Source: Bacteroidota bacterium | GTDB taxonomy: Bacteria > Bacteroidota > Bacteroidia > M30B66 | Length of the DNA: 64,000 bases | Direction: 5' to 3' | NCBI GenBank assembly: GCA_027483445.1 | Contig: JAIXUS010000052.1 | Span: 1-64,000 of the forward strand | Shown: piece after piece, positions 1 through 64,000 of the stretch | How positions within the stretch are numbered: the first letter of the stretch is position 1 | Layout of the letters: each line of letters starts with the position of its first letter | Program-made: the position numbers and the translations under genes | Notes under the pieces: model-generated | Database searches by the model: none | The model's input: only the letters and a program-made list of their open reading frames with translations | Told to the model about the DNA's origin: nothing

Positions 1-783
1 AAAAATGTAACTGGAAGCTGCGCGCCGGCCCCGGGAAATGCTGCGAGCCATGCGCAGGCGGGAATTCCGAACGGCTTAGAAAGACCACAAAATCCCACGC
101 GACCGTTTGTGTGTCTTTCCAGACGTTTGGAAGGGCGCGGGGAAGCTTAGCATTTCCCTAGACTTTTTGCGGTACTTTTTGGTCATGCAAAAAGTGCCAA
201 AACCTCGCTCGGCAGCATGTTCCGAAGCTATCCGTTAAGCGGCATTTGTAGTGCCGCTTGGAACATTGCTGAATTTTTAATTCAGCCAATTCAACGAGTA
301 ATCCAATTCATAGTAATAAATATCCGATAACACCTTTCAGAATAATTCTACGCACTCAAAATGAACCAAGAAGCCGCGCGCAGGCCGTTGGAAATGCTGC
401 GGGCCTTGCTTAGGCGGGATTTTCGAATGGCTTAGTAAGACCATAAAATTCCTCGCTCGGCAGCATGTTCCGAAGCTAGCCGTTAAGCGGCATTTGTAAT
501 GCCGCTTGGAACATTGCTGAATTTTTAATTCAGCCAATTCAACGAGTAATCCAATTCATAGAAATAAATACCCGATAACACCTTCAGAAGAACTCGATGC
601 CCTCAAAATGCAACGGGAAGCTTAGCATTTCCCTAGACTTTTTGCGGTACTTTTTGGTCATGCAAAAAGTGCCAAAACCCAAGACTTTCTATAATACTGG
701 TGGAGTAATGAATACTTTATGCTATGTAAAAGCCGTCAACCCATTGCATGGAATGACATTCGAACTCAATTTTATGCGTTAAT
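1..783. repeat. Gene-free repeat mosaic
   Basis: No credible gene lies here. Three sequence modules each occur twice. Module A is at 203-362 and 451-609. Module B is at 140-204 and 615-679 and is almost identical between copies. Module C is at about 14-110 and 370-457 and is more diverged. Module B holds a hairpin with 11-nt arms GGTACTTTTTG/CAAAAAGTGCC at 171-198 and 646-673. Module A holds a palindromic core GCGGCATTTG..TGCCGC at 232-265 and 480-513. That core recurs inverted at 57865-57898. The second hairpin lies just downstream of the minus-strand gene at 784 and could end its transcript. Short open frames here are fragments of the repeats. Confidence 0.85.
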
Positions 784-2877
784 TCATTTAACCACACGAG
801 TATTTTGGATTAACCCGCTTTTGAGTTCAACCCGCAAATTGTATATGCTGCTTGTTAATGAACTTAGGTTGAGTTCGTTGCTGCTTCCCGTGAGGACAAT
901 TCTTCCGCTAATGTCATAAAGTCTCCAACCTGAAATGGTGTCCTCAGCACGAATGAAAGTCAATCCGGCGCTGGGATTTGGGTATACGAGTAAAGGCTTC
1001 CCCTCTTTTTCTTTAAGGAAGGTCTCGTTTTGTGTCACCAGTCCACCGCTTCCCCGTCTCAAAATGGTTTGGTTTTGCCCCACCAGCCAGATGGCCGAAG
1101 TGTCTAAGGCATGCACGCCCCAGCCTGCGTAGGCGTACGGGAAAGTGAGGTCGGTCCAACTTTGGCCACGGTTGGTGGTGAAGCTCACATCGCAAGTGGC
1201 ATTGGTGAAGCTGCCCACGGCAAAACAAGTGCTGTCGTTGAGACAGTAAAAATCGAAGGGTGTTTGAAGGCAGGTTGCGCCGGCCGGTTCGAAAGTGCTT
1301 CCATTGGTGGTACGAAATACATCGCCTTCATTGTTAATCAGGTAGCCCGTGCTATCGTTCAGAAACCACAATTGAGCCGGTGTGCCTAAGCCACTTCCGC
1401 TCAGCTGTATGAAACTGTTTCCTCCATTCACAGTTTTTCTAATAACACTAAAGGCATCCACAACATAACCCACGTTGGCCGATGGGAAATGCAGCTCGAG
1501 TAAATCCTGATTGGCGCCGCTGATGGGTATTGCACTGAAACTGGTTCCACCATTGGTGCTTTTCCAAAGTTTTCCGGCATTGCCGCAAGCATATCCTACC
1601 GAAGCAGTTGGAAAATGAATGGCGCGGATCGGGCCGTTGGCATCGAGGGTTTGCGTACTGAAACTGCTCCCGCCATTGGTGGTGGTGATGATTTGTCCGT
1701 CGTCGTTACTAATCAACACTTTACTGGCGCTAAACACGGCCATATCCGTAATCACATCATAATAGGGCGCTGCCGATTGCAATTGCCAGGTAGTGCCTCC
1801 ATTGCCGGTTTTGAGGATTTTACCCTCATCGCCGCCTACCCAGCCTTGGTTCGCATTGAGCATCTTGACGCGCCGAAAAGTGGAAATGCCCGCTTGCGGA
1901 TTGGCATCCGTAAAGTTGGCTCCATAATCACTGCTGATGCGAATGCCTCCGGTAAGATTTCCAACCACCGCATTGCCTTCCGGAGAGAGCGCTCCACTGC
2001 GTAGGTTTCCCAGGTTAAAGGTGGATGACCAGGTAGTTCCACCATTGATTGTTCGGTAAACATATCCGCCCGCTATGGCCATCCCCCGCAGGGAATCGGC
2101 AAAATCGATGGAGCGGATGAACTCCGAAAGTTGAGGGTTGCTCTGCTGACTCCAGTTTTCGCCGCCATTGGTGGTTCTGAAAATCGCATTGCCGTTGGCT
2201 CCGGCGAATCCAAGGGTGTCGTTGAGGAAATGGATCGCGTAGCAAGCAGTGAAGAAATACCCGAAATTCTGACTCCACGTGAGTCCTCCGTTTGTGGTTT
2301 TGTACATGCCGAACGTGGAAGTGCGGCCTATAAAGCCGGTATCAGGACTGGTAAACCACACCGAGCGAAGGTTCCCGTTGATGGAAGAATTGGAAATGTC
2401 GGTCCAGGTATTTCCTGCGTCATCCGTGCGTAGCACTTTGCCAATATTCCCCACAATATAGCCTACACTGTCGGTAGGAAATTGCATGTCGTACACGCTT
2501 AGCGTTGGGTTAGAGTAGGTGAGTGCCCAGGTATCGCCACCATCGAGGGTTCGGTAGAGTTCAAGATTGGAGTTGTCGAAACTACCGGCCACCAGAATAT
2601 CTTCGGAATTAAAAACCCACACCGCCCGGAGATTCTTCAGGATTTTTTGCTGGTGCATCGTCCAGGTTTGGCCATTGTCATAGCTCATCAACAGCATGCC
2701 CTGATCGCCAACGGCAATAAAGGTTTCGTCGGCAACATGCTTCACTTCATTTAAGCTATGTCCTCCGTACTGCGGGTATTGCCAGGTGAAGTCGGTGAAA
2801 TTTTGGGCTTGCAAACCGAGTGCGCACACCAACATCATGACTACCAATTCCAACTTGAAGGAGTATGATTTAACCAT
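784..2877 (-). CDS. Secreted YCF48/BNR-repeat protein with T9SS type A sorting domain
   Basis: The 697-residue protein begins with a signal peptide ending near LQAQ at about residue 25. The body is a chain of sequences such as RTTNGGENW, RTINGGTTW and KTGNGGTTW. These are Asp-box (BNR/sialidase-like) turns of the YCF48/photosystem stability factor-like beta-propeller type. The last ~75 residues begin with VYPNPSAG and contain YDISGR and a final basic VVK, which is a type A T9SS C-terminal sorting domain. The protein should cross the outer membrane by T9SS and be released or attached at the surface. The propeller suggests ligand or structural binding rather than catalysis; no sialidase active site was identified. 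It lies 47 nt downstream of three tonB-like genes on the same strand and may be the last gene of that operon. Confidence 0.9.
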   Translation of the reverse strand: MVKSYSFKLELVVMMLVCALGLQAQNFTDFTWQYPQYGGHSLNEVKHVADETFIAVGDQGMLLMSYDNGQTWTMHQQKILKNLRAVWVFNSEDILVAGSFDNSNLELYRTLDGGDTWALTYSNPTLSVYDMQFPTDSVGYIVGNIGKVLRTDDAGNTWTDISNSSINGNLRSVWFTSPDTGFIGRTSTFGMYKTTNGGLTWSQNFGYFFTACYAIHFLNDTLGFAGANGNAIFRTTNGGENWSQQSNPQLSEFIRSIDFADSLRGMAIAGGYVYRTINGGTTWSSTFNLGNLRSGALSPEGNAVVGNLTGGIRISSDYGANFTDANPQAGISTFRRVKMLNANQGWVGGDEGKILKTGNGGTTWQLQSAAPYYDVITDMAVFSASKVLISNDDGQIITTTNGGSSFSTQTLDANGPIRAIHFPTASVGYACGNAGKLWKSTNGGTSFSAIPISGANQDLLELHFPSANVGYVVDAFSVIRKTVNGGNSFIQLSGSGLGTPAQLWFLNDSTGYLINNEGDVFRTTNGSTFEPAGATCLQTPFDFYCLNDSTCFAVGSFTNATCDVSFTTNRGQSWTDLTFPYAYAGWGVHALDTSAIWLVGQNQTILRRGSGGLVTQNETFLKEKEGKPLLVYPNPSAGLTFIRAEDTISGWRLYDISGRIVLTGSSNELNLSSLTSSIYNLRVELKSGLIQNTRVVK

Positions 2878-2924
2878 CTTTTCTGTTTTTGAGAATTTGT
2901 TGGTTTGCGGAAATGTGGACGCTT

Positions 2925-3380
2925 TTATTGGAGCTTAAACCTTATGGGTAAAGTGTAATACATCGGCACGGCTTTTCCTTTTGTCTGGGCTGGAATCCAG
3001 TCGGGCATCAGTTTTACAATTCGGATTGCCTCATTGGATAGCATGGGGTGTGGACTTCTCAGTACCTCCACCTTGCCCAATTTCCCATTCGAGTGGATAA
3101 TGAACTTCACAAATACATTTCCTTCGATTCCCTGCTCTACCATTTCCTGAGGGTATTTCAGGGTTTTGAAGTAAAATTCCTGCAATTTTCCCGCACCGCC
3201 CGGAAAGCTGGGTGGGATTTCTGCAACAGTAAAAATAGAGTCCTGGATTGTTGAGGGTGCCGTTTCAGAAATTACCGGTGCAGTGCTGATGTATTCGTGT
3301 GGAATAGAATAATTCTGCTCGTGTCCCTGAGCAATGCCGCAAATGGGCGAGAGGAGAAGAGGAAGGAGGCGTTTTTTCAT
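2925..3380 (-). CDS. TonB C-terminal-domain protein, copy 1 of 3
   Basis: 151 residues. A short N-terminal hydrophobic signal (MKKRLLPLLLSPICGIAQG) is followed by a ~35-residue linker and then a TonB C-terminal domain. Diagnostic segments are FPGG, LKYPQEM, GIEGNVFVKF and LRSPHPMLSNEAIRIVKLMP. The fold normally contacts TonB boxes of outer-membrane receptors. Canonical TonB has an uncleaved membrane anchor and a long Pro-rich spacer; here the spacer is very short and the N-terminus could be a cleavable signal peptide, so energy transduction is uncertain. It is 7 nt downstream of a paralogue, which implies co-transcription. Confidence 0.85.
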   Translation of the reverse strand: MKKRLLPLLLSPICGIAQGHEQNYSIPHEYISTAPVISETAPSTIQDSIFTVAEIPPSFPGGAGKLQEFYFKTLKYPQEMVEQGIEGNVFVKFIIHSNGKLGKVEVLRSPHPMLSNEAIRIVKLMPDWIPAQTKGKAVPMYYTLPIRFKLQ

Positions 3381-3387
3381 TCAAAAA

Positions 3388-3822
3388 TTATCGGCTATTG
3401 TTGTGTTCAGGAAAGCTTGGAGGCAAGATAAATCGTATGGGTAGATTAAACCGAACCGGCACATTAATCCCGTTTTGCGAGCCGGGAATCCAATCCGGAC
3501 TTTTCTTGAGAATGCGAAGGGCTTCCTTGCTCAATTCCGGGTTAGGGCTTCGTAACACATTAAAATCGCTCAGTTTGCCATTTTCACGCACCACAAACTG
3601 AACATAAACTTTTCCTTCAATACCTTCTATTTTACACAGTTCAGGGTAACGCATTTCAGTGCTTAAGAATTTTTGGAGGGCCGCTTCTCCACCGGGGAAT
3701 TGCGGCATGCGTTCTACGACTGTATAAACAGATTCTTCAACAACAGTGTCGATTATATCGGTTTGTGCGAATGCAAAGTTGTATGAAAGAAGAAGAAGGA
3801 CATGAATGAGGAGCACGCGCAT
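3388..3822 (-). CDS. TonB C-terminal-domain protein, copy 2 of 3
   Basis: 144 residues. The N-terminal MRVLLIHVLLLLSYNFAFAQ looks like a Sec signal peptide cleaved after FAFA. About 25 residues separate it from the TonB domain, which starts at MPQFPGGEAALQKFL and contains MRYPELCK, GKVYVQFVV, LRSPNPELSKEALRILKKSP and a final LPIRFILP. It is clearly paralogous to the genes on both sides, with gaps of 9 nt upstream and 7 nt downstream. If cleaved, the product would be a soluble periplasmic TonB fold rather than an inner-membrane energy transducer. Confidence 0.85.
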   Translation of the reverse strand: MRVLLIHVLLLLSYNFAFAQTDIIDTVVEESVYTVVERMPQFPGGEAALQKFLSTEMRYPELCKIEGIEGKVYVQFVVRENGKLSDFNVLRSPNPELSKEALRILKKSPDWIPGSQNGINVPVRFNLPIRFILPPSFPEHNNSR

Positions 3823-3831
3823 GATTCAGGT

Positions 3832-4536
3832 TTATTGGCAATAAGATTCCATTTTCTTTCGAACGCTGCGTGATCTTTTGTTTTCCGGAATGGTGGAAAT
3901 GGTTTCGCAGGCCAGTTTATCGTCGCCCAGCGCAGCCAGGCAGTCGGCTTCCATTTCGAGATTTTTAATTGTAGGTTGACCGGCTTCCTTAAGTTTGATA
4001 AGGTGATACAAACAATCTTTGTAAACCTTGTCTTTATAGGCCTTTTCGGCCCTTTCGGTGTGGATTTTCAGTTGTTTTGAAGTGAGTCCGCCAGTTTTTT
4101 CTGACAACGAAGGTTCATCGTCTTTGGGAAATGTAAATCGAATAGGGAGCGTCATTTTGGCACGAACAGCCTTACCATTCATGTATCCAGGTTTCCAGTT
4201 TGGCATTTTACCGACTACCCTCAAGGCTTCGTCGCTCATGCTTTGGTGTGGCGACTTTAATATCGTTTGATCACTAATGCTGCCGTCGGTATTCACAACA
4301 AAAGTAACATACACCACACCACTAATTTTCTCTTTTCTGGCTTCGTTTGGGTATTTCAGATTCTTAAGCAGAAAGGCATACATAGCTTCCTGCCCGCCGG
4401 GAAACTCAGGCATAATTTCAACCCTATAATTTGCGCTAGTGTCGGGCGCCGTACGTGAAGATTGCTGAGACCACAATGGCTGAAAGAATAAGCCCAGGCT
4501 GAGAATGGTGAGGGCTGTGAGTAAGCTGTTTTTCAC
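3832..4536 (-). CDS. TonB C-terminal-domain protein with helical C-terminal extension, copy 3 of 3
   Basis: 234 residues and first gene of the minus-strand run. A signal peptide (ending LWSQQ, about residue 25) precedes a TonB C-terminal domain at about residues 38-135 (EFPGGQEAMYAFL, LKYPNEARKEKISG, LKSPHQSMSDEALRVVGKMP). Unlike its two neighbours it continues for about 95 residues of charged helix with repeated Lys/Glu and alanine pairs (HTERAEKAYKDKVY, ADCLAALGDDKLACETI). This suggests a TPR-like pair or a coiled coil. A sequence TACATTTA upstream on the minus strand resembles a Bacteroidota -7 box. Function is inferred only from the fold. Confidence 0.82.
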   Translation of the reverse strand: MKNSLLTALTILSLGLFFQPLWSQQSSRTAPDTSANYRVEIMPEFPGGQEAMYAFLLKNLKYPNEARKEKISGVVYVTFVVNTDGSISDQTILKSPHQSMSDEALRVVGKMPNWKPGYMNGKAVRAKMTLPIRFTFPKDDEPSLSEKTGGLTSKQLKIHTERAEKAYKDKVYKDCLYHLIKLKEAGQPTIKNLEMEADCLAALGDDKLACETISTIPENKRSRSVRKKMESYCQ

Positions 4537-4621
4537 AATATGAATTTGGGTTAAATGTAGTGAATGGTTTTGTTACAGTTTTGCCCGGATTCTCGATTGC
4601 TGGGTTTGGTTAATATGTTCC

Positions 4622-4669
4622 TGAGCTGTTGAGCCCCTGCAATCGCACTCCAGGGTTGAGATTTTTTTT
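4622..4669 (+). repeat. Solo diverged copy of the 120-bp repeat core
   Basis: This segment contains GAGCTGTT, CCCCTGCAATCGCACTCC and a T-rich tail. It matches the core of the five-copy tandem repeat at 5629-6240 and lies about 1 kb away on the same strand. It sits between the tonB-like genes and the Abi-like gene. Confidence 0.7.
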
Positions 4670-4742
4670 ACTGGTATTCAGCCATCTAAGCAGAGTACTT
4701 AACATCGTATTGGAAGGAAAGTATGGCTTCACGATTACAATT

Positions 4743-5426
4743 TTAAATTGCATCAATTTGATCACAGACTGTATGAATATGGTCAATTCCATACAGTAGT
4801 TTCCCCTCGTCTATAGTCATCCATTGGAATAGCTGTAAAATCAGCCCATAATGTTGGCGTGCGTAAGTCGTTCCTTTTACGGGTTTACCCGGCACAAAGC
4901 AAATAGGCTCGTGATGTGCAATTCGATTGCGCAAATTGTTTATTTGCGCTAACTGATTGAAAACAAAGGTTTGATTATACTGCATGGCTGCAGTGCTTGT
5001 AGGTTTGGCTGGGAAAATTCGAAGAAGTGTTTTACCTGTTGCTGCAAATTGATTAGGCGCAAACATGTAACGCCAAAATCCGAAACCCAGTTCTGCAACA
5101 AGTTTGTTGTGTGTGTAAAGGTGGTTTAGCTTGTGTAATGCATCATTGATATTATCTCGGGTCAAGCGGCAATGCCTGTTGTTAAAGATTCCTCCATCAG
5201 CAGCACCATTGCGCAACCAGTCATTTCCAAGGGTTTGATTAAGCTGATTGTCTATGGTATTTCGCAAAGCAATTTCAAAGCAACTGATAACTGTAAATAG
5301 TTCCTGAGAAAGTAGCAGGTTCTTGCGATAAAGGGTCATAGCTTTCTTGCTATTGCCATTACATGCCGTTCGATAGCGACTCATTCTGGCCGGCGTCATT
5401 ATCTTTTCAAAGTCTTGAAATTTCAT
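4743..5426 (-). CDS. Abi-like protein with HEPN RNase motif
   Basis: 227 residues, largely helical, no signal peptide or membrane segment. Near the N-terminus ISCFEIALRNTIDNQL matches the Abi-like (AbiD/AbiF, Abi_2) family signature. Residues 166-171 read RNRIAH and are followed by HEP, which is the HEPN ribonuclease motif R-N-x3-H. Family members are abortive-infection or toxin-type proteins thought to cut RNA when phage infect. No antitoxin-sized partner gene is adjacent: upstream there is only ~200 bp and then the tandem repeats, and downstream are tonB-like genes. It therefore looks like a solitary defence gene. A housekeeping role cannot be excluded. Confidence 0.8.
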   Translation of the reverse strand: MKFQDFEKIMTPARMSRYRTACNGNSKKAMTLYRKNLLLSQELFTVISCFEIALRNTIDNQLNQTLGNDWLRNGAADGGIFNNRHCRLTRDNINDALHKLNHLYTHNKLVAELGFGFWRYMFAPNQFAATGKTLLRIFPAKPTSTAAMQYNQTFVFNQLAQINNLRNRIAHHEPICFVPGKPVKGTTYARQHYGLILQLFQWMTIDEGKLLYGIDHIHTVCDQIDAI

Positions 5427-5628
5427 CCTTAACTTTTATTTGCTTGTGCAGTTTAAATATACGTATCTTTACATCACCTTATTCCCGGTAGTCCCTGAAG
5501 CAATTCAAACTGCCGGGTTTCGTTTTTTATAAGGGTTTCCCATTCTTCAGTTATTATTGGAAATATGAAAATTAGAGGTAAGCAGCATTGACCGTAACTA
5601 CTACTTCAAGTGAGCTTGTTGGGAAACG
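5427..5628. other. Short intergenic, promoter side of Abi-like gene
   Basis: About 200 bp of AT-rich sequence between the Abi-like gene start and the tandem repeat array. It contains CCCGGTAGTCCCTGAAG..CTGCCGGG, a possible hairpin. No gene is seen. Confidence 0.5.
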
Positions 5629-6240
5629 GGATTATTTCATGATCCCTGAATGGGGGAGCTGTTCAACCCATGCAATCGCACTCCTACGGAGTTCGATTTT
5701 TATTTTACTCCTACTCACCGCTTCAAGCAAGCTTGGCGGTTTGGGTTGGGATTATTTCATGATCCCTTGAGGGGGGAGCTGTTCAACCCATGCAATCGCA
5801 CTCCTACGGAGTCCGATTTTTATTTTTAGCCCACGCGAAGCTTCAAGCAAGCTTGGGTTTTTGGGCGGGATTATTACATGATCCCATGGGGGAGGAGCTG
5901 TTCAACCCATGCAATCGAACTCCTACGGAGTCCGATTTTTATTTTAAGCCCACGCGCCGCTTCAAGCAAGCTTGGCTTCTGGTGGCGGGATTATTTCATG
6001 ATCCCTGAATGGGGGAGCTGTTCAACCCATGCAATCGCACTCCTACGGAGTTCGATTTTTATTTTAAGCCCACGCGCCGCTTCAAGCAAGCTTGGCTGTT
6101 GGTGGCGGGATTATTTCATGATCCCTTGAGGGGGGAGCTGTTCAACCCCTGCAATCGCACTCCTACGGAGTTCGATTTTTATTTTAAGCCCACGCGCAGC
6201 TTCAAGCAAGCTTGGCTGCGCGTGGGCTTAAAATAAAAAA
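5629..6240 (+). repeat. Tandem array of five ~120-bp repeats ending in a 25-bp inverted repeat
   Basis: Units begin with GATCCC at 5641, 5761, 5880, 6000 and 6120, so the period is 119-120 bp. Each has GAGCTGTTCAACCC, TGCAATCGCACTCC, TACGGAG and a T-rich stretch, then AAGCCCACGCG and TTCAAGCAAGCTTGG. The last unit is capped: 6176-6200 is perfectly complementary to 6215-6239, giving a 25-bp stem with a 14-nt loop. The array lies immediately downstream of the minus-strand tRNA-Ser terminator. Open frames through it are just the repeat read in phase, since the period is divisible by three. It is not a CRISPR array because there are no unique spacers. Confidence 0.9.
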
Positions 6241-6259
6241 ACCGGCTGAGGCCGGTTTT
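6238..6259 (-). terminator. Terminator of tRNA-Ser
   Basis: Perfect 9-bp palindrome AAAACCGGC/GCCGGTTTT with a TGAG loop. On the minus strand it is followed by a T-rich run. It lies 8 nt after the encoded CCA of tRNA-Ser. Confidence 0.85.
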
Positions 6260-6267
6260 GCATGGGT

Positions 6268-6355
<88 letters not shown>

Positions 6356-6412
6356 GGGGGCAAAAGTAGTAAAGTGAATCATTTCACAAAAAAAAAGATT
6401 GGATTTCTTTGG

Positions 6413-6420
6413 TAGATTTG
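6413..6420 (+). promoter_or_regulatory. -7 box TAGATTTG for the 6437 gene
   Basis: Matches the Bacteroidota -7 consensus TAnnTTTG, 16 nt before the ATG at 6437. Confidence 0.6.
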
Positions 6421-6436
6421 CCCGAACAAGCTCGAA

Positions 6437-7339
6437 ATGACGGTCTTTCGCCATTTTTTTTTCGCTATTGCCCTGTTTTGCCACTGCACTATTTCGGCGC
6501 AGCGCGATAGCCTTCAATGGCAACGGAAGTCGCAAGTGTATTGGTATTCAGGAGTTTCCCTCGCTTACCTAAGCAGTATGTCGCTGCTGTACCAAACATG
6601 GTATGCTCCATACAATACTGGGAAGTTTCATTTTTTCAACGACAATGCCCAATGGGGCGGAATGGATAAGATTGGACACTTCACAACAACATGGTGGATG
6701 GCTGATTTCATCCGCAGCTCTGCTGCAATCTCCGGAATGAAAAAAGAACAAGCCCTAAAACTTGGCCTGTTGGTTCCCTTCGTTTACTCGAGCACCATCG
6801 AAGTTTTTGATGGATTTTCGGAAGGCTGGGGTTTTTCTGCGGGCGATTTTATCTCCAACATCGGTGGAATTGGCTTCAGCTACCTTCAATACAGATACCC
6901 TGTGCTTAATGAGGCCTCCATTCGGTATAGTTACACCAATGATGCATGGCCATCTCTCCGACCAAATATCCTCGGCAATTCAACACCCGAGCGTATGCTT
7001 AAAAACTACAATGGACAAGCCTATTGGTTGAGTTTTCCGGTGAAATGGATGATCCCTTCCTCTCCACCGTGGCTGCTGCTTTCTGCCGGGTATAGTATCG
7101 ACGGCTACCTTGGAGGAAGTAGTAATGTTTACTTTGAAAAGCAGCAATGGATAAATTATAGTCACGTGCAGCGGAATCCAGAGATATTTCTCTCTCTAGA
7201 TATCGACTTACAGAAAATTCCAATTCAAGGAAAGGGATGGAAACTCTTTACGCAACTCTTTCGCTGGGTGAAAATTCCAGCTCCCACGCTGGCTTTCTGC
7301 CCGAACAAGGGAATTCAACTGCATCCTTTGCGTTGGTGA
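6437..7339 (+). CDS. DUF2279 / YfiM-like protein
   Basis: 300 residues with an N-terminal signal segment (ending ISAQ, about residue 21). The middle has the DUF2279 pattern: MDKIGHFTTTWW, then ALKLGLLVPFVYSSTIEVFDGFS, GWGFSAGDFISNIGG, and several short hydrophobic stretches. The family is a predicted envelope protein (YfiM is called a periplasmic lipoprotein in enterics) of unknown function. No lipobox Cys is seen here. The start fits a -7 box 16 nt upstream. It is monocistronic, divergent from tRNA-Ser and 50 bp before the next possible frame. Confidence 0.8.
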   Translation: MTVFRHFFFAIALFCHCTISAQRDSLQWQRKSQVYWYSGVSLAYLSSMSLLYQTWYAPYNTGKFHFFNDNAQWGGMDKIGHFTTTWWMADFIRSSAAISGMKKEQALKLGLLVPFVYSSTIEVFDGFSEGWGFSAGDFISNIGGIGFSYLQYRYPVLNEASIRYSYTNDAWPSLRPNILGNSTPERMLKNYNGQAYWLSFPVKWMIPSSPPWLLLSAGYSIDGYLGGSSNVYFEKQQWINYSHVQRNPEIFLSLDIDLQKIPIQGKGWKLFTQLFRWVKIPAPTLAFCPNKGIQLHPLRW

Positions 7340-7420
7340 GTAAACCCTTTTTCACAATGTACCTAACAGCATCTTGTTCGTGACTTAGTATGAAGCCTAC
7401 TTCAATTGAAAATGTTTCGC

Positions 7421-7428
7421 TACATTTG
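7421..7428 (+). promoter_or_regulatory. -7 box TACATTTG for the type B T9SS protein
   Basis: TACATTTG lies 30 nt before the ATG at 7459. It falls inside the longer open frame that begins at 7390 and so argues for the downstream start. Confidence 0.6.
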
Positions 7429-7458
7429 TTGAGTTTCAGTGTGCCGTTGAACCTGACC

Positions 7459-9378
7459 ATGTATATGACCCATCGTTTGAAGTGGATATTAACCCCGCTA
7501 ACTGCGGTTTTCCTCTTAATTGGTTTACCCATTTCTCTTTTTGCTCAAGCTCCACTTCCCGGCGATTGCCTTGGAGGCTTTACCGTTTGCGCTCTAAATT
7601 ACAATCAGCCTCAGTCGTTTCAAGGCTCAGGAAATGTCCAGAATGAGATTAATCCAAACTCATCTTGCCTAAACAATGGTGAGATTAACAACGCATGGTA
7701 TATCATTACCGTGCAAACCCCGGGAATGTTTGGATTTAACCTCACGCCCAATTGCGATGGAGCAGATTATGACTGGGCACTTTTCAATCTCACGAACGCT
7801 ACCTGTGCTGATATTGCTACAGATCCTACGTTGCAGTCTTCTTGTAATTTTTCCGGCTCTACCTTTCCAACCGCACAAACCGGAATGAACAATGGAACAA
7901 ACCCTCAGGACGAAAACATGATTCCTGTTGTTGCCGGGCAAACATTCGCATTGGTAGTCAATAACTTTACATCCAATACATGCGGCTACATTCTCGACCT
8001 ATCGATTTCTTCAGCAGGTATTATCGATGTTTCGCGTCCAGAACTAAACGCCATCACCTCTCAGGTAAATTGCGGTTCTAATGCGATTACTTTTACATTC
8101 ACTGAATTCGTTCGTTGCAATTCAATTAGTTTATCCGATTTCTTTTTGCTTGGGCCATCCGGCGATCCACTACCACTTTCGGGTGTCAGTAGTGTGGGGT
8201 GTGCCAACGGTGGGGCTTACGATAAAGAGTTTACCCTCCTCCTGGGCAACCAACTTTTCGAAGGCGGAACCTATACTTTCGGTGTTGCCGGAGCCATTGA
8301 AGATCTCTGTGGAAATATCAATTCCGACAGTCAGATAGTATTTTTCAATATTGCCTCCTTTGAAATTTCTACCAATTTCACTCCTGTCGACTGTCGCCTA
8401 AACAACGGAACAGCTACTGCTACCATCACCAATGGTGGTGTACCTCCTTTCGACTATATCTGGGTTCCGGCAAATCAAGGTACGGCCACTGCTACGGGAC
8501 TGCCTTTCGGTTGGCAGGAAGTAACAGTTACCGATTCTGAAGGCTGCATCGTGCGCGATTCTGTATTCGTGGAAGACAACAGCAATTTCGCTGTTCAGGT
8601 GGTGACCATTCCCGATACCTGCTCTTTTGGATTAGGTACTGCATTCGCCATTGTTACCGGAGGCGAGCCATTTACCTCACCACCGGCGCCGGATCCATAC
8701 ATCTATTTTTGGAATGTGGCCGACCAACCCAACGACACTACTTTTATCGATAGTCTCCTCACCGGAACCTATCAAATGTCGGTTCGCGATAGCTTTGGTT
8801 GTGTTTATGATGTTGAATTTACCGTTCCTGATTATCGATTTAATCTGGAGGCCGACTTCGAATTTTCTCCAGATGAAGACCCAATCACAGGGCTTCTTCC
8901 CGTAGTTTCATTCATCAACCAATCGCAGAATGCAAGCTCATTCATGTGGAACTTTGATTCTGGCGATATTTCCAACGAATTTGAACCCGATTATGTGTTT
9001 CCCGGGTCCGGAACATTCGATGTGAAACTCATTGCCATGAATTCATTCGGTTGCAAAGATTCCATTACCAAGCCGGTCAACATCGATTTTGTACTTAACT
9101 ATTTCGCGCCGAATGCATTTTCTCCAAACGAAGATTTGGTCAACGACTCCTTCCGGGTTACGGTAAACGGCATTTGGGATTCCACCTTTGTTATGTGGGT
9201 GTATAACCGATGGGGCGAAGAAATTTTCGTAACCAACGATAAGAAGGTTGGTTGGGACGGTAAACATCAATCGGGCAGCAGGGTATGCGAAGCCGGGGTT
9301 TACATTTACCGGGTGTTCTTCTACGACCAGTCGGGCAAAAAGCACCTTTTTGTGGGTAAAGTTTTGCTGGTTGGCTGA
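7459..9378 (+). CDS. Secreted protein with PKD domain and gliding-motility (CHU_C, T9SS type B) C-terminus
   Basis: About 639 residues from the ATG at 7459 (another ATG at 7465). The N-terminus (HRLKWILTPLTAVFLLIGLPI..LFAQ) is a signal peptide. The first ~200 residues are Cys-containing beta-sandwich sequence (GDCLGGFTVC, NNAWYIITV). Next come SprB-like segments (GGVPPFDYIWVPA, VTVTDSEGC) and a PKD-type domain near VSFINQSQNASSFMWNFDSGD. The end has NYFAPNAFSPNEDLVNDSF, YNRWGEEIF, WDGKHQSG and GVYIYRV, the CHU_C gliding-motility-associated / type B T9SS sorting domain. It is probably anchored at the cell surface. An in-frame start at 7390 was rejected because the promoter box lies inside it. 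Confidence 0.88.
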   Translation: MYMTHRLKWILTPLTAVFLLIGLPISLFAQAPLPGDCLGGFTVCALNYNQPQSFQGSGNVQNEINPNSSCLNNGEINNAWYIITVQTPGMFGFNLTPNCDGADYDWALFNLTNATCADIATDPTLQSSCNFSGSTFPTAQTGMNNGTNPQDENMIPVVAGQTFALVVNNFTSNTCGYILDLSISSAGIIDVSRPELNAITSQVNCGSNAITFTFTEFVRCNSISLSDFFLLGPSGDPLPLSGVSSVGCANGGAYDKEFTLLLGNQLFEGGTYTFGVAGAIEDLCGNINSDSQIVFFNIASFEISTNFTPVDCRLNNGTATATITNGGVPPFDYIWVPANQGTATATGLPFGWQEVTVTDSEGCIVRDSVFVEDNSNFAVQVVTIPDTCSFGLGTAFAIVTGGEPFTSPPAPDPYIYFWNVADQPNDTTFIDSLLTGTYQMSVRDSFGCVYDVEFTVPDYRFNLEADFEFSPDEDPITGLLPVVSFINQSQNASSFMWNFDSGDISNEFEPDYVFPGSGTFDVKLIAMNSFGCKDSITKPVNIDFVLNYFAPNAFSPNEDLVNDSFRVTVNGIWDSTFVMWVYNRWGEEIFVTNDKKVGWDGKHQSGSRVCEAGVYIYRVFFYDQSGKKHLFVGKVLLVG

Positions 9379-9425
9379 TCGCCGATTCCCACTGTATTCA
9401 GCGCCGACTTCTCGCTAATCCTGGT

Positions 9426-10190
9426 TTACAAGTCGATTACCAATCCATCGTAAGCGAGCTCGACACCTTCGGGAAGTTCGAGACTTACCTCAGCATGCTT
9501 GCCCAATTGATGGCTTATGTGTGTAAGCAGGGCTCGTTTGGGACGTAGCTCTGCAACCAATTCCAAGGCCTGCTCCAAGGTGAAGTGAGAAACATGCTTT
9601 TCTCTGCGCAATGCATTGATAACCAATACCTCCAATCCGTATAACTTGTTTTTCTCCTCTTCTGAAATATAATTGGCGTCGGTGATGTAGCAGAAACCAC
9701 CAAACTTAAATCCCAAAACAGGCAGTTTAAAGTGCATAACCTCTACAGGCTCTATCAGTTCGTTTTGAATAATGAAGGGACTTGTGTCAATTCGATGTAA
9801 GTTGATTAATGGAATACCGGGATATTTCTCTTCTGCAAATACATAGCTAAACTCTCTTCTGAGCGCCTTTTCTACCCGCTCATTGAGGTATAAGTCCATG
9901 TGTTTTTGATGCACATAATTAAAGGCCCGAATGTCATCCATACCAGCAATATGGTCTTTATGCTCATGGGTGTACAGCACGGCATCTACATATTTAACAC
10001 CTGCACGGAGCATCTGTTGCCGAAAATCGGGACCGGTGTCTACCACCAGATTCAGGCCTGAGCGATATTCCACAAGTATGGAGCAACGCAGGCGCTGGTC
10101 CCTGAAATCGGACGAACTGCATACCGGACAAGTACAGGCAATGACGGGAACACCCTGCGAAGTGCCTGTCCCAAGAAAGGTCACCTTCAT
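9426..10190 (-). CDS. MBL-fold metallo-hydrolase, PhnP-like
   Basis: 254 residues. The metallo-beta-lactamase metal motif THEHKDH is at residues 74-80, with the fold's first Asp in VVDTGPDF at about 51. A Cys pair CTCPVC at residues 19-24 resembles the structural zinc site of PhnP. TDANYIS and LLTHISHQLG supply further ligands. PhnP-type enzymes hydrolyse phosphoribosyl 1,2-cyclic phosphate or other cyclic phosphodiesters. No phosphonate genes are nearby, so the substrate is open; a general phosphodiesterase role is as likely. It is divergent from lpxB, with 59 bp between the starts. Confidence 0.87.
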   Translation of the reverse strand: MKVTFLGTGTSQGVPVIACTCPVCSSSDFRDQRLRCSILVEYRSGLNLVVDTGPDFRQQMLRAGVKYVDAVLYTHEHKDHIAGMDDIRAFNYVHQKHMDLYLNERVEKALRREFSYVFAEEKYPGIPLINLHRIDTSPFIIQNELIEPVEVMHFKLPVLGFKFGGFCYITDANYISEEEKNKLYGLEVLVINALRREKHVSHFTLEQALELVAELRPKRALLTHISHQLGKHAEVSLELPEGVELAYDGLVIDL

Positions 10191-10249
10191 GCTTCGAAAC
10201 TACGCGAAAAATAAACGCAATCCATCGGAATGCTTTTCTTTGCATCACC

Positions 10250-11365
10250 ATGAAATACTATGTAATTGCGGGCGAGGCTTCGGGCGATCTGCACGGTTCC
10301 AATTTGTTGCGGGCCGTGGCCAAGCTCGATTTGCAGGCTGAATTTCGTGCCTGGGGCGGCGATCAGATGGAGCAGGCCGGCGCTACAGTGGTGAAACATT
10401 ATCGCGATTTGGCTTTCATGGGTTTCGCCGAAGTCATCGCAAACCTGCCCACCATCTTGGGCAATTTAAAATGGTGTAAGCAAGATATTTTGGCCTATCG
10501 GCCTGATGTCATCATCCTTATCGATTACCCCGGTTTTAACCTTCGCATCGCCGAATTCGCCAGAAACGCAGGGATTCGTGTGTTCTACTACATATCGCCA
10601 CAAATTTGGGCTTGGAAAAAGAACCGCATCCACAAAATACGCCGCGATGTGGATGAAATGTTCGTGATTTTACCCTTCGAAAAGCCGTTCTACCACGACT
10701 TAGGCATGGATGTGCATTTTGAAGGCCATCCACTGCTCGATGTGCTAAATAGCGAAACAGCTTCCGGTTCAAGGTCTTCATTCCTAGAAAGACATGCACT
10801 TCCCGATTCTCCTCTCATTGCGTTGTTGCCGGGAAGCCGGAAGCAGGAAATTCGTAAAATGCTGCCAATCATGCTCGATGCCGTCAAATCACTCAAGGAT
10901 GGCATTCCGGTAGTAGCCGCTGTGCCCTGGCTGCCGGCCTCATTTTATGACGAAGTAGCCCAACACCGAACCTTCACCCGTGTGGTTGGCGACACGTACG
11001 CATTGCTTCAACAAGCCAGTGTGGCTGCGGTAACATCGGGAACGGCCACCCTTGAAGCCGGGCTCATCGGTGTGCCTGAAGTGGTTTGCTACAAGGGCGG
11101 TACGATTTCTTACTGGATAGCCCGCCAGTTGGTTAAGGTAAAGTACATTTCACTGGTAAACCTCATTCTCGACCGCCCCGTTGTTAAAGAACTTATTCAA
11201 CACGAATTGCAGCCCCATGCCTTGAGTCAGGAGTTAAACGCGCTTCTTCATGGCAGTCGGAGAGAGCAGCAGCTCAAAGATCTAAGGCAATTGCGCGAAG
11301 TGCTTGGAGGGCCGGGCGCATCACAACGCGTAGCTGAAAAAATGTGGTCTCTTTTAAATGCCTGA
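10250..11365 (+). CDS. lpxB: Lipid-A-disaccharide synthase
   Basis: 371 residues, normal for LpxB. Recognisable features are the N-terminal IAGEASGDLHGSNL, then WGGDQMEQAGA, DYPGFNLRIA, YYISPQIWAWKKNRIHKI, FEGHPLLD, LLPGSRKQEI and SGTATLEAGL. It joins UDP-2,3-diacylglucosamine and lipid X to give the lipid A disaccharide precursor at the inner face of the cytoplasmic membrane. The ATG follows a degenerate -7 box (TTTCTTTG at 10235-10242) by 8 nt, so the leader is very short. No other lpx gene is in the window. Confidence 0.96.
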   Translation: MKYYVIAGEASGDLHGSNLLRAVAKLDLQAEFRAWGGDQMEQAGATVVKHYRDLAFMGFAEVIANLPTILGNLKWCKQDILAYRPDVIILIDYPGFNLRIAEFARNAGIRVFYYISPQIWAWKKNRIHKIRRDVDEMFVILPFEKPFYHDLGMDVHFEGHPLLDVLNSETASGSRSSFLERHALPDSPLIALLPGSRKQEIRKMLPIMLDAVKSLKDGIPVVAAVPWLPASFYDEVAQHRTFTRVVGDTYALLQQASVAAVTSGTATLEAGLIGVPEVVCYKGGTISYWIARQLVKVKYISLVNLILDRPVVKELIQHELQPHALSQELNALLHGSRREQQLKDLRQLREVLGGPGASQRVAEKMWSLLNA

Positions 11366-11952
11366 TAGGAATTGATTTTGCCGAATTAGCTAGCATTTTT
11401 GAAAGTGGGGTATATGGAATAACATCTGACAGTTCTCACTATAGTTCGCACAGCTATATTTGATAAGGCCGTAGTGAAATTCACCTTCGTTAGGCTTCTT
11501 AAAATGCGTGCCTGTGTTATTCACGGAATGACTTTCGTACTTCATCCAGAAAACAGCCTCCACTTTTAACCTTCAGTTTGCTGCATCAGCAGTCCATTCC
11601 GCCGTTTCGTTTCGCTTTTGAATAAAATCCGAATTTCCAATGCGTATTTAATTTTCCGGAAGTTGTGGAAATTGCGAATGGGAAAAAACGAATAAAGGCC
11701 ATCCAAAAAGCCATCCGACGTAGTCTAAAGCATTTTAATAAGGAACACCGCTGAATAAGGACCGAACGGATTGATATAGATTTAAACGGAAACCACTACA
11801 GATATTGCTCTGCAATTGAAAATGTGATTACCATTTGAAGAACATATTTTCATGTTTTTCAAAGGCTCAAGCGGACAATTCACACGCACGGCTGTTCATA
11901 AATGGAAATGCGTTACGAGAATTGCAGCCTTGCATGAGGTTAATTTTGGGCT
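11366..11952. other. 587-bp intergenic, probably decayed sequence
   Basis: No intact gene. Around 11660-11750 one frame stays open for about 40 codons and encodes a Lys/Arg-rich helix (KKRIKAIQKAIRRS) reminiscent of IS5/IS1182-type transposases. It is too short and frameshifted to assign. The rest is unassigned. Confidence 0.4.
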
Positions 11953-13107
11953 GTGCTGCGGCTTCTGGTTTATTTATTTGTTTTCGTCTGTACCGCAACT
12001 ACGGTGTGTGGACAAAAGCGAAGTATTGGTTTGTTTCGGGCATCGGAAATTAGTAAGATTAGTATTCTTCCCGATCAGCGCGAGTTGTACTGGTTGTTTA
12101 ATGGAGTAATTCGGTATTCACCCTTGCCTGAACAGGTGATCACTTTGCAGGCTGATGGAAATAAAATTAAAGTTACTCAGCAAGGTGTTTCATTGGGCCA
12201 TTATTCAAAAGTGAGTTGCACATCTGATGTTGGAGGAATAAAAGTGCTTAAACCCTTAAATCCCGATTTACCCGAATGGGCCTATGCGGGCAGTGTATTT
12301 TTTACGGCACAAAAGGGTTTTTTGAAAATCATTAATGAAGTGGAGGAGCTTGATTATTTAGCGGGTGTGTTGAGGGGCGAAACCGGTAAAGAGAAATCGG
12401 CGGCATTTTACGAAGCGATGGCCATTATGGCTCGAACCTATGCGTGTTACTATGGAGATAGACATAAAGCGGAGGGCTTTGATTTATGCGACCAAACGCA
12501 TTGTCAGGTTTACAAGGGCCATTTCCCTTATGCACCATGGTTTGAAGCCGCGAAAGCTACTAAAGGCTTGGTGATGAAAGATCAGGAGGGTATTTGTGCA
12601 GAAGCGGTTTTCCATGCCAATTGTGGTGGACAAACGGCAAGGGCTTCAACTGTTTGGAAGAACGATATTCGAGGCTGTGAGCGGGTTTTGGATCCATTTT
12701 GTCACCAGAGTAAAGGTGCAGTTTGGGAAAAACGCATTTCAAAGGAGGAGTTTATTCGAAAAGCGGGAATTACTGATTTAGAATGGAACCGTTGGAAGAG
12801 CCGCAGCGATAGCCTACCGCTCTTTTGCTACGATGGCTTAGAGCGGCCAGAGCAATTGAAATTGGACGAATTTCATATTCATCCGGTGCGGTGGCGCGAA
12901 AAATTTGGTTTACGATCAGCGTGGTTCGACATTGAAATCGTAAATGACGAGGTGGTTTTTTCGGGACGAGGCTTTGGACATGGCGTTGGATTGTGCCAGG
13001 AAGGAGCCATGGAAATGGGGCGTTATGGATGCACACCGCAGGAAATTCTGGAGCATTATTTTAAAGGTATGCACGTCACAACCTTAGATAAATCCAATAT
13101 AGAATAA
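11953..13107 (+). CDS. SpoIID/LytB-domain protein
   Basis: 384 residues from a GTG start. An in-frame stop at 11941-11943 excludes earlier starts. A signal peptide (LRLLVYLFVFVCTATTVCGQ) is followed by a SpoIID domain: YLAGVLRGETG, KSAAFYEAMAIMARTYACYY, DLCDQTHCQVYKG, AVFHANCGGQTARA and the C-terminal GRGFGHGVGLCQEGAMEMGR. SpoIID proteins are lytic transglycosylases acting on stem-peptide-free glycan strands. Bacteroidota homologues are periplasmic with an undefined role in wall turnover. It is monocistronic, with the decayed mobile-element zone downstream. Confidence 0.9.
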   Translation: MLRLLVYLFVFVCTATTVCGQKRSIGLFRASEISKISILPDQRELYWLFNGVIRYSPLPEQVITLQADGNKIKVTQQGVSLGHYSKVSCTSDVGGIKVLKPLNPDLPEWAYAGSVFFTAQKGFLKIINEVEELDYLAGVLRGETGKEKSAAFYEAMAIMARTYACYYGDRHKAEGFDLCDQTHCQVYKGHFPYAPWFEAAKATKGLVMKDQEGICAEAVFHANCGGQTARASTVWKNDIRGCERVLDPFCHQSKGAVWEKRISKEEFIRKAGITDLEWNRWKSRSDSLPLFCYDGLERPEQLKLDEFHIHPVRWREKFGLRSAWFDIEIVNDEVVFSGRGFGHGVGLCQEGAMEMGRYGCTPQEILEHYFKGMHVTTLDKSNIE

Positions 13108-13227
13108 GTTTGACTGGGAAACCCTTCATGTAACCTCATTTTTCTCCCCAATCTGAAGCGTTTGTTTTTAAAGGGCTAAGCGCATTTTTACGCAGGGCTT
13201 GATGACTTTTCTTAAACCATTTATAAA

Positions 13228-14135
13228 TAGGGCTTGCTGAAAAAGTCAGAAATGCGGCAGATGCGAAACGACTAGGCGAAGCAGAATATTGAATACTGCG
13301 AGACGCCGGCAAAGAAGCTGAACCTGTTTTTCGGGCTAAGGAAAAATGGGCGGATATAATTCAGAGGAGTTTGTATTTCAGAAAGGCGACCGAAAAATTA
13401 GGGCAGCAGGACTTGTAAATTCAGGACCTACTGGGTCAGTGGTAATATATTTTGGATGTTCTCTTTTGGATATACATATATATGTATATGCATTTTGATT
13501 TTCAAATTTGTTTTTGAGTTGTTCATTTGGCTATACAATTCGAGTTTCCTATTGCTTAAAAAGTCTCCCAGTAACGGCCCTTTTCAGGTGTTTATTTTCG
13601 ATTTAAGAATCTGTTGAAAATGATGAATCGATTTTTGGGGGTATTTTTCACGGGGTACAAATTCGGTTCTTTCGAAAATGTGATTTATTGCTCGAAGGAA
13701 ACTCGGTTGAGCTGATATTGCGCTTACTGAAAAATAAGCTGGTGTTGCGCACTTTTGGAAAAAAGTTGATTGGGTATTGTAGTGGTGAGAAATGAATACC
13801 GGGTGTAAATCTAGATACGATGAATTTGACAAAGTGGATTACTAATACCAGACGTCTGGTTAGATTCAAATGAATTCCGAGAGTCTGCGAGCTAAAATGT
13901 ATCGTGTTTTAGCAAACTTGAAATAAGGCTTACTGAAAGGTTTGAATTGGATGAGTTGTGCTGCATGTGTAATTGAGTTGATGCTGTATTTCTGGCTAAC
14001 GAAAAATTGAACTTCATGAATTTAAGCGTGCATGGATTTTCAAAAGCTCGACTAAAAACTCTTGCATTAGGTCTAATTCAAACAGAGGCTAAAGCCTTAT
14101 CAATAAAACTAGTGAGTGTTTTTCAGTAAGCCCTA
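13228..14135. mobile_element. Decayed element bounded by inverted termini
   Basis: The left end at 13228 reads TAGGGCTTGCTGAAAAAGTC. The right end at 14112-14135 is the inverse of TAGGGCTTACTGAAAAACAC. Both outer ends are TA. Coding relics inside match relics next to the same terminus elsewhere: EAEPVFRAKEKW at about 13312-13347 and DAVFLANEKL at 13980. The same terminus occurs at 19133 and 49792. The 908-bp interior has no intact transposase, so this is an eroded or composite remnant. Confidence 0.6.
13980..14129 (+). pseudogene. 3' end of a degraded mobile-element gene
   Basis: An open stretch of 49 codons (DAVFLANEKL..KTLALGLIQTEAKAL..VSVFQ) whose TAA stop lies inside the terminal inverted repeat. 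It aligns with the relic at 49792-50155, where the frame reads VDTAGNEADAAFLANEKL. An in-frame TGA sits just upstream at 13974, so the gene is dead. Confidence 0.55.
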
Positions 14136-14579
14136 GAATAGTCGCAACCCTGAGGAAAAACCATGTGTTCAATTCTATTCAACCTCGGTTTATGGTGTTG
14201 TAGAGAATATGCTAGCGTGTTTTCTGTCGGACCTTTATAGTGGTTTATCCTATCTTTTGGAGGGAAGAATTCAAAATGTTTGGGATGATTACGGGTGAGA
14301 AAGTGATGAAGTTAAATGGTTAATGGATGATTTATTTATTGATGTAAATGCCTGTAAAAAACACTTTGTCAACTATATATGATTTTATTCAAATGAACAA
14401 GAATAGAAAATCTAAAAATGACATTGTCAAAAACTGATGAAGAAATTTCATTTGTAAATTCATACTCATGAAATTCAATTGAATTTTATAATTCTCATTA
14501 TCAATGATTTATAATTTTCAACAATTATTTTGTGTTATTTTTTCTTACAGCGTTTTTATTTTGAAATAAATTATTTATC

Positions 14580-14587
14580 TATATTCG
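14580..14587 (+). promoter_or_regulatory. -7 box TATATTCG for the AT-hook gene
   Basis: TATATTCG 21 nt before the ATG at 14609, with TTG at 14561-14563 as a weak upstream element, in very AT-rich DNA. Confidence 0.55.
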
Positions 14588-14608
14588 CACAAACAAAATA
14601 AATACACA

Positions 14609-15565
14609 ATGGCAAAAAGCATCGCATTTTCTGCGGACGAAATGGGTGAGCTTAAAGCTCATTACATGCAGGAATTATCTGCAGCTGAGGAGCGGGTTAA
14701 AAATATCCGCGCAATTCTTTCAAAAATTGGTCAGTTACCCGGTAAAAGAGGCCGTAAGCCTTCGGTAAAATCGGCTGAACCTATTGATGCTGCTGTTGGA
14801 GCAGCTCCAAAGCGCAGAGGTCGTCCACGTAAAAACCCGGTTGTGGCAACGCCAGCGCCCAAAAAGCGTGGTCGTAAACCTAAAGCAGCGGCCGATGCAG
14901 TGGTTGCGCCAGCACCTAAGAAAAGAGGTCGTCCGGCTAAAGCAAAAAAAGCTGATGTTGCTGTAGTCCCTAAAAAACGCGGTAGAAAACCTAAGGCTGT
15001 TGTTGCTGCTCCTGCAGTTCCAGTAGTAAAGGGTAAACGCGGTCGTAAACCTGGCTCATTAAATAAGAAAACAATTGCTGCCAATAACGCGGTAAGAAAA
15101 GTTGGAAGGCCAGCCAAAGCAGCTAAGCCTGCGAAAGCACTAAAGGCACCAAAGGCAGCAAAAGCACCTAAAGCCGCAAAAGCCGCAAAAACTGCTGTAA
15201 AGGCAGCCAAAGCGCCTAAGGCTCCCAAAGCGAAAGCGCCTAAAGCACCAAAGGCTCCTAAGAAAGTAGCTGCGCCCAAAGCACCTAAAGCGCCCAAGGT
15301 AACCAAGCGTGATCAGTATGTTAGCTTCGTTTCTAGCTTTCTCGGAGAGAAAAAGCAGTTTTTCAATACCGACGAAATGATTGATGCCGGTATCAAAGCG
15401 CATAATCTGAAAGGAAAAGAAAAAGATGCCGCTAAAAGCACCATTCAATCTGTACTGAATCTTATGGCGAACGAAGGCAAAATTCTTCGTCGCAAAAAAG
15501 ATAAAGTGCGCATGGTATTCTGGGCTGCACCGGGTGTAAACGACGAAGGATACATCAAAGCCTAA
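14609..15565 (+). CDS. Histone H1-like AT-hook DNA-binding protein
   Basis: 318 residues in three parts. Residues 1-45 form a coiled-coil-like helix (EMGELKAHYMQELSAAEERV). Residues 46-170 carry about seven AT-hook cores (KRGRKP, RRGRPRK, KRGRKPK, KRGRPAK, KRGRKPK, KRGRKP, VGRPAK) spaced 15-25 residues apart. Residues 171-230 are an almost pure Lys/Ala/Pro tract of KAPKA units, like the tail of histone H1. Residues 233-318 form a compact domain (RDQYVSFVSSFL, FNTDEMIDAGIKAHNLKG, VLNLMANEGKILRRKKDKVR) resembling a winged-helix module. It should bind AT-rich minor grooves and compact or organise the nucleoid. It is monocistronic with a strong terminator. Confidence 0.85.
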   Translation: MAKSIAFSADEMGELKAHYMQELSAAEERVKNIRAILSKIGQLPGKRGRKPSVKSAEPIDAAVGAAPKRRGRPRKNPVVATPAPKKRGRKPKAAADAVVAPAPKKRGRPAKAKKADVAVVPKKRGRKPKAVVAAPAVPVVKGKRGRKPGSLNKKTIAANNAVRKVGRPAKAAKPAKALKAPKAAKAPKAAKAAKTAVKAAKAPKAPKAKAPKAPKAPKKVAAPKAPKAPKVTKRDQYVSFVSSFLGEKKQFFNTDEMIDAGIKAHNLKGKEKDAAKSTIQSVLNLMANEGKILRRKKDKVRMVFWAAPGVNDEGYIKA

Positions 15566-15586
15566 TTCCATAAAATTTACTTACAG

Positions 15587-15626
15587 GCGCCTGTTGCTTC
15601 ATTGCAGCAGGCGCTTTGTTTTTTTT
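15587..15626 (+). terminator. Terminator of the AT-hook gene
   Basis: Hairpin with arms GCGCCTGTTGC/GCAGCAGGCGC (one G-U pair) followed by a T-run, 22 nt after the stop codon. Confidence 0.9.
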
Positions 15627-15657
15627 AAGCTGTGGCCTGCGGTAAAACTTCATCACT

Positions 15658-15665
15658 TACCTTTG
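15658..15665 (+). promoter_or_regulatory. -7 box TACCTTTG, leaderless promoter of the GNAT-lysC-pyrC operon
   Basis: Perfect TAnnTTTG ending 6 nt before the ATG at 15671, so transcription would start at or next to the start codon. It also rejects the in-frame ATG at 15632. Confidence 0.65.
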
Positions 15666-15670
15666 GCGCC

Positions 15671-16147
15671 ATGCAAACCGTTATTCGCAATGCAACCGTC
15701 GATGATGTGCCCGAAATGCACGCTCTAATCGCCGAATTGGCCAAATACGAGCGCGCAGAACAAGAATTCGTGCTCAGTATAGCGCAACTTAAAGAAGATG
15801 GCTTTGGTGAGGCCCCAATTTACAAAGCCTTTGTGGCAGCAATTGACCAACGTATTGTAGGAATGGCGCTTCTCTACACGAAGTATTCCACCTGGAAAGG
15901 AAAATGTGTTTTTCTGGAAGATATCATCGTTACGGAATCCATGCGCGGCAAAGGCATTGGTTTTTCGCTCTTTGACCAGTGCATCCAATATGCAAAAGCG
16001 CAAAATGCCGGCCGACTCGAATGGCAAGTGCTCGATTGGAATACTCCCGCTATCGAATTTTATCAGAAATTCAAGGCTCAACTCGACCCAACCTGGATCA
16101 ATGGAAAGTTAACGCGTGAACAATTGCAAGCCTATCCACAATTATGA
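15671..16147 (+). CDS. GNAT family N-acetyltransferase
   Basis: 158 residues. The GNAT core runs from TVIRNATVDDVPEMHALI to VLDWNTPAIEFYQKF. The acetyl-CoA pyrophosphate-binding motif is visible in FLEDIIVTESMRGKGIGFSL (R-G-K-G-I-G). It resembles diamine/polyamine (SSAT-like) acetyltransferases that start with a similar RNATxxD segment, but the substrate is not certain. It overlaps the next gene by ATGA and so is translationally coupled to the aspartate kinase. An upstream in-frame ATG (15632) lies before the promoter box. Confidence 0.87.
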   Translation: MQTVIRNATVDDVPEMHALIAELAKYERAEQEFVLSIAQLKEDGFGEAPIYKAFVAAIDQRIVGMALLYTKYSTWKGKCVFLEDIIVTESMRGKGIGFSLFDQCIQYAKAQNAGRLEWQVLDWNTPAIEFYQKFKAQLDPTWINGKLTREQLQAYPQL

Positions 16148-17418
16148 AAGTGTTTAAATTCGGTGGTGCCTCGGTGAAAGATGCTCAAGGGGTAAAAAAT
16201 GTCGCTGAAATTGTGAAGCAGCACCTTGCTGAACAGCCACTGCTCGTAATCTCAGCAATGGGTAAAACAACAAATGCCCTTGAGGAAGTGTTACAAGCCT
16301 TTTTCAAACGCGAAAACAATACCCAGCAGCTTTTAGAAAAAGTGCGTGAATACCATTATTCCATTGCAGAAATTCTGTTTACCCGGGAAAATCCGGTTTG
16401 GGACGAACTAGAGAACTTGTTTGCCGAATTGTACTGGGCCATCGAAGAAACACAGATAAAGTCGTACGATTATGAATATGATCAAATTGTTTCTGTAGGC
16501 GAATTACTGAGCACTCGAATTGTTGCAGCATATTTTGAACAGGCGGGGATTCCTGTTCAGTGGCTCGATGCACGCGATTTAATCAGAACCGATGATACAT
16601 TCCGAGAGGGCAATATTGATTGGGAAATCACCCAAAAACAAATTCAGGACAAAGTAGGAAAGCTGAAATCCAACAATCCGAATGTAGTGGTCATTACTCA
16701 AGGGTTTATCGGAGCTACTTCCGAGAATTTCAGCACAACCCTTGGGCGTGAGGGTTCTGATTATTCAGCCGCCGTGTTTTCGTATTGCCTCGATGCCTCC
16801 GAAATGGTTATCTGGAAAGATGTTCCCGGTGTATTAAATGCCGATCCAAAAGTGTTTAGCGACGCCACCTTAATTGAGGAACTTTCGTATTACGATGCCA
16901 TAGAATTGGCCTATTATGGGGCTACGGTTATTCATCCGAAAACCATAAAGCCACTGCAAAATAAAGCCATTCCCCTTCGGGTGAAATCGTTTGTTAATCC
17001 ACAGCTTCCGGGCACACGCATCAGCACAAACGATCATCGGAATGCCATCCCAACCTATATTCAGAAAAACAACCAGGTGTTAATTTCAATTTCACCACGC
17101 GACTTTTCATTTATCATTGAAGAAAATTTTAAAGACATCTTCAAACACATATCCGATGTTCGGCTGAAGGTAAATCTCATGCAGAATTCTGCCTTAAAGT
17201 TTTCGGTGTGTGTAAACGATGAAACCGAGCGTTTGCAGGCGTTCTTGGTCGAAATGCAAAAACGTTACCTCATCAAATACAATCACAATTGTACGTTACT
17301 CACCGTTCGGAATTATTCCGAAGCATTGATTGAGCGGCTTACTCAACAACGCGAAATTCTTGTTGAAACCCGCAGCAGAAACACTGTTCAAATGGTCTTA
17401 CGCCAATCTAATCATTGA
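16144..17418 (+). CDS. lysC: Aspartate kinase
   Basis: 424 residues. N-terminal KFGGASVKDAQGVKNV is the aspartokinase phosphate/aspartate signature, followed by LLVISAMGKTTNAL, then TTLGREGSDYSAA and WKDVPGVLNADP. The last ~120 residues hold degenerate ACT regulatory domains (LISISPRDFSFI). The enzyme phosphorylates aspartate, the first step to lysine, threonine and methionine. It is monofunctional, with no fused homoserine dehydrogenase. Its start overlaps the GNAT stop (ATGA), and dihydroorotase follows after 3 nt. The overlap makes an operon likely although the pathways differ. Confidence 0.94.
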   Translation: MKVFKFGGASVKDAQGVKNVAEIVKQHLAEQPLLVISAMGKTTNALEEVLQAFFKRENNTQQLLEKVREYHYSIAEILFTRENPVWDELENLFAELYWAIEETQIKSYDYEYDQIVSVGELLSTRIVAAYFEQAGIPVQWLDARDLIRTDDTFREGNIDWEITQKQIQDKVGKLKSNNPNVVVITQGFIGATSENFSTTLGREGSDYSAAVFSYCLDASEMVIWKDVPGVLNADPKVFSDATLIEELSYYDAIELAYYGATVIHPKTIKPLQNKAIPLRVKSFVNPQLPGTRISTNDHRNAIPTYIQKNNQVLISISPRDFSFIIEENFKDIFKHISDVRLKVNLMQNSALKFSVCVNDETERLQAFLVEMQKRYLIKYNHNCTLLTVRNYSEALIERLTQQREILVETRSRNTVQMVLRQSNH

Positions 17419-17421
17419 TAT

Positions 17422-18774
17422 ATGTCGGCATCTTACTGCATCACCAACGTTACCTTAATCAATGAAGATCGCCGTTTTAGCGGTTCGTTGAAAATCAAAG
17501 GGCAATTTATTGAGAAAATAATCGAAGGGCCGCTTGCTCCCGAAGAACCTCTCGAGGGTTATACTATAATTGATGGCCGCGGTAAATGGCTAATTCCCGG
17601 ATTAATCGATGATCAGGTGCATTTTCGCGAGCCCGGACTAACTGCGAAAGGCGATTTGTACACAGAGCCAAAAGCCGCGGTGGCCGGGGGAATCACCACC
17701 TATATGGAGATGCCGAACACCAGGCCCTCGGCTACTACACAAACGCTGCTTAACGACAAATACGCCATGGCGGCCGAAAAGTCCTTGGCGAATTATTCAT
17801 TTTACATCGGGGCCAGCAATACCAATTTGGATGAATTGCTGAAAACAGACCCAAAAACCGTTTGTGGCATTAAAATTTTCATGGGTTCGAGTACCGGCGA
17901 TTTGTTGGTGGATGACCCTGACGCGCTTGAAGCTCTCTTTCGGGATGTTAAAATTTTAATTGCCTCGCACTGCGAGGATGACCCTTTGGTGAAAGCCAAT
18001 CATGCCGCCGCATTAAGCCAATACGGTGAATCAATGACAGCCGCCATGCATCCGGTAATTCGAAATGCAGAGGCTTGCTATCGGTCATCCGCGAAAGCGA
18101 TCGAACTGGCCACGAAATACGGAACACGATTTCATATTTTGCACATCTCAACCGCGCGTGAAACTGAGTTGTTCCGGAACGACATCCCGCTACGCGACAA
18201 GAAAATTACCGCCGAAGCTTGTGTGCACCACCTTTGGTTTACCGATGAAGATTATGCCCAAAAAGGGAATTTCATCAAGTGGAATCCGGCGGTGAAAACC
18301 AGAGCTGATCGTGATGCCGTTCGCCAGGCCCTCATTGACGGGCGAATTGATGTACTGGCTACCGACCATGCGCCCCATACGCTGGACGAAAAAAACGCGC
18401 CCTATATTCACAGTCCTTCTGGCGGACCATTGGTTCAACACGCCCTACAGGCCTTGTTGGAGTTGAGTTTTAAGGGTGTATTTACTCCCGAACTTATCGT
18501 TCGAAAATATGCACACAATGTATCCGATATGTTTTCTATCGACCGACGTGGGTATTTACGCGAAGGTTATTATGCCGATGTGGTTTTAGTCGACCCTGAG
18601 GCTGAGGAGCTTGTGGAGAAATCGAATTTGCTCTATAAATGCGGATGGTCACCTTTTGAAGGAACTACCTTTCGTTCTAAGGTTTCGAAAACTTTTGTGA
18701 ATGGTCACCTTGTTTATGACAATGGAGTTTTTAATGAAGACCAGCGCGGAATGAGGCTTTTGTTTAATCGTTAA
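17422..18774 (+). CDS. pyrC: Dihydroorotase
   Basis: 450 residues, class I amidohydrolase. The first metal motif reads DDQVHFREPG, with Q where most class I enzymes have the first His of H-x-H; this Q form is known in Bacteroidota dihydroorotases. Other ligand segments are intact: ASHCED, FHILHISTA and ATDHAPH. Substrate-binding MEMPNTRPS is present. It cyclises carbamoyl-aspartate to dihydroorotate in pyrimidine synthesis. pyrD is about 24 kb away in the same window. It sits 3 nt behind lysC and 4 nt before a lipoprotein gene. Confidence 0.93.
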   Translation: MSASYCITNVTLINEDRRFSGSLKIKGQFIEKIIEGPLAPEEPLEGYTIIDGRGKWLIPGLIDDQVHFREPGLTAKGDLYTEPKAAVAGGITTYMEMPNTRPSATTQTLLNDKYAMAAEKSLANYSFYIGASNTNLDELLKTDPKTVCGIKIFMGSSTGDLLVDDPDALEALFRDVKILIASHCEDDPLVKANHAAALSQYGESMTAAMHPVIRNAEACYRSSAKAIELATKYGTRFHILHISTARETELFRNDIPLRDKKITAEACVHHLWFTDEDYAQKGNFIKWNPAVKTRADRDAVRQALIDGRIDVLATDHAPHTLDEKNAPYIHSPSGGPLVQHALQALLELSFKGVFTPELIVRKYAHNVSDMFSIDRRGYLREGYYADVVLVDPEAEELVEKSNLLYKCGWSPFEGTTFRSKVSKTFVNGHLVYDNGVFNEDQRGMRLLFNR

Positions 18775-18778
18775 TCAA

Positions 18779-19135
18779 ATGAGGGCTTCCCAATTTATTT
18801 TCTGTGCTGCCTTGTTTTTGGGATTTTGCACAATGGCATGCAATGGCGAAAAGAAGCATCTCGACAAGGCTGTTTTAACAGATACCTTGATGACTGATAT
18901 TTTGGTCGAGTTCGCCATTGCTGATGCTGCCCGTAATTACAGCATTTCTCGGCCCGATTATCCCCGATTTAAGACTGAAATGTTTTATGATGCAATATTG
19001 GCTGAGCGCGGAACAAATCGTGAGGCCTTTGTAAATTCATTGGGATATTACTCAATCCATACCTCTGAATTGCTGGCCATTTTTGAAGACGCCCTCAACG
19101 AGTTGAGCAGAAGGCAGGCTGAGGCTGTAAAATAG
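18779..19135 (+). CDS. DUF4296 lipoprotein
   Basis: 118 residues. The N-terminus MRASQFIFCAALFLGFCTMAC is a lipoprotein signal with a Cys at about residue 21. The rest matches the DUF4296 pattern: LTDTLMTDILVEFAIADAARNYSI, then MFYDAILAERGTNREAFVNSLGYY. Function is unknown. Four nt separate it from pyrC. Its TAG stop at 19133-19135 is itself the first bases of a mobile-element terminus (TAGGGCTTACTG), so the natural C-terminus may have been altered by insertion. Confidence 0.82.
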   Translation: MRASQFIFCAALFLGFCTMACNGEKKHLDKAVLTDTLMTDILVEFAIADAARNYSISRPDYPRFKTEMFYDAILAERGTNREAFVNSLGYYSIHTSELLAIFEDALNELSRRQAEAVK

Positions 19136-19265
19136 GGCTTACTGAAAAACACACAGCACATTTATTCAAGCCTTTCCAGTTTGGTTTGAAAACTCATGTT
19201 CACTGAATTTTAAAGCTCGATATTTCGTTAGCTGGAAGTACAGCGCAACATTCAATGCCCGCGGC
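19133..19265 (-). mobile_element. Mobile-element end remnant
   Basis: Begins with TAGGGCTTACTGAAAAACAC and continues with sequence alignable to the remnants at 14135 and 49792, for example TTTCGTTAGC..GAAGTACAGC. The coding strand would be minus. It directly abuts the DUF4296 stop codon. Confidence 0.6.
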
Positions 19266-19305
19266 TCGAAAGTGGGCATTGTTCACATTTTCATTTAGCC
19301 CTCAA

Positions 19306-19340
19306 TAAAAAGCCGGTTATCTGAGGCTAACCGGCTTTTT
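19306..19340. terminator. Bidirectional terminator
   Basis: AAAAAGCCGGTTA / TAACCGGCTTTTT with a 7-nt loop, between the plus-strand lysC-pyrC operon and the minus-strand stress-protein gene. A- and T-runs on both sides make it work in both directions. Confidence 0.85.
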
Positions 19341-19461
19341 CACAAACAACCAACAACACATTACTATCAACGGAAGCGGAGCAATGTTGTCTATCCTTGA
19401 ATCGTAATTCAAATCAAACAACCTGCTGCACCTTTCTTCCGGAAGATATTTTTAAGCCTGA

Positions 19462-20319
19462 CTATTTAATGGTAATTACCGGAATTCGGGTGTGATAAGC
19501 CAAACCTTTGCTCTTCGATGGATCGATTAATTTGCCCAGCCAACTGCGTTTGTGTGTAATTACGCAAAGCATATCGGGCTTATGATTTCGACGGTAAGCA
19601 TCCACACCAGTGTAAAAATCGTTGTCGTAACGCGTTTTTACCAAGCGATAGGCTAGTTCAGGCATTTTGAGCGATTTTCTCAAGGCTGGAATTTCTTTTT
19701 CGTTCTTGAATTTCAAAAAGGCCTCGCTGGTTGGGAAGGTTGGCTCAACATGGAAGATTTCGACAGTGGCTCCCAGGCTTTGTGCAATTGGCGCAATCTG
19801 CTTTAAATCGCGCTCTACATGCTCTAAATCGCTGGCATATCCAATTTTATTAATCTTTTTTAGGCGGAAATTCTCCGGAATTACTATCACGGGAACCTTA
19901 GATAACTCAACCACTTTTGCAGCCACACTTCCAATGAACAAGCGCTTTAATCCGCTGGCACCAGTGGTTCCCAATACAATTATATCGGCTTTAACCCTTT
20001 TGCAGGTGTCTAAAATCACATCAACAGTGCCCACACCAGGCACAATCTCGCTGCTGATTTTCGCTGCATCAATTTTCCCTTTAAATGACGATACCGCTTT
20101 TTTTACGAAGGTGTCGAGGCTCTTTTGGGCGTAGGCCACTTGGTCGGCAGGTGCCGGAACATACAATCCCGTGAAGGCCGAATCGGGGGCCAATTCCAAA
20201 ATTGACGTTTGGTGCATCACCACCACTTTTGTCGTATTCCCCTGCGCGAGTTGGAGCGCAAAGCGGAGAGCCTTCAGCGCATTGGCTGAAAAGTCAGTAG
20301 GAACCAGAATTGTTTTCAT
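19462..20319 (-). CDS. Universal stress protein, two UspA domains
   Basis: 285 residues from the ATG that gives MKTILVPTDFSANALKAL. An in-frame ATG 54 nt upstream would add a non-homologous tail. Domain 1 (about 1-143) ends with GTTGASGLKRLFIGSVAAKV and VPVIVIPE, the UspA ATP-binding pattern G-2x-G-9x-G-S. Domain 2 (about 150-285) keeps the fold (KIGYASDLEHVERDL, VITIK) but its loop (THKRSWLGKLIDPSKSKG) lacks the full glycine pattern, so it may not bind ATP. Tandem Usp proteins act in energy or oxidative stress. It stands alone, divergent from the glycolytic cluster. Confidence 0.92.
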   Translation of the reverse strand: MKTILVPTDFSANALKALRFALQLAQGNTTKVVVMHQTSILELAPDSAFTGLYVPAPADQVAYAQKSLDTFVKKAVSSFKGKIDAAKISSEIVPGVGTVDVILDTCKRVKADIIVLGTTGASGLKRLFIGSVAAKVVELSKVPVIVIPENFRLKKINKIGYASDLEHVERDLKQIAPIAQSLGATVEIFHVEPTFPTSEAFLKFKNEKEIPALRKSLKMPELAYRLVKTRYDNDFYTGVDAYRRNHKPDMLCVITHKRSWLGKLIDPSKSKGLAYHTRIPVITIK

Positions 20320-20477
20320 GTCTTTATATCTAAGATGAGTTTTCAAATGTAAAATTACTGTCATCAACCACAAGAATAAATGAGTTAACTCAGTGAGAAT
20401 TATGATTTTTCTCAGGAATACAGCTTAGAAAGAGTAGGGTAGGGCGAATGTTGTTGAAAAAGGAATTCGACGCCCTG

Positions 20478-20508
20478 TTGGCATAGTGTCAAAATAACAC
20501 TATTTTCG
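20478..20508 (+). promoter_or_regulatory. pfkA promoter with operator-like inverted repeat
   Basis: TTG at 20478-20480 and -7 box TATTTTCG at 20501-20508 are separated by 20 bp. The spacer contains ATAGTGT-N7-ACACTAT (20483-20503), a perfect 7-bp inverted repeat that runs into the -7 box. The ATG at 20514 is 6 nt past the box. The geometry is that of a repressor operator controlling the glycolytic cluster. Confidence 0.6.
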
Positions 20509-20513
20509 TCGCC

Positions 20514-21503
20514 ATGAAATTCGATTCCAGCATCCAACGCATTGGTGTATTCACCTCAGGAGGCGATGCACCGGGTATGAATGCCGCGGTGAGAGCCGTT
20601 GTGCGCGCCTGTATTTATTACGGAAAGCAAGCCGTGGGAATTTACCGAGGGTATGAAGGAATGATTGAAGGGGACTTGAAATTGCTCGATTCACGTTCGG
20701 TTTCAAACATCATTCAGCGAGGCGGTACCATCTTAAAATCGGCCCGCAGTGCAGAGTTTCGCACTCCTGAAGGCCGGAAAAAAGCATTTGAAAACCTGAA
20801 AGCCCATCAAATCGACGCCCTTGTGGCCATTGGTGGCGATGGAACTTTTCGCGGCGCCCATCTTTTGCACGAAGAGTTTGGTATTCCGGTGGTAGGTTTG
20901 CCTGGAACAATCGACAACGACTTGAATGGTACTGACTTTACAATTGGCTACGATACGGCGGTAAATACAGCCGCTTTTGCCATCGATAAAGTAAGAGACA
21001 CGGCCTCGTCGCACAACCGCTTGTTTTTTATAGAGGTGATGGGGCGGCATTCGGGACAAATTGCTTTACGCAGCTCCATCGCCGCTGGTGCTGAGGCAAC
21101 CATGATACCGGAGCAACCAATGGATATTGATGCCCTCGTTAAAACTCTGGAGACTGGAGCTTCCAGAAATAAATCATCGTCGCTCGTGGTTGTAGCCGAA
21201 GGCGGGAAAACCGGTAGGTCGTTCGATATTGCCAAAGAAGTGAACGAACGATTCTCTCATTACGATACTAAGGTGACCATTTTGGGGCACCTTCAGCGTG
21301 GGGGCTCACCCACAGTGGCCGACCGTGTGCTGGCCTCTCGCATGGGCGTTGTTGCGGTAGAAGCCCTGTTGGGTGGGAAAACCGATGTAATGGTCGGAAT
21401 TGTAAACAATCAGATTAATTTTGCGCCCTTTGCAGAAGCAACGGGAAAAGTCGACAATTTCGATCCCGAAATGTTGCGCATCGCGAACATACTGTCGTTC
21501 TAA
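20514..21503 (+). CDS. pfkA: ATP-dependent 6-phosphofructokinase
   Basis: 329 residues, normal for bacterial PfkA. TSGGDAPGMNA (14-24) and GGDGT (107-111) form the nucleotide site; Gly110 rather than Asp indicates ATP rather than pyrophosphate. PGTIDND (130-136) is the catalytic motif and MGRHSG (176-181) binds fructose 6-phosphate. It phosphorylates fructose 6-phosphate, the committed glycolytic step. It heads a run of seven plus-strand genes for glucan hydrolysis and upper glycolysis; the next gene starts 3 nt after its stop. Confidence 0.96.
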   Translation: MKFDSSIQRIGVFTSGGDAPGMNAAVRAVVRACIYYGKQAVGIYRGYEGMIEGDLKLLDSRSVSNIIQRGGTILKSARSAEFRTPEGRKKAFENLKAHQIDALVAIGGDGTFRGAHLLHEEFGIPVVGLPGTIDNDLNGTDFTIGYDTAVNTAAFAIDKVRDTASSHNRLFFIEVMGRHSGQIALRSSIAAGAEATMIPEQPMDIDALVKTLETGASRNKSSSLVVVAEGGKTGRSFDIAKEVNERFSHYDTKVTILGHLQRGGSPTVADRVLASRMGVVAVEALLGGKTDVMVGIVNNQINFAPFAEATGKVDNFDPEMLRIANILSF

Positions 21504-21506
21504 GTC

Positions 21507-23126
21507 ATGACCGAATCCCGGGTAAATCAAGGATTGTTTCCAGCTAGCGACGAGGTGCTTAACTCCGTGGGCTTTAGGCCTTTGGAGCAGCGCTACTACC
21601 TTTGCGGCGGTGAAATTTTACCCTGGAGTGGCGCTCAACAGTCGGTTTACTCAGCCATATACCGCACACAACCTCAGCCCGAAAGAATACGTTTAGGCTC
21701 TGTGCCCCAACTTTCGGCAGCCGACGCTTTGCAGGTGTTGGATGCAGCCTTGCAATCGTGGGACCTTGGGCGAGGTGCCTGGGCTACCATGCGCACCCGC
21801 GATCGAATTGCCGCAGTACAGCATTTTCTGAAGCTCTTTTCGAATCAAAAGGAGAAGATTGTTACGCTGCTGATGCTTGAGATTGGCAAAAATCGAAGCG
21901 AATCGGAAAGCGAATTTGAGCGCACCGAGCAGTATATAGCCGACACTATTGAAGCGCTCAAAGAAATTGATCGCGATGCCGGAAAAATTGAGCTTCACCA
22001 AGGCATTTACGCCCAAATTCGTCGGGGGCCGCTTGGCGTTGTGCTTTGCATGGCTCCCTACAATTACCCGCTAAACGAGTCGTTTGCCACCTTGCTCCCG
22101 GCCATCATTATGGGCAATTCGGTCGTGTTTAAGCCTGCAAAACATGGAGTTTTGTTGCTCGAACCACTGTTAAAGGCCTTTCAGGAAGCCTTCCCGCCGG
22201 GCGTGATTAACTTCTTGTATGGTGAAGGTAAAGAAGTAGTTAAAGCCTTGATGGAGAGCGGCAAAGTTGATGTTTTGGCCTTCATTGGATCGAGTAAGAC
22301 GGCCGCCGAAATCAAAAAGATTCATCCACGGCCGCATCGACTTCGGTCGGTTTTAGGACTTGATGCCAAGAATCCGGCCATCGTGATGCCCGATGCTGAT
22401 ATGGATATTGTGCTCAACGAATGTTTGAATGGTACCTTGGCCTTCAATGGTCAGCGGTGTACAGCCTTGAAAATTCTCTTTGTACACCGAAGTGTAGTCG
22501 ATACGTTTTTGTCAGGTTTTGTGCGCCTGGTTGAGCAGCTCAAGGCCGGTATGCCTTGGGAAGATGGCGTAACCATCACACCATTGCCTGAACCTGATAA
22601 GCCGGCGTTTTTGGCCGGGCTCATCGAAGATGCCCAAACCAAAGGAGCACGCGTGTTAAACGAAGGTGGAGGCAGCCGCTACCTGAGTTTAGTATGTCCA
22701 ACAGTACTTTACCCGGTTTCGTCTGCCATGCGCATTTACCATGAGGAGCAATTTGGACCCATCGTTCCGGTTGTGCCTTTTGATACAGTTGAGGAGCCCA
22801 TTCGCTACATTACCGAAAGCAATTACGGTCAGCAGGTGAGTGTGTTCTCCCGCGACCCCGACCTGATTGCTTCCCTCATCGATCCGATGGTGAATCAATT
22901 GTGCCGGGTAAACATCAACACCAAATGCCAGCGTGGCCCCGACGTTTATCCATTCAATGGTCGAAAAGACTCCGCCGAAGGCACCCTTAGTGTGAGTGAC
23001 GCGTTGCGGGTGTTTTCGATTCGCACCATGGTTGCAACCCGCGACACGCCGCTAAACCGTGAAATTTTCAATCGTATTCTCGAAGACAGAAAGAGTAACT
23101 TTTTGTCGGACCAATTTTATCTCTGA
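21507..23126 (+). CDS. Aldehyde dehydrogenase, putative NADP-dependent glyceraldehyde-3-phosphate dehydrogenase (GapN-like)
   Basis: 539 residues, ALDH superfamily. Substrate segment PLGVVLCMAPYNYPLNES contains the oxyanion Asn (about 186). The catalytic Cys is in FNGQRCTA (Cys318). FIGSSKTA corresponds to the FTGS turn. Closest by overall pattern to the long GapN-like NADP-GAPDH group, which oxidises glyceraldehyde 3-phosphate directly to 3-phosphoglycerate, making NADPH but no ATP. Oddity: the usual ELGGK motif carrying the general-base Glu reads GLDAK (284-288). This may be a family trait or mean altered chemistry. Its position 3 nt after pfkA supports a glycolytic role. Confidence 0.8.
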   Translation: MTESRVNQGLFPASDEVLNSVGFRPLEQRYYLCGGEILPWSGAQQSVYSAIYRTQPQPERIRLGSVPQLSAADALQVLDAALQSWDLGRGAWATMRTRDRIAAVQHFLKLFSNQKEKIVTLLMLEIGKNRSESESEFERTEQYIADTIEALKEIDRDAGKIELHQGIYAQIRRGPLGVVLCMAPYNYPLNESFATLLPAIIMGNSVVFKPAKHGVLLLEPLLKAFQEAFPPGVINFLYGEGKEVVKALMESGKVDVLAFIGSSKTAAEIKKIHPRPHRLRSVLGLDAKNPAIVMPDADMDIVLNECLNGTLAFNGQRCTALKILFVHRSVVDTFLSGFVRLVEQLKAGMPWEDGVTITPLPEPDKPAFLAGLIEDAQTKGARVLNEGGGSRYLSLVCPTVLYPVSSAMRIYHEEQFGPIVPVVPFDTVEEPIRYITESNYGQQVSVFSRDPDLIASLIDPMVNQLCRVNINTKCQRGPDVYPFNGRKDSAEGTLSVSDALRVFSIRTMVATRDTPLNREIFNRILEDRKSNFLSDQFYL

Positions 23127-23141
23127 ACCAAATCTGAATCT

Positions 23142-24011
23142 ATGCTTTTGATTGCCGACAGCGGATCAACCAAGTGCGACTGGATGCTTATCCAGGACAA
23201 TGAAGAAACCCACAGTTTCAGCACGATGGGCTTTAATCCGTTTTTCCACAATGAAGCGGTTATTTCCAATGCCATCCGCCAAAACAACGAATTGTGCGCT
23301 TTCTCCGACAAGGTAACTATGCTCTTTCTGTATAGCGCCGGTTGTTCCAGTAAAGACCTTAAAATGGTTGTTGAGCGTGCCTTGCGTGCCGTATTCCCCA
23401 ATGCCAATATTTTTGTCGACCACGACCTTGTTGGGGCTGCTTTTGCCACTTGGGATGAAAATCCGGCCATTACCGGAATTTTGGGAACGGGCTCAAACTC
23501 TTGTTTTTTCGACGGCGACATTGTTAAGCAGGCTCACAACGGCTTGGGCATGGGGTATATTTTGGGCGACGAAGGTTCGGGAAGCTACTATGGAAAAATC
23601 CTGTTGCGTCAATTTTTGTCGAACGGACTTCCTTCCGAGCTTCATGAAGTGTTGCGTAAAGAATACAACATGAGTCGCGACGCCATTGTTGAAGGCGTTT
23701 ATATGAAGCCGCACGCTAATGTGTTTTTGGCTTCGTTCATGAAGGTAATTTCCGACAACAAACACCTGCCATGGGTGCAGGAAACCGTCAATCAAGGCAT
23801 GCGTGACTTCCTGCGTACACACATTCAGTGCTACAAGAACTACCAGAAAGTACCAACACACATGATCGGTTCAATTGCTTACTTTTTCGAGGAGAATCTT
23901 CGCAGCACAGCCGATACTATGGGCATCCAGATTGGCACCATCATTAAAAAGCCCATCTTTGGCCTGGTAAAATACCACCTGAAAAATCATTTTCATAAGA
24001 ACATCAGCTAA
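23142..24011 (+). CDS. BadF/BadG-type ATPase, N-acetylglucosamine or hexose kinase-like
   Basis: 289 residues of the ASKHA fold. Phosphate-1 motif LLIADSGSTKCDWMLI (2-17), phosphate-2 GILGTGSNSCFF, and LGDEGSGSYYGK are all in place. The family includes N-acetylglucosamine kinase, and Bacteroidota members are annotated so. Here it lies between pfkA/gapN and two alpha-glucan hydrolases, with fba and pgi downstream. An alternative is that it is the glucokinase feeding this pathway. No other hexose kinase is in the window. Start 15 nt after the previous stop; operonic. Confidence 0.85.
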   Translation: MLLIADSGSTKCDWMLIQDNEETHSFSTMGFNPFFHNEAVISNAIRQNNELCAFSDKVTMLFLYSAGCSSKDLKMVVERALRAVFPNANIFVDHDLVGAAFATWDENPAITGILGTGSNSCFFDGDIVKQAHNGLGMGYILGDEGSGSYYGKILLRQFLSNGLPSELHEVLRKEYNMSRDAIVEGVYMKPHANVFLASFMKVISDNKHLPWVQETVNQGMRDFLRTHIQCYKNYQKVPTHMIGSIAYFFEENLRSTADTMGIQIGTIIKKPIFGLVKYHLKNHFHKNIS

Positions 24012-24025
24012 TTCCGACGTTCCGA

Positions 24026-26443
24026 ATGACGCGTATTGTAAAAAAATCGGGCACATTTAATCGTGCCGTAGGGAACTACACTTCCCACCAAGTCATCCCC
24101 AATGGGTATCATTTTTCGGCCGATAACGCCGAGCTCGAAGTCACAGCCTGGGACCATGAGGTAATCCGTTTTCGCATTCGCCAAAGCGGGCAAACCTTTA
24201 GCGGGTTTTCCTATGCCATTGATGCTGAGCCTCGTGCCATTGATTTCCAGCTCGAAGAACGCTCCGATGTCTTTATCCTAAAAACCGAGGCGCTCGAAGT
24301 GCGCATCACCAAATCGCCCATGCGTATTTCGGTGTACGACAAGGCGGGTAAGCTGCTATCGCAGGATGACGCCGCGTTCGGAACCAGCTGGCTCGGCACC
24401 GAAGTAACTACTTACAAATCGCTAATGCCCGGTGAACGCTTCATCGGCCTTGGCGAAAAAACCGGACCGCTCGACCGTCGGGGCAAAGTGTATGTAAACT
24501 GGAATACCGATCATTTCGCCTATGGCGTGGATGACGATCCGATTTACCTCAGCACCCCGTTTTATATGGGTATTCACGGCGAACAGGTGTACGGTATTTT
24601 CTTCGACAACTCCCACAAAACCACCTTCAGTTTTGGTTGCAGTAACGACCGTTTCTCCTATTTTCAAGCTGAGGATGGCGAAATGAACTATTACTTCATC
24701 CACGGTGAGAATCCGGCTGCCATTGTGAAAAATTACACTTGGCTTACCGGTCGCATCGAAATGCCTGCCCTTTGGAGCTTAGGTTTTCAGCAATGTCGTT
24801 ATAGCTACTATCCTTACCCCGAAGTGCTGAATGCCGCCCGTACATTCCGCGAGAAGCACATTCCAGCCGATGTATTGTATCTCGATATTCACTACATGGA
24901 TGCGTACAAGGTTTTTACTTGGCATCCAACGCGTTTCCCCGATCCGAAAGGGCTCATGGAACAACTCCGTGAAATGGGCTTCCGCGTTGTGGTAATCCTC
25001 GACCCGGGCGTGAAAAAGGAAGCTGGCTACGCTGCTTACGAAGATGGTAAAGCCCGCGACCTGTTTGTAACTTACCCCGACGGACAAGAATACAATGGTC
25101 AGGTTTGGCCCGGCTGGTCGGCATTTCCCGACTTCACTTACGAGCAGGCACGCCAGTGGTGGGGTGAACAAATGAAGGTGCTCACCGAAAACGGTATTGA
25201 AGGCTTTTGGAACGACATGAACGAACCCGCAGCCTGGGGTCAGCATTTACCCGACCTTATCGAATTCCACTACGAAGGAGAAGGCGGAACCCATAAAAAG
25301 TCGCGCAATGTGTACGGTATGCAGATGGCCCGTGCCACACAGGAAGGGGCCCGCAAACTAATGAATGGGAAACGACCATTCATTCTCACACGTGCAGGTT
25401 ATTCGGGTGTTCAGCGCTATGGAGCCGTGTGGACTGGCGATAATGTTAGTCACGACGACCACATGTTAGCCGGTGTTCGTTTGGTGAACAGTATGGGCTT
25501 AACCGGAGTTCCTTTCGCCGGATATGATGTTGGAGGATTTGCCGGGGAAGCCACTCCGGAGCTGTTCGCCCGATGGATTGCCCTGGGGGCCTTCTCTCCG
25601 TTCTTCCGCTCACATTCCATGGTAAACAGCCGCGACTCGGAGCCATGGTCGTTTGGTGAAGAAGTGGAAGACATTTCGCGGAATTACATCAGCCTCCGTT
25701 ACCGCCTTATGCCATACCTCTACTCGGTGTTTTATGAGGCTTCTACAACCGGAATTCCGGTATCTCGATCGCTGGCCTTGAACTATCCTTTCGAGGCAAA
25801 CGTGTACAAAGATCCATATCAGAACGAATACCTGTTTGGCCCTTCGTTACTCGTAATTCCAATCCGTTCGAATCAACAGTTCCACAAAGCCTGGTTCCCT
25901 GAAGGAAACTGGTATCGCTTGTACGACGACGCCATCGAAGCGGGAAATCGTGAAGCCATCCTCGACTACGGAAAAGAGCTTATTCCGGTGTACGTAAAGG
26001 CCGGAAGTATTTTGCTAATGCAGCAGAATTTGCAATCGCTTACTGAAGCTGCAAAAGCAGATAACCTTGAGATTCACGTGTATACAGGTGCCGATGGAAC
26101 ATTCGAGTATTACGAAGACGATGGTGAAACCTATGCCTTTGAGCAAGGCGCCTTCCTGAAGCGTCGGTTCGAATTGCGCGGAAACAGCTTACATATTACG
26201 CCTTCAAATGGAGCCTTCAAGTCAAGATTCAAAACCATCACGGTGTATTTGCATGGCAATCAAGCCACTGAGCTTAAGGTAAACGGTGTGTCTCATTCCT
26301 TGCACACTTCAAATTACCGATTTGTTGAGCCGGTTTCTGATTTCGACCCTTACCATGTTCCGCCCAAAGATCCGGTGGAGGTGAAAGGTTTGCCAACGGT
26401 AAAGCTTGAGTATTCAGACTCTGAAATTCGCCTGGATTGGTAA
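24026..26443 (+). CDS. Glycoside hydrolase family 31 alpha-glucosidase
   Basis: 805 residues. An N-terminal beta-sandwich (about 1-240) precedes a TIM barrel. The nucleophile is Asp397 in GFWNDMNEP (393-401); the acid/base is probably Asp472 in VWTGDNVS. YLDIHYMDAYKVFTWH is the family's conserved substrate-site strand. No signal peptide is seen, so the enzyme is probably cytoplasmic and frees glucose from imported maltodextrins. Starts 14 nt after the kinase gene. The C-terminal 130 residues form the distal beta domains. Xylosidase or glucan-lyase activity is less likely given the neighbours. Confidence 0.93.
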   Translation: MTRIVKKSGTFNRAVGNYTSHQVIPNGYHFSADNAELEVTAWDHEVIRFRIRQSGQTFSGFSYAIDAEPRAIDFQLEERSDVFILKTEALEVRITKSPMRISVYDKAGKLLSQDDAAFGTSWLGTEVTTYKSLMPGERFIGLGEKTGPLDRRGKVYVNWNTDHFAYGVDDDPIYLSTPFYMGIHGEQVYGIFFDNSHKTTFSFGCSNDRFSYFQAEDGEMNYYFIHGENPAAIVKNYTWLTGRIEMPALWSLGFQQCRYSYYPYPEVLNAARTFREKHIPADVLYLDIHYMDAYKVFTWHPTRFPDPKGLMEQLREMGFRVVVILDPGVKKEAGYAAYEDGKARDLFVTYPDGQEYNGQVWPGWSAFPDFTYEQARQWWGEQMKVLTENGIEGFWNDMNEPAAWGQHLPDLIEFHYEGEGGTHKKSRNVYGMQMARATQEGARKLMNGKRPFILTRAGYSGVQRYGAVWTGDNVSHDDHMLAGVRLVNSMGLTGVPFAGYDVGGFAGEATPELFARWIALGAFSPFFRSHSMVNSRDSEPWSFGEEVEDISRNYISLRYRLMPYLYSVFYEASTTGIPVSRSLALNYPFEANVYKDPYQNEYLFGPSLLVIPIRSNQQFHKAWFPEGNWYRLYDDAIEAGNREAILDYGKELIPVYVKAGSILLMQQNLQSLTEAAKADNLEIHVYTGADGTFEYYEDDGETYAFEQGAFLKRRFELRGNSLHITPSNGAFKSRFKTITVYLHGNQATELKVNGVSHSLHTSNYRFVEPVSDFDPYHVPPKDPVEVKGLPTVKLEYSDSEIRLDW

Positions 26444-26605
26444 ATTAGCCTTGTTGAAACAGCTCCTGCTTCTTTGACCAGCCAACGGTGCGAGTCCGAC
26501 CTCGAAATCGAGCTTGACCGCTTACAGGACAAATTTTCCCGGCAGAGCCTGAACTTGAACTTGAATCCTCTTAGATTTGAACTCATCTCCCTTGAATAAT
26601 CATTT

Positions 26606-28021
26606 ATGAAGTCACTCCTTAGCGCAGGCATTGTCCTGTTTGCAACACTCCACCTGAGTGCGCAGAACCCTCAGGTTCAGCCAACTCGCCCCATTATGAA
26701 AAACCGTCCGGGCACAAATGCAGCACGTGCCAACCTCAACACAACACCAGTTTGGGCCGATAATGCGGTGATTTATGAGGTAAACCTCCGCCAATTTACC
26801 CCGTCGGGTACCATCAACGAATTTTCAACTCACCTCGAGCGCCTCAGTCAAATGGGAGTGCGGATTCTTTGGTTCATGCCCATCCAGCCTATTGGCATTG
26901 AAAACAGAAAAGGGAGCTTGGGTAGCTATTATTCAATTCGCGATTACCTTTCTGTCAATCCCGAGCACGGTACCATGGACGAATGGATTGCGATGGTTAA
27001 AAAAGCGCATCAATTGGGCATGAAGGTGATTCTCGACTGGGTGGCTAATCACACGGCGTTCGACCATGCCTGGACCAAATCACATCCAGAATGGTACACC
27101 CGCGACGCCAATGGCAAGATTAAACCTCCGGTGGACGACTGGACCGACGTAGCCGATTTGAACTACGACAACCCCGAGTTGCGCAAGGCCATGATCGAAA
27201 ACATGAAGTTTTGGCTCAACGCCACCGATATTGATGGTTTCCGTTGTGATGTTGCCGAAATGGTGCCTCTCGACTTTTGGAAAGAGTGTATTCCGGCATT
27301 GCGCAGCGCCAAACTCGACATTTTCATGTTGGCCGAAGGCGAAAAACCGGAATTGCACGATAAAGCGTTCGACATGACTTATGCATGGGGTATGTTGCAT
27401 CCGATGAACGAGGTGGCTACCGGTAAAAAAACAGCCAAGTTCATCGACGATTATCTGAAGGCCCAGGAAAGCTATCCCGCGGAAGCGCACCGCATGTATT
27501 TCACCTCTAACCACGATGAAAACACCTGGAACGGAAGTAATTGGGATTTCATGGGTGAAAAATCGAAAACCTTCGCCGTGTTAACGTATGCCTTTAAAGG
27601 AATGCCGCTGATTTACACCGGGCAAGAGGCCGACAACCGCAAGCGACTTCGCTTTTTCGACAAGGACACAGTTGATTTCAGCAAGCTGCCATTGGCCGAT
27701 TTCTACACCCGACTCAACAAATTAAAGGCAACAGAACCGGCTTTAAATTCCGGTAAAAACGGAGGTGAGCTGGTGAAGATCAGTCCCGTTGGCGATGAAC
27801 AGGTTTTCGCCTGCATCCGCAAAAAAGATGGCTCACGGGTGTTGTTTTTAATCAACCTCTCTGGAAAGAAAGCCAAGTTCAAAGCCGAAAATCCCGACTT
27901 AGAAGGCGAATGGATTGATGTTTTTGGTGCAGATGACAAAGTAGCCCTAACCTTAAAAACGAAGCATTCTGTTACCTTAGAGCCCTGGACCTATCAAGTT
28001 TACCGCCTCAAGAAAAAATAA
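26606..28021 (+). CDS. Exported GH13 alpha-amylase family protein
   Basis: 471 residues. Signal peptide 1-20 (..TLHLSAQ). The four GH13 regions are present: DWVANHT (144-150), GFRCDVAEMV (211-220) with nucleophile Asp215, LAEGE (242-246) with acid Glu244, and SNHDENT (301-307) with Asp304. YEVNLRQFTPSGT is the family's first strand. It cuts alpha-1,4-glucans in the periplasm or outside; no T9SS tail is present, so periplasmic is more likely. There is a 162-bp gap after GH31, and it ends 4 nt before fba. Confidence 0.93.
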   Translation: MKSLLSAGIVLFATLHLSAQNPQVQPTRPIMKNRPGTNAARANLNTTPVWADNAVIYEVNLRQFTPSGTINEFSTHLERLSQMGVRILWFMPIQPIGIENRKGSLGSYYSIRDYLSVNPEHGTMDEWIAMVKKAHQLGMKVILDWVANHTAFDHAWTKSHPEWYTRDANGKIKPPVDDWTDVADLNYDNPELRKAMIENMKFWLNATDIDGFRCDVAEMVPLDFWKECIPALRSAKLDIFMLAEGEKPELHDKAFDMTYAWGMLHPMNEVATGKKTAKFIDDYLKAQESYPAEAHRMYFTSNHDENTWNGSNWDFMGEKSKTFAVLTYAFKGMPLIYTGQEADNRKRLRFFDKDTVDFSKLPLADFYTRLNKLKATEPALNSGKNGGELVKISPVGDEQVFACIRKKDGSRVLFLINLSGKKAKFKAENPDLEGEWIDVFGADDKVALTLKTKHSVTLEPWTYQVYRLKKK

Positions 28022-28025
28022 ATCA

Positions 28026-29102
28026 ATGGAAACTGCTACAACCCTTCAAGCGGGCGTATTGCATGGCGAAACGCTAAACGCATTACTCCGCAAAGCGAAC
28101 GACATCGGATTTGCGATGCCGGCCGTTAATGTCATCAGCACCAACACTGTAAATGCCGTTCTGGAAACCGCGAAAAAACTCAATTCGCCGGTTATCATTC
28201 AATTCTCTAATGGAGGAGCTCAGTTTTTCGCCGGAAAAGGCCTCGATAACAGCGCACAGCAAGCCAGTATTGTTGGCGGAATTTCGGGGGCTCATCATGT
28301 ACACCTCATGGCCGAAGCCTACGGTGTGCCGGTGATTCTTCACACCGACCACGCTGCGAAAAAGTTGCTTCCATGGATTGATGGCTTGCTGGATGCCGGC
28401 GAAAAGTACTTCCGCACACACGGCCGCCCTTTGTATTCGAGCCATATGCTCGACCTCAGCGAGGAACCCATCCATGAAAACATCGAAATCTGTAAGCGTT
28501 ATCTCGAACGCATGGCTAAGATGGGTATGACCCTCGAAATCGAACTTGGCGTAACGGGCGGCGAAGAAGATGGTGTCGACAACTCGCACATCGACAGCAA
28601 GCACCTGTACACCCAGCCGGAGGAAGTGGCCTACGCTTATGAGGAACTCATGAAGGTGAGTCCAAACTTTACCGTTGCTGCCGCATTTGGCAATGTTCAC
28701 GGTGTGTATAAGCCTGGAAATGTGAAGCTTATGCCGGTTATTCTTAAAAATTCTCAGGACTACATCCAGCAAAAGTTTAACACAAGCGATAAACCTGTAA
28801 ACTTCGTATTTCACGGTGGATCAGGCTCTTCGGTTGAGGAGATTCGGGAAGCCATCGCCTATGGCGCCGTAAAAATGAACATCGATACGGACCTTCAATG
28901 GGCGTTCTGGGAAGGGGTGAAAGACTACTACGAGGCGAACAAAGGTTACCTCCAGGGCCAAATCGGAAATCCGGAAGGCGACGACAAGCCGAACAAGAAG
29001 TTTTACGACCCGCGTGTTTGGTTGCGCAAAGGCGAAGAGACCTTCAAAAAACGCCTTGAGCAGTCTTTTGACGACCTGAACTGCATCAACCGTCTCGCTT
29101 AA
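28026..29102 (+). CDS. fbaA: Class II fructose-bisphosphate aldolase
   Basis: 358 residues, the length of class IIA FbaA. The zinc and catalytic segment is HTDHAAK (His106, Asp108, His109). FGNVHGVYKPGNVKL and FHGGSGSS bind the substrate phosphates, and KMNIDTDLQWAF is the conserved C-terminal strand. It reversibly splits fructose 1,6-bisphosphate into triose phosphates. Only 4 nt separate it from the GH13 gene, so an exported amylase and a cytoplasmic glycolytic enzyme share a transcript. Confidence 0.96.
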   Translation: METATTLQAGVLHGETLNALLRKANDIGFAMPAVNVISTNTVNAVLETAKKLNSPVIIQFSNGGAQFFAGKGLDNSAQQASIVGGISGAHHVHLMAEAYGVPVILHTDHAAKKLLPWIDGLLDAGEKYFRTHGRPLYSSHMLDLSEEPIHENIEICKRYLERMAKMGMTLEIELGVTGGEEDGVDNSHIDSKHLYTQPEEVAYAYEELMKVSPNFTVAAAFGNVHGVYKPGNVKLMPVILKNSQDYIQQKFNTSDKPVNFVFHGGSGSSVEEIREAIAYGAVKMNIDTDLQWAFWEGVKDYYEANKGYLQGQIGNPEGDDKPNKKFYDPRVWLRKGEETFKKRLEQSFDDLNCINRLA

Positions 29103-31636
<2,534 letters not shown>

Positions 31637-31706
31637 GCCGCAAAAATAGTGAAGCCAACGTAAGGTTGAATGAATGCGCGTTTTTGTCGGTTGAACCGTG
31701 ATGTCA

Positions 31707-32339
31707 TCAGGCTTTGCCGCCTACATAAACTACCTTTTTGGTTTCGAAGAATGGATCATCGAACCATTGGGAGATTTCGTGAATCTTGAATTTGCGTTTG
31801 GTCAGGCTGATTTCTTCCAGAATATCACCACCTTTTAATACAACCCAGCCATTCTTCAATGAATGCCGGTTGGTGGATTCCAACTTTCTGAATGTCCAGC
31901 CTACCAGTTCATTCATTGGTGCAACGGCCCTTGAAACAATAAAATCGAAACGGCCGGGCACTTGGTCTGCGCGTCCCCAAATGGCTTCCACATTGCTTAG
32001 ACCAATACTTGAGTGAACCTCCGTTACCACTTTGATTTTCTTGGCAATAGAGTCGCACAACACAAATTTGGTTTCAGGGAAAAGGATGGCCAATGGAATG
32101 CCGGGAAAACCGCCCCCGGTGCCAATATCCAAAACCCTACTTTCGGGCAAAAAGGCAATTACTTTGGCAATGGCTAAGCTGTGCAAAACGTGCCGAACAT
32201 AAAGCTCGTCGATGTCTTTGCGCGAAATCACATTGATTTGCGCATTCCATTCCTTGTAGAGGTTCTCCAGTTGAAGAAACTGTTGCTCCTGCTTGCTGCT
32301 GAGGGCGAAGTGCTGTTTAATGACCTCAATGCCGGACAT
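31707..32339 (-). CDS. rsmG: 16S rRNA (guanine-527-N7) methyltransferase RsmG
   Basis: 210 residues. The S-adenosylmethionine loop [15 protein letters not shown] begins at residue 71, preceded by the family segment [36 protein letters not shown] is the catalytic-side motif. It methylates G527 of 16S rRNA; loss gives low-level streptomycin resistance in other bacteria. It follows the sigma factor gene by 11 nt, so the two are co-transcribed. No gid/mnmG gene is adjacent. Confidence 0.95.
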
Positions 32340-32350
32340 GCCTGATGAAA

Positions 32351-32959
32351 TCAGATTTTTTCCTGCTGATTTCGGATGATGTTGTAGAGAAACTCCCGGC
32401 TTCGAAAGAGTTGTGCCTTTACGGTTCCCAAGGGCAAGTCGAGCTGTTCGGCAATTTCTTCGTACGACAACTCCTGAAAATATCGAAGCTCAATTAAAAT
32501 TCTATAGCGTGGCTTGAGCTTTTCCACCAGCGATCGCATGAGAATGTGCTTTTGCTTACGGATGAGATTCTCCTCCGGATCTGGAGTTTCTGAGCGCACG
32601 TCCATGGTCATCTCGTCGCCGTCGCCGGTCATAAACGACTTGTCTAAAGAAAGTGTTACCGCTCTTTTTTTACGGATGAAATCGATGCAATTGTTGGTGG
32701 CAATTCGGAAAAGCCAGGTGGAAAAAGCAAAGTTAGGGGTGTATTGGGCGATGTTTTTAAAGGCTTTACCGAAGGCCTCAATGGTAAGATCTTCCGCATC
32801 GTCTTTGTTGTTGACCATTTTCAACAGGAGGAAATACACCGATTCCCGGTAACGGTCTAACAGCTCTGCGTACGCAGCCTGGTCATGCTTTTCGACCGCA
32901 CGATTTACAAGCTGTATGTCGTACTGGGCTTTTGAGGAGAGGTTGGTTTCTAAATCCAT
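32351..32959 (-). CDS. ECF-type RNA polymerase sigma factor
   Basis: 202 residues. Region 2 (about 25-95: DRYRESVYFLLLKMVNNKDDAEDLTIEAFGKAF, FSTWLFRIATNNCIDFIRKKR) binds core and the -10-type element. Region 4 (about 145-198: LIELRYFQELSYEEIAEQLDLPLGTVKAQLFRSRE) is the helix-turn-helix for the upstream element. The linker includes an acidic GDGDEMTMD. No anti-sigma gene is next to it, unlike most ECF loci. It overlaps the end of the GT2 gene by 10 nt. Confidence 0.93.
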   Translation of the reverse strand: MDLETNLSSKAQYDIQLVNRAVEKHDQAAYAELLDRYRESVYFLLLKMVNNKDDAEDLTIEAFGKAFKNIAQYTPNFAFSTWLFRIATNNCIDFIRKKRAVTLSLDKSFMTGDGDEMTMDVRSETPDPEENLIRKQKHILMRSLVEKLKPRYRILIELRYFQELSYEEIAEQLDLPLGTVKAQLFRSREFLYNIIRNQQEKI

Positions 32960-34080
32960 CGGCGTTGCCTTACAAATAAAGTAGAAAAGAAATAGACGGG
33001 ATTCACAATTATGCGTTGGATTAATTCTAGCACAGGCGACATCCAGCCCAGTTCTTTCTCATCTAATTTTCTCGCAGCTGTGTGCAAGATAGTAATTTGC
33101 ACCAAGGTGCGTAAAAACCAGCCTGCAATTAATATCAACACGTTGTATTGAAGAAGTATTCCGGCCACAAGGGCAAGGTGCATGAAATACCAGCTTAGCG
33201 GGTAAACCAACAACATCGACTTGTGGCTTCCTTTGTAATGTTTAGCCGTGCTGTGATGCCTCTTTTTCTGAAGAAACCAGGCTTTCCAGCTGCTTTTGGG
33301 CTCTGAAATCGTAAAGGCTCCTTTGTCGATCACCACTGAAACGTTTTTGTTCGTAGCCACCTCCTGCACGAAAAGGTCATCGTCGCCCGACCAAATATGA
33401 ATGTGAGAGGCAAACCCGCGAACTTTAAAAAACAAGTTGCGCTTGTAGGAAAGATTCCTTCCCACGCCCATGTAGGTTTGTCCACGCATGGCCCTCGCCA
33501 GAAAATGCACGCCAATAAAAAACGTATCGAAACGAATCATGCGGTTTAAAAAACCACCTTTCCTTTCGTATTTCCCATAGCCAAGCACAATTTCATGCGA
33601 TTCGCCATACCCATTGATCATGTGCGTAATCCAGTCTCTACTGCTAGGCTTGCAGTCAGCATCGGTTAACAACAGCGTTTCGTAGCGTGCTGCTTTGATG
33701 CCAATGGTGAGCGCAAACTTTTTTCCATGCTCGCGGCCTTCTACTTCTTTGATTTCTCGAACTACCAGATTTCGGTGGCGAGCCTGTAACGATTCCAGCA
33801 CTTTTTCACTCTCGTCCCAGGAGCAATCATTTACTACAACCACTTCAAATTCAGGGTATTCCTGTTCGAGTAACAGGGGCAAAAACTGCTTGAGATTCTC
33901 CTCTTCGTTGCGGGAGCAAACGACCACCGAAACAGGCGGGTAGTTTACCGGATGAGGCTTCAGTTTATAGAGAGAAACGCGAATAGCGGTGAAGAAATAA
34001 TAGCTCAGCTGAGCCAACAGGCTTAAGCCAAAGGCAACTAAAATCAATAACTCCCAGCGATATGTAAAATCGGGTACCAT
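32950..34080 (-). CDS. Membrane-bound family 2 glycosyltransferase
   Basis: 376 residues from the ATG at 34080 (MVPDFTYRWELLIL). A longer start at 34143 would cross the tgt promoter, and a minus-strand -7 box (TACTTTTG, 34098-34105) sits just upstream. One N-terminal membrane helix, then a GT-A domain: VSVVVCSRNEEENL, VVVNDCSWDES, LLTDADCKPS (D-x-D-like metal site) and WSGDDDLF. Two or three helices close the protein. Substrate unknown; envelope polysaccharide is the usual role. Its last 10 nt overlap the sigma gene. Confidence 0.88.
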   Translation of the reverse strand: MVPDFTYRWELLILVAFGLSLLAQLSYYFFTAIRVSLYKLKPHPVNYPPVSVVVCSRNEEENLKQFLPLLLEQEYPEFEVVVVNDCSWDESEKVLESLQARHRNLVVREIKEVEGREHGKKFALTIGIKAARYETLLLTDADCKPSSRDWITHMINGYGESHEIVLGYGKYERKGGFLNRMIRFDTFFIGVHFLARAMRGQTYMGVGRNLSYKRNLFFKVRGFASHIHIWSGDDDLFVQEVATNKNVSVVIDKGAFTISEPKSSWKAWFLQKKRHHSTAKHYKGSHKSMLLVYPLSWYFMHLALVAGILLQYNVLILIAGWFLRTLVQITILHTAARKLDEKELGWMSPVLELIQRIIVNPVYFFSTLFVRQRRWI

Positions 34081-34097
34081 CCTCAAAACTAAGGGCA

Positions 34098-34105
34098 CAA
34101 AAGTA
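34098..34105 (-). promoter_or_regulatory. -7 box TACTTTTG for GT2-sigma-rsmG
   Basis: Read on the minus strand, 18 nt before the chosen GT2 start. Supports the short start. Confidence 0.55.
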
Positions 34106-34130
34106 TGCGTACTTCGGTATGTGAAAGGGC

Positions 34131-34138
34131 TATCTTTG
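34131..34138 (+). promoter_or_regulatory. -7 box TATCTTTG for tgt
   Basis: Consensus box 19 nt before the ATG at 34157; rejects the upstream in-frame ATG at 34121. Confidence 0.6.
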
Positions 34139-34156
34139 CCCAACTTTTTAACAAAG

Positions 34157-35287
34157 ATGCGCTACACGCTGTCAGCAACAGACCCACGCTCCTCTGCCCG
34201 AGCCGGAAAGCTAGAAACTCCTCACGGTGAAATACTTACTCCGATATTTATGCCCGTTGGAACGGCCGGAACGGTAAAAGCGGTGCATCAGCGCGAGCTC
34301 AAAGCGGAAATTAAGGCGCAGATAATTCTCGGAAACACCTATCATCTTTACCTGCGTCCGGGTGTTGATGTGCTTTACCAGGCTGGTGGGCTGCACAAGT
34401 TTAATGGTTGGGATGGCCCAATACTCACCGACAGCGGCGGTTATCAGGTGTTTTCACTTTCGGAACGACGGAAACTCAGCGAGCAGGGTGCCGTGTTTCA
34501 GTCGCATATAGATGGCTCCAAGCACCTGTTTAGTCCGGAGTCGGTGATGGACATTCAACGGAAAATCGGGGCCGACATTATTATGGCCTTTGATGAATGT
34601 CCTCCATGGCCCAGCGAATACGGTTATGCGCGTAAATCGATGGAACTAACGCACCGTTGGCTCGACCGATGTATTGCCCGGTTGGCTGAAACCGAGCCGC
34701 ATTATGGTTATCCACAAACCCTTTTTCCGATTGTTCAGGGAAGCACTTTCACCGATTTGCGTCAAGAAAGCGCAGAGTATATTGCTTCCCGCGGGGCTGC
34801 CGGAAATGCCATTGGTGGCCTCTCGGTGGGTGAGCCTGCAGAGGAGATGTACCGGTTTACCGATTTGGTGTGTGGGATTTTACCCGCCGATAAACCCCGC
34901 TATTTAATGGGTGTAGGAACGCCTGAAAACATTTTGGAGGGCATCGCACTTGGGGTAGACATGTTTGATTGCGTAATGCCCACGCGCAATGCCCGCAATG
35001 GTATGCTCTTCACCTCCGAAGGAATCATCAACATGCGCAATGAAAAGTGGAAAAACGATTTTACGGCAATCGATCCGAATGGTCCTACATTCGTAGATTC
35101 TGCTTACTCGAAAGCCTATTTGCGCCATTTATTTGTGGCCGGCGAATACCTCGCCGGGATGATTGCATCGGTTCATAACCTGGGCTTTTATCTTTGGCTT
35201 GTGGGGCAAGCACGCGCGCACATTGTGCAGGGCGATTTTGCGGAGTGGAAGTCGGTAATGGTTCAGAAAGTAAAGCAAAGGCTGTAA
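34157..35287 (+). CDS. tgt: Queuine/preQ1 tRNA-guanine transglycosylase
   Basis: 376 residues. TDSGGYQVFSL holds Asp92; nucleophile Asp271 lies in MFDCVMPTRNARNG; GGLSVGEP and GNTYHLYLRPG are present. It swaps guanine-34 for preQ1 in GUN-anticodon tRNAs. Where the usual C-x-C-x2-C zinc site should be (305-325) the sequence is DPNGPTFVDSAYSKAYLRHL, without a single Cys. Only the His of SVHNLGF (His340) remains. Other Bacteroidota Tgt proteins appear to share this. It is followed 3 nt later by the LptF/G gene. Confidence 0.95.
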   Translation: MRYTLSATDPRSSARAGKLETPHGEILTPIFMPVGTAGTVKAVHQRELKAEIKAQIILGNTYHLYLRPGVDVLYQAGGLHKFNGWDGPILTDSGGYQVFSLSERRKLSEQGAVFQSHIDGSKHLFSPESVMDIQRKIGADIIMAFDECPPWPSEYGYARKSMELTHRWLDRCIARLAETEPHYGYPQTLFPIVQGSTFTDLRQESAEYIASRGAAGNAIGGLSVGEPAEEMYRFTDLVCGILPADKPRYLMGVGTPENILEGIALGVDMFDCVMPTRNARNGMLFTSEGIINMRNEKWKNDFTAIDPNGPTFVDSAYSKAYLRHLFVAGEYLAGMIASVHNLGFYLWLVGQARAHIVQGDFAEWKSVMVQKVKQRL

Positions 35288-35290
35288 TTG

Positions 35291-36370
35291 ATGTTTACGA
35301 AGCTCGACCGGTATCTTATTCGGAAGTTCCTGGGGACCTTCATTTTCACCATTGCGTTGATTGTGGTGATTGCCGTGATTTTCGACCTTACAGAAAAGGT
35401 CGACGATATCTTCGAAAAAAACATTCCGGCCTCAGAGCTCATATTCGATTATTACCTGAATTTCATTCCTTACTTCGCCAACCTGTTTACTCCGCTTTTT
35501 GTCTTTATTTCGGCGGTATTCTTTACGTCCAAATTGGCCAACCAGTATGAGATTGTTGCCATGCTCAGTTCGGGTGTTAGTTTTTGGCGATTGCTTCGGC
35601 CTTATTTGTTCTCGGCCGCTCTGATTGGTTTGGTTTCTTTCATGCTCAACAGCTTTGTAATTCCCAAGGCCAACGAGGGCCGACTAAAGTTCGAGTACAA
35701 GTATTTAAAACACAATTGGAAGCGGAACTACAACAATTTGCACCGACAAATTAGTCCGAATACCTACCTCTATTTCGAAACCTACACCCAGAAATCTAAA
35801 ACCGGATACCGCTTTACCATTGAGCAGATGCAACAGCGAAAGATGAAGGTGAAGCTCAGTGCCGATTATGTGCGTTGGGATTCGATTCAACAGCGCTGGA
35901 CATTGGAGAATTATGCCATTCGGACATTTAACGGAAAAACGGAGAAGTTACGGCGCGGGGCTGCGCTCGACACGGTTTTAAGCTTTAAGCCCGGCGATTT
36001 GGACATTGCCGATGATGATGTAGAAATGATGAACTTTTTTCAGCTCAATGGCTTCATTGAACGTGAAAAAGCGAAGGGCTCCGAATTTGTCGATTACTAC
36101 ATTTTGGAGAAACACCGCAGAATGGCGAATCCGGTTGCTAACCTTATTCTCACCCTGATTGCAGTGGCAATGGCCAGTCGAAAGGTGAGAGGCGGAATTG
36201 GTTTACACATTGGAATTGGAATCGGTATTAGCTTTACGTATGTGATGTTTATGCAGGTAACCTCAGTGTTTGCTACCGAAGGCGGAATGAATCCTGCAAT
36301 TGCGGCCTGGATTCCCAATTTCACCTTTCTCATACTGGCTTTGGTATTGCTCCGGCGAGCTCCAAAATAA
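35291..36370 (+). CDS. LptF/LptG family lipopolysaccharide export permease
   Basis: 359 residues. Three N-terminal helices (FLGTFIFTIALIVVIAVIF; NLFTPLFVFISAVFFTSKLA; LFSAALIGLVSFMLNSF), a periplasmic beta-jellyroll (about 130-260), then three C-terminal helices (ANLILTLIAVAMASRKV, IGIGIGISFTYVMF, NFTFLILALVLLRR). The motif EIVAMLSSGVSFWRLLRP is the coupling segment for the LptB ATPase. It moves LPS from the inner membrane to the periplasmic bridge. Only one of the F/G pair is present here. The ATG at 35291 is preferred over the in-frame TTG at 35288. Confidence 0.92.
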   Translation: MFTKLDRYLIRKFLGTFIFTIALIVVIAVIFDLTEKVDDIFEKNIPASELIFDYYLNFIPYFANLFTPLFVFISAVFFTSKLANQYEIVAMLSSGVSFWRLLRPYLFSAALIGLVSFMLNSFVIPKANEGRLKFEYKYLKHNWKRNYNNLHRQISPNTYLYFETYTQKSKTGYRFTIEQMQQRKMKVKLSADYVRWDSIQQRWTLENYAIRTFNGKTEKLRRGAALDTVLSFKPGDLDIADDDVEMMNFFQLNGFIEREKAKGSEFVDYYILEKHRRMANPVANLILTLIAVAMASRKVRGGIGLHIGIGIGISFTYVMFMQVTSVFATEGGMNPAIAAWIPNFTFLILALVLLRRAPK

Positions 36371-36446
36371 AAAACTCATTTTCAGGCCTTTTGCTGGGGG
36401 CCTCTTGTTAATCGAACCTTAAACTGGGGTTGAATTGAAAAAAAAG

Positions 36447-36454
36447 TAATTTTG
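36447..36454 (+). promoter_or_regulatory. -7 box TAATTTTG for tRNA-Leu(CAG)
   Basis: Consensus box, 11 nt upstream of the tRNA. Confidence 0.6.
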
Positions 36455-36464
36455 CGCTCCCTAA

Positions 36465-36546
36465 GCCGAAGTGGTGAAATTGGTAGACACGCACGTTTCA
36501 GGGGCGTGTGTCGCAAGACATGCCGGTTCGAGTCCGGCCTTCGGTA
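36465..36546 (+). tRNA. tRNA-Leu(CAG)
   Basis: Begins GCCGAAGTGGTGAAATTGG. Anticodon loop TTCAGGG gives CAG (decodes CUG). Long variable arm, T-loop GGTTCGAGTCC, acceptor complement CTTCGGT and discriminator A. The first pair would be G1-U72. CCA is not encoded (CTA follows), unlike the other two tRNAs here. Confidence 0.95.
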
Positions 36547-36548
36547 CT

Positions 36549-36578
36549 AAAAGCCTGTCATTTTCGACGGGCTTTTTT
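36549..36578 (+). terminator. Terminator of tRNA-Leu(CAG)
   Basis: Hairpin AAAGCCTGTC / GACGGGCTTT followed by a T-run, starting 3 nt after the tRNA. Confidence 0.85.
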
Positions 36579-36934
36579 GTTTCGTGGGGTCATCCCGCAG
36601 GGCATTAATACCTATGCAAATAATCCTCATGCTTTTCTCACTGGATTGAGGCTATCAATTTGTATTTCAGGAGCGTAGATTAATTTAAAATTGATAAATC
36701 TAAAATCCGTTTCTAGGGGAGAGGCCCTAAATCATTAAAGCTTCATTAAAATCGAATGTTAAATCAATGTGAAGGGAAACGAATAACTCTACATTTGCAC
36801 AAGGTTTTTTGAGGGTTAGGGCAGCCTTCAATACTCTGAACAAATAGCTGCATATGGTTGTTTGTGAAGTATTTCGTCCATACTCATTAACCTTATTGTC
36901 AAGAACATATACATAACCAACTTTATACTTAACT
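36579..36934 (+). promoter_or_regulatory. Promoter and long leader of the NYN-CSD gene
   Basis: 356 bp without a gene. A perfect -7 box TACATTTG at 36790-36797 predicts a transcript start near 36803 and a leader of about 130 nt before the ATG at 36935. No SD-like sequence sits before the ATG. No known riboswitch was recognised. Confidence 0.5.
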
Positions 36935-37885
36935 ATGATTGCATCCAGAGACGGAGTCGTTAAAATCGGTGTATTTTACGACGGGAACTACTTCCTTCAC
37001 GTGAGTAACTACTACAATTACTTTCACTCAAGAAGAAGAAGAATCAGCATCGCAGGTTTACACAATTTCATTCGTGAAAAAGTAGCCGAAGAAATGGCAG
37101 TAGAATATAAACTTTGCCATGTTGTAGATGCCCACTATTTCCGCGGAAGAATGAGCGCTTATGAAGCCTCTCAGCGTGGAAATCAACTGTACAATGATCG
37201 TTTATTCGACGATGTTTTAATGTCGGAAGGCGTAGTAACTCACTATCTTCCATTGCGCAACCGCGGAAATCGTAAAGAAGAAAAAGGCATTGATGTTTGG
37301 CTCGCCCTCGAAGCCCTCGAATTGGCCTGGCTGAAGCATTACGATGTGTTGGTTTTAATTACTGCGGATGGCGATTTCGTTCCTTTGATACGTAAAGTGA
37401 ATACCCTTGGTACCCGTGTTATGGTACTCAGTTGGGATTTCGAGTACACCGACGATACAGGGCGCGAAATTATTACCCGTACCTCGCAGGATTTGCTCGA
37501 GGAGGTAACTTACCCGATTGCCATGCATGAGCTCATCGACAATCGTGTAACCGGCAAAGACTCTCAGGTTTCGCAATTGTTTGTAACTCAGGAAAGTGCT
37601 CCGAAGACCTACAAGAATATCGTAGATAAAGGAGAAGTGAAAATCTCCAAAACCCTCAATATGAAGAGTGGTTATGGATTCGTAGCATATCCGCCGAACA
37701 ACCTCTTCTTCCACTATTTAGATGTTGTAGAAGGCGATTTCAACGAAATCAAAGACGGTGATGCTGTTGAGTTTACCATTGAAATCAACGATAAAGGCAA
37801 CGAAGTCGCTAAAAACGTTCGAAAAGTAAACGAATCTGAACTTAACTTCATCGAAGAAGAGCTCGACGATTACAACAACGGGTAA
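36935..37885 (+). CDS. NYN-domain RNase fused to a cold-shock domain
   Basis: 316 residues. Residues 8-190 are a NYN/PIN-like (LabA/DUF88) nuclease fold. Its acidic site is Asp16 in VFYDGNYF, Asp120 in KGIDVWLALEAL, and Asp145/Asp147 in ITADGDFVPLI. After a ~35-residue linker, residues 233-297 form a cold-shock/OB domain: GEVKISKTLNMKSGYGFVAY (RNP1-like GYGFV) and NNLFFHYLDVV (RNP2-like), ending AKNVRKV. The C-terminus is acidic (EEELDDYNNG). Expected role: RNA binding by the CSD and cleavage or processing by the NYN core. Monocistronic with its own promoter and terminator. Confidence 0.88.
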   Translation: MIASRDGVVKIGVFYDGNYFLHVSNYYNYFHSRRRRISIAGLHNFIREKVAEEMAVEYKLCHVVDAHYFRGRMSAYEASQRGNQLYNDRLFDDVLMSEGVVTHYLPLRNRGNRKEEKGIDVWLALEALELAWLKHYDVLVLITADGDFVPLIRKVNTLGTRVMVLSWDFEYTDDTGREIITRTSQDLLEEVTYPIAMHELIDNRVTGKDSQVSQLFVTQESAPKTYKNIVDKGEVKISKTLNMKSGYGFVAYPPNNLFFHYLDVVEGDFNEIKDGDAVEFTIEINDKGNEVAKNVRKVNESELNFIEEELDDYNNG

Positions 37886-37957
37886 TTGTCAATCAAGGCC
37901 TTGGTGGTGATTTCAACTTTGAATCAGCACTAAAGCCATTAATAAATCAAAGTGTCG

Positions 37958-37988
37958 GGAGCATCCTCATCGGGTGCTCCTTTTTTTG
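37958..37988 (+). terminator. Terminator of the NYN-CSD gene
   Basis: Hairpin GGAGCATCC / GGGTGCTCC and T7, 73 nt after the stop. Confidence 0.9.
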
Positions 37989-38001
37989 TTACCAACCTCG
38001 A

Positions 38002-39087
38002 CTAAAGCTCAACCCTTCTTACAACACTCAGCTTTATGCTTTTGAGAATCTGGTTGCCATAGCGACCTTTTTCGATAAGTGGCTTGGCAAATGGCGATTC
38101 GAGTACCTCCGACAGGTCTAAAACCGCACCTGCAGGAACTCCAGCCTCAGCAAGGCGTTCCATCCAAAAAGTTCTGGATTGTTTGCCAAATTCATGCTCA
38201 AGCAGTTTGGCCAAGTTTTGTCGGTTTTTCACCCTGGCTGGATTGTCGCAAAATCGCTCGTCGTTTACCCATTGTGGTTGACCTAAAACACCACACAAAG
38301 TCCCAAATTGCTTTTCGTTGCCCACCGCAAGAACCAGTTTACGTCCATCATTGCAAACCATCAGTTCCCCGTAAGGCGCAATTTGAGGATGTAAAGTACC
38401 CTGCGGACCTGGAATCTTTCCGGTCATCAGATAGGCGCTTCCCTGATTAACCAGCGCTGCCACGGCCGATTCCCAAAGATTTACCCTCAACAAACTTCCT
38501 TCGCCCGAACGTTCTCTTTTCCACAATGCCATCAGCACCGCTGCCTTAAGCTGCTGACCGGCCATTACATCGATAAGTGCTACCGGTAAGCGCGCCAGTT
38601 CACCGTCTTTGCTTCCGGTCATCGACAAAAATCCGGTTTCAGCCTGAAGCACAATGTCGTAAGCCGGCCTGTCATCACCCTCGGGAAATGAATCCAACTG
38701 AGCAATAATGAGGCGGGGAAACCTTTCTGCCAACATGTTCAGATTCAGTCCGCGACGATCGTCTTCGCCAGGCTTAAAATTGCAAAGGAATACATCAGTT
38801 TCCTCAAGAAGAGTAAACAGTTTCGCTCTTCCGTCATCGGTTTTTAAATCCAACCAAAGCAGCTCTTTGCCTTGATTTACAGAGCAGTAGTAAGCGCTTA
38901 GCCCATTTTGTGATTCTTGGGCCCCTCTCCAGCTTCGCGTAACGTCGCCACCGGCATGTGGATTCTCAATTTTAACCACAGTAGCTCCATGTTCTCTAAA
39001 AAATCGTCCAACCGAAGGCCCAGCAAGCACCGATGCCAATTCGATAACCCGAATGCCTTGAAAGCAATTTTCCCAGTAGTCTTGCAT
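38002..39087 (-). CDS. Family III (CaiB/BaiF) CoA-transferase
   Basis: 361 residues. Family landmarks: GIRVIELASVLAGPSVGRFFREHGATVVKIENP, VNQGKELLWLDLKTDDGR, and the catalytic-Asp segment LPVALIDVMAGQQLKAAVL. The C-terminal AGVPAGAVLDLSEVLESP is typical. The family moves CoA between carboxylic acids; the substrate cannot be read from sequence. Its ATG overlaps the stop of the upstream TamA-like gene (TAATG), giving translational coupling of an outer-membrane protein and a cytosolic enzyme. Confidence 0.88.
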   Translation of the reverse strand: MQDYWENCFQGIRVIELASVLAGPSVGRFFREHGATVVKIENPHAGGDVTRSWRGAQESQNGLSAYYCSVNQGKELLWLDLKTDDGRAKLFTLLEETDVFLCNFKPGEDDRRGLNLNMLAERFPRLIIAQLDSFPEGDDRPAYDIVLQAETGFLSMTGSKDGELARLPVALIDVMAGQQLKAAVLMALWKRERSGEGSLLRVNLWESAVAALVNQGSAYLMTGKIPGPQGTLHPQIAPYGELMVCNDGRKLVLAVGNEKQFGTLCGVLGQPQWVNDERFCDNPARVKNRQNLAKLLEHEFGKQSRTFWMERLAEAGVPAGAVLDLSEVLESPFAKPLIEKGRYGNQILKSIKLSVVRRVEL

Positions 39088-41504
39088 TAGAATGGGTAAC
39101 CAATACCAAAGTTAAAATTCACGCGGTCCATGCCGAGCCGATTAAACGACCATCTGTCGCCCGGTGAAAAGGCCGGTTCTCGTAGCGGGTGAGCGGCATC
39201 CAAACGGATGATGAAGAAGTTGAAATTGAGTCGAAGTCCAAGACCGGCGCCAACGGCAATCTCTGAGTAGAAGCGATCAACCTCAAAATGGGCAAGGGGT
39301 CGAAGCGGATCTTCCTGCCGCAACCACACGTTTCCGGCGTCGACAAAGGCGGCAAGCTCAAAAACCGAGTAGAGTTTCTGCCTGTACTCAACATTCCATT
39401 CGAGCTTGATGTCTCCAATTTGGTCAATTCGAAAACCACTGGTATCGCGATAGCCTCCGGGGCCGAGAGAACGGGCAATCCAGGCACGAATGCTGTTCGC
39501 TCCACCCACAAAAAAGCTTTTCTCAAAAGGCATTGAAATACTGTTACCGTATGGAATACCAAGACCAACAATTCCGCGGAAGGCCACAGAGGCATTCTTG
39601 TTTAAGTTGATAAAGCGCCTGAAGTCGGTATCGAAACGCAAATACTGTGAGTATGGCACTCCAAACACCACAAATTGGTCTCCTTCTATACCCGGATTCT
39701 GGAAGAAACTGCGTGTTCCGTTGAGCAAAAGTCCGGCGGTTTCGAAATTCCATTGAAAAAAGGTGAAGGATTTATTGGAGCCAAGCACCTGGTTGCTGTA
39801 AGTGCGTGTGAGTTTACCGGCCGAAATATATTGACTGATGAAACTATTTTTCAGGAAGAGATTATTCGAGCTTTGTAGGAGGCTGGCAAAGGAGGGCGAA
39901 AGGAATACGTTTACAAAGTTGATCTCCACCGGATTCAATCCCCAAACCACATATTTACCGGAGCGGGCCGAAAAACCATAGATCGCTGTAAAAATGGAAC
40001 GCTCATAGTCGGGGCGACGTTGGAAATTGAAATACGTAGCTATCCGCGTTTTCCGATTGGTACTTCCAAGAAAGGAAAGGCTTTTAGGTATTTTGGGAAT
40101 AACAATAGAGGCTTCCGGCCCAAAAAGCAAGGTGTTGAACGGAAGAAAGCCGGCCACACTTTCTTCTTGACTTTCCGATGTTCCTAAAATTCGCTGCACT
40201 TCCAAGCCTCCTGTGAGACGAAGCTCAAAGAGTTCCAGCCCGCGGAAAAGATTGCGGTTTTGGTAAATTACATCCAAAGCAACCCCGAGGTTTCCAGCCG
40301 TATTTGTTCCCTGGGTTTGGTAGGTGATGGCTTGTCTGGGGCGCGGACTAAGTCTAACATTCATGTCGAGGTAGCCCAGCGAATCGGGACCAGCCGGAAG
40401 AAAGCCCAGGTTGATGAATTTGAAGGCGTTGAACTCTGAAAATTTCCGATAGGTAAGGTCGACTTTGTCTTTGCTATACAAATCGTCAAACTTAATGGCC
40501 AAAGCCTGTTCCAACGTTTTCGGCTTAAACTGCTTGGCATTTCTAGAAATGTAATGCACGTGATTGAAATACAGCGTGTCTTCGCGGCTGCTGCTATCGC
40601 GTTTAATCGTATAGTCGCTACTCACATATATATCGCGAATCCGATACCGTGTATGGTCCACAAATACTGTCGAATCAACATAACCGGGTACTCTTCTCTG
40701 AGGGTTAGAAATGATGAGCTTTAGTTTTAAACTCCGATTGCCCATTGAGCTGTCGACGCTGTATGTAACGTAGTTCTTTACGAATGAATAAAAACCTTCA
40801 TTCTTGAGCATTTGTGTAATCCTGTCACGCTCCATATCCAACAAATCCACATTGTATATTTCGCCTTGTCGGAGCAGGCTTTGCGACCATTTACTCATGT
40901 AAATCTCACGAATGTTCTGATTGCGGATATCGTATTCGATTTGCCCATACCTATATGGCTTTCCCGCGGTGATTCGATAAAATGTCCGCGCCGTTTGTCG
41001 GTTTGAATCGAGACGGATACTGTCTGTTACATGCGCATCGAAATACCCATGATTTTTTAGGTAAAGCTCTACTTGTGAGGCACTTCTTTTCGATTGGATG
41101 GTATCAAGAATGATGGGTGCTTCGCCAATTTCGAGGAACCATTTGGCCAGACTGAGGGGCTCTTCAGATTTGAGTTTTTTGCCGGCCAACTTGCGTTTCT
41201 CGTTCAGCAATCGGCGTTTTTCCAGTTTTTGGGCATAGCGCTTTTCAAAGCGTTTTTTGTTGACCAGCGAATAGGTTTGAAGGTGAAAACGCCAAATTCC
41301 TAAAATTTTCCGGTTGGGTTTCTGCTTCACATACGAAAGCAATTCCTGGTCGTTGATGCTCGTTGAATTCCCCAAAATCCGGTTTCTGGTGAGCAAAAAC
41401 TGGTTGTCTTCAAGCCTGCGAACGGGACTACATGCAGCCATCAGCAGTAATATCAACACGCTTAGCCTGGTGGCTGAACGCTTGAGTCGGTGCTGTTTCT
41501 GCAT
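39087..41504 (-). CDS. TamA/BamA-family outer-membrane lipoprotein
   Basis: 805 residues from the ATG giving MQKQHRLKRSATRLS. The signal has a lipobox LMAAC, so the N-terminus is probably lipidated. Residues about 30-400 contain POTRA-like repeats (FYRITAGKPYRYGQIEYDI; GEIYNVDLLDMERDRITQML). The C-terminal half is a 16-strand-type Omp85 barrel, with FFVGGANSIRAW resembling the conserved loop 6 region and a terminal NFNFGIGYPF beta-signal. It inserts or moves proteins at the outer membrane. The frame stays open 819 nt upstream, antisense to the methyltransferase gene; that part is rejected because signal and lipobox fix the start. Confidence 0.9.
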   Translation of the reverse strand: MQKQHRLKRSATRLSVLILLLMAACSPVRRLEDNQFLLTRNRILGNSTSINDQELLSYVKQKPNRKILGIWRFHLQTYSLVNKKRFEKRYAQKLEKRRLLNEKRKLAGKKLKSEEPLSLAKWFLEIGEAPIILDTIQSKRSASQVELYLKNHGYFDAHVTDSIRLDSNRQTARTFYRITAGKPYRYGQIEYDIRNQNIREIYMSKWSQSLLRQGEIYNVDLLDMERDRITQMLKNEGFYSFVKNYVTYSVDSSMGNRSLKLKLIISNPQRRVPGYVDSTVFVDHTRYRIRDIYVSSDYTIKRDSSSREDTLYFNHVHYISRNAKQFKPKTLEQALAIKFDDLYSKDKVDLTYRKFSEFNAFKFINLGFLPAGPDSLGYLDMNVRLSPRPRQAITYQTQGTNTAGNLGVALDVIYQNRNLFRGLELFELRLTGGLEVQRILGTSESQEESVAGFLPFNTLLFGPEASIVIPKIPKSLSFLGSTNRKTRIATYFNFQRRPDYERSIFTAIYGFSARSGKYVVWGLNPVEINFVNVFLSPSFASLLQSSNNLFLKNSFISQYISAGKLTRTYSNQVLGSNKSFTFFQWNFETAGLLLNGTRSFFQNPGIEGDQFVVFGVPYSQYLRFDTDFRRFINLNKNASVAFRGIVGLGIPYGNSISMPFEKSFFVGGANSIRAWIARSLGPGGYRDTSGFRIDQIGDIKLEWNVEYRQKLYSVFELAAFVDAGNVWLRQEDPLRPLAHFEVDRFYSEIAVGAGLGLRLNFNFFIIRLDAAHPLREPAFSPGDRWSFNRLGMDRVNFNFGIGYPF

Positions 41505-41517
41505 GAGTGGATTGTGA

Positions 41518-41525
41518 TACCTTTG
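41518..41525 (+). promoter_or_regulatory. -7 box TACCTTTG for the RNA methyltransferase
   Basis: Consensus box 25 nt before the ATG at 41550, between two divergent genes. Confidence 0.6.
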
Positions 41526-41549
41526 TTCGACCAAAATTAGGGCTTTTAC

Positions 41550-42311
41550 ATGCTTGGCAAAAATCGCATTTCTACCCTTCGAAAATTGCACCAAAAAAAG
41601 AACAGGGCAGAGGAGGGACTTTTTCTTGCCGAGGGGGCCAAGATTGTTGAGGAGCTGCTTCGCGATGACTTTCCGGTAGCCGAAATTTTGGCGCTTCCTT
41701 CCTGGATTAACCGAAATCGCGCAAAACTGCAGAAAGCGTCTGTTTTGGAAATAACTCAGGCCGACATGGAGCGAATCAGTACCTTGGTTTCTCCTTCGGA
41801 AGTGCTGGCCGTTTGTGAGATTCCAAAGGAAGAGCCGCTTGAATTGTCGACTGATGCCCTTGTGCTGGTCTTGGATTCTATTCGCGACCCAGGAAACATG
41901 GGAACGCTGATCAGACTGGCCGATTGGTTTGGTTTTGATGCCGTTATGGCTTCCGAAGATTCGGTGGAATGGACGAACCCCAAAGTTATTCAGGCCAGTA
42001 TGGGCTCTTTTCTTCGGTTGCGGCCTTATTACGGAGAGCTTCAGGCGATTTTTAAACGCCATCCCGGCTTGCCGGTAACCGCCACCGAGCTCCAGGGAGA
42101 ATCGCTCTACACAGGTAATTTCGAGCCTTTTGGATTTTTTGTGCTGAGCAATGAATCGCGCGGACTTTCGGAGGAACTCAAACCTTTTGTGAACCGGTCG
42201 TTGCATATACCGGCGTTTAGTAAAAATAACAGGCATGCTGAAAGCCTCAATGTGGCCACAGCAGGGGCCATTATTTTGAGTGAAATTGCCAGAAGGAAAA
42301 CCCTTTCTTAA
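41550..42311 (+). CDS. TrmH/SpoU-family RNA 2'-O-methyltransferase
   Basis: 253 residues. A ~95-residue N-terminal substrate-binding domain (LRKLHQKKNRAEEGLFLAEGAKIV) precedes the SPOUT knot: VLVLDSIRDPGNMGTLIRLADWFG, FVLSNESRGLSEELKP, and IPAFSKNNRHAESLNVATAGAIIL. These are motifs 1-3 with the catalytic Arg and the S-adenosylmethionine loop. The target (tRNA or 23S rRNA) is not determined. 30 nt separate its stop from pyrD's start, but pyrD has its own promoter box. Confidence 0.92.
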   Translation: MLGKNRISTLRKLHQKKNRAEEGLFLAEGAKIVEELLRDDFPVAEILALPSWINRNRAKLQKASVLEITQADMERISTLVSPSEVLAVCEIPKEEPLELSTDALVLVLDSIRDPGNMGTLIRLADWFGFDAVMASEDSVEWTNPKVIQASMGSFLRLRPYYGELQAIFKRHPGLPVTATELQGESLYTGNFEPFGFFVLSNESRGLSEELKPFVNRSLHIPAFSKNNRHAESLNVATAGAIILSEIARRKTLS

Positions 42312-42332
42312 CCTGAAATTCACCCACTGCGC

Positions 42333-42340
42333 TACCTTTG
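42333..42340 (+). promoter_or_regulatory. -7 box TACCTTTG, leaderless promoter of pyrD
   Basis: Consensus box ending 5 nt before the ATG at 42345. Confidence 0.65.
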
Positions 42341-42344
42341 CACC

Positions 42345-43388
42345 ATGTTTAGGTTAGCGATTCGTCCGATTTTGTTTTTATTTCAGCCTGAAACGGCCCA
42401 TCACCTTGCTGTTGCTGGTTTAAGGCTACTCTGTGCGATTCCCGGAATTTCGTGGCTTTTACACCGCCGTTACAGCGTCAGGAATGCATCGTTGATGGTT
42501 GAGAAAAAAGGACTTCGGTTTCCAAATCCAGTAGGTCTTGCAGCGGGTTTTGACAAGAATGCCACCTTGTTTCCTACATTTCGGTTTTTAGGATTTGGGT
42601 TCATTGAAGTTGGAACGGTAACCCCTAAGCCTCAGGCTGGAAATCCCAAACCACGGCTGTTTCGTTTACCTGCCGATGAGGCTTTGATTAACCGAATGGG
42701 TTTTAACAATGATGGGGTTGATGAATTTGCTGCACGCTTAAAGCGCCGGCCAAACGGAATAATCATTGGTGCTAACATTGGAAAAAACAAGGCTACGCCG
42801 GATGACAAAGCCGTTGAGGATTATCTGATTTGTTTCCAAAAATTGTATGATCTCGCCGATTATTTTGCGGTGAATGTGAGCTCGCCCAATACGCCTGGTT
42901 TACGGGCTTTGCAGGACAAAGAGCCTTTGCGGATTATTCTCACAGCTTTGTTGGAAGAACGCAAAAAGCACCCTCAGGTTAAGCCCATCTTGTTAAAGAT
43001 TGCGCCCGATTTGAATGATGCTCAGCTCGCTGATGTTGCCGAAATTGTGAAGGAGACAGGCATCGATGGAGTTATTGCTACCAATACTACCATTTCGCGC
43101 GATGGATTGGTTACGCCGCCGCATACTGTAGAACGAATCGGGGCGGGCGGTTTAAGCGGCTGGCCACTCAAGGCTCGCTCCACAAGAATTGTTTCGCTGA
43201 TGCGTCAAAAGTTGGGCGATTCCTATCTGATTATTGGATGTGGAGGAATCGAACGCGCTGAAGATGCCCTTGAAAAACTTAAGGCGGGAGCCGATTTGGT
43301 GCAGATTTACACTGGTTTTATTTATCGCGGACCCGAATTGGTGCGCTCAATACAGAAGTTATATGTCGCAAACCATACATCTCACTGA
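42345..43388 (+). CDS. pyrD: Dihydroorotate dehydrogenase (quinone), class 2
   Basis: 347 residues. The N-terminal ~40 residues are the membrane-associating helices of class 2 enzymes (AIRPILFLFQPETAHHLAVAGL). FPNPVGLAAGFDKNA and GFGFIEVGTVTPKPQ bind FMN. The catalytic Ser is in VNVSSPNTPGLR. NTTISRDG and GGLSGWPLKARS close the site, and IIGCGGIERAEDALEKLKAGADLVQIYTG is the phosphate loop. It oxidises dihydroorotate using quinone at the inner membrane. The HMG-CoA lyase gene starts inside its last 26 nt. Confidence 0.96.
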   Translation: MFRLAIRPILFLFQPETAHHLAVAGLRLLCAIPGISWLLHRRYSVRNASLMVEKKGLRFPNPVGLAAGFDKNATLFPTFRFLGFGFIEVGTVTPKPQAGNPKPRLFRLPADEALINRMGFNNDGVDEFAARLKRRPNGIIIGANIGKNKATPDDKAVEDYLICFQKLYDLADYFAVNVSSPNTPGLRALQDKEPLRIILTALLEERKKHPQVKPILLKIAPDLNDAQLADVAEIVKETGIDGVIATNTTISRDGLVTPPHTVERIGAGGLSGWPLKARSTRIVSLMRQKLGDSYLIIGCGGIERAEDALEKLKAGADLVQIYTGFIYRGPELVRSIQKLYVANHTSH

Positions 43389-44232
43389 GTGTCCTCGTGA
43401 TGCCATGCAGGGCATCCATGAGTTCATTCCGACAGCCGAAAAAATCGAATACCTCAAAGCCCTGCTTGAAGTGGGATTTCCAACACTTGATGCCGGCTCC
43501 TTCGTTTCGCCTGCGGCCATCCCACAAATGGCCGATACCCACGCTGTTTTAGAAGGCATTGGTGCTCAGGTTGGAAGTACTGAAATTCTCACAATCGTTG
43601 CCAATGAGCGCGGTGCTAAAGAAGCCGCCGACCATGCGCTGGTAAATACGCTTGGGTATCCCTTTAGTGTTAGCGAAACCTTCCAGCAACGCAATACAAG
43701 AGCCAGCATCGCGGAGTCGAGGCTTCGTTTGGATGCGATTCAAAAGATGACTACAGAATCCAATAAAAAGCTTGTAGTTTACCTTTCGATGGCTTTTGGT
43801 AACCCTTATGGTGATGAATGGAGTCCGACCATTGTTGCCGATCATGCCGCAGCTTTAGTAGAGCTGGGCGTTCGGTCGATTTCGCTCGCCGATACTACCG
43901 GAAGTTCCAATCCCGATTCTGTGTACCATTTGTATTCTGAGATTGCCCGATTGCTTGGGCCTCAGGTAGAGTTGGGATTGCATCTGCACGCCCATCCAAA
44001 TGAGGTAGAAATTAAAACCGAAGCAGCCTGGGAAGCAGGCTGTCGCCGGATGGACACCGCCATGAAGGGACTTGGAGGTTGTCCGATGGCTGCCGATTCG
44101 CTGGTGGGAAATATGGATACTGAAAAGGTTTTTGTTTGGTGCGCTTCCCGTCAGATTGAAACAAACCTTCATGAGCATTCGTTCCTAAAGGCATCTGCCC
44201 TTGCGGCAAAACTCTTTGAAAAGTATCAATGA
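43363..44232 (+). CDS. Hydroxymethylglutaryl-CoA lyase-like protein
   Basis: 289 residues from the ATG giving MSQTIHLTECPRDAMQG. An in-frame ATG at 43234 inside pyrD was rejected since homology starts here. The DRE-TIM signature is ECPRDAMQG (usual form VGPRDGLQ), with the Arg-Asp kept. Metal ligands appear in HLHAHPNE, and the catalytic loop is GLGGCPMAAD with Cys. Most such enzymes split HMG-CoA to acetoacetate and acetyl-CoA in leucine breakdown. It overlaps pyrD by 26 nt and the protease gene by ATGA. Confidence 0.88.
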   Translation: MSQTIHLTECPRDAMQGIHEFIPTAEKIEYLKALLEVGFPTLDAGSFVSPAAIPQMADTHAVLEGIGAQVGSTEILTIVANERGAKEAADHALVNTLGYPFSVSETFQQRNTRASIAESRLRLDAIQKMTTESNKKLVVYLSMAFGNPYGDEWSPTIVADHAAALVELGVRSISLADTTGSSNPDSVYHLYSEIARLLGPQVELGLHLHAHPNEVEIKTEAAWEAGCRRMDTAMKGLGGCPMAADSLVGNMDTEKVFVWCASRQIETNLHEHSFLKASALAAKLFEKYQ

Positions 44233-47200
44233 TTGCATTAAAACCACTGACGGGGCTCTTTCTTTTTGCGGCATTAGCATTTGGTTTACAAATCAAGGCG
44301 CAAACCGCTACTGTGCAGAATCAACTGTACATACAGTGGAGCGATTCGCACTTTGCTTCCAACTCGAAAATTCCCGATTCACATCTGCTGGAGCAACTCA
44401 ATGCAATTCTTAATGTTCCTGTTGATTCGGTAAGATGTACATTTCACTTTAGCAAGTCTGAGGCTTTGCGAAAAATCTGGAGGATTTATCTAAGCAATCC
44501 AGCGCAGCGTGAAGCCGCACTCGATAACCTAAAGCGTGAAAAGGATTTGTTCGTTTATGTGGAGAAGGTGCCCGAATTACGTCGCTTTGATATACCCAAC
44601 GACCTTGGTTTGAACAACACCAACGCGGGCGGACAATGGTATTTGTATAAAGTGAGGGCTCCAGAGGCCTGGGACTTGCAAACGGGCTCAGCGACGGTTC
44701 GTGTGGCCGTAGTTGATGATGCGGTTCAAACCACGCATGAGGAGTTAACCGGAATTTGTTTGCCCGGTTATGATGCTGCCGATGACGATTTTGATGTGGA
44801 GCCTCCTACCTCTTCGCACGATCATGGGACTCACATTGCAGGATTAATTGGCGCAAATACGAATAATGGTTTGGGGATGGCCTCCATGGGGCGAGGAATT
44901 CGAATCGTTCCTGTTAAAATTACATTTGATACCAATGCCGACTTGGTAGTGGCTGGTTACGAAGGGGTTGCATGGGCTGTGGAACAAGACGTTCAAGTCA
45001 TTAACATGAGTTGGGGTGCTCCCGAGTATTCACAAACAGGCTTACTGGTAACCGAGGAAGCTGTAGCAAGTAATATTGTGATGGTAGCCGCTGCGGGAAA
45101 TGCGAATAACTCCATCGCCAATTATCCGGCCGCTTACCCCGGTGTCTTGAGCGTTGCTTCTACCAATAGCGCAGATGTACGTTCGGGGTTTTCGTCTTTT
45201 GGATCTTGGGTCGATATTTCTGCTCCGGGAAGCTCAATATGGTCTCTGGCTCCGGGCAATGGCTACCAATTGAAAAGTGGAACCTCCTTCGCTGCGCCTC
45301 TGGTTTCAGGTCTAGCCGCGTTAATTAAATCGAGCAATGCTGAACTATCGAACGTAGAAGTCGAGTCTTGCATTAAGTCTTCAGCTGATCTGATCGACGC
45401 TCAAAATTTGGATGTGTCTGGTCAAATGGGAAGTGGACGATTGAATGCACAGCAAGCCTTGCTTTGCCTCAGCAACAGCCAGAATGCTTACAATTTAAGC
45501 CTTCTTAAGGTGCTTCGACCCAAGCGTTTTCAATGTGATTCGTGGATTGAGCCTATTTTGAAGCTGAAGAATTCAGGCACTGAAGTCATCAACTCATTTA
45601 CAATCAGATATATTGTTGGCACTCAGATGCCTCGGTTTTATGTTTTTTCCGGCGAGCTTCAACCAGGCGATACCCTTGAATTATCAATGGACAGTGTTTT
45701 TGTGGCACCGGGGAATTATTTGCTAAGGTTTAGCCTGATTGAAAACTTGAATTCCATCCATCCTGATAGCTACCAACCTGATAATGTGCTCAACCATTAC
45801 TTTAGGGTTCAGCATCCAGTTGGCCTTGGACTTCCCTTTACCGAAAACTTCGAGTCGGCCAACTTCAATACACAAAACTGGGTAGTATCTAACTTGGAGG
45901 GCGACTTCAGTTGGGAGGTGGCTCCGGGAGAATCACCTGCAATTGGCGACTGGAGTGCTAGGCTTCCCTATTATGTAGATGATAATGGCGAGGGTAGTCG
46001 CGATTTCCTGTACAGTCCAAGTCTCGATTTCAGCGGATACAGCTCCGTTAGCTTGAGTTATCATTATGCCTATCAGCCACGCTTCGCTGGATTGAGCGAT
46101 ACGCTGATTGTGTCGGTATCGACCGATTGTGGAGCCACTTGGCAAAGTCTGGAAACTCGCTTTGATGGGAGCCAACCCAATCTAAGTACAGTAGCTCCTT
46201 TAGCTCAGTTCTTTGAAGCTACAACGACTAGCGTGTGGTGCAGTCCGAGCGGACAAAGTGCCACCTGCGCGAATGTGGATTTATCGGAATATGCCGGATT
46301 TTCTGGTGTATTTCTTCGGTTCGAGGGATATTCCTCTAAAGGCAACAACATATATATCGACAATATACAGGTTAGCGGCGTCCTCGATGAAGTTTCCCCA
46401 ATTGCCTCTTTTGCAATCGGGGTGGAGGTTCCGGTTTGTACAAATCAGTCTGTTACATTTGTTCAAACATCGCTTAACCAGCCAACAAGCTATTTGTGGA
46501 ATTTTACGGGGGGAGTTCCACTCACTTCCAACGCAGCATCTCCGGTGGTTAGCTATCCGAATCCGGGCTTATTTCCTGTACAGTTAATTGTGAGCAATGC
46601 GCAAGGGAGTGATACACTTTTCCTGAATAATGGTGTTGAGGTTACGGCAAATCCAATAGTGGAAATTCTAAGTGATCGTGATACCATTTGCAGCGGCGAA
46701 ACCATCGAACTTTCGGCCACTGGAGCCAATACTTATTTGTGGAATCCGATTTCTACCCTATCAACAACTATTGGTGAAACTGTACTTGCTACTCCACAAT
46801 CAACCACTGTTTTCGTTGTAAATGGCTACACAGAAACCGGTTGTTCAAGCATATCGAGTAAGACGATTACTGTTGTTCCACCTCTTGCCGCTCCTCAAAT
46901 TACGGAAAGTAATTTTACACTCGTGGCCAGTCAAGGATCATCTTACGAATGGTACGTCAATGGAGAATTGCAGCCGGGGTTAAGCACTCAATCCATCACA
47001 CCAACCATCAATGGAAACTACAATGTAAAGGTCTTCGACGTTTCAGGATGTTCAGCTGTTTCACCCATGTACACCGTGAACTGGGTATTTATGGAAACTA
47101 TTGATTACGAGCAAATTGTGATTTTCCCCCAGCCGGCTAGAGATTACTTTTTGATTAAAGCAGTACAAACTTTTGATTATCAATTGTTTGACTTGCAAGG

Positions 47201-47327
47201 GCGCGTAGTGTCGAGTGGCCTTAGCAACTCCGCGGTTTCAGTTGTTGACTGTGCATCTGGTGTTTATATGTTAAAGCTCTCGGGTGGAAACCAACATCCA
47301 GTATTTCTACGCGTTGTAAAGCAGTAA
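44229..47327 (+). CDS. Subtilisin-like (S8) protease with PKD domain and T9SS type A tail
   Basis: 1032 residues. Signal peptide ends near QIKAQ (25). The peptidase spans about 130-415: catalytic Asp163 (VAVVDDAV), His199 (HDHGTH), oxyanion Asn291 (AAGN), Ser353 (GTSFAAP). Cys455-type beta domains follow, then a MAM/jelly-roll-like segment (LPFTENFESANFNTQNW), a PKD domain (TSYLWNFTGG) and Ig-like repeats. The last ~75 residues (VIFPQPARDYF, YQLFDLQGRVV, GVYMLKL) are a T9SS type A sorting domain. It is an exported endopeptidase. Its stop is immediately adjacent to the stop of the convergent oxidase gene. Confidence 0.93.
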   Translation: MIALKPLTGLFLFAALAFGLQIKAQTATVQNQLYIQWSDSHFASNSKIPDSHLLEQLNAILNVPVDSVRCTFHFSKSEALRKIWRIYLSNPAQREAALDNLKREKDLFVYVEKVPELRRFDIPNDLGLNNTNAGGQWYLYKVRAPEAWDLQTGSATVRVAVVDDAVQTTHEELTGICLPGYDAADDDFDVEPPTSSHDHGTHIAGLIGANTNNGLGMASMGRGIRIVPVKITFDTNADLVVAGYEGVAWAVEQDVQVINMSWGAPEYSQTGLLVTEEAVASNIVMVAAAGNANNSIANYPAAYPGVLSVASTNSADVRSGFSSFGSWVDISAPGSSIWSLAPGNGYQLKSGTSFAAPLVSGLAALIKSSNAELSNVEVESCIKSSADLIDAQNLDVSGQMGSGRLNAQQALLCLSNSQNAYNLSLLKVLRPKRFQCDSWIEPILKLKNSGTEVINSFTIRYIVGTQMPRFYVFSGELQPGDTLELSMDSVFVAPGNYLLRFSLIENLNSIHPDSYQPDNVLNHYFRVQHPVGLGLPFTENFESANFNTQNWVVSNLEGDFSWEVAPGESPAIGDWSARLPYYVDDNGEGSRDFLYSPSLDFSGYSSVSLSYHYAYQPRFAGLSDTLIVSVSTDCGATWQSLETRFDGSQPNLSTVAPLAQFFEATTTSVWCSPSGQSATCANVDLSEYAGFSGVFLRFEGYSSKGNNIYIDNIQVSGVLDEVSPIASFAIGVEVPVCTNQSVTFVQTSLNQPTSYLWNFTGGVPLTSNAASPVVSYPNPGLFPVQLIVSNAQGSDTLFLNNGVEVTANPIVEILSDRDTICSGETIELSATGANTYLWNPISTLSTTIGETVLATPQSTTVFVVNGYTETGCSSISSKTITVVPPLAAPQITESNFTLVASQGSSYEWYVNGELQPGLSTQSITPTINGNYNVKVFDVSGCSAVSPMYTVNWVFMETIDYEQIVIFPQPARDYFLIKAVQTFDYQLFDLQGRVVSSGLSNSAVSVVDCASGVYMLKLSGGNQHPVFLRVVKQ

Positions 47328-48452
47328 TCAAATAAAGAGTTCCGCTCCATCGAAACCGGCTCTGCTGCCCAAGGCAACGCCCATACCGCCCATTCTCACG
47401 CTGCATGCGACTCTCGAACCAAGCATTTTTGTTATAGGAGACTTTTGGACCCCCAACCCTAAAGTACCCGCCCATCGCTGCTCTACAACAGCAGTTTTCC
47501 CGGGAAGAATATGCTCGTTCAGTAATCGTTCCAAGGCATTTTGAATGACCGGCGTTAGTGCGTGAGTGTAGGTCGTTTCCCCTTCAAAATCGAGATTTCG
47601 TCCGCCGCCTAAAAGCACTCTGTTGCCTACATTTCGGAAGTAGAAGTATCCTTCCTGATAGTGGAACGTCCCTTTAAATGGGAGGTTTTCTACAGGCTGT
47701 GTGATGAGTACTTGCGCTCTCCCCGGCTTCACCTCCAGCTCTGGAGCCAATTGCGCCGCAAAGGCATTGGTGGTAAGCAACACATGCGCGGCCTCAAGCT
47801 CGGTGAAAGGGGTGCGAATACTCACTTTCCCTACCTGTTCCTGAACCTCCAACACCTCTACACCCATAAGTACTTCTATTCCTTGTTGTCGGATCCGATG
47901 CAAGAGGGTTTTCATCATTTTCCCTGTATCAATTTGAGCTTCAGCACGATTGAGTAGCATTTGTTTGAAACCCTTAAATCCAAACGAGCGCAGCTGCTCA
48001 CTTCGCAGTGAATAAACGGGCTCTCCTGCAAAGTCGCTCATTAGCAATTTGTTCATTTCCGGTAGGATGGCCATTGCCTCCTTAAATGAAGGCTCGTCTT
48101 CTTCCTTAAAGACCTCATAACCACCTAATTTTTGATAGTCCATTTCATGATCTGAAACCAGACTGCGGAGAAGGTTCAATCCGCTGACTCTCCTTCGGAT
48201 TAGGGCCAAAACCTCGTCTGCACTGTGGTTCTTTAAGTCGGCCGCAATTTCTGTTAGACTCCCAAAGCATGCGAAGCCTGCATTTTTTGTCGATGCTCCA
48301 TCTGGCAGAATGCCCCTCTCCAACACTAGAATTCGTGCCTTTGGATGCAATTGCTTTAGTCTAATGGCTGCACTAAGTCCAACGATACCAGCCCCAATGA
48401 TGCAAAAGTCGCAATGACTAAACCACGAGTCTCGCTCCCAGAAGCTAAGCAT
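47328..48452 (-). CDS. FAD-dependent oxidoreductase, DadA/D-amino-acid-oxidase type
   Basis: 374 residues. The FAD-binding Rossmann motif CIIGAGIVGLSAAIRL lies near residue 20, with its acidic ribose ligand in VLERG. STKNAGFACFG is the active-site side loop; VLLTTNAFAAQLAPEL and FRNVGNRVLLGGGRNL belong to the DAO fold. The end KMLGSRVACSVRMGGMGVALGS is the second FAD contact. It probably oxidises an amino acid or a similar amine. It lies 8 nt downstream of the DUF6580 gene. Confidence 0.87.
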   Translation of the reverse strand: MLSFWERDSWFSHCDFCIIGAGIVGLSAAIRLKQLHPKARILVLERGILPDGASTKNAGFACFGSLTEIAADLKNHSADEVLALIRRRVSGLNLLRSLVSDHEMDYQKLGGYEVFKEEDEPSFKEAMAILPEMNKLLMSDFAGEPVYSLRSEQLRSFGFKGFKQMLLNRAEAQIDTGKMMKTLLHRIRQQGIEVLMGVEVLEVQEQVGKVSIRTPFTELEAAHVLLTTNAFAAQLAPELEVKPGRAQVLITQPVENLPFKGTFHYQEGYFYFRNVGNRVLLGGGRNLDFEGETTYTHALTPVIQNALERLLNEHILPGKTAVVEQRWAGTLGLGVQKSPITKMLGSRVACSVRMGGMGVALGSRAGFDGAELFI

Positions 48453-48460
48453 ACAAGCTG

Positions 48461-49063
48461 TTACGACCGAACAGAAGCCTCTCGTAGAGAAGGATAGCGC
48501 TCACAGAGCAACTGAAATAAACCGAAAAAGAGGAAGCTGTAAAAAACGTTGGCCAACAAGCTATATCCAAAAAAGGGTATGCCAAGCGCGTAAACAGCAA
48601 GCAGAGAAGGATTTCCGGGAGTGAGTCCGGAAGCCCAGGTTCCGAAATTAGAAATGAGGAAAAAGAGGATGGCTGAAATCAACGAAGCACCGAGCAATGA
48701 TGTGCTGAACCTTCCTGAGGTGAGTGAGAATCCCTCTTTGCGGATGGAAGAACTTCCTAATAAATAGCCAACCAATACATTGGAAAGGATTCCAAGATAA
48801 ACGAATGCGGTCTGAGGAGAGCTGAAGTATTCGGCTGGGGTTGTCCAGGCAAAGTTGATGAGCACCACGGTGAGGTAGTCCGAAATCAGCATGGCCAACA
48901 TTGGAATCATTGCTCCAGCAAAGCGATTGGTGATTAATGCTCCACCCATCAATGCGATTGCTCCTATGGGAGTAAAGTTTGGCCAATGCGGAACAAGACG
49001 AAACAGCGCAGCAGCAAGAATAGCACCGGCTACAAGAAGGATGTTGGGTTTCACGTTTTTCAT
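48461..49063 (-). CDS. DUF6580-family membrane protein
   Basis: 200 residues from MKNVKPNILLVAG. Five to six hydrophobic helices (ILLVAGAILAAALFRLVP, FAGAMIPMLAMLISDYLTVV, AFVYLGILSNVLVGYLLG, LLGASLISAILFFLISNFG, FYSFLFFGLFQLL). The PHWPNFTPIGAIALMGGA segment after helix 1 is the DUF6580 hallmark and resembles ECF-transporter S components. This suggests vitamin or cofactor uptake, though substrate and partners are unknown. It precedes the DadA-like gene by 8 nt; an ATG 42 nt upstream in frame is less likely. Confidence 0.75.
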   Translation of the reverse strand: MKNVKPNILLVAGAILAAALFRLVPHWPNFTPIGAIALMGGALITNRFAGAMIPMLAMLISDYLTVVLINFAWTTPAEYFSSPQTAFVYLGILSNVLVGYLLGSSSIRKEGFSLTSGRFSTSLLGASLISAILFFLISNFGTWASGLTPGNPSLLAVYALGIPFFGYSLLANVFYSFLFFGLFQLLCERYPSLREASVRS

Positions 49064-49196
49064 AATCTTCACAACCGGCGCAAAGTTAATCAAGGATTTC
49101 GGCAATCAAAACATCGATGTTCGACAAAGTGAACAATGTATTGTTGGGTATTAAATTTTGATTATCAATGTTTTGGGAGGGTTTGGGGGCATGGTC

Positions 49197-49293
49197 GGGG
49201 CCGGCCGCGAGCCACCCTCCATGGCAAAGTTACCACCAGATCGATCGATTAGTCGGTTGTTAAACATGTATAAACGTGTATAAACGTTTAACT
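49197..49293 (+). repeat. Iteron element, copy 1
   Basis: GGGGCCGGCC, then GCGAGCCACCCTCCAT and AAAGTTACCACC, then TCGGTTGTT, followed by three 10-bp iterons: AAACATGTAT, AAACGTGTAT, AAACGTTTAA at 49262-49291. The 10-bp period puts all three on one face of the helix. Confidence 0.8.
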
Positions 49294-49540
49294 GATTTTG
49301 ATTTGTAAAATGTTGATTTTCATTTTAATGGAATGAATAAAAGGTCTCGAGTTTCTTCAACTTTGAAAGGTGCCTGAACAAGCAACTCATTTCTTATTGA
49401 AAATCAAATGAATAGCCGTTGAATAAATTGCACACACTTGTGAGCGCGAAGATTGCTTTTTTGGGAAGCAAAGGAGAAAAACTCATTTCTGTAATTCGCT
49501 GTTATTTAGCAACTTAAGCTCGGGGTTTGAGGCGAACTCA

Positions 49541-49636
49541 GGGGCCGGCCGCGAGCCACCCTCCATTGCAAAGTTACCACCTAAACGACCCAATAGTCGG
49601 TTGTTAAACGTTTATACACGTTTATAAACGTTTAGT
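49541..49636 (+). repeat. Iteron element, copy 2
   Basis: Same order as copy 1, 344 bp away: GGGGCCGGCC, GCGAGCCACCCTCCAT, AAAGTTACCACC, TCGGTTGTT, then AAACGTTTAT, ACACGTTTAT, AAACGTTTAG at 49606-49635. Confidence 0.8.
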
Positions 49637-49791
49637 TTTTTTGTTGAGGTGATCCGCTTACAATGAATGTTTTACCGAGCTGAGTCATCAGGTTTGTAGC
49701 CAGTTCCTTCTTCAAAAGCAATGGTGTTAAGCTTAAGTCGATTCTAAGAAATTGAAAATGAGGGATGTGTGAAGTGGGTTGTGTGCACACA

Positions 49792-50155
49792 TAGGGCTTT
49801 TTGAAAAACACTCCATAGTACGCCTTGCGCGGTTAAGCATCAGTAGTATTATTTGTAAAACGTTTGCCCATGTTTGAATGAGTCTTAATGCAAGGGTTTT
49901 AAGTTTAGCTTTTAAAAATCAATGCACTCCTGAATTTATGGAGCTCAGTTTTTCGTTAGCCAGAAATGCCGCATCAGCTTCATTGCCCGCAGTATCAACA
50001 AACAGAATCACCTTCTTATCCCTTGTTTGCTGCTTTTCCGACTATTTCATTAGAACTCTAAATCTCGAATCATCATCAAGTTTGGTGTGTATTGAAATCC
50101 TGTTTTGGTCTTCCTCTTTCCACACTTTCGCCCATGGAAACAATAAGTGGTGAAC
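49792..50155 (-). mobile_element. Mobile-element end with decayed coding relic
   Basis: Starts with TAGGGCTTTTTGAAAAACAC. Reading on the minus strand, one frame gives VDTAGNEADAAFLANEKL and, further upstream, WKEEDQNRISIHTKL and DDDSRFRVLMK before a stop. The first part matches the relic at 13980-14129. An in-frame stop and the truncated end show the gene is inactive. The family is not identified. Confidence 0.6.
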
Positions 50156-50299
50156 ACGCGAATGTGATTTGGAATGACGACTTCAACCAACCGGAAAGTC
50201 ATCCCCCGGCGGGGAATTAACCCTAAAGCAATGAATTGTTGAATGAATGCTCACTTAAGGCACGATTTTTATATGGCGAAAACGTGATAATGCATGTTT

Positions 50300-51250
50300 A
50301 TGAAAAAACCGATACTCCTGTGCCTGTCGAGTTTATTGCTTTCGGCAACACTTATCGCCCAGCCCAACAATAACACCAATAACCGAAATGCACAAAGAGG
50401 TCCGCGGTCTGCTACGTGGGGCGACCTTAATCTGGCCCTCGGAATTCCAATGTATTCCTTTGCTGAAACGAGTTCTTCCATACCTTTTGGATTAACCTTT
50501 AATGTCCTTCATCAACCGCAGTTGCGCGTTCCATTTCTCATTGGGGGCGGTTTTACTTACCTGCACGCCGGAGGGAATCGGGTTAACAGAAATCTAACTG
50601 CCGATATTACCGCGGGCGGAGTGCTGATCGACCAACTGAATATTCCGCTTGAATTCAGGATGAACAATAACATTCTTAATGGTCGTTTTATGTTGCGCTT
50701 TCAAGCACCTACGCGGTTTGTGAAGCCGTATATCGACCTCGTTGGTGGGTTTAATTATTTGTGGACAGCCACTTCCGTATACGACCGCTCGCCTCAACGC
50801 TTTTTTGCCCATGACAATGATGATGGGCTGATTACCAGAAACACCCAGGAAAGCTCATTTACGTGGACCGCTGGATTCGGCGTTGGAACTTATATTTATT
50901 TGAATTCCAATTTGTATTTGAATCTTAATGCCACCTATTTGGGTGGAGGCTGGGCGAGGTATTTCGATCGCAACCAAATTCAAAATTGGGACGTTCAGCT
51001 GAATGTAGGCGGAATCGGGGCCGGTGCCGGCGAGGGAAGCTTCGAGTCGAACGATCTTGCCATCAATGCAGTGCCTAAAGTTTCGCGCACCGATATGATT
51101 GCCGCTCAGGTGGGAATTGGTTTTATCTTCGGAAAACCACAACGGTCATCGAACAGCAATATAAACCGGAATGTTAATCCAAACCTTAACCGGAACTTTC
51201 GTCCGCCGGTGGTGCCTCCACAGCGAATCACACCGCCGCGTCGTCGATAG
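50300..51250 (+). CDS. Exported beta-barrel-like protein of unknown function
   Basis: 316 residues (an ATG 6 nt upstream is also possible). Signal peptide KKPILLCLSSLLLSATLIAQ. Beta-rich alternating segments follow (GLTFNVLHQPQLRVPFLIGGGFTYL, YLNLNATYLGGGW, AAQVGIGFIFGK), as in small outer-membrane barrels. A C-terminal Asn/Arg/Pro tail (SNSNINRNVNPNLNRNF) is low complexity. No named family recognised. Monocistronic with a terminator 8 nt downstream. Confidence 0.78.
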   Translation: MKKPILLCLSSLLLSATLIAQPNNNTNNRNAQRGPRSATWGDLNLALGIPMYSFAETSSSIPFGLTFNVLHQPQLRVPFLIGGGFTYLHAGGNRVNRNLTADITAGGVLIDQLNIPLEFRMNNNILNGRFMLRFQAPTRFVKPYIDLVGGFNYLWTATSVYDRSPQRFFAHDNDDGLITRNTQESSFTWTAGFGVGTYIYLNSNLYLNLNATYLGGGWARYFDRNQIQNWDVQLNVGGIGAGAGEGSFESNDLAINAVPKVSRTDMIAAQVGIGFIFGKPQRSSNSNINRNVNPNLNRNFRPPVVPPQRITPPRRR

Positions 51251-51258
51251 GGAGAAAC

Positions 51259-51290
51259 AAAAAAGGCAGCTCAACAGGCTGCCTTTTTTA
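51259..51290. terminator. Bidirectional terminator
   Basis: AAAAAAGGCAGC / GCTGCCTTTTTT with a 7-nt loop between convergent genes. Confidence 0.9.
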
Positions 51291-51298
51291 TGATGTCA

Positions 51299-51733
51299 TT
51301 AGAAGTTCCAATGGGGCATTCGACTGGCCATGAGAACCAACGCGAAAGTGGTAAAGACCGCCATCACACGAAACTTGCGCGCATCCTCCGCAGCTTTCTT
51401 CGAAAAAATCCGACCAACCTGTATCAAAATCACAGCAACAAGCATGGTCGTGAGGTGCTCTACTGCATATAAACGAAGTGTGGGGTCTTTCATCGCCGCG
51501 CCAAAGTCGGCAAAAGCAGCTTGAGTAATGGGCGAAAGTCCAAAGTAGAGAATGAAGCCAATCAATAGCTGCAAGTGAGAAAGTCCAACCAGCGCTCCTC
51601 CGGTAGCATTGTCGAGCTTCCCGTAGGTCGACTTTTGCGCAAAACCAAGCCAGGACCGTACAATAACAAAGATTAGTAATGCCAGCAAAACCCAGCGCAA
51701 CCCGTTGTGCGACGCTTTCAGAATATCATACAT
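51299..51733 (-). CDS. Small four-helix membrane protein
   Basis: 144 residues. Helices at about 13-31 (LRWVLLALLIFVIVRSWLG), 45-68 (GALVGLSHLQLLIGFILYFGLSPI), 88-106 (LYAVEHLTTMLVAVILIQVG) and 122-137 (FRVMAVFTTFALVLMAS). His residues in HNGLRW, SHLQ and VEH lie near helix ends and could be heme or metal ligands, as in cytochrome b-like four-helix proteins. Function unknown. Separate from neighbours; its start is followed upstream by the tRNA-Leu region. Confidence 0.8.
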   Translation of the reverse strand: MYDILKASHNGLRWVLLALLIFVIVRSWLGFAQKSTYGKLDNATGGALVGLSHLQLLIGFILYFGLSPITQAAFADFGAAMKDPTLRLYAVEHLTTMLVAVILIQVGRIFSKKAAEDARKFRVMAVFTTFALVLMASRMPHWNF

Positions 51734-51843
51734 GTTTCGTTCTTTTTTGTGCGTAAAGTTAAAGGAGAGACTACTCAGACTAACATTTGCGGGAAATTAT
51801 TGTTGAATGTGCATTTTTATTTGGTTATTACACTTGCTCCTGC

Positions 51844-51851
51844 TACTTTTG
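51844..51851 (+). promoter_or_regulatory. -7 box TACTTTTG for tRNA-Leu(TAG)
   Basis: Consensus box 21 nt upstream of the tRNA. Confidence 0.6.
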
Positions 51852-51871
51852 CGCTCCTTTTAATGGATCCT

Positions 51872-51956
51872 GCGGATGTGGCGTAATTGGTAGCCGCACC
51901 AGACTTAGGATCTGGCGCCGCGAGGCGTGGGGGTTCGAGTCCCTTCATCCGCACCA
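51872..51956 (+). tRNA. tRNA-Leu(TAG)
   Basis: GCGGATGTGGCGTAATTGG start, anticodon loop CTTAGGA (TAG, decodes CUA), variable arm, T-loop GGTTCGAGTCC, acceptor complement CATCCGC, discriminator A and encoded CCA (51954-51956). Confidence 0.97.
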
Positions 51957-51961
51957 AAAAG

Positions 51962-51985
51962 TCCTCCTTCGGGGGGCATTTTTTT
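51962..51985 (+). terminator. Terminator of tRNA-Leu(TAG)
   Basis: CCTCC-TTCG-GGGGG hairpin and T-run, ending 10 nt before the trigger-factor ATG. Confidence 0.75.
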
Positions 51986-51995
51986 ATACGTACAC

Positions 51996-53357
51996 ATGAA
52001 CATCACTCAGGAACGCAAAGACGAACTCAACGCCATCATTCGTATCGAGTTGAATCCAGCCGATTACCAGCCTCGCATCAACAAACAACTTCAAGATTAT
52101 ACCCGTAAAGTAGCCATGCCCGGATTTCGTCCAGGTAAAGTGCCCGCCGGAATGGTCAAGAAAATGTATGGCAAATCCATCCTTGTTGATGAACTGAACA
52201 AGATCACTTCCGAGAGTCTCTTCAATTATATTCGCGACAATTCCCTCGATATCCTCGGAAATCCGCTCCCACATCCTGAAAACGACAATTCCCTTAACCT
52301 CGACAACCCGGGCGATATCAAGCTGGCCTTCGAAATAGGCTTGGCTCCCGATTTCAAACTGGAGGTGAACAACACCCATACATTCAACCTTTATAAGCCT
52401 CTTACCGACGACGCCTTCGTTGATAAAGAAGTGGATAACTACCGCAATCGGGTAGGGGATTTTAAAGAGTTTGAAAGTGCCGAGGCTAACGATGTAATTA
52501 CAGGCACGCTCAAAGAGCTTAACGCGGATGGCTCTGTAAAGGAAGAGGGTATCGAACGACAAATCGAAATCCACCCGGCCGATCTTAAAGAAGGAGACTC
52601 GCAATTCTTTGTTGGAATGCAAAAAGAGGAAGTGAGAACCCTTAACCCTAAAACCGTATTCGTTAACCCAACCGTTATCGCCTCAATACTCGACATTTCT
52701 ACCGAACAGGTGGAATCGCTTGAGTCTGACTTTAGCTTTACCGCTCAGGTCATCCGCCGACAGGCACCTGCAGAAATAAACCAAGAGTTTTTCGATAAGG
52801 TTTTCGGTCCAAACGTGATTTTTACAGAAGCCGAAATGCGCGAACGTATCGCACGCGACGCTGATGCCCGTTTTTCTAAAGACAGCGAAGCCCGCTTTTT
52901 CAATGAAGTAGTTGAGCATTTGGTGAATAACTCGAGCTTCCCGCTTCCCGACGATTTCCTCAAGCGCTGGCTTACCAGCCAAAATGAAGGCAATGTAAAA
53001 GCCGATGATATTGAGCAGAATTATACCAATTACGCCAAAGGTATTCGTTGGCAACTGATTGAAAACAAATTGATTCGTGAAAATCAGATTGCGGTAACCC
53101 GCGAACAAGCCATCGAAAGCGTAGCCAACGATTTCCTCGGTTACATGGGCGGTTCCGACCAAGCTACTGAAGAAATTTTGGCCTCAGCCCGAAGTATCGC
53201 CGAACGCATGCTATCGAGCGAAAAAGAAGCACAGCGCGTTTACGATCGTTTGTACAACGAGGCGATCAACCGTGTTTTTCTCTCCAGTTTTGATGTCAAG
53301 GAAGTACGTCTTCCCTTCGACGAATGGGTAGCAAAAATTTCGGAACCCCTGAATTAA
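51996..53357 (+). CDS. tig: Trigger factor chaperone
   Basis: 453 residues from the ATG giving MNITQERKDELN. The ribosome-binding tip MPGFRPGKVP (signature GFRxGKxP) lies near residue 45. The central FKBP-like domain (about 150-240) is divergent and its prolyl isomerase site is not obvious. The C-terminal ~200 residues are helical arms (AEMRERIARDADARF, EVVEHLVNNSSFPLPDDFLKRWL). It binds nascent chains at the ribosome exit. The frame runs upstream through the tRNA, but homology starts at 51996. Confidence 0.93.
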   Translation: MNITQERKDELNAIIRIELNPADYQPRINKQLQDYTRKVAMPGFRPGKVPAGMVKKMYGKSILVDELNKITSESLFNYIRDNSLDILGNPLPHPENDNSLNLDNPGDIKLAFEIGLAPDFKLEVNNTHTFNLYKPLTDDAFVDKEVDNYRNRVGDFKEFESAEANDVITGTLKELNADGSVKEEGIERQIEIHPADLKEGDSQFFVGMQKEEVRTLNPKTVFVNPTVIASILDISTEQVESLESDFSFTAQVIRRQAPAEINQEFFDKVFGPNVIFTEAEMRERIARDADARFSKDSEARFFNEVVEHLVNNSSFPLPDDFLKRWLTSQNEGNVKADDIEQNYTNYAKGIRWQLIENKLIRENQIAVTREQAIESVANDFLGYMGGSDQATEEILASARSIAERMLSSEKEAQRVYDRLYNEAINRVFLSSFDVKEVRLPFDEWVAKISEPLN

Positions 53358-53381
53358 GAAGAGTTTAGTTTGAGTGTGTCC

Positions 53382-53413
53382 AAGGCACTTCCATCTCGGA
53401 GGTGCCTTTTTTT
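53382..53413 (+). terminator. Terminator of tig
   Basis: AAGGCACTTCC / GGAGGTGCCTTTTTTT with a 5-nt loop, 24 nt after the stop. Confidence 0.92.
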
Positions 53414-53470
53414 ACATTCTATTGTTGGTGAATAATCATAATCACCTGCCCATTGCCCTTTCTGGCTCAT

Positions 53471-53478
53471 TACCTTCG
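53471..53478 (+). promoter_or_regulatory. -7 box TACCTTCG, leaderless promoter
   Basis: Near-consensus box ending 6 nt before the ATG at 53484. Confidence 0.55.
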
Positions 53479-53483
53479 TCGCA

Positions 53484-54695
53484 ATGTTTACCAACAAAAA
53501 GAATCTCAGCCTCGCTTTCGGCATTCTCCTGCTGGCCTTTCAATGCGGTTTCTCGCAAGATGCCGTCAGAGAAAAAAAGGTGCTCCAAAAGAAAATGCAG
53601 GAGCCCGCCGTATTGGTTTGGAAATCGCTAAAACTTATGCTGCGCTCAGGCTACAGCTTCGACTCTCTCAAAAGTGCTCAAATGCTCAGCATTGGAGATT
53701 CTGTTCGTTTGGCCGCTCCGCTGATGGCCTATTCAGGCGACCTGCTGGTGCGCATGCGAAAAGATAGCCTCGGCGAATTGAACCGTCCCGTTTGGTCGGC
53801 TCCTGTTGTTCTTGAATCTTGTGAACGCCTTCGAAAACCGCTGTTGGCGCTCGAAGAAGATAAACTTCCACTCCTTTTCAGGCGGTTGATGTCTGCATCA
53901 GATCGCGATTCACTGTATCGACTTAAAGCCCTGTTACAAGCGCCCTCGGAGTCAGATTTTGAGCACCTCATCCTTGCCCTCGCCAGCGTAAAACTGGCCC
54001 GCATTCCCGATCTCATTGCATTGTATGAATTGGGCGAGATACGTTGGAATAAGTTGGAGATGAATGCTTTCCGCTTTCATGCAACCTTTCTCTATGCCCA
54101 GTTTCTCAGCCGAAAAGGAATGCCATTTCTGGCCCTTGAAAAACTCAACCAACTCGAAAAAGATCTCGAAACAAAACCGTTTAAAGGAGCCGGCGCATCC
54201 ACCAATCTTGCAGAAGTGAAACAACAGTTGTTGTACTTGGCTATCATTAGGGCTCAAATTGGACGGCAAATCAATCAGCCTGAGGTGCAAAAACAAGTGT
54301 TGGCCGACTGGAGTAAAGCCTTCAAATACCTTCGTTACGACCTCAGTCAACAGGCATTGGTGCGAATCGGCGCGGCATCAGCTTACCTTGAAGCCGGAAA
54401 AGTTAAGCTGGCCGCTAAAGTGCTCAAACAGCACAAGCCTTCGGCGCAGCGACTTAGTCCTGATGAATTGCTGATGCAGCAGATTACCACCCTGCTCAAA
54501 GCGAAAAAGAAGGCCGAAGCCGGCAAACTTCTCAACGAATCAGCACGATTTCAATTCGAAACGATGGCATTTTGGGAAACATGGATGCAAAAACAACTCG
54601 ACCCTGATTTGTGGTTTCACCGCAAACTGGCCAAAGGCTCACAATACCCTGTGTATCGGCTCTATCATCAGTTGTTCGCCGTAAAGTGGCAGTAA
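53484..54695 (+). CDS. Exported helical protein of unknown function
   Basis: 403 residues. Signal peptide to about residue 25 (LLLAFQCGFSQ). If the Cys is a lipobox residue, its context (FQCG) is poor. The remainder is almost all alpha-helical, with Leu/Ala-rich amphipathic repeats (EMNAFRFHATFLYAQFLSRKGMPFLALEKLNQLEKDL; ALVRIGAASAYLEAGKVKLAAKVLKQH) resembling TPR or SEL1-like solenoids. No catalytic motif found and no family named. Monocistronic; its end lies 7 nt from the convergent rimM. Confidence 0.75.
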   Translation: MFTNKKNLSLAFGILLLAFQCGFSQDAVREKKVLQKKMQEPAVLVWKSLKLMLRSGYSFDSLKSAQMLSIGDSVRLAAPLMAYSGDLLVRMRKDSLGELNRPVWSAPVVLESCERLRKPLLALEEDKLPLLFRRLMSASDRDSLYRLKALLQAPSESDFEHLILALASVKLARIPDLIALYELGEIRWNKLEMNAFRFHATFLYAQFLSRKGMPFLALEKLNQLEKDLETKPFKGAGASTNLAEVKQQLLYLAIIRAQIGRQINQPEVQKQVLADWSKAFKYLRYDLSQQALVRIGAASAYLEAGKVKLAAKVLKQHKPSAQRLSPDELLMQQITTLLKAKKKAEAGKLLNESARFQFETMAFWETWMQKQLDPDLWFHRKLAKGSQYPVYRLYHQLFAVKWQ

Positions 54696-54702
54696 TCCCG
54701 CC

Positions 54703-55242
54703 TTAGCCTTTACGATTCACTTCTAACAATCCTTCTGGAAGCTCCATGTGGATGACCTTCGCCGTTCGGTCAACCTTCTTGATAAAATCGTCGGCTACAG
54801 GAATCAGTATTTCCTGGCCCTCATGCACACATTGAAACAAGTCGTTTGGACCGTTTTCCAACACATCTTTAACCGTTCCGGCCACGCGGCCTGAATTTAA
54901 ATCGTGGATTTCCCAGCCAATCACCTCATGGTAGTAAAAGCGATTGCCATTCAATGGAGGCAAGGCACTTAGCGGAAGGTAAACCTGACAACCAATTAAG
55001 GTTTGTGATTGCTCGTCCGATTGTATGTCTTTGAATTTGACCTGTGCTGTATTCGAGGGCTGTATTCGGAGTTGTTCAATAAAAAACGGAACCAGTGTTC
55101 CGTGGATTTCCACAAATACTGATTCCGTTTTTTGATAGGCTTTTGGATTATCGGTATCCATCAGAAGAATGACTCTTCCGTCGGTACCGCTTTTCCGAAC
55201 GATGGTTCCAAGCTGAAAGCAGTTTTCAGGCTGCATAACCAT
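54703..55242 (-). CDS. rimM: Ribosome maturation factor RimM
   Basis: 179 residues. N-terminal RimM barrel (CFQLGTIVRKSGTDGRVILLM) and C-terminal PRC barrel (YYHEVIGWEIHDLNSGRVAGTVKDVLENGPNDLFQCV, ending EILIPVADDFIKKVDRTAKVIHMELPEGLLEV). It helps assemble the 30S head and binds S19. The ATG at 55242 overlaps the rpsP stop (TAATG), the usual rpsP-rimM arrangement. A second ATG two codons on (55236) may be used. trmD is not next to it. Confidence 0.95.
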   Translation of the reverse strand: MVMQPENCFQLGTIVRKSGTDGRVILLMDTDNPKAYQKTESVFVEIHGTLVPFFIEQLRIQPSNTAQVKFKDIQSDEQSQTLIGCQVYLPLSALPPLNGNRFYYHEVIGWEIHDLNSGRVAGTVKDVLENGPNDLFQCVHEGQEILIPVADDFIKKVDRTAKVIHMELPEGLLEVNRKG

Positions 55243-55814
55243 TATTCTGCTGAAGCATCACCTTCGGCAGCAGGAGCATCACTTTCAGCGGCTTCGGCAG
55301 CAGGAGCATCTTCAGTAGCTACTTCTTCTGCTACTTCTGCAACGGGCTCGGGAGCCGGAGCATTCTTCGCAGCGATGGCGGCAGCACGGGCGGCATTCTT
55401 CGCCGCTTCATCGGCCAAGCGTTGCTTCAAGCTGCTTTCCTTCGCATTTACAAGGCTTGATACCTTGCCTTCGATTTTTCCGGTTTTCGCTTCGAGCCAT
55501 TTCTCTAAACGAGCCTGAGCTTGCTCATCAGTCAAAGCTCCTTTCGCAACACCTTTGTCGAGGTGAAGCTTCATGAGCACTCCTTTGTAGCTGAGAATAG
55601 CGCGGGCTGTTTCGGTAGGCTGAGCTCCGTTTTTCAACCACTGCAACGACTTCTCAAAGTTCAACTCAATCGAAGCCGGATTGGTGTTCGGATTGTATGT
55701 ACCGAGTTTCTCGATAAACTTACCATCCCGAGGTGCACGACCATCGGCAACGACAATGTGGAAGAAAGCATAACCCTTCTTTCCATGACGCTGTAATCTG
55801 ATTTTAACTGGCAT
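55242..55814 (-). CDS. rpsP: 30S ribosomal protein S16 with long acidic C-terminal extension
   Basis: 190 residues. The conserved S16 core is residues 1-85: [38 protein letters not shown] and [13 protein letters not shown]. About 100 extra residues follow: a charged helix ([17 protein letters not shown]) and an Ala/Glu/Pro-rich acidic tail. Such tails are common in Bacteroidota S16. The longer in-frame start at 55931 was rejected because the S16 N-terminus MPVKIRLQ is exact. Promoter region divergent from lysS. Confidence 0.95.
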
Positions 55815-55903
55815 GTGTTGTTTGGTAAAATGTGAATTGGGCGGCAAAGATACATTTTTTCGCTTTGTAAACATTGTCGTCCCTAAAATCATTTCAATCA
55901 ACG

Positions 55904-55911
55904 TATTTTTG
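55904..55911 (+). promoter_or_regulatory. -7 box TATTTTTG for lysS
   Basis: Consensus box 24 nt before the ATG at 55935. Confidence 0.6.
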
Positions 55912-55934
55912 CGCCTCATTTTATAGAACACGCC

Positions 55935-57446
55935 ATGAGCGAAATGTCGGAATTAGAGCGTCAACGCCGCGATAGTCTTGAAGAAATCAAAAAGCTGGGA
56001 ATCGATCCGTACCCGGCTGAATTGTTCGCCGTAAACACCACTGCGGCCGAAATAAACCGCGAATTTGAGGCCGACAAAAAGAACTTTCAGGAAGTGAGCA
56101 TCGCCGGTCGAATCATGACCCGCCGGATCATGGGAAATGCCACTTTTGCCGTAATTCAGGACAGCTCCGACCGCTTGCAGATTTACATCCGCCGCGATGA
56201 TATTTGTCCAACCGACGATAAAACATTGTACAATACAGTTTTCAAAAAATTACTTGATATCGGCGATATCATTGGGGTTACGGGGTATATGTTCGTAACC
56301 CAAACCGGCGAAAAAACGCTGCATGTAACTTCACTGAAATTGTTGTGCAAATCGCTACGCCCACTGCCTATTGTAAAGGAAAAAGACGGCGAAGTGTATG
56401 ATGCCTTTGCGGATCCTGAACTGCGTTACCGCCAGCGTTATGTTGATTTGATTGTAAACCATCAGGTAAAGGAAACCTTTGTAAAACGTACTATTCTTAC
56501 CAATACCATTCGCGAATACCTGAACAATCGTGGTTATCTCGAGGTAGAAACGCCCATTTTACAGCCATTGTATGGTGGTGCCGCGGCTCGTCCCTTCAAA
56601 ACGCATCACAACACGCTCGATATGACGCTCTATTTGCGGATCGCCAACGAGTTATACCTCAAACGGCTGATTGTTGGCGGTTTTGACGGAGTGTATGAAT
56701 TTGCCAAGGATTTCCGCAACGAAGGCATGAGCCGTTTCCACAACCCTGAATTTACGCAGGTGGAGTTGTATGTGGCTTACAAAGATTATGAATGGATGAT
56801 GGAGCTTGTGGAAGAAATGGTGGAGCAAGTTGCCTTGCGCATTCACGGCAGCACCGAGGTACAGGTGGGCGAACATCTCATCAATTTTAAGCGCCCTTGG
56901 AAACGAATGACCATGTACGAGGCGATACAGCACTTTACAGGCGTCGACGTTTCAGAGATGGATGAGGCCGCCATGGCTGCTGCCGCGCGAAAGCTGGGCA
57001 TCGAGGTGGATGCCTCGATGGGGCGTGGTAAACTCATCGACGAAATTTTCGGCGAAACCTGCGAGCCTCATTTAATTCAGCCCACATTTATCACCGATTA
57101 CCCTGTGGAAATGTCGCCACTGGCCAAGAAGCACCGCAGCAAACCCGGCCTGGTAGAACGTTTCGAAGGAATTTGCAATGGCAAAGAAATCTGCAATGCT
57201 TTTTCCGAATTGAACGATCCTATCGACCAGCGCGCCCGCTTCGAAGAGCAGCTGGAGCTTGGCAAGCGCGGCGACGAAGAGGCGATGGTTTTAGACGAAG
57301 ATTTTCTCCGCGCCATCGAGTTCGGCATGCCACCCACAGCTGGCCTCGGCATTGGCATCGACCGTCTGAGCATGATCATGACCAACTCCAAATCCATCCA
57401 AGACGTCCTGTTTTTCCCTCAAATGCGAGCCGAGCGCGACGCCTAA
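55935..57446 (+). CDS. lysS: Lysyl-tRNA synthetase, class II
   Basis: 503 residues. N-terminal OB-fold anticodon-binding domain (about 58-150: [23 protein letters not shown]). The catalytic core has motif 1 ([30 protein letters not shown]), motif 2 ([18 protein letters not shown]) and motif 3 ([13 protein letters not shown]). It charges tRNA-Lys. Odd: the last seven codons and the TAA stop (57422-57446) lie in a palindromic repeat that recurs twice just downstream. The final residues MRAERDA therefore differ from the usual short end after FPQM. Confidence 0.96.
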
Positions 57447-57627
57447 GGCGCGAGGTTCGCATTCAAGGATACCTCTGATTGAGAATAAATATTCAATCCT
57501 TAAATGCGAGCCGAGCGCGACGCCTAAGGCGCGAGGTTCGCATTCAGCGATACCATAGTTTAAAAAACAGAAATTGAATCGTTAAATGCGAGCCGAGCGC
57601 GACGCCTAAGGCGCGAGGTTCGCATTC
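57421..57627 (+). repeat. Three copies of a 44-bp palindromic repeat at the lysS 3' end
   Basis: Copies at 57421-57464, 57502-57545 and 57584-57627, identical over about 44 bp. Outer arms AATGCGA/TCGCATT and inner palindrome CCTAAGG. Period about 82 bp, and copies 2 and 3 share the downstream TCAGCGATACCATAGTTTA. Copy 1 encodes the end of LysS. Confidence 0.9.
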
Positions 57628-58244
57628 AGCGATACCATAGTTTAGAATTAGTGTTTTTTGGGCGTTCCGGCCCGCCAAGCTCCAAATCCACCTAAAACTC
57701 CCGGGGCCGTCGCGCTTTCCGCTGCAAGTCCTCGCACCTCCGCTCCCTTCCGCTTCGCTCCGGGAACGGCTCCGGTGCTGCGGGCTTTCCGCTGCAATCG
57801 CTAACGAAGGCTTTCCGGGGTGAATAGACCGGAAACATTTTTGGGAATAGTGTTAATTTATTGGTGTTCCAAGCGGTATTACAAATGCCGCCTAACGGGG
57901 TAAGAAACACGAAATACGTTATACGTTTGCCCCCACGTATTAGTGTCGCGCATTCAAATGTTAACCCGCATCCTCTAAAGACTAAGGATAAAGACCAAGT
58001 ACTCATTGATCTTTTCCCTGAATTTAGTGCCAGCGGGTGCAGCGGATACCCCGGAAAACAGAGTGCGTGTGGGAGCTAGAGCGTGCGGGAGTGAGTGTGT
58101 AGGGGAGCGCAAGCGGAAAGCAGCGCGATGGCGGCTCTGTTTGAGGAGTATGAGCGAAACACGCGGTGCCCGGCGATGCAGCAAAAGTATACCGAAATGC
58201 TGAGCGAGGCAGGCACCCTAACAATAAATTTTAATCTTCAAATC
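57628..58244. repeat. GC-rich repetitive intergenic region
   Basis: No gene. GCTTTCCGCTGCAA occurs at 57713-57726 and again at 57784-57797; an inverse relative GCGGAAAGCAGCGCGATGG lies near 58109. An inverted copy of the 34-bp module from 232-265 is at 57865-57898. The short frame at 58129 is a repeat-derived fragment. Confidence 0.65.
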
Positions 58245-58276
58245 AAAAAGGCCACCCTCTTTCGAGAGCGGCCTTT
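58245..58276 (-). terminator. Terminator of the giant T9SS protein gene
   Basis: AAAGGCC-A-CCTCT / AGAG-C-GGCCTTT with TTCG loop. On the minus strand it is followed by CTTTTTGATTTG, 23 nt after the stop. Confidence 0.85.
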
Positions 58277-58298
58277 GCGTTTAGGGCTTAGAGTGCTG

Positions 58299-61200
58299 TT
58301 AATGCTTTACGAGGCGGAAGGTTTGTCCCTCCACGCGGAGCATGTAAACGCCGTCGGCATGCTGACCTAAGTCGAGCAGGTTCTCCGCATTGTTCCAGCG
58401 ACCGGCTTCTATGAGTCGACCGCGGGCATCCAGTACTTCGTAACGTACATCGGCGCGTTGACCAAGTTTTACGCGGAACTGTGCTTCAGAGGGGTTCGGG
58501 AATATTTCCATCACCGCGGCGGCTGCATTATGAATGCCCACGTTGGTTACAATTACGCAAGGTGTAGTTACTGAGCAGGTTGAAGAACTCATTTGTACGG
58601 CATACAATCCGTTTTGTGTTGGGGTGAACGATTGCTCGGTTGCGCCCGGAATTGCTGCGTTGGTGCTGCAGTTGATCCACTGGTAGCTTACTCCTGAGGT
58701 TTGTGCAGCGGTAAGTACGCCCTGGTTATTGCTGATTTCGGTGCTGATATCGACAACTTCTACATCGATGGTCATGAAAGCCGAGCAGCCTTCGCCATTC
58801 ACAAATTCGATTACATACACACCGGTTTCGTCGAATTGGAAGCCATTGAAGGTATAAGGACCGCAAGAGGTAACTTCCATGCTTTGGTTGAGGATATCCA
58901 ACAAGGCATAATCGAAGCAATCAACCACTCCGTCGCCATTGGCATCGCCTTCCACTTCGTTGGGATCGATGTTGCCGTTTCCATTGGTATCGCCGGCTAC
59001 TTCGCCTTCGCCCACTTCGCCATCACCGTTGGTATCGCCCACAATTTCCTGGTCGGTAATTTCGCCATCACCATTGGTATCGCCGGCCACTTCTTCGTCG
59101 TTGATGCTGCCATCACCATCGGTGTCGCCGGCTACTTCTGGCGCATTAATTTCGCCGTCGCCGTCGGTATCGCCCGCCAATTGGGTAATCACGATATTAA
59201 AGGTTACCACGCTGTCGCATCCACTGGCATTTTCCAATACCTGAATGTATGCGCCCGATTCGGTGTAGGTAACGCCGTTAGCGCTGTATTGTTGGAAGCC
59301 GACCGCTGAAATGCTGGCCGACGATGGTTGCAGAATGGTTAGCGTTAAGGTAACCACCGAATCGCAACCGGCCACTGAACTTAAGGTTTGGGTATATATT
59401 CCCGAAACCTCATAGATCTCGCCATTCCAAACAAAGTTGCTGCAGGCCGTTTCGGCAATGGCTGTGCTCAATACCGGGTGAATGGTGAGGTTGAGCGTAA
59501 GCACCGAATCACAACCGGCTACTGTACTCAGGTTTTGGGTGTAAACACCACTTTCTGTGTAGGTTTCGCCGTTTAGTGTGTACGAAACGCAGGCCTGGGC
59601 ATCGATTGAAACTGACTCGCTGCTGTTGATGGTCAGGTTGAGTGTAATGACTGAGTCGCAACCTGCGGCGTTTTCCAATGTTTGCTCATACACACCACTT
59701 TCGGTGTAGGTCGTGCCATTCAACACATAGGCGTTGCAGGCTGAGGCCGTGATGGCTGCAGTGCTGCTGCTGTTGATGCTGAGGTTCAGTGTAATGACAG
59801 AGTCGCAACCTGCGGCATTTTCCAAAGTTTGCTCATACACACCACTTTCGGTGTAGGTCGTGCCATTCAACACGTAGGCGTTGCAGGCTGAGGCCGTGAT
59901 GGCTGCAGTGCTGCTGTTGTTGATGCTCAGGTTGAGTGTAATGACTGAATCGCAACCTGCGGCATTTTCCAAAGTTTGCTCATACACGCCACTTTCGGTG
60001 TACGTCGTACCATTCAACACATAGGCGTTGCAGGCTGTCGCCGTGATGGCTGCAGTGCTGCTGCTGTTGATGGTAAGGTTGAGTGTGATTGTTGAATCAC
60101 AACCTGCGGCATTCTCCAAAGTTTGCTCATACACACCACTTTCGGTGTAGGTAGTGCCATTCAACACGTAGGCGTTGCAGGCTGAAGCCGTGATGGCTGC
60201 CGTGCTGCTGCTGTTGATGGTTAGGTTGAGTGTAATGATAGAATCGCAACCATTTACTGCGGTTAACCTTTGCGTGTAAATCCCTGAAGCGGTGTAGGTA
60301 GTGCCGTTGAGCACAAAGCTGTTGCAGGCGGTTTGGATAAGACTCGCGGTAATTTCGGCGGGCTCATCAACCACCACATCGCGCACAACACTGCATCCGT
60401 TTGCGTCTTCGATACTTACTTGATACGCACCGGCACTCAGGTTAGAGGCGTTTGCTTCGGTTCCACCCACGGGCGACCATGCGTAGCTGTAAGGCGCAGT
60501 TCCGCCGCTGGCCACCACAGAGGCCGATCCGTCATCACCACCAAAACAGCTAACATCGATAGATTCTGCAGAGGCTTCAAGCTGTGATGGCTGCGTAATG
60601 GTAAAGTTAACTGTAGTTGAACAGCCATTGTCATCACCAATAACTACGCTGTAGCTGTTGGCACTGAGTCCGCTCACTGTTGCTGTAGAGGCATTTACAC
60701 CGGTCCAGCTGTAGCTGTATGGCGCAGTGCCACCGGCTGCAATCACAGCGACCGATCCATTTTCGCCGCCGAAGCATGAAACGTTGTTTTGACTACTGTT
60801 GGCGCTCAGGGCTTCAGCAGGCTGACTTACTGTAATGGTTTCAGTTTCTACGCATCCACCGGCATCGGTTACGGTTACGGTATAATCTCCTGCAGTGAGG
60901 CCGTTGATATTGTCGACATTACCGGCTCCATTTGACCAGGAGAAGGCGTATGATGAAGTTCCACCGGTTACGGAAACTCCGGCGGCGCCATCGCTACCAC
61001 CGAAGCAAGACACAGGAATTGAGCCTCCTGAAACCGAGAGTGCTGAGCCAGGCTGAACAATGGTCACATCGTTGGTAGCCGAGCATCCATTCGCATCTGT
61101 AACGGTTACGGAGTACACACCGGCAGTTAGGCCGTTGGCTGATGCGGTATTTCCTCCTGTTGGCGACCAGGCGTAGGTGTAAGGGCCTGTTCCACCTGAG

Positions 61201-64000
61201 GCATTGGCTATGGCGCCTCCATTGTTTCCGCCAAAGCACGAAACTGTGGCCGTGGCGCTTGCATTAACGGTTAATGCTGAAGGCTCGGTGATGTTAACGT
61301 TACGGGTAGCAGTGCAGGAGTTGGCATCGGTAACGGTAACGGTGTAAGAGCCGGCGGCCAATCCTGAGGCTGTAGCTGCGTTTCCACCTGATGGCGACCA
61401 GGCGTAAGTGTAAGGTGCGGTGCCACCATTCGGGTTAACTGTTGCCGACCCGTTGGCTCCACCATTGCAGCTCACGTTTACCTGACTTCCACCCAAGGTA
61501 GGCGGCTGGTTTACGATGGCCAAAACGCTGGTTCGAGCGGTAGAAACGCAACCATTGAAGATGGCATCCACCCAGTAGGTTGTCGAAACCGAGAGTGCAG
61601 GCGTATTGAATGCGCTGCCGTTCTGTAGCGGCGTTTCAGCGGTCGCACTTTCATACCAGCGAATTTGTCCTTCCGATGCAGTTGCACCCAATTGCACACT
61701 GCCTGAACCGCACACACTGGCACCGGTAGTTTCAGTGATTTGCGGTGGAGTTTGGATGCTGAGGTTCAGCACCACTGTGGAGTCGCAACCATCTACACTG
61801 GTAAAGTCTTCGGTGTAAAACCCGCTTGCCGTGTAGGTTGTACCGTTCCATTCGTAGGTGTTACAGGCTGTAACTTCGAGGGTGTCGGTACTTGGAGTGC
61901 AAACAACGCGCTCAAGTGCACCGATAGTAGGTGGATTCAATCGGGTAGTACCCAGAATATCGGTGGTTATTCCGGCTACAATGCCCTGTGCGGGGATGGC
62001 TACAGCGGGTATGAACTGCGCTGCATCATTGGATGTTGGGTTGGAAAATTGTGGATCAATTTCGGTTGAGTTCAAATCGTATCCACTCTGGGCCTGCCAT
62101 TCGGCAAGGTCTGGTATAACGGTCCAAGACAGGGTTCCGAATGTTGTACCTGAGGCATTTATGTAAACATTGTTGTTGTTAACGATGGTGGAAGGATTGT
62201 CAGGGAAATTGAGGAATAATCCTGCATTTTGTTCCCATGGCCAGTCTTCATCAAACGAGCGGGCCATCACCACCATGTTATTCTGAATATTCCGGGTTGC
62301 AGCGCCAAATTGGTAGATGGCGAGTCCTCGACTTGGCACGCGGCCTTCACCACCAATTAGAATGGTGTTGTGGATGGCTTCGGCAACGAATGGGGTATTT
62401 TCGAAGTAGGAGTTGTCTTCAATTCCGATTACAAGGGTACCTTGACTGGTTTGGTGGCCCAAAGTAATCAGATTGTTGTTCACCTTCGGCATTGATTGCC
62501 ATTCGGCCATAATTCCTTTGATGGAGGTCCAATCGTTGTTGGAAGGCACATCTAAGTCGCGGATAAAGTTTCGCTGCGTTGTACCTTCACCTTGAAAGTG
62601 GAGAATACCCATCACATGGCAGTAAGAATCGGAATTCAGGGCTTTGAGGTTCTGAATTTGGTTTCCTTCTGCAAGTCCGCCGGCATAGTCGATACCAACA
62701 ATAGCAGACCAGTCGGAGCCGCTCGAGTTACGGGTTTCCGCAAACAACTTCTCAATGCGGTTATTGCGAATGGTGGCTTGTCCGTTTCTGGTGAAGATCC
62801 CTTTTACCCGCGTTGAGCCCCATTCGGTATTCCTGTGGTGGAAGTTAACGATGGTGTTGTCTTCAATGGTTGCGGTGGGGAAGTTTTCTACCCGAATACC
62901 GGTTAGCATTTCCTCTTCCCACGAGATGTATTCGTTGGTTTGGATGCTGCCATCCACCATTGAACTCCCAATCAGATTGTCGTTGATTTCTACCTCTCCA
63001 AGAATATCTCTTGCTGAAATGGCATGGAAGCTAATCGAAACATTCTCAGCGCCGGTTAAGGTAATTCCGGCAACAGTATTGTTGTTCGCCTCAAAGTTTT
63101 CGGCCGAAAATGCTGAGATTCCATAAGACCAGCCTGTAAAGCTTGGTGCAATGAGAATGGAGTTTTGTTGCTGGGCGGAGCCAATCACGTTGTGATGAAT
63201 TGAGGCATAGCCTGTTTGGTGACGAATAGCGCTGAAGAAACCTTCGGAATTGAAGTCACCATTTGCGGCAACCGAAATGCCCGCTATTCTATTCTGCTCG
63301 ATGCGGTTTGGACTTTGTTCGCTTCCTCCTTCATTGTGAATCAGGTAGAATTGAGCGAAGCCGTTACTGCTTAGGGTGGTGAATCCACTTCCAAAAGCGG
63401 CACTGCTACCACCCAATTCGTTGGATTTAACTTCGTTCCCAAACGATTGATTGCCCGAAATACGGATGTAGTTTACCGTATTTTGATTGTTCAGTGTTTT
63501 TTCCTCTGTTTCGAAGAAGCGGTTGTTGTTGATTTTACCGGATACATTGTGGTTGGCAAAATGAACGGTTCTATTGTCGGAAGAAGACCGAAGGATGTTT
63601 CTAAAGGTATTGTCGTTAACCTCAATGTTTGCATTGGGCGCTTGTGCTGAACCTTCGGAGTAAATCGCCGATGCACTGCCGGTTGCGTTGTTGCCGCCAA
63701 AAGTATTGTTGGCAATCAAAATGTTTTCATTGGGAGTGTTTCCTGAAGCGGCAATTTTTACAAGTCCGTTGGTTACCGATGCATTGCGGCCTCTGAGCTG
63801 GCAGTGCACCAAGGTGTCGAACTGTGCACCAGCGGTAAATTCTACTAAGGCGGCAGCATTGCTGTTGAAGATGTTGATCAGCGAAAAGGATCCGATGCTG
63901 CCCTGGCGGTTTACCCGGCCATCAATACTGAGATGGTCAACCCCATTAATTCTCATCAATGGACCGTCGAAGTCGCCGTAAATACCAACATTTGCAGTGC
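58299..64000 (-). CDS. Giant exported adhesin-like protein, partial (5' end outside window)
   Basis: At least 1,899 residues; the frame is still open at 64000, so the N-terminus is missing. Order from N- to C-terminus: about 640 residues of parallel beta-helix (many NNxF/NNxI turns such as IANNTFGGNNA, VNNNLI); an Ig-like domain; five SprB repeats (GGTAPYTYAWSPSGGN, SYTVTVTDANSC); then eight or more 49-residue repeats (CNAYVLNGTTYTESGVYEQ); six 15-residue units each holding an EF-hand loop (DTDGDGEINAPE); an Ig-like segment; and a T9SS type A sorting domain (MEIFPNPSEAQF, YEVLDARGRLI, GVYMLRVEG). Probably a surface adhesin. Repeats are nearly identical at DNA level (147-bp period, about 59610-60230). 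Confidence 0.9.
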   Translation of the reverse strand, partial: TANVGIYGDFDGPLMRINGVDHLSIDGRVNRQGSIGSFSLINIFNSNAAALVEFTAGAQFDTLVHCQLRGRNASVTNGLVKIAASGNTPNENILIANNTFGGNNATGSASAIYSEGSAQAPNANIEVNDNTFRNILRSSSDNRTVHFANHNVSGKINNNRFFETEEKTLNNQNTVNYIRISGNQSFGNEVKSNELGGSSAAFGSGFTTLSSNGFAQFYLIHNEGGSEQSPNRIEQNRIAGISVAANGDFNSEGFFSAIRHQTGYASIHHNVIGSAQQQNSILIAPSFTGWSYGISAFSAENFEANNNTVAGITLTGAENVSISFHAISARDILGEVEINDNLIGSSMVDGSIQTNEYISWEEEMLTGIRVENFPTATIEDNTIVNFHHRNTEWGSTRVKGIFTRNGQATIRNNRIEKLFAETRNSSGSDWSAIVGIDYAGGLAEGNQIQNLKALNSDSYCHVMGILHFQGEGTTQRNFIRDLDVPSNNDWTSIKGIMAEWQSMPKVNNNLITLGHQTSQGTLVIGIEDNSYFENTPFVAEAIHNTILIGGEGRVPSRGLAIYQFGAATRNIQNNMVVMARSFDEDWPWEQNAGLFLNFPDNPSTIVNNNNVYINASGTTFGTLSWTVIPDLAEWQAQSGYDLNSTEIDPQFSNPTSNDAAQFIPAVAIPAQGIVAGITTDILGTTRLNPPTIGALERVVCTPSTDTLEVTACNTYEWNGTTYTASGFYTEDFTSVDGCDSTVVLNLSIQTPPQITETTGASVCGSGSVQLGATASEGQIRWYESATAETPLQNGSAFNTPALSVSTTYWVDAIFNGCVSTARTSVLAIVNQPPTLGGSQVNVSCNGGANGSATVNPNGGTAPYTYAWSPSGGNAATASGLAAGSYTVTVTDANSCTATRNVNITEPSALTVNASATATVSCFGGNNGGAIANASGGTGPYTYAWSPTGGNTASANGLTAGVYSVTVTDANGCSATNDVTIVQPGSALSVSGGSIPVSCFGGSDGAAGVSVTGGTSSYAFSWSNGAGNVDNINGLTAGDYTVTVTDAGGCVETETITVSQPAEALSANSSQNNVSCFGGENGSVAVIAAGGTAPYSYSWTGVNASTATVSGLSANSYSVVIGDDNGCSTTVNFTITQPSQLEASAESIDVSCFGGDDGSASVVASGGTAPYSYAWSPVGGTEANASNLSAGAYQVSIEDANGCSVVRDVVVDEPAEITASLIQTACNSFVLNGTTYTASGIYTQRLTAVNGCDSIITLNLTINSSSTAAITASACNAYVLNGTTYTESGVYEQTLENAAGCDSTITLNLTINSSSTAAITATACNAYVLNGTTYTESGVYEQTLENAAGCDSVITLNLSINNSSTAAITASACNAYVLNGTTYTESGVYEQTLENAAGCDSVITLNLSINSSSTAAITASACNAYVLNGTTYTESGVYEQTLENAAGCDSVITLNLTINSSESVSIDAQACVSYTLNGETYTESGVYTQNLSTVAGCDSVLTLNLTIHPVLSTAIAETACSNFVWNGEIYEVSGIYTQTLSSVAGCDSVVTLTLTILQPSSASISAVGFQQYSANGVTYTESGAYIQVLENASGCDSVVTFNIVITQLAGDTDGDGEINAPEVAGDTDGDGSINDEEVAGDTNGDGEITDQEIVGDTNGDGEVGEGEVAGDTNGNGNIDPNEVEGDANGDGVVDCFDYALLDILNQSMEVTSCGPYTFNGFQFDETGVYVIEFVNGEGCSAFMTIDVEVVDISTEISNNQGVLTAAQTSGVSYQWINCSTNAAIPGATEQSFTPTQNGLYAVQMSSSTCSVTTPCVIVTNVGIHNAAAAVMEIFPNPSEAQFRVKLGQRADVRYEVLDARGRLIEAGRWNNAENLLDLGQHADGVYMLRVEGQTFRLVKH

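Follow-up and report, generated by a model that had tools for sequence, protein, structure and literature searches.

A tandem array close behind a tRNA gene

The window, i.e. the entire stretch of 64,000 nucleotides that was analysed, carries on its minus strand a tandem array at positions 5627-6218, for which TRF gives a period of 120, 4.9 copies, 90% matches and a score of 946, the units being spaced 119-120 bp from start to start. At the end of the array lies a hairpin formed by a perfect 25-nt inverted repeat (6176-6200 with 6215-6239), and the minus strand of 6170-6245 folds with -46.4 kcal/mol (z = -11.06), a value as good as which was reached by none of 200 shuffles. An Abi_2 gene (4743-5426, minus strand; Pfam PF07751, E = 2.1e-07) lies between the array and a diverged remnant of the unit at 4623-4669 (minus strand), which was recognised by inverted repeats, pattern search and alignment, and which aligns to the array unit with a score of 47 as compared to at most 25 for the best of 200 shuffles. 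The original prediction had described five copies of about 120 bp at 5629-6240 with two dyads per unit, a perfect 25-bp hairpin and a solo core at 4622-4669, and this description is borne out by TRF, by an inverted-repeat check on which the hairpin is exact, by the finding of both dyads in the sequence and by the alignment of the core. What it had overlooked is the tRNA-Ser(TGA) gene close behind the hairpin (6268-6355, minus strand), which was identified by ARAGORN and by the Rfam tRNA model, has an encoded CCA and serves as the anchor of the element described below.

Architecture of the element in the window

Read from the tRNA along the minus strand, the CCA is directly followed by a trailer a (ACCCATGCAA, 6258-6267), delimited by its sequence and its inverted-repeat partners, and by hp1 (6240-6257), the terminator-like hairpin of tRNA-Ser (AACCGGCCTCAGCCGGTT) with a subsequent T tract, which was assigned by eye and from the layout common to the elements. 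There follow the two arms of the long hairpin, namely arm b, made up of a T tract and AAGCCCACGCGCAGC (6215-6239), and its mirror b' (6176-6200), which together constitute the perfect inverted repeat, and between them a central loop CAAGCTTGCTTGAA (6201-6214) that is taken from the fold and, by eye, has similar counterparts in some other elements. Beyond b' lies hp2 (ACTCC-GTA-GGAGT, 6155-6175), a hairpin evident from sequence and fold whose position mirrors that of hp1 but whose sequence differs, and then a' (6143-6154), an inverted trailer that reads TTGCAGGGGTTG here and, exactly, TTGCATGGGTTG in the remaining four units, as seen from the sequence and its inverted repeats; the inverted-repeat search accordingly returned an inverted copy of the tRNA-Ser trailer, CAACCCATGCAA, in four array units. 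The element is completed by a linker AACAGCTCCCCCCTCAA (6126-6142), a part defined by linkers being more alike within than between isotypes, and by a T-arm copy in which the T-loop is replaced by a hairpin (GGGATCATGAAATAATCCC, 6107-6125), an assignment based on the match of such copies elsewhere to their own tRNA and on the 17-mer scan described below.

The tandem array thus consists of about five copies of the right half of the element, with further T-arm copies at 5628-5646, 5748-5766, 5867-5885 and 5987-6005 (all minus strand), and the remnant at 4623-4669, on the far side of the Abi_2 gene, retains linker, a' and hp2. The Abi_2 gene is a passenger outside the element. The copies in the window keep the T-arm only and have no full displaced tRNA 3' end, and in local alignments the units are not clearly more similar to tRNA-Ser than shuffles are (11 of 500 being as good in the best case); the link of this particular locus to the tRNA therefore rests on its position, on the mirrored trailer and on its relatives.

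Copies in the same genome and in related genomes

A search of the genome of the window (G000) finds no second place for the full unit besides the array. When three mismatches are allowed, the pattern of linker and core occurs at this locus and at one further place, there with all three, and the core CACTCCTACGGAGT, for which a genome-wide search had been proposed, is confined to the array at up to one mismatch; an exact 21-mer scanned over the genome collection gave no hit. Two other tRNA genes of this genome, tRNA-Pro(tgg) and tRNA-Cys, carry the same layout. The element of the window is not more similar to that of tRNA-Pro than shuffles are and bears a weak likeness to that of tRNA-Cys (score 30, shuffle maximum 23), so that no copying within the genome is demonstrated. 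The proposal that the unit can disperse thus stands in altered form: it is the hairpin-forming family that apparently disperses, and the solo copy is a displaced relic, whereas the sequence of the unit is not dispersed in this genome. Likewise, the absence of other copies had been expected to indicate simple local slippage; such copies are indeed absent at the level of sequence, but the rule is misleading, since the tRNA-anchored architecture recurs.

In G002, a genome of the same genus, unit, hairpin, tRNA-Ser and the next gene (DUF2279) are found in the same order on a contig that starts inside the unit; the hairpin arms are again perfect over 25 bp and show one compensatory difference, A:T to C:G, with respect to G000. 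On a second contig of G002, partial copies of the unit are arranged around a toxin-antitoxin-like gene pair instead of Abi_2 (L026:530-1630; gene types assigned by eye), with an adjoining nucleotidyltransferase-like ORF, and Abi_2 (PF07751) has no match in nine other genomes of the order that were searched. The accessory genes between the copies seem to change. The presence of other genes beside partial copies in G002 also suggested integron-like cassette sites, an interpretation that was set aside as the tRNA anchor explains more.

Two other genomes of the same genus, G003 and G001, have arrays of different make-up. G003 has a 136-bp unit in 4.1 copies behind tRNA-Ser, an array which, from the alignment and by eye, is composed of degenerate tRNA-Ser 3' halves plus a terminator, and the same degenerate halves are found in G001 at a contig start, where the array is cut by the contig end. 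In these halves (L037:1229-1781 in G003 and L036:1-140 in G001) the anticodon loop and the T-loop are both converted to a hairpin of the TCCCATCGGGA type. Located at the same tRNA, the arrays of G003 and G001 represent another type of tRNA-derived repeat.

A common layout in the Bacteroidota

Starting from the tRNA, the elements share a layout of CCA, a, terminator-like hp1, T-rich b, a small hairpin, b', hp2, a', linker and a T-arm copy of the form GGATC...AATCC, in which a hairpin replaces the T-loop at about position 57, by eye. In the elements read by eye the sequence of hp2 differs from that of hp1. Element length is mostly about 100-170 bp, short forms of about 100 nt without the middle being present at L301, L303, L311 and L345, and by eye the right half is multiplied also at L046, L048, L169, L223, L270, L277, L284 and L329.

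The exact 17-mer GGATCATGAAATAATCC from the T-arm copy of the window was scanned over 84,980 species, each represented by one genome, giving at least 116 loci. Among the matches listed, a same-strand tRNA precedes the 17-mer by 39-349 nt at 66 of 116 loci, at 42 of which the distance is 131-154 nt, while the 17-mer is found only 5' of a tRNA at one locus and only on the opposite strand at another. At 50 of the 116 loci listed, other phyla included, there is no tRNA ahead on the same strand within 400 nt; chance matches are to be expected here, about 30 in the whole collection by our own arithmetic under equal base frequencies. With the exception of one MAG labelled Rhizobium, the tRNA-linked loci among these matches are labelled as Bacteroidota (65/66), and they represent fewer than 66 genomes, as the pairs L324/L338, L330/L385 and L370/L384 share a genome each. 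By isotype the 66 loci listed comprise Ser (23), Arg (16), Pro (10), Cys (5), Met (4), Tyr (3), Val (2) and Leu (2) as well as one unassigned case, and cultured genera with the element include Flavobacterium, Sphingobacterium, Winogradskyella, Brumimicrobium and Niabella. A search for viral carriers gave seven contigs, with no tRNA in the stretches examined. Of the Rfam families, only tRNA scored above the gathering cut-off in 12 element loci.

Arrays and mirrored trailers behind tRNA genes

The surroundings of tRNA-Ser(TGA) were surveyed at 90 loci of 105 genomes from a class sample with a tRNA-Ser match, plus five loci from the genus and family, leaving out, among others, G011 and G071, in which the contig breaks off immediately after the tRNA, and rows whose flanks agreed over the initial 200 nt. 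The start of a tandem array falls within 300 nt behind the tRNA in nine of 85 genes having at least 300 nt of 3' flank and in front of it in none of 94, and a mirror score of at least 16 is reached behind 13 of 90 genes as compared to 0 of 95 in front. Contig ends, too, fall within 300 nt behind this tRNA more often than in front of it (10/95 vs 1/95). In a control set of tRNA-Leu genes, one array of other make-up was found in 34 genes, and none of 38 reached a mirror score of at least 16; this array (L104, G111:C59), behind tRNA-Leu(cag), consists of 4.1 copies of an 86-bp unit of GCCGCGAATG...CATTCGTGGC hairpins, a make-up unlike that of the element.

A second survey covered all isotypes in the four genomes G000, G103, G069 and G050, with 141 tRNAs called by ARAGORN in the fetched loci out of 148 tRNA matches. 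Mirrored trailers, defined by a mirror score of at least 15, were present behind 15 of 138 tRNAs and in front of none of 138, one of the 15 loci (L249) resembling simple repeats. Tandem arrays were counted 12 times behind tRNAs, that at L277 being counted twice since two tRNAs precede it, and once in front, the sole array on the 5' side being a 147-bp repeat in 4.3 copies 5' of tRNA-Ala (L263, G050:C83). Contig ends within 300 nt of the 141 tRNAs number 12 behind and three in front. Two short contigs of G069 (C47 and C10; L281, L282 and L285) have several tRNA matches each, some of them weak, and possibly represent a tRNA-rich mobile region.

Folding and displaced copies of the tRNA 3' end

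The fold test was applied to 43 standard-length elements of the 66 listed loci. The central helix is formed in 40 of the 43 elements (dinucleotide shuffles, 140/430; downstream stretches, 6/34), and the central together with the outer helix in 29/43 (73/430 and 4/34, respectively). A looser junction count, which skipped 11 elements outside 100-230 nt and those with N, gave 18 of 31 elements, hardly better than the 41 of 155 simple shuffles, and 3 of 18 downstream stretches. When the sequences were aligned for covariation, the arms proved to turn over too fast to align. The structure may be selected, or it may be kept by palindrome correction.

In many elements the T-arm copy extends into a displaced copy of the 3' end of the very tRNA in front of it: copies behind tRNA-Met keep GTCCAG, those behind tRNA-Pro AATCTTGCCACC and those behind tRNA-Ser(GGA) AATCCCTCACTCTCCGCC, each as in its own tRNA. 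In 64 of the 66 listed loci, the 11 nt following AATCC were compared with tRNA ends. Among these matches, at least 10 of the 11 positions are identical to those of the own tRNA in 18 of 64 elements, a level reached by none of 3212 comparisons with tRNAs of another isotype, the mean identity being 6.6 as compared to 3.0 positions; 46 of the 64 elements listed are without a full displaced 3' end. A comparison of T-arm and T-loop left out four of 46 elements, in which the T-loop was not located by the script. The linkers, too, are more alike within isotypes, with a difference of 1.17 as compared to a maximum of 0.53 in 1000 label shuffles.

When the 60 nt behind the 18 full displaced ends were compared with the first trailer, five were strongly and two slightly alike, and 11 were not above shuffles; several of these 11 show, by eye, another terminator-like hairpin. 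An unlike trailer behind the displaced ends fits an insertion that brings its own terminator, and local duplication explains some of the cases, as also in the comparison of L062 with L058.

Similar elements behind different tRNA genes

Three pairs of loci carry closely similar units behind different tRNA-Ser genes. The alignment of L335 (Ser-TGA) with L366 (Ser-GGA) reaches from the first base behind the tRNA as far as the T-arm copy and contains 139 matches in 158 nt; L150 (Ser-TGA) and L267 (Ser-GGA), which belong to a single genome, have 350 matches over about 380 nt, corresponding to more than two units; and L300 (Ser-GCT) and L333 (Ser-GGA) have 157 matches over 174 nt. The tRNA bodies of these pairs, excluding the last 20 nt, are 67-76% identical, and their 5' flanks are no more alike than shuffles (144-186 of 200 shuffles being as good); their 3' flanks score above all 200 shuffles. 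A weaker pair of this kind is L223/L284, behind tRNA-Arg(TCT) and tRNA-Arg(ACG) in G069. Closely similar elements behind different tRNA-Ser genes with unrelated 5' flanks suggest, from sequence comparison, that elements move between tRNA genes. A search of the fetched loci for an empty site with matching flanks gave no usable pair.

With respect to a possible mover, no downstream protein family is shared by more than three of 61 loci within 3.5 kb (some loci having less flank), the family present in three of them reading across the element itself, and by this comparison of downstream ORF families in the 61 loci no encoded integrase or other mobility protein was found. At L057:1780-2120, a small GIY-YIG-like ORF is flanked by a tRNA-Ser element on one side and, on the other, by a larger piece of tRNA-Ser with a hairpin inserted in its anticodon loop, and ORFs of this family, assigned by eye, are found right behind tRNAs also in L133 and L105. 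A GIY-YIG endonuclease was rejected as the mover: beyond the three query loci there is one match on the 3' side (L164) and two on the 5' side, and hence no link.

Origin of the elements

Taken together, we consider it fairly probable (roughly 0.6) that the array in the window arose by amplification of the right half of a small palindromic element, non-coding and inserting at tRNA 3' ends in Bacteroidota. Such an element would be inserted in one piece at the T-loop/3' end and would restore the tRNA with the 3' end that it carries, the old 3' end being displaced downstream, where the altered T-loop would prevent the displaced copy from serving as the end of a tRNA or being targeted anew. In the window, unequal recombination would have multiplied the right half (central hairpin through T-arm copy) about fivefold, and the Abi_2 gene would have come between the array and the one outlying copy at 4623-4669. 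Since no encoded protein was found, such an element would have to be moved by a trans-acting recombinase or endonuclease, or by gene conversion primed by the tRNA end. Points against this reading are the 46 of 64 listed elements with no full displaced 3' end, the displaced ends that are followed by the same trailer as the tRNA, the listed loci with no same-strand tRNA ahead, and the search for an empty site, which gave no usable pair. Only tentatively do we go further and propose a protein-less homing element, i.e. a palindrome of 100-170 bp that would occur solely at tRNA T-loop/3' ends, replace 3' end and terminator with its own, mark the displaced copy by the T-loop hairpin as a form of self-immunity, and spread only within one isotype, across the Bacteroidota.

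Alternatively, the same arrangement could be produced locally by template switching during replication, in which the polymerase would fold back twice, first at the terminator and then at the palindromic T-arm, leaving sense, inverted and sense copies of the 3' end that slippage then turns into arrays, with no mobile element involved. The mirror being built from the local trailer, the palindromic nature of both switch points, the terminator repeated on both sides at L062 and the five of 18 displaced ends with clearly the same trailer as the tRNA all speak for this reading, as do the hairpin arms of the window, whose perfect pairing in two diverged species is what palindrome correction would produce. 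However, the closely similar units behind different tRNA genes with unrelated 5' flanks, the unlikeness of hp2 and hp1 where elements were read by eye, the recurrence of T-loop insert and isotype-related linker across families, and the different trailer behind 11 of the 18 displaced ends speak against it, and we regard it as unlikely. A structure selected at the level of RNA or DNA, in which the extended trailer folds into a junction for termination, tRNA 3' processing or protection from read-through and copies are kept by virtue of this function, would agree with an architecture that is kept while the arm sequences turn over, with the excess of central (40/43) and of central plus outer helices (29/43) over 140 and 73 of 430 shuffles, and with the one compensatory difference between G000 and G002. 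Yet most tRNA genes are without the element (mirrored trailers being present behind 15 of 138), the looser junction count (18/31) hardly exceeds that of simple shuffles (41/155), and the array copies consist of the right half alone, so that this explanation appears somewhat less probable still.

The juxtaposition of the repeat array and the Abi_2 gene could also be read as a type III toxin-antitoxin system, with the repeats as the RNA antitoxin of an Abi_2/AbiF-type toxin. AbiF systems do use structured RNA motifs, two of them in C. difficile (PMC12373285), and resemble the locus in having repeated structured units beside an Abi_2 gene. Here, by contrast, the repeats follow a tRNA and not the toxin gene, G002 (86% complete) has array units with no match to Abi_2 and has other genes beside the partial copies, the abiF RNA (RF03085) is not matched at E values of up to 10 on either strand of 4000-7500, and the element family occurs at many tRNAs in many genomes; a role as antitoxin is thus largely refuted and very improbable. 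Scarcely any weight at all can be given to REP or BIME sequences moved by a RAYT transposase, which short hairpins, tandem copies and an outlying copy might bring to mind: the copies are anchored to a tRNA and not dispersed in this genome, and the search for a RAYT that had been suggested for this locus returned no match to Y1_Tnp (PF01797) in G000 or in G002, a domain present in seven of ten genomes of the family.

Comparison with known systems and significance

The preferred reading, a small palindromic element inserting at tRNA 3' ends, has parallels in several known systems. In Escherichia coli, the 178-bp repeats of tyrT (rtT RNA) are arranged in tandem close behind a tRNA gene, and a plain fragment of the tRNA 3' end is carried by each of them. 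The window likewise has a tandem array just 3' of a tRNA gene, and in both cases each repeat has a piece of the tRNA 3' end; what differs here are the mirrored terminator, the T-arm copy with its replaced T-loop, and the occurrence at several isotypes within one phylum, and rtT RNA is not among the covariance-model matches of the window locus at E values of up to 10. Integrative elements such as islands and prophages that insert at tRNA 3' ends carry or duplicate the end from the T-loop to the last base, thereby restoring the tRNA and leaving a displaced 3' fragment. The complete cases among the elements described here (18 of 64 of those listed) likewise have a second copy of their own tRNA's 3' end at the border away from the tRNA, but the elements are mostly about 100-170 bp in size, with no gene found, a palindromic body and an altered T-loop.

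Palindromes of the REP/BIME and MITE type are likewise small, non-coding, non-autonomous and able to form arrays; GTAG and CGTC REPs are described in PMC3733652. In contrast to these, the element is tied to tRNA genes instead of being scattered, its ends are derived from the host tRNA, and the genome has no RAYT match; a trait that it has in common with MITEs is the presence of a similar unit at different sites with unrelated 5' flanks, in three clear pairs and a weaker one. A description of such elements was not recognised in the open-access literature searched, PMC5771137 included, and as subscription papers lie outside that literature a prior description is possible.

Should the preferred reading be true, the 3' trailers and terminators of some Bacteroidota tRNA genes would be delivered, and be replaceable, by a tiny mobile palindrome. 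This would help to account for the regions rich in repeats, and for the breaks in assemblies, that are found downstream of tRNA genes, and the element may seed gene islands at these sites. It also raises the question of what moves a gene-less element that must match the 3' end of each tRNA.

Two further tandem repeats are present in the window: an 82-bp repeat in 2.8 copies with GC-rich dyads at 57417-57644, which has no adjoining tRNA in the window, and a 147-bp repeat in 4.3 copies with 91% matches at 59619-60251, which is possibly repeated coding sequence.

Follow-up and report, generated by a model that had tools for sequence, protein, structure and literature searches.

A predicted NYN endoribonuclease with a C-terminal cold-shock domain in Bacteroidota

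What is the biological function of a bacterial protein that joins an NYN nuclease to a cold-shock domain (CSD)? The question is raised by an open reading frame of a Bacteroidota bacterium (positions 36935-37885, forward strand, as are all features located below by window coordinates) that starts with ATG and encodes 316 amino acids plus a stop codon. It lies in the window, the whole 64,000-nucleotide stretch of contig JAIXUS010000052.1 that was analyzed. The initial annotation read it as a fusion of an NYN nuclease with a complete CSD carrying RNP1- and RNP2-like motifs and predicted that it acts on RNA. Profiles, fold and conserved residues back this reading, and neither of the two results that the initial annotation named as contrary to it, a C-terminal region failing the CSD profile or a lack of conservation at the nuclease residues, was obtained. 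The NYN, or LK-nuclease (DUF88-type), domain spans residues 10-167 in Pfam (PF01936; 36962-37435) at E 7.5e-17, scoring 62.6 bits against a curated cut-off of 24.2, and the CSD spans residues 239-297 (PF00313; 37649-37825) at E 2.7e-11, with 43.6 bits against a cut-off of 27. Both domains were matched in 41 of 41 diverse orthologs that share 50-88% identity with the window protein, and no OST-HTH profile was found by Pfam in the window protein or in these orthologs. The NYN family TIGR00288 shares local similarity around the KGxD and DGD motifs; membership was rejected given a score of 28.1 bits, far under the curated cut-off of 178.45.

The AlphaFold2 model of the protein (41 sequences; mean pLDDT 84.5) assigns to the N-terminal half the PIN-like fold seen in both 2qip and MARF1. 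Residues 3-217 of the model match VPA0982 (2qip) with a Z score of 17.7 over 160 aligned residues, so that the NYN fold reaches beyond the profile match, to about residue 205-217, and the NYN domain of MARF1 is matched with Z scores of 15.1 (5yaa) and 14.8 (6fdl). The active aspartates of these nucleases are D14/D92/D115 in VPA0982, D358/D426/D452 in MARF1 and D13/D118/D143 in the NYN protein of B. fragilis (PMC11346440). Judged by position, D16, D120 and D145 of the window protein correspond to them and are predicted to be catalytic: the Asp16 codon (36980-36982) takes the place of D13 and D358, the Asp120 codon in the KGID motif (37292-37294) that of D118 and D426, and the first codon of Asp145-Gly-Asp147 (37367-37375) that of D143 and D452. 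The triad is spaced by 104 and 25 residues, against 105 and 25 in the B. fragilis protein, in a positional comparison in which side chains were not superimposed. In a full-length alignment of 81 orthologs, D16, D120, D145, E126 and E129 are invariant. The fourth acidic residue, D147, is aspartate in 77, asparagine in three and glutamate in one; thus, the four acidic residues that the initial annotation called intact are present in the window protein, but the fourth is not strictly kept in the family. The 80 ortholog loci were collected with peptide patterns that sample the NYN domain as well as the CSD of the window protein, which biases this set toward full-length relatives. Two relatives of the nuclease half have been tested. 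The B. fragilis NYN protein cleaves single-stranded RNA non-specifically in a Mn2+-dependent manner and loses its activity with the D13A substitution (PMC11346440), and the MARF1 NYN domain is an endoribonuclease on single-stranded RNA (PMC6294520). Given the triad, the fold and these two relatives, the window protein is predicted to be catalytically competent, and catalysis by its NYN domain is well supported as a prediction.

The C-terminal half of the model (residues 228-305) matches cold-shock domains with Z scores of about 9-11, among them Unr, Bacillus CspB and the CspB-RNA and YB-1-RNA complexes. Its RNP1-like motif, SGYGF(V/I), occupies residues 245-250 (SGYGFV in the window protein), and its RNP2-like motif, NLFFH, residues 256-260. 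G246, G248, F249, N256, L257 and F259 are 98-100% conserved in the ortholog alignment, and H260 is 91% conserved. The conserved RNP residues together with the fold suggest that the CSD serves as an RNA grip. The two domains are joined by a variable linker (residues about 205-235; 37547-37639) in which model confidence is low at residues 223-230. Against five relatives of its own family, dN is 0.06-0.11 across the NYN domain and 0.03-0.10 across the CSD. The corresponding dS values are about 2.5 or saturated, and the linker and the tail evolve faster than either domain. Low dN and saturated dS in both domains exclude chance, and these codon comparisons indicate that the gene is under strong purifying selection in its NYN and CSD parts alike. 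In its CSD region (37649-37825), the family profile also gives a weak match to a ribosome hibernation promoting factor, over the C-terminal part of that structure (9t0z_9), which hints at a CSD/OB-like domain there.

The gene is chromosomal and apparently forms a single-gene unit. It is preceded by TGT, an LptF/LptG-family permease gene and a tRNA-Leu gene, from which it is separated by an intergenic region of its own, and it is followed by a convergent CoA-transferase gene. A terminator-like hairpin of ten pairs, six of them GC, with a subsequent T-run (37957-37981) is predicted to end the unit, as a call from a consensus scan and not a functional proof. Neighbors are common to members of one lineage only, and no adjacent gene recurs across lineages among open reading frames of at least 80 amino acids; a conserved operon partner was thus rejected in favor of lineage-specific synteny. 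The 400 bases upstream contain no conserved leader or regulatory RNA in an own-family alignment, and a scan for sigma-70-type promoters, a consensus from which Bacteroidota promoters differ, gave no match.

The window protein is the sole NYN match in its genome, which also carries two short separate CSD proteins and one gene that combines a PIN domain with two CSDs. The product of the latter, a PIN_8-CSD-CSD protein of 472 amino acids (locus L136 8883-17937; G000:C86:68882-77936), gives this genome another nuclease of the PIN superfamily with cold-shock domains attached. Its gene follows DrmA- and DrmB-like DISARM genes and an unknown gene on the same strand. The architecture is rare: one further genome of 296 gave a match, to the PIN part.

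How widely is the fusion distributed? The NYN-CSD protein is present in ten of ten genomes searched from the window's order and is patchy outside it. Whole-protein searches, which did recover NYN-only relatives, gave strong matches (E < 1e-50) in about 47 of 396 genomes of the class and about 22 of 392 of the phylum, by hand count in samples that overlap. Carriers, by their names or labels, include Perlabentimonas, Lentimicrobium, Saprospiraceae, Siphonobacter (S. aquaeclarae), Thermoflexibacter (T. ruber), Ignavibacteria and Kapaibacteria; the Lentimicrobium, Ignavibacteria and Kapaibacteria orthologs come from metagenome-assembled genomes (MAGs). Such gaps in the distribution beyond some families speak against a role that is both universal and essential. 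The gene was also seen on contigs labeled as Microcoleus (L081), Sporomusaceae (L088) and Bradyrhizobiaceae (L079) MAGs. In the NYN tree, the first two group among Bacteroidota and the third with Ignavibacteria and Kapaibacteria, and all three are probably mislabeled bins or transfers. One genome (G042) encodes two full NYN-CSD paralogs (L134 and L135), and one NYN relative (L012/L133; G032:C147) has an in-frame stop after 40 codons and is likely a broken gene or a sequencing error. The phage and plasmid records searched contain no NYN-CSD match. One IMG/VR contig (IMGVR_UViG_3300027412_000039; L122 1459-3921) carries an NYN-CSD gene directly after a tyrosine integrase gene, possibly through capture by a mobile element or as the bacterial edge of a prophage.

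Relatives that consist of the nuclease part alone also exist. In genome G183 (locus L138 9394-17575; G183:C2), a 205-residue NYN-only protein, L131, belongs to a type III-B CRISPR operon. Its gene is followed by DHH/NrN-like, CorA-like and Cas6-like genes, which were read from motifs and gene order with no NCBIfam match for the three, and then by Cas10/Cmr2 (E 8e-33) and Cmr3 (E 7e-11). This gene set is that described for the SAM-AMP type III-B system of B. fragilis (PMC11346440). L131 aligns with the window family in HHalign over residues 4-173 with 37% identity, an E-value of 9.6e-36 and a probability of 99.9. NYN-only proteins were also found in genomes G204 and G233, with no Cas genes recognized in the surrounding stretches that were read, and the protein of genome G167 has a degenerate OB-like tail where a typical CSD would be. 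The variation at D147 and these few NYN-only relatives indicate that nucleases of the wider family can do without a CSD. In the NYN tree, three proteins without a CSD branch at the base of the CSD-bearing set or lie outside it; because the tree is rooted on two of these proteins and their branches are long, the order among the NYN-only relatives is unsure and the tree supports no statement on the direction of change. Membership of the window protein among the CRISPR-associated NYN nucleases was rejected, given the permease, tRNA-Leu and CoA-transferase flanks, the lack of a type III-B operon (Cas6, CorA, NrN) and the absence of Cmr2 from its genome. A PDB match to a "CSD domain-containing protein Cmr6" (9arw) raised the question of a separate CSD gene in the CRISPR locus of G183; tblastn of L138 and L143 found none.

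Thus, we propose that the window protein is probably a metal-dependent endonuclease of single-stranded RNA that is tethered to RNA by its CSD and serves as a stand-alone enzyme of RNA turnover or processing. The NYN domain would cut single-stranded RNA through the Asp16/Asp120/Asp145 triad in a metal-dependent manner, with Mn2+ as the probable metal. The CSD, held on a flexible linker, would bind single-stranded RNA through the aromatic face of RNP1 and RNP2 and feed or anchor unstructured RNA to the NYN active site. The protein would work alone from the chromosome, outside any operon, toxin pair or CRISPR locus. Given the lineage-wide conservation, the solitary gene and the absence from phage and plasmid records, we infer that its physiological task is RNA turnover, in bulk or under stress. 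Alternatively, DNA could be the ligand of the CSD, or the domain could act in localization only. If the protein is active, RNA decay in this phylum, which has received little study, would include a dedicated general endoribonuclease that brings its own RNA-binding domain, and a conserved unnamed gene of many Bacteroidota genomes would gain a functional meaning. A broader scenario is offered tentatively and is rather doubtful: the fusion may represent an undescribed lineage-core family of RNA decay endonucleases in Bacteroidota, Ignavibacteria and Kapaibacteria, from whose nuclease lineage the type III-B CRISPR NYN protein of Bacteroides was recruited, with the CSD lost or lacking, so that the RNA-gripping domain would separate general turnover from crRNA trimming.

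Could the CSD instead mark a cold-acclimation factor, a stress- or cold-specific RNase that rids the cell of stalled or structured mRNAs in the cold? The intact RNP motifs are compatible with such a role. However, the upstream region, including the 5' untranslated region, is unconserved within the family, the genome already encodes two separate small CSD proteins, and orthologs occur in Thermoflexibacter, Kapaibacteria and Ignavibacteria. CSDs are moreover common in proteins unrelated to cold, such as Unr. Apart from the name of its domain, the protein shows no tie to cold shock, and we regard such a role as unlikely; the assignment to the RNA chaperone class in the initial annotation accordingly describes the CSD fold only.

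A role in defense, as an antiviral effector or a crRNA-trimming nuclease like the CSD-less type III-B relatives, is suggested by the alignment with L131 next to Cas10/Cmr2 and Cmr3, by weak PADLOC matches to HEC-09 and LabA-like NYN, and by the integrase-adjoining gene of the single IMG/VR contig. These hints are set against a genome that lacks Cmr2, a gene with no conserved neighbors, its absence from all phage and plasmid records searched and its presence in every genome of the order, unlike patchy defense genes, all of which make a defense RNase very unlikely. Equally improbable is an mRNA endonuclease linked to the ribosome in the manner of Rae1/YacP of B. subtilis, which the CSD would place on mRNA or on the ribosome. 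Rae1 is indeed an NYN-family, ribosome-dependent mRNA nuclease (PMC11346440), and the family profile weakly matches the hibernation promoting factor chain with its linker and CSD part (9t0z, E 0.0011), but that weak match is confined to the OB-type region and the fold match is to the DUF88/LK and MARF1 NYN domains.

NYN-CSD is an uncharacterized family across Bacteroidota, and a search of the literature on NYN and cold-shock domains, with subscription papers mostly outside its coverage, found no study of the two-domain fusion. The view of the initial annotation that the function of such fusions is not established therefore stands for the fusion as far as the searched papers go, but its nuclease half has a biochemically characterized relative in the same phylum (PMC11346440), and as early as 2010 nucleases of this class were described in combination with S1/CSD-type OB folds (PMC2848206). 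A close parallel is the type III-B NYN ribonuclease of B. fragilis (Chi and White 2024, PMC11346440), which shares the nuclease class, the phylum and a near-identical triad spacing (13/118/143 versus 16/120/145). The homolog in a comparable operon, L131, is CRISPR-located and lacks a CSD, whereas the window protein carries a CSD and is not CRISPR-linked; this homology permits a direct comparison of the same nuclease with and without a CSD. Anantharaman and colleagues described LK-nuclease (DUF88) domains with OST-HTH in bacteria, some of them fused to S1/cold-shock-type OB folds (2010, PMC2848206). With these proteins and with VPA0982 (2qip), the window protein has in common the nuclease fold and the general idea of a nuclease combined with an RNA-binding OB fold, but it has a simple two-domain NYN-CSD layout instead of the OST-HTH architecture. 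MARF1 resembles it in the NYN fold (Z about 15) and, by position, in the catalytic aspartates; unlike the window protein, with which it shares 14% sequence identity, MARF1 is eukaryotic and binds RNA via RRM and LOTUS domains. The cold-shock proteins, including CspA, CspB and the CSDs of Unr, share the CSD profile, the fold and the RNP1 and RNP2 motifs, but they are free small chaperones, whereas the CSD of the window protein is the appendage of a predicted nuclease.
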